Below, piece after piece: positions 1 to 39,777 of a stretch of 39,777 nt of DNA. The translations under genes and the position numbers were made by a program. Origin of the DNA: Gracilibacillus lacisalsi DSM 19029 (GTDB taxonomy: Bacteria > Bacillota > Bacilli > Bacillales > Amphibacillaceae); the NCBI RefSeq assembly GCF_000377765.1, contig NZ_KB898677.1, forward strand, positions 48,270-88,046. The letters run 5' to 3'. Position 1 is the first letter of the stretch. Every line of letters starts with the position of its first letter. The notes under the pieces are model-generated. The model made no database searches, was not told the DNA's origin, and saw only the letters and a program-made list of their open reading frames with translations.

Positions 1-40
1 CGCGCTGTTCCCCCAGGAGTGTCGCATTTTTCCGCAGCTT
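1..40 (-). repeat. Inverted partial copy of the structured intergenic repeat
   Basis: Read on the minus strand, this piece has the same order of blocks as the 5' arm of the repeat at 128-285: GCGGA, an AATGCG/AATACG block, ACTCCTG, GGG and ACAGCG. It is cut by the window edge, so its full extent is unknown. It lies head to head with the complete copy that follows. Confidence 0.55.
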
Positions 41-127
41 CGAATAGTGTTCTGGAAAAAAGAGAGGGAAGCAAGCGTATATATTCTCAAAAATTCTTTC
101 CACTTCCTAATTCAGAACACTAAATGT

Positions 128-285
128 AGCGGAGGCAGAATACGGAGACTCCTGTGGGACAGCGAGAGCTGAAGATCCACTTGGTGAAGTGCCTTTCTTC
201 ACCAAGTTAGCTGAAGCCGAGCCCACGGAAAGCGCAGTATTCTGCCGGAGCGTATGTGAGCACTCATCTTTAGTCAGAATGGAAG
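128..285 (+). repeat. Structured intergenic repeat, copy 1 (complete)
   Basis: A GC-richer island in AT-rich intergenic DNA that can fold into nested stems. The outer stem pairs GGCAGAATAC (134-143) with GTATTCTGCC (237-246). The inner hairpin pairs ACTTGGTGAAG (179-189) with CTTCACCAAGT (198-208). The last 108 bases (178-285) match 34778-34885 with only three differences. Related copies are near 19380 and 21734. No ORF is present. Whether it acts as DNA or RNA is unknown. Confidence 0.75.
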
Positions 286-465
286 GAAGCTAAGTCAAGA
301 CAATTTTTATTAGTTCGCGGTTTGTATCTATAGTATTATTTCTATTAATAATGTAAAAAAAATTTACATATTGTAACCTCTTACATTATTGATTTGATCA
401 TATCGCCATTTTAAGCGGGTGGAATAACGAAAAAAAAAGGTTGAAAAACCCTAAAACATATCGTA

Positions 466-494
466 TTGTAATTAACAATAGTTAAGGATATAAC
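466..494 (+). promoter_or_regulatory. Candidate sigma-A promoter of guaB
   Basis: TTGTAA (466-471) and TATAAC (489-494) are 17 bases apart, upstream of guaB. A second possible pair, TTGAAA (441-446) and TATTGT (464-469), overlaps it. A small hairpin in the leader (about 507-535, ATGAA-CTCT pairing with AGAG-TTCAT) lies between the promoter and the gene. No purine riboswitch core was recognised. Confidence 0.4.
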
Positions 495-574
495 CCTCAA
501 AAAATAGATGAAACTCTAGTAATAGAGAGCTTCATTTCCCATCCATTATTTCACAATATAACCAAAAAATTTAA

Positions 575-2059
<1,485 letters not shown>

Positions 2060-2086
2060 TTCAACATATAGTAATAAGGATGGAGG

Positions 2087-2114
2087 AAAACTTGGGGTTA
2101 CCCAAGTTTTCTTT
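2087..2114 (+). terminator. Hairpin terminator of guaB
   Basis: AAAACTTGGG (2087-2096) pairs perfectly with CCCAAGTTTT (2101-2110) around a four-base loop, 28 bases after the guaB stop. The following T-run is short and interrupted. Confidence 0.7.
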
Positions 2115-2158
2115 ATCTGACGAGGAAAGAAAGTATAAAATTGGGGGTCTGTCTACGC

Positions 2159-2285
2159 AAGCGCCCAGAAACTAGGTGACTTCACGAATCGTTCTACGAT
2201 AAAGAAGGCTTGCCGGTTCATAAACTCAACATGATTCCTTTAACTTAGTTCATTCTGAAGTCGCTACGTTTCTAAGCGGGCGCTT
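2159..2285. repeat. Inverted-repeat element between guaB and dacA
   Basis: The left arm 2159-2188 starts AAGCGCCC and runs through AGAAAC, GTGACTTCA and CGAA. It is matched on the opposite strand by 2253-2285, which ends GGGCGCTT. The two arms agree over about 30 positions with small gaps. The 64 bases between them hold no ORF. The arrangement resembles a small mobile or MITE-like intergenic element, or a long hairpin. No transposase is nearby. Confidence 0.6.
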
Positions 2286-2382
2286 TGCGCTTTTCTTAAT
2301 GATAGTCATAAAGCGTTATTTTCTATTTGAAGTAGTTGTGATAAAATTGTTTCGTGCAAAAAAATAGTCGGAGGTAGGAAAA

Positions 2383-3729
2383 GTGAAAGATGTAATGAAA
2401 AAGATAAGTATTTTGGTAGTGGTTGCATTATTAATGATCACTACATTTTCTATGAATAGTTTACAAGTACAAGCCGCAGAGAATATAGAAATTAATGCAG
2501 AATCTGCTATCATCGTCGATGCTAACACAGGGAAAGTTTTATATGAGAAACAATCTGATTTAAAATTACCTCCAGCTAGTATGACAAAAATGATGACGGA
2601 ATATTTGGTGCTAGAAGCCATTAATGAAGGTCAAATCAGCTGGGATACAACTACTCAAATTAGTGATTACGCTTATTGGTTAGCATCTCCTGGTAATAAT
2701 TTTTCGGGGATTGGTTTAGTTCAGGATAAAGACTATACAGTCCGTGAATTATATGAAGCAATGGCCATTTACTCTGATAATGGTACAACGGTTGCACTAT
2801 CAGAGTTAATAGCTGGTTCAGAAGGCGAATTCGTAAAAATGATGAATGAAAAGGCAGAAGAAATGGGCTTACCAGAATATAAATTTGTTAATTCTACCGG
2901 TTTATCGAATTCTGATTTAGGTGATTACCATCCAGAGGGAACTGAATCAAATGAAGATAACCTGTTATCAGCACGTTCTTCAGCATTGCTTGCCTATCAT
3001 CTCATTAATGATTATCCTGAGGCTTTGGAATATTCCAGTAAGACGACAACTGAATTAGATGACAGAGTGTTAGAAAATTGGAATTGGATGTTGCCTGACT
3101 GGAATAATGATAACTTTTCTCAATATTCATATGAAGGTGTAGACGGTTTGAAAACAGGTCATACAGATGCTGCAGGACATTGTTTTACAGGTACAGCCCA
3201 ACAAGGAGATCGTCGCATTATTACAGTAGTGATGAAAACGAGTAGTGAAGGTGAACGTTTTGTTGAAACCAAAAAATTAATGGAATATGGCTTCTCCCAA
3301 TTTGAAACAGCAGAACTATTTCCAACTGGTTTTCAATTAGAAGGAGAGTCTAATATTCCTGTTTCAAAAGGGAAAGAAAAAGAAGTAAGTATTGAAACAG
3401 CAGCAGCTTTTGAAACGATGATCAAGACAGGTGAAGAAGAATTATATGATGTACGATATGAACTTGATGAAGATAAATTAACAGACGACGGCGCATTAAA
3501 AGCTCCACTTGAAGAGGGAGAAAAAATAGGAGAAGCCGTTCTTCAGTATAATGGTGATATAGATTACGGTTATATTGGTGGAGATACAGCGGATCAACGT
3601 GTAGATCTAGTTACGACTGATGCAGTTGAAAAACAGAATTGGTTTATGCTAGCACTAGGTGCGATTGGAGACTTCTTTGCAAATGTTTTTACAACAGTGG
3701 TAGATTTCTTTAAAGGTTTATTCAGTTAA
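2383..3729 (+). CDS. dacA: D-alanyl-D-alanine carboxypeptidase (PBP5 type)
   Basis: Trims the terminal D-Ala from peptidoglycan pentapeptides outside the membrane. The 448-residue protein has an N-terminal signal peptide ending near VQAA (residue 32). It carries the three penicillin-binding motifs: Ser66-x-x-Lys69, Ser131-Asp-Asn133 and Lys257-Thr-Gly259. A C-terminal beta domain follows, and a final amphipathic helix (about residues 420-448) is of the kind that anchors PBP5 to the membrane. The start is GTG at 2383, supported by GGAGG 8 bases upstream; the next in-frame ATG is four codons later. The gene stands between guaB and pdxS as in B. subtilis. Confidence 0.96.
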   Translation: MKDVMKKISILVVVALLMITTFSMNSLQVQAAENIEINAESAIIVDANTGKVLYEKQSDLKLPPASMTKMMTEYLVLEAINEGQISWDTTTQISDYAYWLASPGNNFSGIGLVQDKDYTVRELYEAMAIYSDNGTTVALSELIAGSEGEFVKMMNEKAEEMGLPEYKFVNSTGLSNSDLGDYHPEGTESNEDNLLSARSSALLAYHLINDYPEALEYSSKTTTELDDRVLENWNWMLPDWNNDNFSQYSYEGVDGLKTGHTDAAGHCFTGTAQQGDRRIITVVMKTSSEGERFVETKKLMEYGFSQFETAELFPTGFQLEGESNIPVSKGKEKEVSIETAAAFETMIKTGEEELYDVRYELDEDKLTDDGALKAPLEEGEKIGEAVLQYNGDIDYGYIGGDTADQRVDLVTTDAVEKQNWFMLALGAIGDFFANVFTTVVDFFKGLFS

Positions 3730-3749
3730 TTTAATTCCGATGACAGCAG

Positions 3750-3779
3750 TTGGCATTTGTGTATTTTTTGTTATATAAT
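3750..3779 (+). promoter_or_regulatory. Sigma-A promoter of pdxST
   Basis: TTGGCA (3750-3755) and TATAAT (3774-3779) are 18 bases apart, 55 bases before the pdxS start codon. Confidence 0.65.
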
Positions 3780-3834
3780 GTAAGAGGATGAAATAGATCG
3801 TTTTATAGTTCATAATTTTAGGAGGAACATAAGA

Positions 3835-4719
3835 ATGTCTAAAGTAGGTACAGATAGAGTTAAAAGAGGTATGGCAGAAATGCAAAAAGGCGGCGTTATT
3901 ATGGACGTTGTCAATGCAGAACAAGCAAAAATCGCTGAAGAAGCTGGAGCTGTAGCAGTTATGGCATTAGAACGAGTACCATCTGATATTCGTGCAGCAG
4001 GTGGAGTAGCTCGTATGGCAGATCCTACGATTGTAGAAGAAGTGATGAATGCTGTTTCTATTCCGGTTATGGCAAAAGCCCGTATCGGTCATATTGTAGA
4101 AGCTCGTGTACTGGAAGCAATGGGTGTAGATTATATCGACGAGAGTGAAGTATTAACACCAGCAGATGAAGTGTATCACTTAAATAAAAGAGATTACACT
4201 GTACCATTTGTATGTGGTTGTCGTAACTTAGGTGAAGCAGCTCGTCGTATCGGTGAAGGTACGTCCATGTTACGTACAAAAGGTGAACCTGGTACAGGCA
4301 ACATTGTCGAAGCAGTTCGTCACATTCGTGAAGTAAATGCACAAGTTCGTAAGCTAGTTAATATGAATGAAGATGAAATCATGACATATGCTAAAGAATT
4401 AGGTGCTCCATACGAAGTACTTCTTGAGATTAAAGAAAATGGTCGTTTACCTGTTGTAAACTTTGCTGCGGGTGGTGTAGCAACTCCAGCAGATGCAGCA
4501 CTAATGATGCAACTAGGTGCAGATGGAGTATTTGTTGGTTCAGGCATCTTTAAATCAGATAATCCTGCTAATTTTGCAAGAGCGATTGTAGAAGCAACAA
4601 CACATTATGAAGACTACGACTTAATTGCAAAAGTATCCAAAGGCATTGGTACAGCGATGAAAGGTTTAGAAATTAGTACAATTGCTCCTGAAGAGCGTAT
4701 GCAAGATCGTGGTTGGTAA
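3835..4719 (+). CDS. pdxS: Pyridoxal 5'-phosphate synthase, synthase subunit PdxS
   Basis: Builds PLP from ribose 5-phosphate, glyceraldehyde 3-phosphate and ammonia supplied by PdxT, in the DXP-independent route. The 294-residue protein has the family's catalytic residues in their usual places: Asp24, Lys81 (in MAKARIGH) and Lys149 (in [10 protein letters not shown]). The phosphate-binding FVGSGIFKS segment is near the C-terminus. AGGAGG lies about 9 bases before the ATG. It is 20 bases upstream of pdxT, with which it forms the 12+12 synthase complex. Confidence 0.98.
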
Positions 4720-4739
4720 GTAGTGAGGAGTAAAAAGTA

Positions 4740-5309
4740 ATGGTAAAAATCGGAGTTTTAGGCTTACAAGGTGCGATTCGTGAACATATTCGTTCCGTTG
4801 AAGCAGCTGGAGCTAAAGGGATCATTATTAAGTATAAAGAACAATTAACTGATATAGATGGACTAATCATACCTGGTGGCGAGAGTACAACGATGCGTCG
4901 ACTCATCGATAAATATGACTTTTTTGAGGCATTAGTTGACTTTGGTAAACAAGGAAAGCCGATTTTTGGTACTTGTGCAGGTCTTATCTTGTTAGCAAAT
5001 GATATTGTTGGACAAGATCATGCACATTTATCATTAATGGATATGAAGGTTGAACGCAATGCTTTTGGCAGACAGCGTGAATCGTTCGAAGCTGAAATAG
5101 ATATAAAAGGTGTTGCAGATCAATTTGAAGCAGTCTTTATCCGCGCTCCATACATCATGGAGGTTGGACCTGAAGTAGACGTATTAGCTACTTATCAGGA
5201 TAAAATTGTTGCAGCACAACAAGGTCATTATCTCTGCAGTGCTTTTCATCCAGAATTAACAGATGATCATCGCTTAACAGAATACTTTGTCAAAATGGTG
5301 GAAAAATAA
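4740..5309 (+). CDS. pdxT: Pyridoxal 5'-phosphate synthase, glutaminase subunit PdxT
   Basis: A class I glutamine amidotransferase that releases ammonia from glutamine and channels it to PdxS. The 189-residue protein has the catalytic triad Cys79 (in FGTCAG), His170 and Glu172 (in FHPEL), and the PGGEST oxyanion loop at 45-50. A Shine-Dalgarno GTGAGGAG overlaps the short gap after pdxS, so the two are co-transcribed. The next element downstream is the serS T-box leader. Confidence 0.98.
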
Positions 5310-5344
5310 TATAATAACAAATATAGTTTAATGGAAAAACTGAT

Positions 5345-5585
5345 ATAAAAAAGCAATGACAGGAATTAGTAGCTTATTGTTTTATATAAGAGAGCCGGTG
5401 GTTGGTGCAAACCGGTATAAAAGATAAGCGAATCCATCCTGGAGTGGTGCGTGGAAATCATAGTACATGTACCCGGCGATAAGCCGTTATGATGAAAGAA
5501 GCCGGGAGAAGTCTATTCTCCAATCAGGGTGGTATCGCGGGTAAAACTCTCGTCCCTACTAACAGTCAGGGGCGGGAGTTTTTTA
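5345..5585 (+). promoter_or_regulatory. T-box riboswitch leader of serS
   Basis: A tRNA-sensing leader with the conserved AGTAG turn near 5362 and the distal stem I block AGAGAGCCGGTGG (5391-5403). The T-box sequence AGGGTGGTATCGCGGG spans 5526-5541. An intrinsic terminator pairs AAAACTCTCGTCCCT (5543-5557) with AGGGGCGGGAGTTTT, ending in Ts. The probable specifier codon is TCC (Ser) at 5433-5435, in the GCGAA-TCC-ATCC context. Uncharged tRNA-Ser would favour the antiterminator and switch on serS. Confidence 0.93.
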
Positions 5586-5661
5586 TATGTTACAGCTTGG
5601 ACGTATGGAAGTACCTATCAAAATACAGAGTATGTAAATGAAAAAATAGGAGGTAATCGTT

Positions 5662-6936
5662 ATGTTAGACATGAAAATGTTGCGTAAAAATTTTGCTGAA
5701 GTGAAAGAGAAATTAGCCCACAGAGGGGAAGATTTAACCGATTTGGATCGCTTTGGGGATCTTGATGAGAAAAGAAGAGATCTTATCGCTGAAACAGAAC
5801 AATTGAAAGCGAAGCGAAATGAAGTATCTAAACAAATCTCTTTATTGAAAAAAGAAAAGAAAAATGCAGATGACATGATTACTGAAATGCGTGAAGTAGG
5901 CGATCGAATCAAAACTATTGATCAAGAACTTCGACAAGTAGAAGAAGAACTGGAATTATTGATGTTATCTATTCCAAATATTCCACATGAGTCTACTCCT
6001 ATTGGAGAGACAGAAGATGACAATGTAGAAGTACGTAAATGGGGAGAAGTACCAAGCTTTGATTTTGAAGAAAAACCACATTGGGATCTAGCAACAGAAT
6101 TAGACATATTAGACTTCGAAAGAGCTGCAAAAGTGACAGGAAGCCGTTTTGTCTTTTATAAAGGATTAGGTGCTCGCTTAGAACGTGCACTCATCAACTT
6201 TATGATGGATTTACACGCAGATGAGCATGGCTACCAAGAAATATTACCACCACATATGGTAAATCGCGCAAGCATGACTGGCACGGGTCAATTACCTAAA
6301 TTTGAAGAAGATGCTTTTAAAGTAGATGGTTGGGATTATTTCTTAATTCCTACTGCTGAGGTTCCTGTAACGAATTATCATCGTGAAGAAATATTAAAAG
6401 CAGAGGAACTACCAAAAAAATTCACTGCTTATAGTAGTAATTTCCGTTCTGAGGCAGGTTCAGCAGGGCGAGATACTAGAGGTTTAATTCGTCAGCATCA
6501 ATTTAATAAAGTAGAATTGGTGCAATTGGTAAAACCAGAGGATTCTTATCAAGTATTAGAAGAATTAACAGGGCATGCAGAAAAGGTGCTTCAACTGTTA
6601 AAATTACCTTATCGTGTAATGAGTATGTGCACAGCTGACCTAGGTTTTACGGCTGCAAAGAAATACGATATTGAAGTATGGATGCCAAGCAATGATACGT
6701 ATCGTGAAATTTCTTCTTGTTCTAATTTTGAAGATTTTCAAGCAAGACGTGCTGGTATCCGTTTCCGTCGCGAAGAGAAAGGAAAACCGGAATTTGTTCA
6801 TACGTTAAACGGTTCTGGATTAGCAGTAGGTCGTACCGTTTCTGCTATTATTGAAAACTACCAACAAGAAGATGGTACTGTAAAAGTTCCAGAAGTATTG
6901 GTACCATATATGGGTGGGAAAACAGTGATTCAATAA
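5662..6936 (+). CDS. serS: Seryl-tRNA synthetase
   Basis: Charges tRNA-Ser (and tRNA-Sec where present) with serine. The 424-residue protein has the N-terminal helical coiled-coil arm (about residues 25-105, rich in Lys and Glu) that grips the long variable arm. The class II catalytic core follows, with motif 2 [14 protein letters not shown] and motif 3 near [19 protein letters not shown] lies about 6 bases upstream of the ATG. Expression is governed by the T-box leader immediately upstream. A strong hairpin follows the stop. Confidence 0.98.
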
Positions 6937-6940
6937 AGTG

Positions 6941-6983
6941 AGCTAATGATCAGTGGAGGGTTTACTCCCACTGATCATTAGCT
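6941..6983 (+). terminator. Hairpin after serS
   Basis: AGCTAATGATCAGTGG (6941-6956) pairs perfectly over 16 bases with 6968-6983. The bases after it are not T-rich, so this may be an mRNA-stabilising hairpin or a weak terminator rather than a classical one. Confidence 0.55.
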
Positions 6984-7040
6984 ACACTTATCGGTGAGAT
7001 AGCATCTATCCGAAAAAAATAAGATAGATGAAAAAAACTA

Positions 7041-7069
7041 TTGACTCTATTTCGGGAGTATGCTATATT
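7041..7069 (+). promoter_or_regulatory. Sigma-A promoter of the tRNA-Ser gene
   Basis: TTGACT (7041-7046) and TATATT (7064-7069) are 17 bases apart. TGC directly before the -10 box makes it an extended -10 promoter. It is 22 bases before the mature tRNA 5' end. Confidence 0.75.
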
Positions 7070-7091
7070 ATTACTTGTCGTCAGCAAATAC

Positions 7092-7184
7092 GGAGGAGTA
7101 CCCAAGTCCGGCTGAAGGGAGCGGTCTTGAAAACCGCCAGGGGCTTCACGGCCCGCGGGGGTTCGAATCCCTCCTCCTCCGCCA
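7092..7184 (+). tRNA. tRNA-Ser (anticodon UGA)
   Basis: The 93-base cloverleaf has acceptor GGAGGAG paired with CTCCTCC, discriminator G and an encoded CCA. The anticodon loop 7126-7132 carries TGA at 7128-7130. The long class II variable arm (about 7139-7157) is typical of tRNA-Ser. The T-arm contains GGTTCGAATCC. A tRNA-Ser also follows serS in B. subtilis. Confidence 0.97.
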
Positions 7185-7222
7185 TTATTTGAACACAAAA
7201 TTGGAGATTATATATGTACGAG

Positions 7223-7252
7223 AATCGTTATCATGAGATAGCGATTTTTTTT
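7223..7252 (+). terminator. Terminator of the tRNA-Ser transcript
   Basis: AATCGTTATC (7223-7232) pairs over ten positions (one G-T) with GATAGCGATT (7237-7246), and is followed by a run of Ts. Confidence 0.85.
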
Positions 7253-7256
7253 GTGC

Positions 7257-7437
7257 GCGGACATTTGTTCCGCTATTTGTGACAAAAATGTGCTTTTTAG
7301 CATTTACGCGGACATCTATTCCGCTATTCATAGAAAATAGCGCTAATTTCCACCGAAAGTAGCCAAATAAAGGATTAAATGTCCGCCAACATTGAAAATG
7401 GGTAGTTATTTCACCAAATAACGCACTAAATGTCCGT
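7257..7437. repeat. Intergenic repeat with GCGGACAT...TTCCGCTATT units
   Basis: Two direct units, GCGGACATTTGTTCCGCTATT (7257-7277, two-base variants) and its near copy at 7308-7328, face two inverted partial units ending AAATGTCCG at about 7377-7387 and 7427-7437. The whole forms an imperfect long palindrome. No reading frame is present. I recognise the unit as similar to short repeats seen in other Bacillaceae intergenic regions, from memory only. Confidence 0.6.
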
Positions 7438-7457
7438 TCAACAAACTATTTTTCTTG

Positions 7458-7485
7458 TTGCCCTCTTCTTGTTATCATTTATAAT
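7458..7485 (+). promoter_or_regulatory. Candidate promoter of proC
   Basis: TTGCCC (7458-7463) and a perfect TATAAT (7480-7485) are 16 bases apart, 35 bases before the proC start codon. Confidence 0.55.
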
Positions 7486-7520
7486 AGGAGAAGAAATATA
7501 CATATGATGGAGGGCTTGTA

Positions 7521-8351
7521 ATGAATTTACGGGAGAAACGAATAGCTTTTTTAGGTGCGGGTTCTATGGCAGAGGCGATTATCGCTGGGATGACTGCTAA
7601 ACAAATAGTCCCTGCTGATCGAATCATTGCGACTAATCATTCCAATAAAGAACGTTTAACAGAATTAGAAAATAAATATAGTATTCGAACATCACAATCG
7701 AAAAAAGAGGTGGTTAGCCAAAGTGATATCATCATTTTGGCGATGAAACCGAAAGATATTCAACCTGCTATTACCGAAATAAAACAGTATCTAAGTGAAA
7801 GTAAAATCGTTGTGTCATTATTGGCTGGTATCTCTACTCGATATATGGAGCAACTAATAGGTCTCCGTAATGCAGTTGTCCGTGTTATGCCTAATACATC
7901 GGCAATGATTGGACAATCTGCTACAACGATAACTGCAGGACGATATGCTACTATTTCAACTGTCGGTTTAATAAAGCAACTGATGACATCCATAGGTACG
8001 ACAACATTAATAGAAGAAGAGCAAATGGATGCTTATACGGCTTTAGCGGGAAGTGCACCGGCGTTTTACTATTACATGGTGGAAGCAATGGAGCAGTTTG
8101 TAGAGGAACAAGGATTGCATAAAGAAACAGCTAAGCCTTTAATAGCACAAACGATTAAAGGTGTTGCGGAGATGTTAGCGACAACAAGTGATTCACCTGC
8201 AACATTACGTGAGAAAATTACAAGCCCTGGTGGTACGACAGAAGCTGGACTTAAAACATTGGCACAACATGAATTTCAACAAGCAGTCATTGCATGCTTA
8301 GAGCAGACTACTAAAAGGTCAAAAGAACTCAGAGAAGTGTTTGAAAAATAA
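7521..8351 (+). CDS. proC: Pyrroline-5-carboxylate reductase
   Basis: Reduces 1-pyrroline-5-carboxylate to L-proline with NAD(P)H, the last step of proline synthesis. The 276-residue protein shows the N-terminal dinucleotide fold FLGAGSMAEAI (10-20). The family signature is near LAGSAPAFYYYMVEAM and the substrate loop is TSPGGTTEAGL. GGAGGG is 7 bases upstream of the ATG. In B. subtilis this chromosomal position does not hold a proline gene, so this is a local rearrangement. Proline is a compatible solute in many halotolerant bacilli, which fits the probable lifestyle but is inference. Confidence 0.96.
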   Translation: MNLREKRIAFLGAGSMAEAIIAGMTAKQIVPADRIIATNHSNKERLTELENKYSIRTSQSKKEVVSQSDIIILAMKPKDIQPAITEIKQYLSESKIVVSLLAGISTRYMEQLIGLRNAVVRVMPNTSAMIGQSATTITAGRYATISTVGLIKQLMTSIGTTTLIEEEQMDAYTALAGSAPAFYYYMVEAMEQFVEEQGLHKETAKPLIAQTIKGVAEMLATTSDSPATLREKITSPGGTTEAGLKTLAQHEFQQAVIACLEQTTKRSKELREVFEK

Positions 8352-8361
8352 ACAGTGAAGA

Positions 8362-8418
8362 AGGAGAGCCTTGCCATTTATCTTAAGTTTTATTAAGATA
8401 TAAAGTGGTGTCTCTCCT
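8362..8418 (+). terminator. Long hairpin between proC and tRNA-Arg
   Basis: AGGAGAG (8362-8368) pairs with CTCTCCT (8412-8418), enclosing a second AT-rich stem (TATCTTAA with TTAAGATA). There is no T-run after it. It may end proC transcription or be a processing signal in a proC-tRNA transcript. Confidence 0.5.
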
Positions 8419-8445
8419 GATCATCTCATTAAGTATTGTTATCAT

Positions 8446-8522
8446 GACCCCGTAGCTCAGTAGGATAGAGCACTTCTCTCCTAAAGAAGGTGTCGGAGGT
8501 TCGAATCCTCTCGGGGTCGCCA
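8446..8522 (+). tRNA. tRNA-Arg (anticodon CCU)
   Basis: The 77-base cloverleaf has acceptor GACCCCG paired with CGGGGTC, discriminator G and an encoded CCA. The anticodon stem CTTCT/AGAAG has loop 8478-8484 with CCT at 8480-8482. It reads AGG codons. No clear promoter of its own was seen, so it may be co-transcribed with proC. Confidence 0.96.
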
Positions 8523-8806
8523 TTAAGTTATATTTTATTTAAGATGATTATTTTATTTGATTGAACAAAGTTTGATATATCAATGATTGTGCATTTTTAA
8601 CTTTTTAGTTGCCCGATAAAATTCGATATAAAATGGATATTATTTACACGTCTTTTACACATACAATCTTTCTTGGGAAGCCAACGTAAATCAGCCCACC
8701 ATTTATACCATCCCTTACAACATTCTCGTTAATGCGAATTTAATTTCTTTACTGTAGCTTTACCACGTATTTTAACATATTCATTTAAGAACTTTTGATA
8801 AGATCC
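8523..8806. other. AT-rich intergenic stretch, possible decayed coding remnant
   Basis: No intact gene. On the minus strand between about 8800 and 8640 short open stretches in two frames read like protein (for example GGLIYVGFPRKIVCVKDV then a stop), but they are interrupted by stops and frame changes. I cannot name a parent gene, and chance is a real alternative. Confidence 0.25.
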
Positions 8807-8974
8807 TTATTTCACTTTGAGTATGAGTATAACAAAGGTAATTATGATTGGAACCATGATGCCGACTGCTATGGAACCAACCTTATTACCTTCTTGGTAT
8901 GTTTGAATACTGTGAACGATCGTTCGATAGGAAATAAACAGAGTTAATGTCCCATAAAATAAATAGGATATCAT
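8807..8974 (-). CDS. Small two-helix germinant receptor D-type protein (locus 1)
   Basis: A 55-residue ORF too short for most gene finders. It starts one base after the GerC stop, with AGGTGAG placed inside the end of gerC. Two hydrophobic segments (about residues 3-16 and 33-53) flank a short polar loop containing YQEGNK. Small two-transmembrane D proteins are known in GerA-type operons of Bacillus and modulate receptor activity. Position, size and topology support that role here, but sequence identity to a named D protein was not tested. It is the last gene of the A-B-C-D operon. Confidence 0.7.
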   Translation of the reverse strand: MISYLFYGTLTLFISYRTIVHSIQTYQEGNKVGSIAVGIMVPIIITFVILILKVK

Positions 8975-8975
8975 C

Positions 8976-10226
8976 TTAATCTCTCACCTCGTTGAGATCT
9001 GAATCATCAATCATTTTTCCAAACTCTAAGGTATCGAGCTCATAAGTCACATTAATTTTGGCATTGGGGTAAATATTCTTATGCCAGTCTGCCTTCTCAT
9101 ATTCCTTAATATCTTTGAAATGTTTTCGAATATATAAAGACCAGTAAAAGGGATCCGATTTATATTCTGTCTGTGTCTTCTTGATAAAGGCTTCTGTTTT
9201 ATCCTCTAACCTTTTGACAATCTCCTCCTCTAACTTTTTCCTGTATTCTAGGTTTTGAGTATAGGGAATAAGACTTGGAACAGCAATAATTTCAGCTTGG
9301 AACTTGACATGTACATTTATTTCCGTCGGTTTGTTAGGGTAATAGTCAATATTAATGACAGGTTCTTTCTTTTGGGAATAATCATAAGACACAAAAAACT
9401 CAGGCAATATTGGATCAGGGATGGTAGCGATGTATTCCTCCATTCTTAACGTTTTGTCCAGCATATGTACTAGTCTAGTTTCTTCTCCGTCTATTGTATC
9501 AATCATCTGCCCTTCTTTAAAAACAGCAGACCCCATAAATTGGGTAGGGCTACCTCCCTGTTGCGGAATTTCACCTGCTATATATTTGTCCTCAATCCCT
9601 TCATTGTGTTGTTCGTTATTGTCCATTTCAGTTGTCGCATAAATTCCCAAGAATAGGTCAGCATCTCCCTCTGTAATCTGAAAAAAGCGATGCAAAGTTG
9701 CTTTAGGAATAATCCCTGTCTCGATAGCACGAGTTAACATAAATTGATAGTATTTATGAGGTCTTGTTTCTACTAACGGCTCGTTATTATTCAAAAAATC
9801 AACTGCTTTTTCTTTTGTTACTACCAGTTGTATATCTCCTCTAATTTGTGGGGATCTAGAAGTGGACTGAATAACCCGCATAAAATCTTCGGAGCGAGCT
9901 AGCTCTTCAGATGTAACTATAACCTTGGTTTGATCTAATGTTATACGTTTGGATACAATTGAATTAGCAGTATAGGTGGCACTTAAAATATCGGACCCTT
10001 GGACCGTGACGATTTCTGCTGCAGGTTCATCAGGAGTATTTGGTACAGAAGCTGAACCCACTTCTGGATTTGAAATTTTATAGGTGAACTCATAAACACC
10101 TCTTTCATCTGTTTTGTCAACTCCAATCACGACTACATAAGATTGTTTCTCTAATTCGATGCGATCATAACAACCAACTAATAAAAATAAGAAACTAAGT
10201 ACAACAAATAGAATAGGATATCTCAT
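8976..10226 (-). CDS. Spore germination receptor subunit C, lipoprotein (locus 1)
   Basis: The C subunit of a GerA-family germinant receptor in the spore inner membrane. The 416-residue protein begins with a lipoprotein signal peptide ending LVGC, with the lipidated Cys19. The mature part has the GerC layout, with the early block ELEKQSYVVVIGVDKT and the later TLDQTKVIVTSEELA region. The start codon overlaps the gerB stop by four bases (ATGA) and has AAAGGAG upstream. It acts with the A and B subunits in the cluster of receptors that triggers germination in response to nutrients. The germinant cannot be read from sequence. Confidence 0.93.
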   Translation of the reverse strand: MRYPILFVVLSFLFLLVGCYDRIELEKQSYVVVIGVDKTDERGVYEFTYKISNPEVGSASVPNTPDEPAAEIVTVQGSDILSATYTANSIVSKRITLDQTKVIVTSEELARSEDFMRVIQSTSRSPQIRGDIQLVVTKEKAVDFLNNNEPLVETRPHKYYQFMLTRAIETGIIPKATLHRFFQITEGDADLFLGIYATTEMDNNEQHNEGIEDKYIAGEIPQQGGSPTQFMGSAVFKEGQMIDTIDGEETRLVHMLDKTLRMEEYIATIPDPILPEFFVSYDYSQKKEPVINIDYYPNKPTEINVHVKFQAEIIAVPSLIPYTQNLEYRKKLEEEIVKRLEDKTEAFIKKTQTEYKSDPFYWSLYIRKHFKDIKEYEKADWHKNIYPNAKINVTYELDTLEFGKMIDDSDLNEVRD

Positions 10227-11311
10227 GTTCGTAAATCTCCTTTAAGCCATGCCACAAACCAAAGTAAGAATGGAAGGAAAATAAAGAAGGGTGACATGAG
10301 CGTATAAAGCTGTTCGTGGTAAACTAATTGTGTTTGCGCTGAATTATACGGTAAAAGTCCGATTAGTATGACCAGAAAGGCGAGAGGTAGTAATAAAGGT
10401 TCAAAATTATCGATATTAAAGACTGCCCCAAAAAACCAAGCCGAGAAATAAAGAAAGTAAATAAATTTTAAATATGCAGCAAACAACCAAAAAACCATAA
10501 AAATAGTTTCGATATTGGTAAAAAACTCTCCAAATTCAATTCGTTGTATGATGTCGTGAAATGGAAAGGCAATTTTCTCAATCGAGTTGTAGTCAAACAC
10601 TGTTATATAGATAAAATAGAACAACAAAAGTTCTGCGAGTGCTATGATACTTGCAATAATAGCACCTTTTCGAAACATCTTTGTTTCCTTCGTGGCTTTA
10701 TAGGCAATCAGTACAAAGAAAAGCTCGGCAAAGATTGATGCTTTTATAATTCCTTCTGTCGCGATAATTGATAAGCCAGAACCAAAAACCGGAAAAACTC
10801 TTTCAGTTACTACTTCTTCCCATATGAGCAATATAACTAATAAAGCTGAGAATTTGATAACAGGAAGTGCAATTCGAGAAGTATAGCCAATAACTTCAAA
10901 GCCCCTTTTTGCACCGAAAAAAGCAACGATAATAAAAATAAAAAAAATATAATCAGTAGGAGACTCTGGGAAATATAACATTTTTACTTGTTCGATGTAA
11001 TTACGGGCATCGAACACCATAGAAGAAAAAGCAAATAAAAAGAAAACTAATCCAATCAATTTCCCTAACCACTTTCCAGTAATAGCTTCACAGAGCTGTA
11101 CTACATGCTTATCTTCATATTTTTTTAATAGATACAACATAACAAGAAAGCTAGGGAAAATAACGATAAAAGATATTGCCGGAATGATCCAGAATCCATT
11201 TTGGGCTTTTTGTGATAATAAAGTCGGCGTAGAATCAGCAAACTTGATGGCTACGAATATGAGAACAATCGAAGCAATTTCTTTTGTCCGTAAAAAACCA
11301 TGACTCTGCAT
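10223..11311 (-). CDS. Spore germination receptor subunit B, GerAB/APC-type permease (locus 1)
   Basis: A polytopic membrane subunit with about ten transmembrane helices, related to the amino acid-polyamine-organocation transporters. GerB subunits bind the germinant. The chosen start is ATG at 11311 (362 residues) because AAAGGTG lies 6 bases upstream. A GTG three codons earlier would overlap the gerA stop. The N-terminal region has FLRTKEIASIVLIFVAIKF. Translation is coupled on both sides: the GerC start overlaps this gene's stop. Confidence 0.93.
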   Translation of the reverse strand: MQSHGFLRTKEIASIVLIFVAIKFADSTPTLLSQKAQNGFWIIPAISFIVIFPSFLVMLYLLKKYEDKHVVQLCEAITGKWLGKLIGLVFFLFAFSSMVFDARNYIEQVKMLYFPESPTDYIFFIFIIVAFFGAKRGFEVIGYTSRIALPVIKFSALLVILLIWEEVVTERVFPVFGSGLSIIATEGIIKASIFAELFFVLIAYKATKETKMFRKGAIIASIIALAELLLFYFIYITVFDYNSIEKIAFPFHDIIQRIEFGEFFTNIETIFMVFWLFAAYLKFIYFLYFSAWFFGAVFNIDNFEPLLLPLAFLVILIGLLPYNSAQTQLVYHEQLYTLMSPFFIFLPFLLWFVAWLKGDLRT

Positions 11312-11316
11312 GTTGA

Positions 11317-12798
11317 TCACCTTTTCTTTTGGAGGTCTTTTGGCCGAATGTAACCTGGACGGAACTTCTCCTTTTTAATGAATTGACGAAAAACAGTATC
11401 CTTCGTTGAAATATAATGTGGTGATAAAGGAGAAAAGAATGGAACCCCAAAGGACTTTATTGATGCAGCATACATAAAAAATAAAAAGAACGCTGCAGTC
11501 AGGGAAAGCATCCCCCAAAAGCCTGCACACATAATAAAAATGAATCGCATTAATCGAACCATATAATTAATACTTAAATCGGCTAATGCAAAGGAAGAAA
11601 GTCCTGATAATGCAACAATGATAACAATGATAGGACTAATTATATTAGCTTCAACTGCTGCTTGTCCTAATATTAAAGCACCAACAATCCCAATAGTTGG
11701 ACCAAGAGGATTTGGAATTCTGAGCCCCGCCTCTCGGATTAATTCAAAGGCAATTTCCATCAAAAGTATTTCCATTATCAATGGAAAAGGAACCCTTTCT
11801 CTTGAACCAGTGATTGCTAAAAGTAAATCAGGAGGTAACATTTCACTATGATAATTAGTAATTGCGACAAACGCTGCTGAAACTAATAAAGATAATATAA
11901 GGCATATAAACCGAATGGTCCGAGTGAAATTCCCATAGAAAAAGCGTAAATAACGATCTTCAGGGGAATGAAAAAAAGACCAAAAAGTTACTGGAACAAT
12001 AAGACAGGCAGAGGAACTCTCCATTAAAAGTACAATATAACCATCTTCAATATAGGAAGCTGCCTTATCAGGTTTTTCTGAATAGAGAATGGTAGGAATT
12101 AAGGAATAAGGACGTTCTTCTATATATTGTTCTAATAGCTCAATATTACGAACGTTATCTACTTCTAATTCCTTAATACGCTTTCTAATATTATCTAATA
12201 GTTCCTGATTGACTAGATCCTTTAAATAAAGTAGATTAACCTCATCATGTGATCGGATACCTATTTGAACCCCTTCATTAATTAACTGATTATTATGTAT
12301 TTGTTTACGAATAAGTGAAATATTATTGTCTAGCGATTCTGTAAAGGCATCTTGTGGCCCTTTAACAACACTCTCATTTTCGGATGTTGGAATTGTCCTA
12401 TGCTGAAAGTTGGCAACATCCATTGCATAAGCATCTGTATCTCCGTCAATGAACAAAATTGCTTTTCCACTATTTATATTTTGTACTACTTTTTCATACT
12501 CTTTAATCTTTTCAATATTTTCAATCGAGACAATGTTACTTACCTCATCTCCCTCGTTCTCTAATAACGGTTTGATAATGTGTAGGTTAATTCTTTCACC
12601 ATCAACAATTGAGCCATAATAAAAGATACATGCTTCTCTCTTATTAAAGCGAGTTGTTAATGTTCTCAGAGAAAAATCCTTATTAATATCATAAGAGAAT
12701 AGTTGCTTCATTTCTCGAATATTACTAGATAAAGAACCGATAATTTTTTTCTCCGATACAGTAGAGTTGTTATTTTGTTGTCTTGAAAAAATACGCAT
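11317..12798 (-). CDS. Spore germination receptor subunit A (locus 1)
   Basis: The large A subunit of a GerA-type receptor: a cytoplasmic N-terminal half and a C-terminal membrane half. The 493-residue form starting MRIFSRQ is preferred to an in-frame start 18 codons upstream, because AAGGAG sits 7 bases before it and the sigma-G-like promoter overlaps the longer version. Family blocks visible are GPQDAFTESLDNN, the EERPYSLIPTILYSEKPD region and the membrane segment LIREAGLRIPNPLGPTIG. It is the first gene of an A-B-C-D operon divergent from acsA. Confidence 0.94.
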   Translation of the reverse strand: MRIFSRQQNNNSTVSEKKIIGSLSSNIREMKQLFSYDINKDFSLRTLTTRFNKREACIFYYGSIVDGERINLHIIKPLLENEGDEVSNIVSIENIEKIKEYEKVVQNINSGKAILFIDGDTDAYAMDVANFQHRTIPTSENESVVKGPQDAFTESLDNNISLIRKQIHNNQLINEGVQIGIRSHDEVNLLYLKDLVNQELLDNIRKRIKELEVDNVRNIELLEQYIEERPYSLIPTILYSEKPDKAASYIEDGYIVLLMESSSACLIVPVTFWSFFHSPEDRYLRFFYGNFTRTIRFICLILSLLVSAAFVAITNYHSEMLPPDLLLAITGSRERVPFPLIMEILLMEIAFELIREAGLRIPNPLGPTIGIVGALILGQAAVEANIISPIIVIIVALSGLSSFALADLSINYMVRLMRFIFIMCAGFWGMLSLTAAFFLFFMYAASIKSFGVPFFSPLSPHYISTKDTVFRQFIKKEKFRPGYIRPKDLQKKR

Positions 12799-12837
12799 AA
12801 AGATACTCCTTATCAGAATTAATCGCACTTTAATGAA

Positions 12838-12867
12838 TAGCTTGAACCCCAATTCAAAAAATATGCA
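12838..12867 (-). promoter_or_regulatory. Sigma-G-like promoter of germination locus 1
   Basis: On the minus strand TGCATA (12862-12867) is followed after 17 bases by CAAGCTA (12838-12844). The forespore factor sigma-G prefers TGnATA and CATACTA. The -35 box is perfect and the -10 box matches five of seven. It lies 40 bases before the chosen gerA start. Confidence 0.6.
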
Positions 12868-12902
12868 ATATTAATGAAATGTAAAAGATGGGATTAATCT
12901 CT

Positions 12903-12930
12903 TTGATTTCTTTCCAATTTCCGTTAAAAT
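12903..12930 (+). promoter_or_regulatory. Candidate sigma-A promoter of acsA
   Basis: TTGATT (12903-12908) and TAAAAT (12925-12930) are 16 bases apart, about 59 bases upstream of acsA. No clear CcpA or CodY box was found. Confidence 0.4.
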
Positions 12931-12988
12931 ATATTGTAAGGGGTTTCAATTGTTGAAAAATGTTCATAATTTTTAGAGAGGTGATAGG

Positions 12989-14707
12989 ATGGATATGACA
13001 AAAGTACAGCCAAGATCAGGAAAGCACAATGTAGAAGATCTTGATGCACTAAGAGAAAGTTTCGACTGGGAAGAAATTAAGAAAGACTTTAGCTGGTATA
13101 AAACAGGTAAGGTGAATGCTGCATATGAGGCGATTGATCGCCATGCAGAAAATCCTAACAAAAAAGACCAAGTGGCATTGTTATATTCCGCACCAGACCG
13201 TGAAGAAAGTGTAACATTTGAACAATTAAGCAAACAAAGTAATAAAACAGCAAATATATTTAAAAAGTACGGAATTCAAAAAGGAGACCGCGTTTTCTTG
13301 TTCATGCCAAGAAGTCCAGAGTTTTATGCAAACTTTTTTGGGATTCTAAAAATAGGTGCTATTGCCGGACCATTATTTGAGGCATTTATGGAACAAGCGG
13401 TACGTGACCGTTTGGAAGATAGTGAAGCGACAATGTTAATTACAACACCTGAACTTCTAAACCGTGTGCCTGTTAATGAGTTACCTGATTTAAAGCAAAT
13501 TGTTTTAGTAGGCGGTACAGATAATGTTAAAGGTGATAATTATATTGATTTCGAGGAAGAAATGGCAGAGGCATCTGATGAATTGGATATAGAATGGGTA
13601 GATCGAGAAGATGGTATGCTTATTCATTATACATCTGGTTCAACTGGTAAGCCGAAAGGTGTTTATCATGTGCATAATGCGATGATTCAACACTACGCAA
13701 CAGGTAAATGGGTAATTGATTTTAAAGAGGATGATATTTATTGGTGTACTGCTGATCCTGGCTGGGTAACAGGTACAAGTTATGGGATCTTTGCACCATG
13801 GTTAAATGGTGTCACCAATGTAATTCGGGGTGGACGTTTTTCCCCTGAATCCTGGTATGAAACGTTAGATAAACATAATGTAACGATTTGGTATACAGCA
13901 CCAACTGCTTTACGTAAATTTGTGAGTGCTGGTGAAGAGCAGGTTAAGCAGCATGATTTATCTAGTTTACGTCATCTTTTAAGTGTAGGTGAGCCTCTAA
14001 ATCCAGAGGTTATTACTTGGGCACTGCGTGTACTTGATTTACGCATCCATGATACGTGGTGGATGACAGAAACAGGTGCGATGTTAATTGTCAATCTGCC
14101 AAGCATGGAAATTCGCCCAGGTTCGATGGGGAGACCAATTCCAGGTGTAGAAGCAGCCATAGTAGATAACGAAGGTAATGAATTACCGCCAAATCAAATG
14201 GGGAATTTAGCAATTAAAAAAGGTTGGCCATCGATGATGCGTGCTATCTGGAAGAATCCGGGCAAATATGAGAGTTACTTTATAAAGGATTGGTATGTTT
14301 CAGGAGACAGTGCCTATATGGATGAAGATGGCTACTTTTGGTTCCAAGGTCGTTTAGATGATGTAATCAATACCTCTGGTGAGCGTGTAGGACCTTTCGA
14401 GGTGGAAAGTAAATTGATTGAACATAAAGCAGTAGCAGAAGCAGGTGTTATTGGTAAACCAGATCCGGAACGCGGGGAAATTATTAAAGCATTTATTACT
14501 TTAAATCCAGGTTACGAGGCTTCAGATGAATTATTAGAAGATATTCGTCAATTTGTTAAAACTGGCTTAAGTGCCCATGCAGCCCCTCGTGAAATTGAAA
14601 TTAAAGATAGTATTCCAAAGACACGAAGCGGTAAAATTATGCGTAGGCTATTAAAATCTTGGGAACTAGGCTTACCAACAGGAGACACCTCTACGTTAGA
14701 GGAATAA
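12989..14707 (+). CDS. acsA: Acetate--CoA ligase (acetyl-CoA synthetase)
   Basis: Activates acetate to acetyl-CoA through an acetyl-AMP intermediate, for acetate scavenging. The 572-residue protein is the length of Bacillus AcsA. The P-loop-like YTSGSTGKPKG lies at 214-224, the adenylate region HDTWWMTETGA in the middle, and the hinge GRLDDVINTSGERVG later. The C-terminal KTRSGKIMRR contains Lys549, the residue whose acetylation switches the B. subtilis enzyme off. AGAGAGGTG lies 7 bases upstream. It sits between two germination receptor operons. The acuABC genes that usually accompany it are not in this window. Confidence 0.96.
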   Translation: MDMTKVQPRSGKHNVEDLDALRESFDWEEIKKDFSWYKTGKVNAAYEAIDRHAENPNKKDQVALLYSAPDREESVTFEQLSKQSNKTANIFKKYGIQKGDRVFLFMPRSPEFYANFFGILKIGAIAGPLFEAFMEQAVRDRLEDSEATMLITTPELLNRVPVNELPDLKQIVLVGGTDNVKGDNYIDFEEEMAEASDELDIEWVDREDGMLIHYTSGSTGKPKGVYHVHNAMIQHYATGKWVIDFKEDDIYWCTADPGWVTGTSYGIFAPWLNGVTNVIRGGRFSPESWYETLDKHNVTIWYTAPTALRKFVSAGEEQVKQHDLSSLRHLLSVGEPLNPEVITWALRVLDLRIHDTWWMTETGAMLIVNLPSMEIRPGSMGRPIPGVEAAIVDNEGNELPPNQMGNLAIKKGWPSMMRAIWKNPGKYESYFIKDWYVSGDSAYMDEDGYFWFQGRLDDVINTSGERVGPFEVESKLIEHKAVAEAGVIGKPDPERGEIIKAFITLNPGYEASDELLEDIRQFVKTGLSAHAAPREIEIKDSIPKTRSGKIMRRLLKSWELGLPTGDTSTLEE

Positions 14708-14745
14708 GTTTGGATAGCACAAGTGCCTTCTATTAATAAAACATA

Positions 14746-14789
14746 AAACCGCATGGAATCAAGTTATTAAAATAGATTTCATGTGGTTT
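14746..14789. terminator. Bidirectional hairpin between acsA and germination locus 2
   Basis: The 15-base stem 14746-14760 with 14775-14789 (two G-T pairs) is followed by T-rich sequence on the plus strand and preceded by A-rich sequence. It can therefore end both converging transcripts. Confidence 0.75.
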
Positions 14790-14872
14790 ATTTGTTTGAA
14801 ATTCTTTTATTGTTATTCCTCATTCCACTTGTTGTTTCGAGAATATTACTTAAACAATATGACATACTCTTT

Positions 14873-15967
14873 TTAGGGTGTCTTTAACAAATTATTTTTA
14901 AGAAAATGTGCCATTAACATGGCAACAGGTAAAACGACACCTAGTAGTACGCAATAAATAATGTAGGGTCCGTAAATAAAATCAAAGGCACCGAAAGTAT
15001 TGGGAACTATCAGCATAGAAAATAGAAAAATAAATAAAGCAAGAGGGGTGGATAATGTATTATAATTTTTCATATTCAATAAGTGGCTAATCCCCAATGC
15101 TAGCACATAAAAAGATGTACATATTTTAAAAAAAATAGTAAAAAACCAGATAAAAGCTACAATCACTTCAACACGTTCAAAAAAGTCAAAAATACTTATT
15201 CGCTGTCCTAATGCATAGATGGGATACATGTAGTTTGCCGTTGATTCTACACCTAGCACGGTAATACAAGTAAATGTAATAGTTAAGAGCAGAACACCAC
15301 TAGTGATTCCCCCATAAAAAAGGCTCTTTGTTGTGCTTTTTTTATTGTTTATTGTGTGTGTTATACCTAATAAAATAAACAGTTCCATAAATGTAATAGC
15401 AACTATCGGAATAGTTCCAACTATTGTTCCTAGTCTATTTACTTGGAATATTGGCTGGATGTTATTCATACTAGCATCCTTTATAACGAGTACTGTTAAA
15501 AGTAAAATAGAGAATATAGTGAAAGGGAAGAAAATACTTGCTGTTCTACCTATTACCTCTATACCATATTTAATGGCAATTAATGAAGTACCCATAAGAA
15601 CGATTAAGATAACTTCAAATGGAGTACCCATTAATATTTGTAAAGAAATAAAGTCACCTATGGCCCATAAATTAGCGCTACAATTAATGAGAAGAAATAA
15701 AATAAGGAATATAGTAACAACAGTTCCAACCCACTTCCCAAAGAGAGTATTAAAAGTATGGAAAATACCCTGATCATATTGAAGCTTAATTAGCTTGCTA
15801 TAGAGTGTGATAAGAATTAACCCTATAATGGTGGCCAATATGATCGTAATCCACCCATTTTCTTTACCAAAGCTTGCAGCAACATTAGGGATATAAATAA
15901 TCGATGCCCCTAGTGTGTTCATAATAACTAGTATGCCAAACTGTTGTCCATTTAACTTTTCAATCAT
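14873..15967 (-). CDS. Spore germination receptor subunit B (locus 2)
   Basis: A 364-residue polytopic membrane protein with about ten hydrophobic segments, of the GerAB/APC permease family that binds germinants. The family N-terminal pattern appears as NGQQFGILVIMNTLGASI. GGAGGG lies 10 bases before the ATG. It is the last gene in an operon ordered A-C-D-B, unlike locus 1. Similarity to the locus 1 B subunit is limited to fold-level features, so the two receptors probably recognise different germinants. Confidence 0.92.
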   Translation of the reverse strand: MIEKLNGQQFGILVIMNTLGASIIYIPNVAASFGKENGWITIILATIIGLILITLYSKLIKLQYDQGIFHTFNTLFGKWVGTVVTIFLILFLLINCSANLWAIGDFISLQILMGTPFEVILIVLMGTSLIAIKYGIEVIGRTASIFFPFTIFSILLLTVLVIKDASMNNIQPIFQVNRLGTIVGTIPIVAITFMELFILLGITHTINNKKSTTKSLFYGGITSGVLLLTITFTCITVLGVESTANYMYPIYALGQRISIFDFFERVEVIVAFIWFFTIFFKICTSFYVLALGISHLLNMKNYNTLSTPLALFIFLFSMLIVPNTFGAFDFIYGPYIIYCVLLGVVLPVAMLMAHFLKNNLLKTP

Positions 15968-15988
15968 AATAAAAATCCCTCCAATAAT

Positions 15989-16237
15989 TTATGGTTGCAG
16001 AAAACCTTCCAACCACTTCTGCAAAGAATTAGACAATGGTTTTGTAGTCACTCTTAGCATATCTAAAATATATGGAAGTTGGATATCTAAAAAGTGTAAG
16101 GATATTAATACAATAGCAACCGACATCCCGATCATAAAACACAATAGATCTTTTGTTTGTTTTCCTTTACGTAGTCTTCTCATTTCCAGATAAACCAGGA
16201 GAAAACTTACTAACAAAAAAACAATTACTTGTAACAT
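15989..16237 (-). CDS. Small two-helix germinant receptor D-type protein (locus 2)
   Basis: An 82-residue protein with two hydrophobic segments (about 2-17 and 32-50), a basic linker (RRLRKGKQTK) and a longer polar tail. It lies two bases after gerC and 21 bases before gerB, with AGGAATAATC before the ATG. Size and topology match the D proteins found in some GerA-type operons. Its place between C and B, rather than at the end, is unlike locus 1. Function is inferred from context. Confidence 0.75.
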   Translation of the reverse strand: MLQVIVFLLVSFLLVYLEMRRLRKGKQTKDLLCFMIGMSVAIVLISLHFLDIQLPYILDMLRVTTKPLSNSLQKWLEGFLQP

Positions 16238-16239
16238 GA

Positions 16240-17448
16240 TTATTCCTCATTTTCTGTTTTTCGATTGATTATGTCATAAATTGGTTTAGATATCATACCA
16301 GCTCTCTTTAATTCTATTTCAGCATTTACTTCGGTAGAGACGTTTGAAAAGAGTGAACCCCAGTCATCCTCAATTGTTCTCCATTGATGTGGGTGTGAAC
16401 GTTTAATTGCTTGACCAAAGCCGAAAATATCACTATTAAAATCTTTTGCTTTCTTAATACTTTGTTCTATAAGGTCTTTAGTCTTTTGTTCGAGTTTTTT
16501 TTCTATTTTTTCTATGTTTTTTGGGTTAGAAAGATCTATTTTACACTCTACGTCCCCCACATTTGCTTTCACTTGGACATCTATCTTTACACTTGGTTGT
16601 CCATTCTTCCATAAACCTTGTAAGTCTGTTATTGATTGGATAGTTTCAGCTGAAAGGGTACCCCCATCTTCACAATTCACCCATCCTACTGTGTTAGTAA
16701 CATTGTCAGTAATATAATTAAATCCCTTACTTTCATCTTCATTTAACCATCCAATTAGCTTGTCTCCTCGAAACACACCCATGCTATTGAGGTGAACTTT
16801 TACTGGTGCATTGGAATATTCTGTGTTCTTCATTTTCATTCCTGTTTCTGGGTCACCCTCCATATATATCCCTGTTAAGACAGCTTCCATTCCTTTCGAT
16901 GAGATCATATCAACAAATTCATTTAATTGAACTTCTTTTGTCGGTGCCCAGAAATCCTCGGAGGATTGAATACTTGATTCTATTTTGGTGGCTGGAATCT
17001 GTTCGAGAGGTGTTAAGATACTAACTAATGTTTTCGCACTTGTACCTTGAGCAACAGCAATGTCGAAATCTGTACGTAATTCATGATCTCGCACCAAAAA
17101 ATCTAATGTTTTACCAACCCCTTCTCTTGCTAATTCTTCGCCATAGACAATTAATTGCAAGTGACTTAAATGAATTTTCCTAGGTGAGGTTTTGGTTATT
17201 CTTCTTAATGCTTCAAAAATTGATGTACCCGTTGCAGAGTAGGTGGAAATCGTTGCTCGATCGGATCGCGTGTCTCCAGCAATTTCACTTGGGTTTAATA
17301 CTTGAATAGTTACTTTATAATTGTCGTTATCTTTATCGATCGCCATAGCTGTTGCAATCGTAATATCGGTTAATTCCCTTGCACTCCAACATCCAGTAAG
17401 CAGGAGGAGAAGGATAGAGATTGACGACATTTTTGTTAAATAATTCAT
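16240..17448 (-). CDS. Spore germination receptor subunit C, lipoprotein (locus 2)
   Basis: A 402-residue GerAC-family lipoprotein. The signal peptide ends LLTGC with the lipidated Cys20, and the family block CWSARELTDITIATAMAIDK follows directly. A second family block is RKIHLSHLQLIVYGEELA. AGGAAGGAAC precedes the ATG. It is the second gene of its operon, 26 bases after gerA, and forms a receptor with the neighbouring A and B subunits. Confidence 0.94.
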   Translation of the reverse strand: MNYLTKMSSISILLLLLTGCWSARELTDITIATAMAIDKDNDNYKVTIQVLNPSEIAGDTRSDRATISTYSATGTSIFEALRRITKTSPRKIHLSHLQLIVYGEELAREGVGKTLDFLVRDHELRTDFDIAVAQGTSAKTLVSILTPLEQIPATKIESSIQSSEDFWAPTKEVQLNEFVDMISSKGMEAVLTGIYMEGDPETGMKMKNTEYSNAPVKVHLNSMGVFRGDKLIGWLNEDESKGFNYITDNVTNTVGWVNCEDGGTLSAETIQSITDLQGLWKNGQPSVKIDVQVKANVGDVECKIDLSNPKNIEKIEKKLEQKTKDLIEQSIKKAKDFNSDIFGFGQAIKRSHPHQWRTIEDDWGSLFSNVSTEVNAEIELKRAGMISKPIYDIINRKTENEE

Positions 17449-17474
17449 ATCTGTTCCTTCCTCAATCGAAAAAA

Positions 17475-19061
17475 TTAGTGATTTTTTTTATTCCTTGGTG
17501 TTTGTGGTTGTTTCGTTTTTTCTCGAGTTATATTTTGTTGATTAATCAGTCGTGGTCTTGAAAGTAAACTCCACCTTGGCAAGCGAATCAGTGCATCTTT
17601 CTGATCGGCAGGTGCAAAAGGTGCAAAAGGTGTTAAGTAAGGAATACCAAACGACCGTAGACTCGTCAGATGTAACACCAAAATTAACAACCCAATAAAA
17701 ATGCCGAACAAACCAAATGAAGCTGCAATAATCATGAACAAAAATCGTAGCATTCTAACACTAATTGCTAAATTGTAACTAGGGAAGATGAAGCTCGAAA
17801 TTGCTGTTAAAGAGACAACTATGACCATCGTTGCAGAAACAATTCCAGCATCAACTGCTGCCTGGCCTAAAACTAGTGCTCCAACAATCGAAATGGCTGA
17901 TCCAATAGGATTTGGCAACCTAATACCAGCCTCTCTTAGCAACTCGAACGTAATCTCCATGATTAGTGCTTCAATAAGTGCTGGGAAAGGAATCCCCTCT
18001 CTTTGAGCAGCTAAGCTAATCAATAAGGTTGTAGGTATCATTTCTTGATGAAATGTTGTTAATGCGATATAAATAGATGGAGTTAGTAGGGCTAGAAAAA
18101 AGGAAATAAATCGCAATAGCCTTGTTAAGCTAGCAATATCACTTCTTTGATAATAATCTTCACTAGATTGAAAAAAGTCCAGAAAAAGCGATGGAACTAA
18201 TAAGACGAAAGGTGTGCCATCTACTATAATAGCTACCCGGCCCTCCAATATTCCCGCACTTATCGAGTCAGGTCTTTCGCTATTTATTATTGTTGGAAAA
18301 GGTGTGTATGTTTCATCTTGAATCAGTTCTTCGATGTAACCACTCTCTAAGATGGAGTCAATATCAATTTTTTGTAATCTTGACTTAACCTCATCGACTA
18401 TATCTGAGTTTACGACGCCATGTAGATAAGCAATGGTTACTTTTGTTTGTGTTTTTCGTCCGTAAGTAAAGGATTCTAGCCAAAGGTTGGGATCTTTTAT
18501 TCTTTTTCGTATTAAAGCTGTATTAACATTGATCGATTCTGTAAAGGCATCTCTAGGCCCTCGAACTAAATCCTGTGTCTTCGGGGATTCTACGGAGCGT
18601 TCACTTGCTCCTTTTGAACCAATGGCAAAGCCTTGAGCCACCCCATCTATCAATAAAATAGTGTCGCCTATTAATAAGTGTTCGAATATTTTTTTAAAAG
18701 TATATATTTCCGTTAATTCGGCAGCAGAAATTGAATAGTGTTGGACAAATTGTAACAAAGAAAGGCTTTTATCTATTTCATATTGTTTAAAATTATCTAT
18801 TAGTGGATCCAAAAGATAATGTTGCACAGTTTCCTTATCAACTAGTCCATCCATGTAAATAATAATGGCTTTAGTAGGATTGCTTTTCCCGAGTTGAAAG
18901 TGACGGGTAACAATGTCCGAACTGTTACCTAATGTCTTTAGAATATAATCCAAATTATTATTTAATACTTTTAATAAATCTTCATCAAAGGCTGATGAAA
19001 TATTCTCCTGATAGATATGCTTGTTTGTACGTGATATGTTTTTACTTCTTCGTTTAATCAT
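17475..19061 (-). CDS. Spore germination receptor subunit A (locus 2)
   Basis: A 528-residue GerA-family A subunit. Family blocks visible are LVRGPRDAFTESINVNTALI, INSERPDSISAGILEGR with its regulatory-looking VPSLF segment, and LLREAGIRLPNPIGSA in the C-terminal membrane half. The C-terminal tail is basic and rich in Arg, Lys and Gln. AGAGG lies about 9 bases before the ATG. It leads the A-C-D-B operon. The first 60 residues differ from the locus 1 A subunit. Confidence 0.95.
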   Translation of the reverse strand: MIKRRSKNISRTNKHIYQENISSAFDEDLLKVLNNNLDYILKTLGNSSDIVTRHFQLGKSNPTKAIIIYMDGLVDKETVQHYLLDPLIDNFKQYEIDKSLSLLQFVQHYSISAAELTEIYTFKKIFEHLLIGDTILLIDGVAQGFAIGSKGASERSVESPKTQDLVRGPRDAFTESINVNTALIRKRIKDPNLWLESFTYGRKTQTKVTIAYLHGVVNSDIVDEVKSRLQKIDIDSILESGYIEELIQDETYTPFPTIINSERPDSISAGILEGRVAIIVDGTPFVLLVPSLFLDFFQSSEDYYQRSDIASLTRLLRFISFFLALLTPSIYIALTTFHQEMIPTTLLISLAAQREGIPFPALIEALIMEITFELLREAGIRLPNPIGSAISIVGALVLGQAAVDAGIVSATMVIVVSLTAISSFIFPSYNLAISVRMLRFLFMIIAASFGLFGIFIGLLILVLHLTSLRSFGIPYLTPFAPFAPADQKDALIRLPRWSLLSRPRLINQQNITREKTKQPQTPRNKKNH

Positions 19062-19133
19062 AATTTTTAACCTCTATGAATTTGTTGTATTATCTTAATT
19101 TAGGCTCCATGTTATATAATAAATTCATAACGT

Positions 19134-19164
19134 TAGTGTGATTCATGAAAGACAAATATATGTA
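19134..19164 (-). promoter_or_regulatory. Sigma-G-like promoter of germination locus 2
   Basis: On the minus strand TACATA (19159-19164) and CACACTA (19134-19140) are 18 bases apart. They match the sigma-G pattern TGnATA and CATACTA at five of six and six of seven positions. The start codon is about 73 bases downstream. Confidence 0.5.
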
Positions 19165-19199
19165 TAGAAGCCAAATTAATTCTTTGCTGAATGAACCTT

Positions 19200-19290
19200 C
19201 CTATCCCTTGCACCGACGAGGCCTATGACAAAGCGTTACTAGAGATCGCAAGTGCATTATAGTGCATACGTGTCTTGCCTCTACTTTGCT
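19200..19290. other. GC-richer island upstream of germination locus 2
   Basis: A patch of balanced composition in AT-rich DNA with no ORF. It contains a near-palindrome TGCATTATAGTGCA (about 19252-19265) and short inverted matches around it. It looks like another intergenic repeat type or a decayed one. No second copy lies in this window. Confidence 0.3.
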
Positions 19291-19375
19291 GATTTTTTTT
19301 AGTTAAAGTTAAAGAAGTAATAAACGGGAAGTGATCCTAATATTTCTACATAAAAAGGATAAAACGTTGGAAATA

Positions 19376-19555
19376 ATGGAGACAGAACGAAGACACTCGT
19401 GGGGATCACGAGAGCTGAAGCTTCACTAGGTCAAGTGAGTTTCCTTAACAAGTTAGTTGAAGCTTAGTCCGTGGGCTTAGAAGACACTTCAAAAGCGAAT
19501 GTTGCTAGAGCAGAGTATTCTGTCGGAGCGGTAGACCTGCACTCTCTATAGAATG
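19376..19555 (+). repeat. Structured intergenic repeat, copy 2 (diverged)
   Basis: Shares the block order of copy 1: GACAGA, ACTCGTGGGGA, CGAGAGCTGAAG, TTCACTAGGTCAAG, AAGTTAG, GTCCGTGG, GTATTCTGTCGGAGCGG. The outer stem reads GACAGA with TCTGTC (19381-19386 with 19519-19524), a compensated change from GGCAGA with TCTGCC. The inner hairpin is decayed, and extra bases lie in the 3' arm. The stretch 19062-19885 holds this repeat and no gene. Confidence 0.65.
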
Positions 19556-19885
19556 GATAACAGGAAGCAAATTACTAATACGCATTTTGTATCTATATTA
19601 AATTAGTTAAATATGGGAAAACCGGTGATTTTTCCTATTTTTGTGTTAGAGATGGACGGTGAGACATTTCACTTAAACGAGATGATGTTTTTACTAATAG
19701 ATTTCCAATAGTAGAATTAGGACAAACTTACTTGACAGTTTTAAAAACAAGACAAAAGAACTGTTTTTTGTATTTTAGAAGGAAATGGTGAAAGAAAGCG
19801 CGAATTTGTTATAACAATTAATTCCTGAAAGAGGGATTACCTAAGCTAAGTATTGCTACTATCCATATTAGGGAGGAGAAATTGT

Positions 19886-21664
19886 ATGAAAAAGTTGTAC
19901 AAGCAAATCACATTTTTGTGTTTAATTTTTATTGTTACAGCAGGAACCCTTCCAACCGCTGCATGGGCAGCAAAGTACGATACGGATTATGAAAACTTTG
20001 ATTTAGTTGCTACCTCAAATGGAGGAATGGTATCGACATCTCATGGAATAGCAACGCAGGTAGGTGCCGATGTTCTGAAAAAGGGCGGTAATGCAATGGA
20101 TGCCGCCATTGCCATCCAGTTTGCATTAAACGTCGTGGAGCCTATGATGTCTGGAATCGGTGGTGGCGGTTTTATGATGGTTTACAATGGTGAAACGGAT
20201 GAAACAACTATTGTAAATAGTCGTGAACGTGCTCCGGCTGGTGCAACTCCAGACATGTTTTTAGATGACAATGGTAATCCTATTCCTTTTAGTCAGCGAA
20301 TCACACAAGGGACAGCCGTAGGTGTTCCAGGGACTTTAAAAGGATTAGAAACAGCTCATGAAAAGTGGGGAACTCTTCCTTTTCAACAATTGATTGGACC
20401 TGCAATTAAGCTTGCTAAGAATGGCTTTCCTGTAGATGATTATCTTGCTCAATCTATTGCGAACAACGAAAGTAAAATACGAAGGACGGCAGCTCAAGAA
20501 GTATTTCTTCCAAATGGAGAACCACTGCAAGAAGGTGAGATTCTTATTCAGGAAGATTTAGCAAAAACATTTAAATTGATCCGCGCAAAGGGGACGGATG
20601 TTTTTTATAAAGGTGAAATTGCAGAAGCTCTGACTACAACCGTCCAAGAATTTGGTGGTTCCATGACCGTTGATGATTTAGCACAATATGATTTGACGAT
20701 AGATGAACCGGTATGGGGCGAATTTCAAGGATATGACATTGCCAGTATGCCACCTCCAAGCTCTGGTGGAGTATTTCTTCTTCAAATGTTGGGGATTCTA
20801 GATGATTTTGATTTATCCCAGTACGAATCAAGATCTTGGGAAAAATATCATTTATTAGCGGAAACGATGCATTTGGCATATGCTGACCGTGCTGCATATG
20901 CTGGAGATCCGGAATTTGTTGATATTCCCGTTAACGGTCTTCTTCATCCCGATTACCTTGCTGAACGAAGGGCGCTAATTGATTTAGAATCTATTAATCA
21001 AACTCCAACAGCTGGTGATCCATGGTCATATGAGCATGCATCACCTGATTATGAGATCACAGAACAGCCAGATGATAGAGAATATGGAGAAACGACACAT
21101 TTTACTGTGGCTGACAAATATGGAAATGTTGTTTCATATACTACAACGATTGAACAAGTATTTGGTACTGGAATTATGGTGCCAGGCTATGGAATTATGT
21201 TGAACAATGAGTTAACCGACTTTGATGCTGTACCAGGTGGTGCGAATGAGGTACAGCCTAATAAACGTCCGTTGAGCAGTATGACACCAACGATCGTATT
21301 TGAAGATGATCAACCTGTATTAACGGTTGGTTCTCCTGGCGGTCCTACTATTATTACTTCCGTCTTGCAAACGATTATTAATGTGGTTGAATATGGAATG
21401 GAACCAGAAGATGCTGTTGCAGAACCTAGGATTTATACGAACAATCTGAACTCCTATCGCTATGAAAATGGTATCGGAAGTGAGGTTATCAATCAATTAA
21501 ATTCTATGGGGCATCAATTCGGGTCTTCTCCAACAAGCATTGGTAATGTTCAAAGTATTTTACTTGATCATGATAGAGGATTATTAAAAGGTGTGGCAGA
21601 TAATAGAAGAAACGGAGCGGCAATTGGAGTCGATTTATACGGAAATGGTAAAGGTAAACAATAA
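19886..21664 (+). CDS. ggt: Gamma-glutamyltransferase, secreted
   Basis: Cleaves gamma-glutamyl bonds of glutathione or poly-gamma-glutamate outside the cell, and transfers the glutamyl group. The chosen ATG at 19886 gives 592 residues, has GGGAGGAG upstream and begins directly with a signal peptide (hydrophobic 8-22, cleavage near AWAA). An upstream in-frame ATG lacks these. The precursor processes itself at the TTHFTV motif, making Thr403 the N-terminal nucleophile of the small subunit. The oxyanion and substrate loops PLSSMTPT and GSPGGPTII follow. No capsule genes are adjacent. Confidence 0.95.
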   Translation: MKKLYKQITFLCLIFIVTAGTLPTAAWAAKYDTDYENFDLVATSNGGMVSTSHGIATQVGADVLKKGGNAMDAAIAIQFALNVVEPMMSGIGGGGFMMVYNGETDETTIVNSRERAPAGATPDMFLDDNGNPIPFSQRITQGTAVGVPGTLKGLETAHEKWGTLPFQQLIGPAIKLAKNGFPVDDYLAQSIANNESKIRRTAAQEVFLPNGEPLQEGEILIQEDLAKTFKLIRAKGTDVFYKGEIAEALTTTVQEFGGSMTVDDLAQYDLTIDEPVWGEFQGYDIASMPPPSSGGVFLLQMLGILDDFDLSQYESRSWEKYHLLAETMHLAYADRAAYAGDPEFVDIPVNGLLHPDYLAERRALIDLESINQTPTAGDPWSYEHASPDYEITEQPDDREYGETTHFTVADKYGNVVSYTTTIEQVFGTGIMVPGYGIMLNNELTDFDAVPGGANEVQPNKRPLSSMTPTIVFEDDQPVLTVGSPGGPTIITSVLQTIINVVEYGMEPEDAVAEPRIYTNNLNSYRYENGIGSEVINQLNSMGHQFGSSPTSIGNVQSILLDHDRGLLKGVADNRRNGAAIGVDLYGNGKGKQ

Positions 21665-21922
21665 ATAAAGTAAAGAGAGCGGGACATTACTAAATAGGTA
21701 GAACGAAAATCCGAACAATCTAAACTAAGCGTAGGCAAAATACGTAGACTCCTGTGGAAACAGCCCGAGTCGAAGATCCACTGTGTGAAGTGTTCTTCTT
21801 CACACAGTTAGCTGAGGCCGTGCCCACGGAAAGCGAAGTATTTTGCCGAAGCAGTTGTGTATTCAGAAAATATTGTTCTTTTTCCTATCTATTTACTCTT
21901 TTGTCCCAGCCTCTTACTTTAT
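21665..21922. repeat. Structured repeat copy 3 inside a long inverted repeat
   Basis: The core (21729-21860) is a complete copy. Its outer stem GGCAAAATAC (21734-21743) pairs with GTATTTTGCC (21838-21847). Its inner hairpin ACTGTGTGAAG pairs with CTTCACACAGT. The core is enclosed by inverted flanks: 21665-21705 begins ATAAAGTAA with GGGACA, and 21881-21922 ends TGTCCCAGCCTCTTACTTTAT. The flanks agree over most of 40 positions. Lying between convergent ggt and hmp, the outer hairpin could end both transcripts. Confidence 0.7.
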
Positions 21923-21925
21923 GAA

Positions 21926-23149
21926 CTATGCTTCTAAATCTCCTTTAGGGCCGAAGAATTCATAATGAATATCTTCTTCATCCACCTGCCAATCCTTTAA
22001 TGCCTTATAAATCGCCTTCATAAATGGCTCAGGACCACAGAAGTAGAAAGATGCCTCACTCGTTGGCAAAACAGATTGTAACCATGCTAAATCGATAAAA
22101 CCTGTTTTATCACAAGCATTAGCATCTTCAGGTTTTTCATAAATAGTAAAAGTATGAACATGGTCATGCTGATCCGCAATTTGCTTCACAGTATCCTTTA
22201 AACCATGCACTCTTTCATGTTGTGCGGCATGAATATAATAAACTTCACGATTAGGCTGTTGTGTTACGACTGTTTCTAACATACTCGTTAACGGTGTTAG
22301 ACCAACACCACCACTGATTAATACTAGTGGCTTCTTCGCCTGATTAAGTACAAAATCCCCAGCAGGTGCACTAAGTTCTATCACGTCTCCTTCGTGAATG
22401 GACTCATGAAGATAGGTAGATACTACTCCGTCAGGGCTATCTCCAATTCCATCTTCTCTTTTTACACTAATACGGAAAAATTCTTTATTTGGTCTGCAGG
22501 ATAAACTGTATTGACGCTGACAAGTGTATGGAATCGATGGTATATCGACTTTTACTGTTATATATTGACCAGCCTCAAAATCTGGTAGAAGCCCATGATC
22601 AGCTGGTTTCAAATAGAAAGAGGTAATTACATCACTTTCCTTCACTTTTTGAATGACACGAAAGTCACGATACCCAATCCATCCCCCTGGTTTCTGTTCA
22701 GTTTCTTCATACATTTCTTTTTCGACTTCAATAAAAGCATTGGCAATCACATCATATGCTTTTGCCCAAGCTGTAATAATTTCATCTGTTGCTGCATCTT
22801 TCAAGACATCCTTCATGGCCTTTAGTAGATTTTCACCAACAATTGGATAATGCACTGGTTTAATGTTCAAACTCCGATGTTTATGTGCAACTTGATTTAC
22901 AACAGGCAAAATGTTTTCTAATTGGTCAATATTTGCTGCAGCAGCATATACTGCGTTTGCTAATGCTTGGGGTTGTTTCCCCTTTCGTTGATTAGTCTGG
23001 TTAAAAATATTTTTCAATTCCGGATGGTTGGTAAAAAGTAATTGATAAAACCTCGAAGTAATCGCAGTTCCATGTTCAGCTAGTACAGGAACTGTAGCTT
23101 TTACTGTTTCAATGGTTTTCGCTTCAAGCGCTTGAGTAGATTGTGACAT
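21926..23149 (-). CDS. hmp: Flavohaemoprotein (nitric oxide dioxygenase)
   Basis: Converts nitric oxide to nitrate using O2 and NAD(P)H. The chosen start (ATG at 23149, 407 residues) has AAGGAG 8 bases upstream; a longer frame upstream adds 31 unrelated residues. Domains in order: a globin (1-150) with Tyr35 in the FY motif and the haem-binding His91 in HKHRSLNIKP; an FAD domain with RQYSLS; and an NAD domain with GGVGLTPLTSM and the C-terminal FYFCGPEPFM. It is divergent from nsrR across a palindromic operator. Confidence 0.96.
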   Translation of the reverse strand: MSQSTQALEAKTIETVKATVPVLAEHGTAITSRFYQLLFTNHPELKNIFNQTNQRKGKQPQALANAVYAAAANIDQLENILPVVNQVAHKHRSLNIKPVHYPIVGENLLKAMKDVLKDAATDEIITAWAKAYDVIANAFIEVEKEMYEETEQKPGGWIGYRDFRVIQKVKESDVITSFYLKPADHGLLPDFEAGQYITVKVDIPSIPYTCQRQYSLSCRPNKEFFRISVKREDGIGDSPDGVVSTYLHESIHEGDVIELSAPAGDFVLNQAKKPLVLISGGVGLTPLTSMLETVVTQQPNREVYYIHAAQHERVHGLKDTVKQIADQHDHVHTFTIYEKPEDANACDKTGFIDLAWLQSVLPTSEASFYFCGPEPFMKAIYKALKDWQVDEEDIHYEFFGPKGDLEA

Positions 23150-23232
23150 CACGAACACTCCTTGTGAATTAAATTTAAGCCCATTTTTCGACTTAGTTTT
23201 ACTCATTCGATCTTTCATCAAACATAAATTAT

Positions 23233-23257
23233 AAACATGCATTTAAAATACATGTTT
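23233..23257. promoter_or_regulatory. NsrR-type operator in the hmp-nsrR intergenic region
   Basis: A palindrome with core ATGCATTTAAAATACAT (23237-23253), one base short of perfect symmetry, extended by AAAC and GTTT. It matches the AT-rich palindromic pattern known for NsrR sites at hmp. A minus-strand -10 box (TATAAT, 23228-23233 reversed) touches its edge, so bound NsrR would block hmp transcription. Confidence 0.75.
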
Positions 23258-23384
23258 AATTATATAAAAAGTTTGGAAAGTTTTTCAATAGCCTGTTGGC
23301 TAAATATATGACAATTCTGTTAAAAGGCGAGATAGCGATTTTGACTATTTTCGGGTAAAATGGAGTAGAGAAGGGGAGTATTTC

Positions 23385-23828
23385 ATGCGTTTAAAAAAAT
23401 ACACAGACTTTGCATTGCGAGTTTTGATTTATACAGGAACGAGTGAAAGAAAAGTAAGCATAAAAGAAATATCGGAGACTTTTTATATATCAACCGAGCA
23501 TATCCGCAAAGTAGTTCACCAACTAAGTGTGGAAGGATATATCAATACAACACGGGGACGAAATGGCGGCATTCTATTGATGAAAGATCCGGATGAGATA
23601 AATATTGGAGAAGTCATTCGTTTAATGGAAAATGACTTCTATTTGGTGGAATGTTTTGACGGGGAGAATAATCGATGTGCGATTACACCTGCCTGTAAAT
23701 TACGATCAGTTGTAGGAGATGCGATGCGTGCCTTTTTTGAAGTGTTAAATCAATATACTTTAGCAGATTTGATTGTGAACAAAGATGATTTAAGAACATT
23801 AATGGATATAAAAGAGGAGCAATCATAA
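23385..23828 (+). CDS. nsrR: Nitric oxide-sensing Rrf2-family repressor NsrR
   Basis: An iron-sulfur transcription repressor that loses DNA binding on reaction with NO. The 147-residue protein has an N-terminal winged helix (1-60, MRLKKYTDFALRVL). The cluster Cys residues are Cys90, Cys98 and Cys104, spaced as in NsrR, and Asp8 occupies the place of the fourth ligand found in NsrR. AAGGGGAG precedes the ATG. The divergent hmp and the operator between them support the name over other Rrf2 members such as IscR or CymR. Confidence 0.93.
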   Translation: MRLKKYTDFALRVLIYTGTSERKVSIKEISETFYISTEHIRKVVHQLSVEGYINTTRGRNGGILLMKDPDEINIGEVIRLMENDFYLVECFDGENNRCAITPACKLRSVVGDAMRAFFEVLNQYTLADLIVNKDDLRTLMDIKEEQS

Positions 23829-23843
23829 CTAGATTACTCCTCT
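23813..23843. terminator. Hairpin at the end of nsrR, shared with yaaH
   Basis: AGAGGAGCAATC (23813-23824) pairs with GATTACTCCTCT (23832-23843) with one mismatch, overlapping the nsrR stop. T-rich sequence on the plus strand makes it a likely terminator for nsrR. It also lies just past the yaaH stop on the other strand. Confidence 0.65.
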
Positions 23844-23854
23844 GTTTATTAAAG

Positions 23855-25144
23855 CTATCCTCTTTTTTTTATTGTAAATTGATCTTCGAGTAACAACCAA
23901 TTTTGTGGAAAGGCCAACCCTAGTTTCCAATAACTGATCCCTCGTAAATTTTTTTCTTTAATAAGATCAAATTTAGCTTGAATGGAGCGTGCATCCTCAA
24001 ACCAGACTTCGTGCTCTTCTCCATTCTGATCTGTATAATTAAAATAAGGAGCTTGTGCTTCTTCATCATACAGGATCGATTGATTGTTTTCTCTAGCGAT
24101 TTGGATTCCTTGTTGTGGACTAATAGCTTGTGCCATTTCACCACCAGGTTCATAGGGAAGTGTCCAGTCATAACCATACAGATTTTGACCTAATAATATT
24201 TTTTCTGGTGGCATTTCTGTTAAGGCATAATTAACGACGTCCCGGACAGGGCCAATCGGTGAAACGGCCATTGGAGGGCCACCACTATATCCCCATTCGT
24301 ATGTCATCAAGACAACAAAATCAACAATTTCTCCGTGTGCGCCATAATCATGAGCCTCATACCATTCTCCTTGTTGTTCAGCACTTGTTTTAGGTGCAAG
24401 TGCAGTTGATACCAATAGTCCTTCTTGATGTAATCGAGTGGTTGCCTTTTCCAAAAAGCTGCGATAGTCCTCACGATTTTCAGGAGGTAAAAATTCAAAA
24501 TCAAAATGAATATCTCCAAAACCAATTTCCTGAGCAGTTTGAATAATTTGGTCGAGTAAATTATTTTGGACGGTTTCATCAGTTAAAATGATTCGACCTA
24601 ATTCTGCGCTAAAAGCACCTTCTTCGAGATTGGTAACAACAAGCATCAGTGTAGCATTATGTTCGTTTGCAATAGCTGCAAATTGATTTAATGGGGGAGC
24701 ACTTAAGTTTCCTTGTCGGTCTACTTGGTAGGAGAAAGGAGCTAAGTAGGTTAAGTTACCTGCATGTTTTCGCGCCGCATTTTCCAGCGTTTCTGAGACC
24801 GTCCCTCCAGTGGGTTCGACATAGGCATTGACTTCAATTGAAGATTTAGCAGGTTCTGGTATATATAATGTCATCCCGACAGAAAGTGGTTGATACATAT
24901 TGATTTGATTGATACTAGCAAGTTCAGCGGCAGATATACCAAACCTTTGGCCAATTGTATATAAACTATCACCTGGTCTGACGACATAAAAGCGTCCATA
25001 AATTGGGATAACAAGTGCTTGACCAACAACTAGCGACAATTCGGGATCTATTTCATTTGCATTGGCAATCGATTCATAGGAAGTTCCAAATTGATTGGCT
25101 ATTTGATATAAACTATCCCCCTGTTTTACTACATAAATTTGCAC
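23855..25144 (-). CDS. yaaH: LysM-domain glycoside hydrolase 18, spore cortex-lytic type (SleL/YaaH)
   Basis: A peptidoglycan-binding N-acetylglucosaminidase-like enzyme of the kind that breaks down cortex fragments during germination. Two LysM repeats (1-48 and 51-96, each beginning YVV.(K/R)(Q/P)GDSLY) are followed by a GH18 barrel. The catalytic segment is DIHFDFEF, with Asp211, Asp215 and the acid Glu217. The 429-residue length equals B. subtilis YaaH. There is no signal peptide, as usual for coat-localised members. It lies downstream of yaaI and tadA, as in B. subtilis. Confidence 0.93.
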   Translation of the reverse strand: MQIYVVKQGDSLYQIANQFGTSYESIANANEIDPELSLVVGQALVIPIYGRFYVVRPGDSLYTIGQRFGISAAELASINQINMYQPLSVGMTLYIPEPAKSSIEVNAYVEPTGGTVSETLENAARKHAGNLTYLAPFSYQVDRQGNLSAPPLNQFAAIANEHNATLMLVVTNLEEGAFSAELGRIILTDETVQNNLLDQIIQTAQEIGFGDIHFDFEFLPPENREDYRSFLEKATTRLHQEGLLVSTALAPKTSAEQQGEWYEAHDYGAHGEIVDFVVLMTYEWGYSGGPPMAVSPIGPVRDVVNYALTEMPPEKILLGQNLYGYDWTLPYEPGGEMAQAISPQQGIQIARENNQSILYDEEAQAPYFNYTDQNGEEHEVWFEDARSIQAKFDLIKEKNLRGISYWKLGLAFPQNWLLLEDQFTIKKRG

Positions 25145-25229
25145 GAAAAGTTCTCCTTTCTAATAAAAAGATGTTCTCTATTTATTTTTATGATAAGAAA
25201 GGAGAAATAGAACATAGTGGCATGAATAT

Positions 25230-25757
25230 TTAAATGGGTTTCGTTTCGGCATTAAATACTTCTGCCATAAGTTTAATGGCTTCCTGGTTATGTCTTTCGG
25301 TATTCGATGCAACACAATTTTCCGGAACATGTAGTGTATAACCACGCATATGGGCATCATTGGCGGTAAATAGCACACAAATATTCCCTGCAATGCCTGC
25401 AATTATTAAGTGACTTATCTCTAATTGTTCTAATAAAGAACGTAATGGTGTGCGAAAAAAGCCTGACATTTGAGGCTTCATAATAAAGTAATCTTCTTTG
25501 TTCGGCATTCCTTGTTCAATGATGTCTTCATTTCTTGATGATAAACATGTCTGGGCAATTTGTTTGAAATCTGTTTCCCATGTATCATAATGATCATTAA
25601 TATAAATGATCGGATAATTACGTTCTTTTGCATATTGCTTTAACCTCTTAATGTTCGGTAAAATCTTTCTCGTATTGTTTAAAAGTAAATCTCCTTCATG
25701 AAATGTAAAATCATTGATTAAATCAATGAATAATACAGCTGTTTTATTCATGCTCAC
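25230..25757 (-). CDS. yaaI: Cysteine hydrolase of the isochorismatase family
   Basis: A 175-residue cysteine hydrolase fold with the family triad: Asp in AVLFIDLINDF near residue 12, a Lys in the middle, and the nucleophilic Cys in AGIAGNICVLFTANDA near 121. Such proteins hydrolyse isochorismate or amides. The true substrate of YaaI is not established. Its position between tadA and yaaH matches B. subtilis. The ATG lies 39 bases after the tadA stop. Confidence 0.88.
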   Translation of the reverse strand: MSMNKTAVLFIDLINDFTFHEGDLLLNNTRKILPNIKRLKQYAKERNYPIIYINDHYDTWETDFKQIAQTCLSSRNEDIIEQGMPNKEDYFIMKPQMSGFFRTPLRSLLEQLEISHLIIAGIAGNICVLFTANDAHMRGYTLHVPENCVASNTERHNQEAIKLMAEVFNAETKPI

Positions 25758-25796
25758 ACCTCAGTTCTTCTGTTGTCTAGATACTTTTTCGTCTGT

Positions 25797-26402
<606 letters not shown>

Positions 26403-26747
26403 CTAAAATAACTTATTAATTACCTTTTTACATATTTGAAAATCAAAATAAAACAAAAACATTAATTAAAGTTGTATGATTTTAGAGTATTAGTTATTAC
26501 GTGTACCTTTAGAGCAATCAAAGTAAATAATGGTTGATTACTTGAACACACTATCTTTTAACATGTACGTATAAATTTAATGAAAACATTAAAGTAGTTA
26601 TTGACAACTGGTTAATATAATGATAATCTCTATTTAAAGATGTTATTTATGAATAACAAATTAGTGATTCAAAGTCTATCATGCATGGTAGTAAGTATAA
26701 TTTTTTTGTAACATTTGAAAGCGTTTCATAAAATAGGGGGTATTAAG
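26403..26747 (+). promoter_or_regulatory. Leader of the ABC transporter operon with promoter and LacI-family-type operator
   Basis: This AT-rich 345-base stretch has no gene. A TATAAT lies at 26696-26701. Fifteen bases downstream is TGAAAGCGTTTCA (26716-26728), a near-palindrome around CG one base shorter than a standard CcpA cre site. A site just after the start point would block transcription when bound. It may be read by CcpA or by a LacI-type sugar regulator located elsewhere. TTGACA at 26601 lacks a well-spaced partner. Confidence 0.5.
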
Positions 26748-28091
26748 ATGAAGAAAAGTTTACTCATTTTACTTTTAGGTTTATTGTCTGTAGCTTTAGT
26801 AGCTTGTGGCGGAGGCGGAGATGATGATTCCGCTGGTGAAGCAGAAGAAGTAGAAGTAATTGGTGAAGATATTGAAGATGCAACAGAAATAACATTTTGG
26901 ACATTCGTAGGACAACACGTTGATCTTTACAGTGATGCAGCAGAACGATGGAATGAAGAAAATCCAGATCGAGCAATTAAATTAGTTGCAGAAACGTATC
27001 CGTTTGAGCAAATGCACAACAATTTATTGTTAGCGATTCAATCTGGTCAAGGTGGTCCGGATATTGCTGATATCGAAATTGGACAATTCCCGAACTATTT
27101 ACAAGGGGAAGTTCAGTTAGAGCCATTGAATGAATATGTAGAGCCAGTATTAGAGAATGCGGTAACATCAAGATTTGAAAACTATGCTAAAGATGGAAAC
27201 TACTATGGTGTACCTACACACGTTGGTGCAACAGTAATGTTCTATAACACAGAAATTATGGATGAAGCTGGAGTAGACATTGATGCAATTGAAACATGGG
27301 ATGACTTCGTAGCAGCTGGTGAACAAGTGGTAGCAAACACAGATTCCATGATGTGGAATGTCGGAACAGAGGATTGGTTAATGGATATGTGGCCAATGAT
27401 TTCACAACAAGATTCCGATGCGTTTGATGAAAATGGTGAGTTAACATTAGATAATCAAACAAATATTGATACTCTACAATTCTTGCAAGATGTTATTTAT
27501 GAACATGAAATCGCTGAAGTAACACCAGGTGGTATGAATCAATCAGAAGAGTTTTATGGATACTTCTCAGATGGAGGATCAGCTTCCATTTTAGCTCCAT
27601 TATGGTATATGGGAAGATTCTTGGATAATATGCCTGATTTAGAAGGTAAAATTGCAATTCGTCCGATGCCAGCGTGGGAAGAAGGCGGAAAACGCTCTGC
27701 TGGTATGGGTGGAACAGGTACAGTTGTAACAAATCAATCTGAAGATGTAGAACTAGCAAAAGAATTTTTAGCATACGCTAAGCTTAGTGAAGAAGGTAAT
27801 ATTAACCTTTGGACAGTGTTAGGATTTGATCCACCACGTTGGGACACTTGGGAAAGTGAAGAAGTGCAAGCAGATAACAAATATTATGATTACTTCGGAG
27901 ATGGAATCTTTGACATGCTTCTAGAAGTGCGAGATGACATCAATCAGTTGAACTTTACGGAGAATACACCAGATGTAATCAGTGAGTTCCATACAAATGT
28001 AACACAGCAAACGATCCGAAATGATTCTCAAACTCCGCAAGAAGCACTTGAACAAGCTGCAGACGCAGTAAGGTCAGAAATGGATCAATAA
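26748..28091 (+). CDS. Sugar ABC transporter substrate-binding lipoprotein
   Basis: An extracellular solute-binding protein of family 1 (MalE/UgpB type). The chosen ATG at 26748 (447 residues) has AGGGGG 9 bases upstream and opens with a lipoprotein signal ending LVAC, with Cys20. A Gly/Asp-rich linker follows, then the mature binding domain from ITFWTFVGQH. The C-terminal part has the family's KEFLAYAKLSEEGN region. It is very acidic, as often in halotolerant species. The exact sugar cannot be read. Confidence 0.92.
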   Translation: MKKSLLILLLGLLSVALVACGGGGDDDSAGEAEEVEVIGEDIEDATEITFWTFVGQHVDLYSDAAERWNEENPDRAIKLVAETYPFEQMHNNLLLAIQSGQGGPDIADIEIGQFPNYLQGEVQLEPLNEYVEPVLENAVTSRFENYAKDGNYYGVPTHVGATVMFYNTEIMDEAGVDIDAIETWDDFVAAGEQVVANTDSMMWNVGTEDWLMDMWPMISQQDSDAFDENGELTLDNQTNIDTLQFLQDVIYEHEIAEVTPGGMNQSEEFYGYFSDGGSASILAPLWYMGRFLDNMPDLEGKIAIRPMPAWEEGGKRSAGMGGTGTVVTNQSEDVELAKEFLAYAKLSEEGNINLWTVLGFDPPRWDTWESEEVQADNKYYDYFGDGIFDMLLEVRDDINQLNFTENTPDVISEFHTNVTQQTIRNDSQTPQEALEQAADAVRSEMDQ

Positions 28092-28110
28092 TATGTTTCA
28101 CTAACATTTT

Positions 28111-28144
28111 AGGAGACAGATTAGGTTAGAAAAATCTGTCTCCT
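28111..28144 (+). terminator. Intercistronic hairpin after the binding-protein gene
   Basis: AGGAGACAGATT (28111-28122) pairs perfectly with AATCTGTCTCCT (28133-28144). It has no T-run and sits in the gap between the binding protein and the first permease. It probably stabilises the upstream mRNA so that the binding protein is made in excess. Confidence 0.65.
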
Positions 28145-28174
28145 AAATTAGATAAATCAAAAGGAGGTAATATC

Positions 28175-29131
28175 GTGTCATCTCCAGGTCAAGGATCTCA
28201 TACAAGTGCTAGCTTAGAAAAAACAGCATATAAGGAACCGAACAAGTTTTTAAGATTCTTAAATTCAAAAAAAGTAGTTCCTTATATTTTTGTTTCACCA
28301 TTTATTTTGTCTTTTTTAATTTTAACTCTTTATCCCGCTATTCACGGGATTATCATGAGTTTTCAAAGTATCTTACCAGGACAAGTTGAATTTATTGGAT
28401 TAAGAAACTATGAACGGGTATTTAATCCGAATTTCTATAAAGCGTTATCCAATACAACGATCTATGTAATACTGACCGTTATTATCTTAACGCTTGTTCC
28501 AATGCTTTTAGCCATATTACTAAACTCTAAATTAGTAAAATTTAAAACGATTTTTAGAGCCTCTATTTTCATTCCAGCTTTAACTTCAACCATTGTTGGT
28601 GGTATGATTTTCAGGTTAATGTTTAGTGAGGCAGATTCATCTGTAGCTAATCAAATTGTAAACTTTTTAGGAATGGAATCGATTGACTGGCGCTACAATG
28701 CTTGGTCTGCGATGTTCCTAATGGTGATCTTAGCTTCATGGCGCTGGATTGGTGTCAATGTCTTATATTTCTTAGCACAGCTTCAAAATATATCCGATGA
28801 ATTATACGAAGCAGCGGATATTGATGGTGCTAGTGCATTTCAGAAATTAAGATATATTACCATTCCACACTTAAAACCGATTACGATTTTTGTTAGTACA
28901 ATTACGATCATTAATGGATTTAGAATGTTTGAAGAAAGTTTCGTCTTCTGGGAAACAAGTTCACCAGGGAATATCGGTTTAACGGTAGTAGGTTACATCT
29001 ATCAACAAGGGATCGGGCAAAACGATATGGGATTCGGTTCTGCTATCGGAGTTGTCCTCATGTTAATAATCTTTGTTATTAGTATTATTAACTTAATAGC
29101 AACAGGTACGTTCAAACGAGGTGATGAATAA
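28175..29131 (+). CDS. Sugar ABC transporter permease, MalF type
   Basis: A 318-residue inner-membrane permease with six predicted transmembrane helices and an N-terminal cytoplasmic tail. The EAA loop that contacts the ATPase reads YEAADIDGASAFQKLRYI then IPHLKP. The start is a GTG with AAGGAGG 7 bases upstream. Its last base overlaps the next start (TAATG). No ATPase gene accompanies it, so a shared MsmX-type ATPase encoded elsewhere is presumed. Confidence 0.94.
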   Translation: MSSPGQGSHTSASLEKTAYKEPNKFLRFLNSKKVVPYIFVSPFILSFLILTLYPAIHGIIMSFQSILPGQVEFIGLRNYERVFNPNFYKALSNTTIYVILTVIILTLVPMLLAILLNSKLVKFKTIFRASIFIPALTSTIVGGMIFRLMFSEADSSVANQIVNFLGMESIDWRYNAWSAMFLMVILASWRWIGVNVLYFLAQLQNISDELYEAADIDGASAFQKLRYITIPHLKPITIFVSTITIINGFRMFEESFVFWETSSPGNIGLTVVGYIYQQGIGQNDMGFGSAIGVVLMLIIFVISIINLIATGTFKRGDE

Positions 29132-29973
29132 TGGATACCAACAAGAAAAATAGTGGATTGACGTGGGTAGCCACTGTTGGGTTTGCGCTCATCTCATTAA
29201 TCATATTATTTCCGATTATTGGATTGTTGATTTCGTCCTTTCGACCATCATCAGATCTAATGCGAGATGGCATTACATTTAGTATTGATTTTAGTCAATT
29301 AAACATGGATAACTATATGTATATCTTCCAACAAGCTGCTTCTTATTGGAGCTGGTATGGGAACAGTTTAATTATTTCGGCGTTGACAATTGTACTATCT
29401 TTATTCTTTTCGTCGATGGTTGGTTATGCGTTAGCTGTTTACGATTTTAAAGGAAGAAACTTATTCTTCGTATTAGTATTATTGATTTTAATGATTCCGT
29501 TTGAGATACTAATGCTTCCTTTATATCAAATGATGGTAGGTGCACAGTTAGTGGACAGTTATTTTGCGGTAGTTCTTCCGTTAATCGTCGCGCCTGTTGC
29601 AGTATTCTTCTTCCGGCAATATGCTACAGGTCTGCCAACAGCGTTGATGGACGCAGCTAGGATAGATGGAAGTACTGAATACGGGATATACTTTAAGATT
29701 ATGCTTCCGTTAATGGGGCCTTCGCTGGCAGCAATGGCGATTTTGCAAGGACTAGCTAGTTGGAACAACTTCCTATGGCCGTTGCTTGTATTGCGTTCAA
29801 ATGATATGTTTACACTTCCGATTGGGTTAGCAACACTACTAACTCCATATGGGAATAACTATGATATCTTAATCGCGGGATCTGTTTTAACTATTATTCC
29901 AATCGTTATTTTGTTTATTTTCTTCCAACGTTACTTTGTTGCAGGATTAACGTCTGGCGGTGTAAAAGGATAA
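29131..29973 (+). CDS. Sugar ABC transporter permease, MalG type
   Basis: A 280-residue permease with six transmembrane helices, pairing with the MalF-type gene just upstream. The EAA loop is MDAARIDGSTEYGIYFKI followed by LPLMGP. Translation is coupled through the one-base overlap. A strong terminator follows the gene. The C-terminal QRYFVAGLTSGGVKG is typical of carbohydrate permeases of this class. Confidence 0.94.
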   Translation: MDTNKKNSGLTWVATVGFALISLIILFPIIGLLISSFRPSSDLMRDGITFSIDFSQLNMDNYMYIFQQAASYWSWYGNSLIISALTIVLSLFFSSMVGYALAVYDFKGRNLFFVLVLLILMIPFEILMLPLYQMMVGAQLVDSYFAVVLPLIVAPVAVFFFRQYATGLPTALMDAARIDGSTEYGIYFKIMLPLMGPSLAAMAILQGLASWNNFLWPLLVLRSNDMFTLPIGLATLLTPYGNNYDILIAGSVLTIIPIVILFIFFQRYFVAGLTSGGVKG

Positions 29974-29991
29974 CAGATTGTCTACTAGTTG

Positions 29992-30029
29992 AAAGCCATA
30001 GTATGCTACGAAGACTATGGCTTTTTTTT
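29992..30029 (+). terminator. Terminator after the permease genes
   Basis: AAAGCCATAG (29992-30001) pairs perfectly with CTATGGCTTT (30015-30024), followed by a run of eight Ts. Confidence 0.9.
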
Positions 30030-30071
30030 CGTGTTATAATAGTAGTAAAGTGTAGAAGGATGGCTTAAATC

Positions 30072-30683
30072 ATGAACGGCAAATTTATAACAACAACATT
30101 AGATAAAGTATTTGTATGGACAACTAAATTAGCATTATTAAATATACTTTGGATCGCTTTTACCTTAATAGGGTTAGGTGTTCTCGGTGTGTTTCCAGCA
30201 ACAGCTGCAGCACTTGGAGTAGTTAGAAAGTGGTTAATGGGTGATAAGGATATCCATATTTGGTCGACTTTTAAAAAGGTATACAAAGAAGAATTTAAGT
30301 ACGCGAATATGATCGGGTGGATTCTTGCAATTATTGGCTTTTTGTTCTATTTAAATTTTGAGGTCATTAGCAGTTCCCAGGAAGAGATACTATTTGTTGT
30401 CCCATTTATCTTCTACTTCCTTTTATTTCTTTATTTCACTATGGTAATCTGGGCATTTCCGCTTATTGTTCATAACTATGCTTCTGTTATTCAACAATTA
30501 AAAAATGCCTTAATTATTGGAATATCCAAAATCCATATTACGATTACAATCATGTTACTGATGTTTTCCACTATGTTTTTTTCGTTGGAATTTCCGGTGC
30601 TTTTAGTTTTTTTTACTTTTAGTTTACTGGCGCTGATTTGGATGTGGCTAACCCTTCGAGTGTTTGTGAAGGTTTTCCAGTAG
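30072..30683 (+). CDS. YesL-like membrane protein (DUF624)
   Basis: A 203-residue integral membrane protein with about four to five hydrophobic helices and the family start MNGKF. The block GVFPATAAALGVVRKWLMGDKDIHIW is characteristic of DUF624; its core is FPATAAALGVVRKW. Members are often found beside carbohydrate ABC transporters, but their role is unknown. A TATAAT at 30035-30040 and the terminator before it suggest its own transcript. GAAGGA is 11 bases upstream of the ATG. Confidence 0.85.
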   Translation: MNGKFITTTLDKVFVWTTKLALLNILWIAFTLIGLGVLGVFPATAAALGVVRKWLMGDKDIHIWSTFKKVYKEEFKYANMIGWILAIIGFLFYLNFEVISSSQEEILFVVPFIFYFLLFLYFTMVIWAFPLIVHNYASVIQQLKNALIIGISKIHITITIMLLMFSTMFFSLEFPVLLVFFTFSLLALIWMWLTLRVFVKVFQ

Positions 30684-30744
30684 TGTAAAGAATAAAACGG
30701 TTATGGGTGAAGTTAATATGGAAGAAATTAGATGTTGTTTTCGA

Positions 30745-30773
30745 TTGCATTTTCTCTAAAAAAAGGTTATACT
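30745..30773 (+). promoter_or_regulatory. Sigma-A promoter of the SRP RNA gene
   Basis: TTGCAT (30745-30750) and TATACT (30768-30773) are 17 bases apart. Transcription from here would give a 5' leader of about 40 bases before the mature RNA, like the precursor known in B. subtilis. Confidence 0.75.
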
Positions 30774-30819
30774 AATATTTGCGCTTTTAAATTGGGCGCA
30801 ATTGAATATGTTAGTAAAT

Positions 30820-31092
30820 TTGCCGTGCTAGGTGGGGAGGTAGCGGTGCCCTGTACTCGCAATCCGCTATAGCGAGACTGAATGCCTTGCTGAGGTGCCA
30901 TCACTTTAAGGTCTGCCTTAAGGGAGTAGTGTTGACACTCGGGTCCTGCGCAACAGGAACTTGTGAACCATGTCAGGTCCGGAAGGAAGCAGCATTAAGC
31001 GAATCCTCCTGTGTGCCGCAGGGAAGCCTGGGTCGAGCTATCAACTTGAGTAACGCTTGAGGTGATGTCATCGAAGCTTGGTGCACGGCGTT
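30820..31092 (+). ncRNA. ffs: Signal recognition particle RNA, large Bacillus type (scRNA)
   Basis: The roughly 273-base RNA closely matches the 271-base B. subtilis scr RNA in length. The ends pair as GCCGTG (30822-30827) with CACGGC (31084-31089). Domain IV with the Ffh-binding loop reads GTCAGGTCCGGAAGGAAGCA from 30972, with the GGAA tetraloop. The 5' Alu-type domain is present, as expected for Bacillus. A promoter precedes and a terminator follows. dnaX is the next gene, as in B. subtilis. Confidence 0.97.
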
Positions 31093-31108
31093 AAATAAAA
31101 AAGATTCA

Positions 31109-31137
31109 ACCTCTTGTAATTATACAAGAGGTTTTTG
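31109..31137 (+). terminator. Terminator of the SRP RNA gene
   Basis: ACCTCTTGTA (31109-31118) pairs with TACAAGAGGT (31123-31132), followed by Ts. Confidence 0.88.
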
Positions 31138-31356
31138 TTATATTAGAGGTTGAATGTAAAGTGTCAGAGATGGCCACTAATTCAAGGTTTTAAGTTTCTT
31201 TTACAGACCATATGGACAGAAAGGTTGAAATAGCGTCCATAAGTTTGATCAAAGATCAGATAAACGTTCCACTCAATTATTACTCGTTTTTCGAGCTTGG
31301 ATTTGATACAATAAAATGAGGAAGAAATCGATGATTATTAGTAAAGGGGATCAGTT

Positions 31357-33060
31357 ATGGGCTATCAAGCATTATATCGTGTCTGGCGTCCAAAGAATTT
31401 CGAAGATGTAGTAGGACAAGTACATATTACTCGTACCTTACAAAATGCGATCATGCAAGATAAGTTTACCCATGCTTACCTTTTTTCAGGTCCCCGAGGT
31501 ACGGGAAAAACAAGTGCGGCTAAGATATTTGCCAAAGCAGTTAACTGTCAGAATGGGCCATCCTTAGAGCCATGTAATCAATGTGATGCATGTATTGGGA
31601 TTCAGGATGGCTCCATTTCAGATGTGGTAGAAATTGATGCAGCTTCTAATAATGGTGTTGAACAGATCAGGGATATTCGTGACAAAGTAAAATATGCCCC
31701 AAGTGCGGTAACGTATAAAGTGTATATTATTGATGAAGTTCATATGCTATCCATTGGTGCGTTTAATGCGTTGTTAAAGACATTAGAAGAACCACCTAAA
31801 CACGTTATCTTTGTGTTAGCGACAACGGAGCCACATAAAATTCCGTTAACCATTATCTCGAGATGCCAACGATTTGATTTTAAACGAATCGCTCAATCGG
31901 CTATGGTTGATCGTATGAAGAAGATTATTGAAGCGGAAGAAATTGCTGTGACAGAGGAAGCGTTAGAGGCGGTTGCCCTATCTGCTGAAGGTGGTATGCG
32001 TGATGCGTTGAGTTTGTTAGATCAAGCTATTTCTTATAGTGAAGATCAAGTAACAATTGATGACGTACTCGCTGTAACTGGATCTGTTTCACAAGCTAAA
32101 TTGGCAAAAGTCGTCAGTGCGATGCATACAAATGAAGTGAAAGCAACATTACTGGAGATTGACGGGATGATCCAGGAAGGTAAGGATCCTGGTCGTTTTG
32201 TTTTTGATCTTATCTACTATTTGCGTGATATATTGTTATATCAGACGGCCCCATCTCTCGAAAATGTACTGGAGCGGGCAATTGTTGATGAGTCTTTTAA
32301 AGAATTATCAGGAAAGCTTGATGCTGAATGGATTCAAATAGCAATCAAAGAATTAAATCAATGTCAGCAGGAAATTAAGTGGACGAATAGTCCAAAAGTT
32401 TTTATTGAAGTAGCCGTATTAAAAATCTGCAATCAAGAAACTGGTGCAAAAACAGATGTTGCTTCAATGCCTGCAGTAGAACAGTTAAATGAAAAGATTC
32501 GAAAATTAGAACAGCAACTGACGAACATTCAGAAACAACCAAGTCAAGCTGCACAAACGGAAAGAAAGCAGCCTGCGCCGAAACGAAGTACATCAACGAA
32601 CCGTAATGGTTATAAAGTACCTTATGACAGAATTAGACATGTTTTGAATGACGCTTCTAAGGCTGCGATTCAAAAAGTTAGATTGCAGTGGCCTGCTTTC
32701 ATGGATGCTTTAAAGAAACAAAGTGCCCCGGCACATGCGACCATACAAAATAGTAAGCCGAGTGCAGCGTCAGAAGATATAATTATTATTGCTTTTCGAT
32801 ATGAAATTCACTGTTCACTTGCATTAGAGCATAAACAAACGATAGAATTAATGTTATCTGAGGCTATCGGGCAGAATGTATCTTTTATTCCAATTCCAGA
32901 AGCTGAATGGACTAGTTTACGTGAAGAATATGTTCGTAAACAAAAACAACAAGATGACGGTGCGGATGAATCGGATAGCTCTTCATCAGAAGAAGAAGAT
33001 CCGGTAGTAGATGCTGCCAGGGAGTTAGTCGGTGATGACTTATTAGAAATACATGATTAA
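31357..33060 (+). CDS. dnaX: DNA polymerase III subunit gamma/tau
   Basis: The ATPase of the clamp loader, which loads the sliding clamp and holds the polymerase cores. The 567-residue protein has Walker A GPRGTGKT (45-52), the four-Cys zinc site (Cys64, 73, 76, 79), Walker B with DEVHML, and the sensor SRC motif. A Lys/Gln/Ala-rich linker (about 370-420) and a divergent C-terminal tau region end in an acidic Ser/Glu tail. AAAGGGGATC precedes the ATG. It heads dnaX-ebfC-recR. Confidence 0.97.
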
Positions 33061-33089
33061 AAAATAGATCTATATTAGGAGGGTTTTCC

Positions 33090-33413
33090 ATGCGTGGTGG
33101 AGGAAACATGAATAAAATGATGAAACAAATGCAGAAAATGCAAAAGGATATGATGAAAGCTCAAGAAGAGTTACAAGAAATGACGTTTGAAGCTACCGCT
33201 GGTGGTGGAATGGTAAAAGTAGTAGCGAATGGAAAGAAGGAAATTACCGATATTGAAATCAAGGAAGAAGTAGTAGATCCAGATGATATCGAAATGCTAC
33301 AAGACCTTATTTTAGCAGCAACAAATGAAGTGCTTAAAGAAGTAGAAGATAAAACAAATGATACGATGGGCAAATTTACTAAAGGATTAAATTTACCTGG
33401 AGGCATGTTCTAG
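33090..33413 (+). CDS. ebfC: Nucleoid-associated protein, YbaB/EbfC family
   Basis: A small DNA-binding dimer. The 107-residue protein has a Met/Lys-rich N-terminal helix ([20 protein letters not shown]) and the family core [24 protein letters not shown] lies 7 bases before the ATG. It lies between dnaX and recR, the arrangement conserved across bacteria, and B. subtilis calls it yaaK. Confidence 0.95.
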
Positions 33414-33423
33414 GAGGGTTCTC

Positions 33424-34020
33424 ATGTATTATCCCGAACCGATATCAAAGCTGATTGACAGCTTTACCAAACTGCCAGGAATCGGTCCAAAAACTGCCGT
33501 TCGCCTGGCTTTTTTTGTCTTAAATATGAAAGAAGATGATGTGTTGGACTTTGCAAAAGCGCTCGCCAACGCAAAGCGTGAATTGACACATTGCAGTACA
33601 TGTGGGCATATTACAGATCAGGATCCGTGTGCCATTTGTCAGGATGATATGCGTGACCAGTCTTTAATATGTGTTGTGCAAGATCCAAAAGATGTCATTG
33701 CAATGGAAAAAATGAAAGAATTCAATGGTAAGTATCATGTCTTACATGGTGCGATATCTCCAATGGATGGGATTGGTCCGGAAGATATTAATGTACCATC
33801 ATTGATTAACCGATTAAAAGATGAAGGAATAAAAGAATTAATTTTAGCAACGAACCCAAATATTGAAGGTGAAGCAACTGCGATGTATATCTCAAGATTG
33901 GTGAAGCCTTCGGGTATAAAAACTACACGAATTGCTCATGGTCTGCCAATGGGAGGGGATTTAGAGTATGCCGATGAGGTAACACTCTCCAAAGCATTAG
34001 AAGGCAGAAGAGAAGTGTAA
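33424..34020 (+). CDS. recR: Recombination mediator protein RecR
   Basis: Works with RecO and RecF to load RecA on gapped DNA. The 198-residue protein has the N-terminal helix-hairpin-helix ([14 protein letters not shown]), a four-Cys zinc finger (Cys57, 60, 69, 72) and a Toprim domain from [19 protein letters not shown] lies 6 bases upstream; the gap after ebfC is 10 bases, so they form one operon. Confidence 0.98.
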
Positions 34021-34035
34021 TAGTAGGTGAAGAAT

Positions 34036-34251
34036 ATGTTTCGTTCCAAAAAAATAAAAAAAGCAGAACTAGATCAAGAATTTTTAGATAAAATATTTCA
34101 TTTGAAAAAGGAATGGAATTATTTAGAGGATATTTTGAATCGAAGCATTGAGCCGAGTGAACACGGTCAATTTGATTTAGCAATGACAAAGGCAAAGTAC
34201 TTTTATTTACTAAGAGAAGCTAAAGTGCGAAAATTATCTGCTATTAAATAG
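34036..34251 (+). CDS. yaaL: YaaL family protein (DUF2508)
   Basis: A small helical protein of unknown function conserved between recR and bofA in Bacillaceae. The 71-residue form starting MFRSKK is preferred, since AGGTGA lies 5 bases before it; an in-frame GTG three codons upstream is the alternative. The sequence is charged and coiled-coil-like, with the family's LKKEWNYLEDILNRSIEPSE block. Confidence 0.88.
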   Translation: MFRSKKIKKAELDQEFLDKIFHLKKEWNYLEDILNRSIEPSEHGQFDLAMTKAKYFYLLREAKVRKLSAIK

Positions 34252-34322
34252 TTTTGCTTCTATTTCTTGTTTTCTCTTCATATAGATAGAGTAATATTTT
34301 ATATGTTAAAGGGGACAAGTAT

Positions 34323-34583
34323 ATGAATTGGTGGATTATAGCAGGAATAGTTGTATTAATTGTCATTTTGCTAACGAAAGGAATTCCGGTGAATTTCGTT
34401 AAAGGTAGTGGGCAAGTTGTGATGAAAGTTACAGTTGGTGTTTTATTTCTGTTCTTCTTTAACTTGTTTGGTGCATCTTTTGGATTGCATATACCCATCA
34501 ATGTATTTACAGCGGTGATTGTCGGAATGTTAGGTATTCCAGGCATTGCTTGTTTAACTGCTATTAGTGTTTTTGTTATTTAA
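34323..34583 (+). CDS. bofA: Inhibitor of pro-sigma-K processing BofA
   Basis: A membrane protein of the mother cell that holds the SpoIVFB protease inactive until the forespore signals. The 86-residue protein has an N-terminal hydrophobic helix (3-18), a second segment (about 36-56) and a third C-terminal hydrophobic stretch containing the family block INVFTAVIVGMLGIPG. AAAGGGG precedes the ATG. The gene order yaaL-bofA is as in B. subtilis. A terminator follows. Confidence 0.93.
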   Translation: MNWWIIAGIVVLIVILLTKGIPVNFVKGSGQVVMKVTVGVLFLFFFNLFGASFGLHIPINVFTAVIVGMLGIPGIACLTAISVFVI

Positions 34584-34599
34584 TCATATGAATATTAGA

Positions 34600-34634
34600 A
34601 ATAACTCTTCTATTTAGGAAGGGTTATTTTTTTT
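34600..34634 (+). terminator. Terminator after bofA
   Basis: AATAACTCTTC (34600-34610) pairs with GAAGGGTTATT (34618-34628, one T-G pair), followed by eight Ts. Confidence 0.88.
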
Positions 34635-34678
34635 CTTCACATAATCCGTATACTGCGCAGTAACGAGGACAAGGAATT

Positions 34679-34888
34679 GCTCTCTTCCGTACTGAATTTA
34701 GATGAGTGCATAATCGTCGCTGCGGAAAAATACTCCCTTTCCGGGGGCACGGCCTCAGCTAACTTTGCAAAGAAAAACACTTGGTGAAGTGCCTTTCTTC
34801 ACCAAGTTAGCTGAAGCCGAGCCCATGGAAAGCGCAGTATTCTGCCGGAGCGTATGTGAGCACTCATCATTAATCAGAATGGAAGAAG
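34679..34888. repeat. Structured repeat, composite head-to-head copy
   Basis: Two 3' halves of the repeat face each other. 34778-34885 is in plus orientation and matches 178-285 with three differences. 34679-34770 is a more diverged 3' half in minus orientation, visible as TGCGGAAAAATACTCCCTTT and GGGCACGGCCTCAGCTAA. The normal 5' half is missing, so the whole is one long palindrome. It fills most of the 480-base gap between bofA and the next gene. Confidence 0.7.
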
Positions 34889-34989
34889 GCCTCACTCTAC
34901 AAAATTTTCATTACTTCACAGTAAGTATCTAAAGCGATAAGAGACGGAATGGGTTTGGTATTATACATGGAAAATTAATTATTTTGATA

Positions 34990-35019
34990 CGTATAGGTAT
35001 GGTTAAAATTAGTACACTA
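34990..35019 (+). promoter_or_regulatory. Possible sigma-G-like promoter of the acetyltransferase module
   Basis: CGTATA (34990-34995) and TACACTA (35013-35019) are 17 bases apart, matching the sigma-G pattern at five of six and five of seven positions. No good sigma-A pair was seen. The start codon is 45 bases downstream. Confidence 0.3.
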
Positions 35020-35064
35020 AGTTTTGGGTTTTAAGAGTAGTCGTAACAATAAAAGGAGGAACTA

Positions 35065-35919
35065 GTGTGTATGAAAATGTTACAAAAATCAGCTTATGAC
35101 CTCACCTTTTTTGGCCAACATATAACAGTAGAACCCACTAGCAGGCGAATAAAGGTATATCAACTCCCAATAGCAAAAAATATGGATACTTTTATGGATC
35201 GCTTGCAAAGGCTCTCAAGAGAAACCAATTGCGACAAATTAATTTTTTATGTATTACCTGATAACCAAGAGTTGATGAAGTCTTATAATGCTGATTATGA
35301 AGGTATGATTCAAGGTTTTTTTAATGGTGAAACAGCTCTAATTTATGCTATTTTTCTAAATTCTGATCGTAAACAATCAGTGGATTCAGAAGCAGAGAAA
35401 CAGGTCATGCAAAACATTAAAGAACGAATAAAAGAAGGCTTCACTTTTGGTCTGCCAGAAGGGTATTCGATGAAGTGGGCAGAAAAAAAAGATGCTCCTC
35501 AAATGGCATTGTTGTATAAAACCGTATTTAAATCTTATCCCACCCCTATGAATGATCCTGAATTTATTAAGGAAATGATGCAAAATCAGGTCTATTTCTC
35601 GATTATTGAGAAAGAAGGTTCTGTTGTCAGTGCTTGTTCAGCAGATGTATTGCCTGATTACCAATCAGCTGAACTATCTGATTGTGCAACATATCCAAAT
35701 CATCGCGGCAAACAGTTGTTATCCTACCAAGTATCTTGTTTGATACCAAGAGTAAAGCAATTAGGAATGAATGTATTATTTTCGTATTCACGTTCCGTAT
35801 CTGTAGGGATGAACTTAGTGAATGTGAAACATGGATTTCAATATGGAGGCAAAATGATTCGAAATAGTAATATTGCCGGAAGCATGGAAAATATGAATAT
35901 CTGGTACAAAATACTTTGA
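35065..35919 (+). CDS. GNAT acetyltransferase resembling beta-lysine N-acetyltransferase AblB
   Basis: A 284-residue acetyl-CoA-dependent N-acetyltransferase. The C-terminal GNAT domain (about 135-284) resembles AblB, which acetylates beta-lysine to the osmolyte N-epsilon-acetyl-beta-lysine. Matching blocks are FKSYPTPMNDPEFIKEMM (155-172), CATYPNHRGKQL (207-218) and NSNIAGSMENMNIWYKIL (267-284). The acetyl-CoA loop has Gln217 where Gly or Ala is usual. The partner ablA (lysine 2,3-aminomutase) is absent, so the substrate may differ. Start: GTG at 35065, 5 bases after AGGAGG, or ATG two codons later. It precedes the ATP-grasp gene by 45 bases. Confidence 0.75.
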   Translation: MCMKMLQKSAYDLTFFGQHITVEPTSRRIKVYQLPIAKNMDTFMDRLQRLSRETNCDKLIFYVLPDNQELMKSYNADYEGMIQGFFNGETALIYAIFLNSDRKQSVDSEAEKQVMQNIKERIKEGFTFGLPEGYSMKWAEKKDAPQMALLYKTVFKSYPTPMNDPEFIKEMMQNQVYFSIIEKEGSVVSACSADVLPDYQSAELSDCATYPNHRGKQLLSYQVSCLIPRVKQLGMNVLFSYSRSVSVGMNLVNVKHGFQYGGKMIRNSNIAGSMENMNIWYKIL

Positions 35920-35964
35920 TATCTAACACTCATCATAGAAGAGACAGAAAGGAAAGGGTTAAAG

Positions 35965-37308
35965 ATGACATTTGATTTACCAAATCAAGACACTTCATTC
36001 AAAGTAAATGACCAAAAGGATCGTAAAATGATTCAACAAAAACAAACTGGACCAATAAAACTAAAGCATGTGAAACCTGCGAAAGGGAAGAAAATAGCAC
36101 TTATCGGTTGGAGTATTCCAACAATGGAAGCGATGGATCGTATCCAGCGACCATATATTGTGGTGAGTTTGCCAGAGTTTCAAGACTATGCCGAAAAACA
36201 TCAGATTCCTTTTTATGCTTGGCAATTTGATAAGGATATCGATTATGAGCAAGTATATCAGAAAGCTGAACCACTTTTTCAAGCATTACAGCAACTTGAT
36301 GTTGATCATGCTATTCCATTATTTGAAGAAACAGTGGAATGGGCTGGTGCTTTAAATGCTTATTTTAGACAAGAGCCTAAACTTTTTCACCATTCTATTC
36401 TGTTTCGAGATAAAGCAATGATGAAACGTAGAGCCCATATTGGTGGACTTAAAGTGGGAGTGTTTGAAGAAGTAAACGACAGAGAACAGGTTCGTCAGTT
36501 TTTTCGACGAATCAATGCTTCCTTATTACGTCATCATGAAGAAGATCGTGATCCAATACATGTGAAAGCTTTAAATAAAGCGGGAGCTGCTGGTCACCGT
36601 ATGATTCGGTCGGAAAAAGATATTGATACGAAACTTTCCGATGATAATTTTCCTAGTTTAGTGGAAAGTCATTTAAAAGGAATCGAAGTATCCTGTGAAG
36701 CCTTTATCCATCAAGGAAAATTATTGTTTTTAAATATTACGGAGTATATTGTGTTTGGTTATTCGATGATGGTACCTCCTTCACCAGAGATAGAGAAATA
36801 TCGCCCAGCCATTCGCGAAGAAGTACAAAAGTTAGTGGATGCATTTGATATATCTTACGGTATTATTCACCCTGAGTTTTTTATTACGGATGATGAACAA
36901 GTATATTTTGGTGAAGTAGCATATCGGATTCCAGGTGGTCATATTTTTGACCTTATGCAGAAAACGTATGGATTTAATCCATATGAAGGACATATTCTTT
37001 GTTGTGATCCGAATACACCAGAGGAAAAGTTGAAGGATTTCTTTCCGAAGGAGGATCAATCGAATGGACATGCTGGCAGTTTCTTAGTCTATCCGAAGAA
37101 AAATACAGTACAAGGCGTCAATATTCCTGACGAGTTGGAGGAGCATCCAGGTTTTGATAAACATACATTATTTAAGCCGATGCAAGTAAAGGTACAGGAT
37201 CAAGAGGGGTATGGTAATCATCTGGGGACTGTGTTTTTCCATCATGAAGATCATCAACATGTAAAGCAACCACTAGCCGATTATGTCGAACATGATTTTT
37301 TTCATTAA
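35965..37308 (+). CDS. ATP-grasp family ligase-like protein
   Basis: A 447-residue protein with a possible N-terminal nucleotide fold (KIALIGWSIPTMEAMDRI, 44-61) and a central ATP-grasp domain. Visible blocks are FRDKAMMKRRA (147-157), VKALNKAGAAGHRMI (200-214), SLVESHLKGIEVSCEAFI (231-248) and the metal site GEVAYRIPGG (316-325). Glu317 and Arg321 fit the usual E-x-N-x-R, but the Asn is Ala319. Such enzymes join a carboxylate to an amine through acyl phosphate. The C-terminal 100 residues are His-rich and unassigned. GGAAAGGG precedes the ATG. No substrate can be named. Confidence 0.7.
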   Translation: MTFDLPNQDTSFKVNDQKDRKMIQQKQTGPIKLKHVKPAKGKKIALIGWSIPTMEAMDRIQRPYIVVSLPEFQDYAEKHQIPFYAWQFDKDIDYEQVYQKAEPLFQALQQLDVDHAIPLFEETVEWAGALNAYFRQEPKLFHHSILFRDKAMMKRRAHIGGLKVGVFEEVNDREQVRQFFRRINASLLRHHEEDRDPIHVKALNKAGAAGHRMIRSEKDIDTKLSDDNFPSLVESHLKGIEVSCEAFIHQGKLLFLNITEYIVFGYSMMVPPSPEIEKYRPAIREEVQKLVDAFDISYGIIHPEFFITDDEQVYFGEVAYRIPGGHIFDLMQKTYGFNPYEGHILCCDPNTPEEKLKDFFPKEDQSNGHAGSFLVYPKKNTVQGVNIPDELEEHPGFDKHTLFKPMQVKVQDQEGYGNHLGTVFFHHEDHQHVKQPLADYVEHDFFH

Positions 37309-37411
37309 GAAGCAATATTATTAACGAAGTAAAAATATTGGTGAACAAAGTATAAGAACCGAAAGTTTCTTTGTAAGCCGAGTTTTTCTATTGTAAAGGA
37401 GCGTGTAATGA

Positions 37412-39385
37412 GTGAGTACTGAAGTAGAGACAAATCAATCGGAGACCTTTAAGCAAGCATTACAGGTGATGGAAGAAGCAGTACCATATGCGAAAAAAAT
37501 GTATCAGTCGGATGTTTTACAGGCTGCCGCACGTTTAATGGATGAAGAGGATGGAATGGAAATTCTCTATCAACATGCGGACCGCTTCGATAAAGCTGGG
37601 GTTTTTGAAGGAGGACCGTGGGCAGAGCCTTCTAATCTGGAACCTCGACTGGTTTCAGGTTCTTTAATGGATAGTGGAATGACATCGATTGTGGAAATTT
37701 TAAGTGAACTGCGAATGGTCGCTATTGCTAAAGGGAAGTACAAACATGAGACGGTATCTAAGGATGACGCAAAACATTTTTTGGACGAAGTAATGGCTTT
37801 AAATGTAGATATACTATTTCCGGAAGAGACAGAAGCGGCTAGAATTGAAGGAAAACAAAAAGAAAAAAACAGAGCAGAAAAACTATTTCAATTTTTAGCA
37901 GATAAATTATCACTAGCATCTATTTCCGGTAAGATATTAGAGGAAATTGATGATCTTGTCGCTCAACGTCCGATTATGGTTAACCGCATTGTCAGTATGA
38001 TTAACGATGCTAAGAAGTTATTGAAACAAACGATAGAAGAGAAGGAAAAAAGGGCGATTAAGCGATATGTCAATGCATTGTCAGGTCCAACAAAGAAAAG
38101 TAAAAAATACCAAGATCCCTGTGATTACCGTAAACAGTTAAAGGAAATGTCAGAACAGGAATTGGAAGAAGAAGCAAAAATATTTGCTAAAAGTATGCGG
38201 GAAACAGGGCTCGTCAGCAAGCATCACGTTGTCCTTGTTCGTTATTTAAACCGACATAATCAGAAGCTGCTACCAGTCGCAATGCAATTAAATAATAAAG
38301 GTAAAGCGAATTTAGAGGAATATATCGACATTGTTAGTGATTTAATTACGGTAGCTATTCATTTGCCAATGCGAAAATCTTTATATGGACTTGCTTGTGT
38401 GCTGGAGAGAGGAGTATTGTCCTCCACACCAGTTATTCCTGGTTTAAAAAGGTTGATAGAGCTGGATTTGCAACCAGAGGTTAGGAAAGTTTTGTTGAAT
38501 TCGATCAATGATAATGAAGGAATAACAGCTAATGACATTATGCTTGCTGGGGTAATTAGTGTCCTCGGGCAACCACTTGGAGTTGGTCAAGGGATGAACC
38601 CTACATGTCAAACCGCACGTGGTATTAGCTTGTGGTCATTGCATGCTCCCGGTTATTTGCTGGAATTAATACCTCGAGCGGCAAGAGATGGAGATATTGA
38701 TGTGCAATTTGAAGGACAGACTATACATTCTAAAAACCTCCATGAAGGATTAGTGCAAGATTTACATGAAGAATTAGATCCTGTATCACTTATTTTAGTA
38801 CCTCATCTTGATCGTATATATGGTGAGTTGGTTAGACGATCAGAATTTAGAGGGGATGATGTCCACAAATGGGTCAATCCTGCTTTTTACGGAGATTGGA
38901 TTTCGAGGGGATTTAGCTCCACGATTGATCCGCTGACTGGTTCCGTTGCGGATTACCCTGGATTTGTCCGTCTTTTTTATGCGACACATCATCCAGATTA
39001 CAATAATGGCTATGAATTAATTTATCCAAACCCAGTTGGTATCTTTATAACCAATTCATTTGGAAACCTATTAGGATTGCATGCCGTTTCGATTCAACGT
39101 GTTGCCCGTGATTCTGACGGTAAATACCGTATCTATTTTTATAACCCGAATAATGATAGCGCACAAGTATGGGGGCAAGGGATTACTCCAACAGTTAAAG
39201 GACATGGAGAACTGCCTGGTGAATCTTCATTGCCATTCCATGAATTTGTAGCTAGGCTGTATGCTTTTCACTACAATCCATATGAACAAGGAGACGCATA
39301 CGCAGTAGATAATCAGTATGTAGAAAAAGTGGAGAAGTTAGCAAGAGAAAGCTGGGGAGAGAAATACACTTGGGTGCAAATTTAA
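37412..39385 (+). CDS. Unknown 657-residue protein with possible papain-like C-terminal domain
   Basis: I do not recognise a family. Residues 1-270 are helical, acidic and coiled-coil-like. Residues 330-657 are globular. A possible cysteine-peptidase or amidase site is formed by Cys399 in GMNPTCQTARGISLW, with Gln393 six residues before it, His557 in LGLHAVSIQRV, and Asn578 in YRIYFYNPNND. Order and spacing suit a papain-like or transglutaminase-like fold, but this is inference. There is no signal peptide or membrane segment. It starts at GTG (37412) with AAGGAG 11 bases upstream; the nearby ATG is in another frame. It is the third gene of the module. Confidence 0.6.
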   Translation: MSTEVETNQSETFKQALQVMEEAVPYAKKMYQSDVLQAAARLMDEEDGMEILYQHADRFDKAGVFEGGPWAEPSNLEPRLVSGSLMDSGMTSIVEILSELRMVAIAKGKYKHETVSKDDAKHFLDEVMALNVDILFPEETEAARIEGKQKEKNRAEKLFQFLADKLSLASISGKILEEIDDLVAQRPIMVNRIVSMINDAKKLLKQTIEEKEKRAIKRYVNALSGPTKKSKKYQDPCDYRKQLKEMSEQELEEEAKIFAKSMRETGLVSKHHVVLVRYLNRHNQKLLPVAMQLNNKGKANLEEYIDIVSDLITVAIHLPMRKSLYGLACVLERGVLSSTPVIPGLKRLIELDLQPEVRKVLLNSINDNEGITANDIMLAGVISVLGQPLGVGQGMNPTCQTARGISLWSLHAPGYLLELIPRAARDGDIDVQFEGQTIHSKNLHEGLVQDLHEELDPVSLILVPHLDRIYGELVRRSEFRGDDVHKWVNPAFYGDWISRGFSSTIDPLTGSVADYPGFVRLFYATHHPDYNNGYELIYPNPVGIFITNSFGNLLGLHAVSIQRVARDSDGKYRIYFYNPNNDSAQVWGQGITPTVKGHGELPGESSLPFHEFVARLYAFHYNPYEQGDAYAVDNQYVEKVEKLARESWGEKYTWVQI

Positions 39386-39395
39386 TTCTATTATA

Positions 39396-39425
39396 CCAAG
39401 GGGATTTTTCAACATTTCCCCTTGG
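39396..39425 (+). terminator. Hairpin after the three-gene module
   Basis: CCAAGGGGA (39396-39404) pairs perfectly with TCCCCTTGG (39417-39425). The following sequence is A/T mixed rather than a clean T-run. Confidence 0.65.
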
Positions 39426-39449
39426 AATATATTTCTAACGAATTTACCC

Positions 39450-39479
39450 TTGCATAATAATTAATCACCGTGTTATATT
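39450..39479 (+). promoter_or_regulatory. rRNA operon promoter P1
   Basis: TTGCAT (39450-39455) and TATATT (39474-39479) are 18 bases apart, with TGT before the -10 box. A TGTCGC...GACAG motif follows at 39486-39503. Confidence 0.65.
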
Positions 39480-39548
39480 ATTAATTGTCGCTGAAAACGA
39501 CAGGACAAAAAACATCTCGGACAACTTAAAAAAACACAAAAAAAGTTG

Positions 39549-39577
39549 TTGACATTAAATGAATGAGATGGTATGAT
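39549..39577 (+). promoter_or_regulatory. rRNA operon promoter P2
   Basis: A consensus TTGACA (39549-39554) and TATGAT (39572-39577) are 17 bases apart. The same TGTCGC...GACAG motif follows at 39586-39602, exactly 100 bases after its P1 counterpart. Confidence 0.85.
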
Positions 39578-39602
39578 ATAAAAGTTGTCGCAAAAAAGAC
39601 AG

Positions 39603-39693
39603 CAAGCTTTGATCTTTGAAAACTGAACAAAACAACCAGTATGATTTTAAACATGAAACAAAAGCTAGCTTTTAGAAGCGAGCGCAAGTCAAC
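39603..39693 (+). other. 16S rRNA leader
   Basis: Transcribed leader with GATCTTTGAAAACTGAACAA (39611-39630), a conserved block before 16S genes in Bacillus that includes the boxA-like antitermination region. Confidence 0.7.
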
Positions 39694-39777
39694 TTTATTG
39701 AGAGTTTGATCTTGGCTCAGGACGAACGCTGGCGGCGTGCCTAATACATGCAAGTCGAGCGCGGGAAGCTTGTCTGA
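39694..39777 (+). rRNA. 16S ribosomal RNA, 5' end (partial)
   Basis: Contains AGAGTTTGATCTTGGCTCAG (39701-39720), then GACGAACGCTGGCGGCG and TGCCTAATACATGCAAGTCG, the universal beginning of bacterial 16S rRNA. It is cut at the window end inside the first variable region. The exact mature 5' end is taken as the TTTATTG block. Confidence 0.97.

Follow-up and report, generated by a model that had tools for sequence, protein, structure and literature searches.

Between a putative bofA gene and a 16S rRNA gene that starts at position 39694, the window (the whole 39,777-nucleotide stretch of Gracilibacillus lacisalsi DSM 19029 that was analyzed) carries three genes, encoding a GNAT-family acetyltransferase (GNAT), an ATP-grasp ligase and a large protein of an unnamed family, here called CYS. 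The locus raises the question of whether these genes form one unit and what that unit makes. An earlier note on the sequence described three co-directional genes, separated by 45 and 103 bases and encoding a GNAT domain close to AblB, an ATP-grasp core and a large protein with a Cys/His/Asn set. It proposed a three-gene module acting in osmotic or spore physiology. The descriptions of the single genes, including their layout, were all confirmed by the analyses below, and the proposal about the module had to be revised.

Three genes and the families they encode

All three open reading frames are on the + strand, with 45 bases between GNAT and ligase and 103 between ligase and CYS. They are genes, since homologues of each were found in the fetched loci, the best 80 of 528 relatives: identity was 54-97% for CYS and 47-97% for the ligase in all 80 loci, and 44-91% for GNAT in 22 loci. 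The inverted repeat that follows CYS is absent from the list of terminator-like sites found in a terminator scan.

Table 1 Features of the three-gene region, with positions in the window.
Feature	Position	Strand	Remarks
BofA, putative	34323-34583		Reading of sequence alone
GNAT-family N-acetyltransferase, 284 aa	35065..35919	+	GTG start at 35065; sister clade of AblB
ATP-grasp carboxylate-amine ligase, 447 aa	35965..37308	+	PF13535 above cut-off; nearest solved relatives L-amino acid ligases
CYS, 657 aa, unnamed family	37412..39385	+	GTG start; ligase directly upstream in 80/80 loci
C-terminal conserved part of CYS, with putative catalytic set inside	38519..39277	+	Alignment A3, 13 sequences
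Gln393-x5-Cys399 codons, putative oxyanion-hole Gln and nucleophile	38588..38608	+	Invariant in 89/89 sequences
His557 codon	39080..39082	+	Invariant in 89/89 sequences
Asn578-Pro-Asn-Asn-Asp582 codons	39143..39157	+	Invariant in 89/89 sequences
13-nt inverted repeat directly 3' of CYS stop codon	39392..39429	+	Possible terminator, poor T run

GNAT matched TIGR03827 (AblB) over its full length with 236.3 bits (cut-off 205.1) and Pfam Acetyltransf_1 with 21.8 bits (cut-off 20.7). It resembles AblB in length, and 35 positions are conserved both in AblBs and in GNATs of the type found with the ligase and CYS (pair-type GNATs, called by a gap in bit score, at least 361.9 versus at most 243, among the matches listed). 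However, pair-type GNATs were only 28-35% identical to the AblBs linked to ablA in related genomes, and they fix Cys191, Gln222, Tyr241 and Phe258 where AblBs mostly have Ala, Leu, Ile and Tyr. In a quick tree, built with no bootstrap, GNAT fell in its own clade (SH-aLRT 98) apart from 17 ablA-linked AblBs, a set that omits an 18th on contig C8 of genome G937.

The ligase matched the ATP-grasp family PF13535 with 29.2 bits (cut-off 27). Residues K201, E304, E317, R321, G324 and G325, which we take to be ATP-grasp core residues by role, were invariant in 33 of 33 ligases. The best PDB match of the ligase profile A2 was the L-amino acid ligase 4wd3 (E 3.1e-12), presumably RizA of rhizocticin synthesis, and 3vot (BL00235) was also matched (E 4.2e-6). 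Like these enzymes the window ligase is an ATP-grasp protein, and its G-E-x-A-x-R-x-x-G-G stretch is aligned in 4wd3, but it belongs to a distinct subfamily with a CYS gene directly after. It is an L-amino-acid-ligase-like ATP-grasp enzyme and a putative dipeptide former.

In CYS, Q393, C399, H557 and N578 were invariant and in papain-like order in all 89 sequences, which include the Halomonas protein and 7 tandem second copies. The order and the spacing of Gln-x5-Cys, His and Asn are those of textbook papain, with a Trp nearby. Papain-like cysteine enzymes include glutathionylspermidine amidase and phytochelatin synthase. CYS differs from them in its large N-terminal part of ~380 aa, and single-sequence and profile searches of Pfam, NCBIfam and the PDB gave no convincing relative. 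The C-terminal part (A3) had no PDB or NCBIfam match and scattered single-member Pfam matches only (best E 0.026). Two designed repeat proteins (phmmer E 6.8e-5 and 0.003, with no single significant stretch) vanished in the profile search, and DUF7240 (E 0.0012, in 2 of 40 members) and CIS_TMP (E 0.0041, in 1 of 40) were also rejected. By its conserved residues, CYS is a putative papain-like cysteine hydrolase or acyltransferase.

The ligase and CYS form the constant unit

Ligase and CYS were adjacent in 80 of the 80 fetched loci. Among 397 sampled Bacillales genomes, the ligase subfamily (E up to 1e-40) was found in 62, all of which had CYS, and at each of the 64 ligase places CYS lay directly downstream on the same strand (the CYS gene of G283, matched in two profile pieces, was counted once). 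CYS was detected in 63 genomes overall; the one beyond the 62 (G522) carries just a 49-aa fragment interrupted by two stops. A Halomonas megaplasmid also carries the pair, with the genes 30 bases apart, and Halomonas excepted, the other plasmid ATP-grasps among the matches listed were at most 27% identical. Many salt-tolerant kin of Bacillus have the pair. Genera with it include the non-sporing Planococcus, Planomicrobium and Salimicrobium, as well as Domibacillus, Peribacillus and Neobacillus, which are not known as halophiles. CYS is patchy: 9 of the 159 genomes in the window's family have it, as do 7 of the 17 listed for its genus, so most relatives manage without the ligase–CYS set. These counts hold several rows per genus, which are not independent, and the p-values of the gene-presence comparisons (2e-72, 9e-16 and 4e-9) ignore kinship.

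GNAT was linked to the pair in 22 of the 80 fetched loci, a share biased to close kin by the choice of the best 80 of 528 relatives. Nineteen of the 20 sampled genomes with a pair-type GNAT also carry the pair, the exception being G505, compared with CYS in 63 of all 397; GNAT is unlinked in 7 of those 19. The pair was found with no pair-type GNAT in 43 of its 62 genomes, so its core chemistry works without GNAT. In the ligase tree, also a quick tree without bootstrap and labeled by linkage rather than by presence of GNAT, a single long-stemmed clade unites the ligases of the GNAT-linked pairs. Bacillus taeanensis has an unlinked pair-type GNAT, and its ligase falls in the GNAT-free part of the tree.

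GNAT thus joined a single clade of pairs, in halophiles that bear ectoine genes, and the constant unit is the ligase–CYS pair rather than an equal set of three. Of the module proposed in the earlier note, what stands is a conserved neighborhood that includes all three families; as a unit of three it does not hold in the pair genomes that have no GNAT. The finding that the note said would refute it, that the three genes are seldom together in other genomes, does not apply to the pair and applies in part to the trio.

In genomes G437 and G514, the unlinked GNAT is the last gene of a co-directional run that also encodes saccharopine-dehydrogenase-like, aldehyde dehydrogenase, TPP-enzyme and aminotransferase proteins, and GNAT may have another substrate there. 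Near some unlinked GNATs, two genes for large enzymes were considered as betaine genes and rejected by their families: they encode various TPP enzymes and aldehyde dehydrogenases, in a run common to two loci only (L200 and L203). A phage or viral origin was likewise rejected, with no match in phage records and no relative among 34 pattern hits in viral contigs, as was anti-phage defence (best PADLOC E 0.016 for GNAT and 0.014 for the ligase, none for CYS).

Links to salt adaptation

The neighboring ectC and betaine genes favor the osmotic part of the earlier proposal, while a spore role is disfavored because non-sporing genera carry the pair. We searched 42 genomes for ablA, TIGR03827 and ectC, comprising all 22 with GNAT-linked pairs and 20 hand-chosen from the 58 other loci. 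With the window's own genome left out of the counts, ectC was present in 22 of 22 GNAT-linked versus 3 of 20 unlinked genomes. At 2 of the 80 loci, ectC starts 64 bases (L018) or 51 bases (L019) after the CYS stop codon. The EctC tree separates the two copies. Each of the two genomes has another ectC as well, with an upstream coding region like that of 24 other ectC loci. The two linkages could also stem from a single ancient insertion followed by gene conversion.

In Halobacillus andaensis, the one locus of 80 with betaine-synthesis genes behind CYS, the set is followed by genes for betaine-aldehyde dehydrogenase, choline dehydrogenase and a PUA-domain amino-acid kinase. In H. halophilus, three genes lie between GNAT and an MthK-like K+ channel. 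Passages of PMC4187189 name Hbhal_3881 a potassium channel and Hbhal_3877 a presumed lysine Ne-acetyltransferase, proposed for Ne-acetyl-lysine synthesis. The H. halophilus GNAT matches Hbhal_3877 by counting genes in another strain. A Sigma-B-like promoter pattern matched the window once, at 13839, where chance gives 1.9 matches on average.

Proposed working, alternatives and known systems

The set probably serves to make or recycle a small protective molecule. The chemistry is most likely one of salt adaptation that combines an acetylated diamino acid, amide ligation and a cysteine amidase or transferase, with putative substrates. GNAT would acetylate the side-chain amine of lysine or ornithine, giving Ne-acetyl-lysine or Nd-acetyl-ornithine. 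The ligase would use ATP to turn a carboxylate into an acyl phosphate and join it to an amine, yielding a neutral amide or dipeptide-like solute, which CYS, through a Cys thioester, would hydrolyze or transfer for remodeling, or for clearance when salt falls. Judging by the ectC copy added in two lineages, the acetylated diamino product, or something closely related to it, may be open to cyclization, which the extra ectoine synthase would carry out there. We tentatively favor this reading of the window as one copy of a salt-adaptation set, with a ligase–CYS core and GNAT as an add-on, while giving it somewhat less than an even chance. Its fullest form is more doubtful: an undescribed amide-type compatible solute of halophilic Bacillales, built from an acetylated diamino acid by a stand-alone ATP-grasp ligase, with its level set by CYS as a new papain-like amidase or transferase, and cyclized in two lineages by a recruited ectoine synthase.

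GNAT alone could instead supply Ne-acetyl-lysine or Nd-acetyl-ornithine as a free compatible solute, with the pair doing something separate, such as dipeptide turnover, and being only co-regulated. The many pairs without GNAT, the unlinked GNATs and the GNAT of G505 fit this, and H. halophilus produces both acetylated amino acids free, according to passages of PMC4187189. We consider it unlikely but a serious contender, as nearly all pair-type GNATs are in pair genomes and the long-stemmed ligase clade looks as if the pair was altered on the arrival of GNAT.

Another reading draws on how strictly the ATP-grasp ligase accompanies a protein with a papain-like signature. In such a cycle the ligase would attach an amino acid to a protein or to a peptide of the cell wall, and CYS, as a peptidase, would take it off again. 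Such cycles exist in tubulin tyrosination and in glutathionylspermidine synthetase/amidase. Here this is improbable: the two best solved relatives of the ligase are named L-amino acid ligases, the informative neighbors are solute genes, and no third family that could be the substrate recurs at every one of the 80 loci, GNAT coming next with 22 (ORFs of at least 70 aa). The match to 4wd3 could point to a small non-ribosomal dipeptide antibiotic or siderophore-like product, made as by the bacilysin and rhizocticin ligases, but this is quite improbable, since no family other than ligase, CYS and GNAT accompanies the pair at over 15 of 80 loci, and the pair, unlike most antibiotic clusters, spans many genera. 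Least credible is the canonical Ne-acetyl-beta-lysine pathway with AblB, despite the TIGR03827 score and the Paludifilum and Melghirimyces genomes in which ablA is present and the sole TIGR03827 match is a pair-type GNAT: it was rejected for the window's genome, where lysine 2,3-aminomutase (ablA) had no match at E up to 0.001, no such match exceeded the cut-off in 15 of 22 GNAT-linked genomes, and GNAT lies outside the ablA-linked clade.

Under the salt-adaptation reading, CYS is an unnamed, strictly paired protein family tied to salt adaptation. The set also offers a candidate for the ornithine Nd-acetyltransferase of H. halophilus, called 'so far unidentified' in a passage of PMC4187189. 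The TIGR03827 label 'beta-lysine acetyltransferase' calls for caution where it is given to GNATs in genomes with no detected aminomutase. The ectC copies behind CYS resemble solitary EctC-type proteins in being extra copies outside ectABC, but in the tree they are interspersed with the 25 other Bacillales EctCs that were examined and form no clade of their own; they may bear on the role of solitary EctC, whose function part of PMC5924519 calls unresolved.

The proposed set would work like the system for N-acetylglutaminylglutamine amide (NAGGN), a solute described in a passage of PMC1224877. NCBIfam matches of the three window proteins (E up to 1) and of 33 ligases (E up to 0.001) included no NAGGN-system model. 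Such models exist, and the NAGGN enzymes are a GNAT, an ATP-grasp and an asparagine-synthetase-like amidotransferase. In both systems, a GNAT and an ATP-grasp enzyme would yield a capped neutral peptide solute, but in the window the genes are separate rather than fused, and CYS stands in place of the amidotransferase.

Pairing and distribution of the ligase and CYS

The genome collection was scanned for relatives of CYS, the putative papain-like cysteine enzyme encoded by the third gene, and 528 stretches were found. Among the best 80 of these, the gene for the ATP-grasp ligase was located directly upstream of CYS on the same strand in all 80, whereas GNAT, the AblB-like acetyltransferase, lay within 3 kb of the two genes in 22 (16 co-directional upstream, 6 convergent downstream). 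The constant unit is therefore the ligase-CYS pair and not the three-gene module for an acetylated amino-acid or peptide-like compound that the earlier note had proposed, although its three co-directional reading frames were confirmed in position, strand and spacing (45 bases between GNAT and ligase, 103 between ligase and CYS). The palindromic repeat upstream of GNAT has 110 matches in its own genome, many being the two strands of one place, and is thus a dispersed MITE- or REP-like element.

Features at the three-gene locus (window coordinates)
Feature	Position	Strand	Remarks
bofA-like gene	34323-34583		precedes GNAT; reads like bofA from its sequence
palindromic repeat	34660-34890		intergenic, between bofA-like gene and GNAT
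GNAT	35065-35919	+	284 aa, GTG start
ligase	35965-37308	+	447 aa, ATG start
CYS	37412-39385	+	657 aa, GTG start
16S rRNA	start at 39694		3' of CYS

Across 397 sampled genomes of the order Bacillales, CYS was found in 63 and the ligase subfamily in 62. CYS was directly downstream at all 64 ligase places, 24-122 bases apart at the match edges, and in the sole CYS genome without ligase (G522) CYS was a 49-aa fragment with two stops. The distribution of CYS was patchy. Within the window's family 9 of 159 genomes carried it, in the window's genus 7 of the 17 listed did, and in a phylum sample of 398 genomes it was confined to the window's own genome. One same-genus genome also carries the GNAT-ligase-CYS set (L208:9039-13674, contig G023:C1), with CYS about 70% identical; other same-genus copies are 85-97% identical. 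Outside Bacillota, the pair was identified in a megaplasmid of Halomonas sp. PA16-9 (ligase 45% and CYS 39% identical, 30 bases apart), while other listed plasmid ATP-grasps were at most 27% identical. The Halomonas CYS (L199:11938-14022) has an apparent frame change near its C-terminal end, due either to faulty assembly or to a genuine lesion. A record titled Chryseobacterium sp. ISL-80 (L083) also contains the pair; its ligase groups with Neobacillus and Peribacillus, and the label is probably wrong.

CYS without an adjoining ligase occurred as tandem second copies at 7 loci (L058, L059, L072, L080, L083, L085 and L088), downstream of the pair and 34-44% identical, with a shortened C-terminus and the invariant Cys, His and Asn kept. 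Solitary second copies were found in three fetched genomes (L192, L197, L198), each also with a paired copy; the one at L192:8854-10932 is full-length, and its neighbours are a gene run of acyl-CoA type and a divergent M20 peptidase. Halobacillus halophilus AcN7-4 (L023/L060) and H. alkaliphilus FP5 (L022/L063) each have two pairs, only one of which is linked to a GNAT.

The ligase scored over the PF13535 cut-off, identifying it as an ATP-grasp ligase, and a profile of 33 orthologues matched the L-amino acid ligases 4wd3 (E 3e-12) and 3vot (E 4e-6) in the PDB, as well as phosphoribosylglycinamide synthetase 4dim (E 7e-6). Searches of Pfam, NCBIfam, PADLOC and the PDB gave no convincing relative for CYS, whether it was used as single sequence, family profile or C-terminal part. 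Papain has a Gln-x5-Cys motif followed by His and, further on, by Asn with a Trp close by. In CYS, Q393, C399, H557, N578, N580, N581, D582 and W587 are invariant in 89/89 sequences (one from the window, one from Halomonas and 87 from the 80 loci, the 7 tandem copies among them). This is the papain order, so the earlier reading of a putative cysteine hydrolase is reasonable at the motif level.

Linkage and identity of GNAT

GNAT often accompanies the pair within one clade. Its linkage requires two changes on the ligase tree, best interpreted as a single gain plus a loss in L043 (Thalassobacillus). Pair-type GNATs, the clade of the window's protein, were called in the 397-genome sample by a score gap (20 genomes at least 362 bits, the next 243). 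Ligase and CYS were present in 19 of these 20 genomes (12 linked, 7 unlinked), and one (G505) had the GNAT alone; conversely, 43 of the 62 pair genomes had no pair-type GNAT. In at least one unlinked case, Bacillus taeanensis (L038, L195), the pair belongs to the portion of the ligase tree that lacks GNAT linkage, so co-occurrence is wider than the linked clade. In two genomes of one family, f7 (L200:7225-15444 and L203:3429-11353), an unlinked pair-type GNAT ends a same-strand run of aminotransferase, TPP enzyme, aldehyde dehydrogenase, saccharopine-dehydrogenase-like, small ORF and epimerase-like genes, as identified in L200.

GNAT was said to be close to AblB, which holds for the AblB model TIGR03827 (236 bits, cut-off 205); Pfam Acetyltransf_1 was barely over its cut-off. 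However, a single clade (SH-aLRT 98) unites the 31 rows of pair-type GNATs, linked and unlinked, and excludes 17 ablA-linked AblBs, which are only 28-35% identical to the window GNAT, and AblA (lysine 2,3-aminomutase) had no match in the window's genome. Among 42 genomes, AblA exceeded its cut-off in 7 of the 22 with a linked GNAT and in 13 of the 20 without one, and several carry true ablAB, the Ne-acetyl-beta-lysine pathway, together with a pair-type GNAT. These comparisons indicate that the pair-type GNAT is not an ordinary AblB. Paludifilum and Melghirimyces count against this: in each, ablA is present and TIGR03827 matches nothing but the linked GNAT, so beta-lysine is a possible substrate there.

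Salt-linked neighbours and osmolyte chemistry

ectC was present in 22/22 GNAT-linked versus 3/20 unlinked genomes, a contrast inflated by kinship. In MAG MES5 (L018) and Oceanobacillus senegalensis (L019), ectC begins 64 and 51 bases past the CYS stop on the same strand, and each genome has another ectC. For each of the other 25 ectC genes, the upstream region has coding similarity to those of 24 others, as would be the case for ectABC; the upstream regions of the two CYS-linked genes resemble only each other. Since the EctC tree places these two apart, they look like two separate recruitments; one old insertion with gene conversion is a possible alternative. In H. andaensis (L035), genes for betaine-aldehyde dehydrogenase and choline dehydrogenase (both over NCBIfam cut-offs) and for an amino-acid kinase with a PUA domain come after the set on the same strand. 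In 8 Rossellomorea-group loci, a gene whose representative was identified as a BCCT transporter is found downstream on the opposite strand, a weak salt link from one group. Pair carriers include Domibacillus, Peribacillus and Neobacillus, to our knowledge not known as halophiles.

In L022, L023 and L207, three non-overlapping genes (a 183-aa protein, an M42-type aminopeptidase and a small ORF) lie between GNAT and a K+ channel that resembles MthK (E 5e-22 for L023). The aminopeptidase (L023:3951-5009) is two genes upstream of GNAT; an M42 peptidase also belongs to the osmolyte system for N-acetylglutaminylglutamine amide (NAGGN), which may be a coincidence. According to PMC4187189, H. halophilus makes Nd-acetyl-ornithine and Ne-acetyl-lysine, lysine acetylation is assigned to Hbhal_3877 from the genome sequence, Hbhal_3881 is a potassium channel, and the ornithine acetyltransferase is called so far unidentified. 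Counting tags from Hbhal_3881 over the spacing between channel and GNAT, we infer that GNAT is Hbhal_3877 of strain DSM 2266, in which case its proposed role is already published as a prediction. Ne-acetyl-lysine accumulation in a Planococcus strain is reported, by citation, in PMC4685198; neither of two Planococcus genomes (L073, L090) had a TIGR03827 match over cut-off, so another enzyme may act there.

Proposed working and comparison with known systems

The sequences show the genes themselves, their pairing and linkage, the invariant residues and the neighbours tied to salt. As the likeliest working, at somewhat under even confidence, we propose that GNAT would make an omega-N-acetylated diamino acid, the ligase would form an amide via an acyl phosphate, as ATP-grasp ligases do, and CYS would cleave or transfer this amide via a thioester. 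Most pairs have no GNAT, so the ligase probably acts at base on a common amino acid, with the acetylated substrate as a variant in halophiles. The main rival, in which GNAT by itself produces a free solute and the pair has some other role, seems rather unlikely.

No description of the pair was found in open-licence PMC literature. As far as these searches reach, three things are undescribed: the unnamed, strictly paired family of CYS, the separate clade split from AblB and the recruitment of ectC. Each enzyme class is already known, and osmolyte synthesis by a GNAT and an ATP-grasp enzyme has a precedent in NAGGN, which shares this combination with the window's set.
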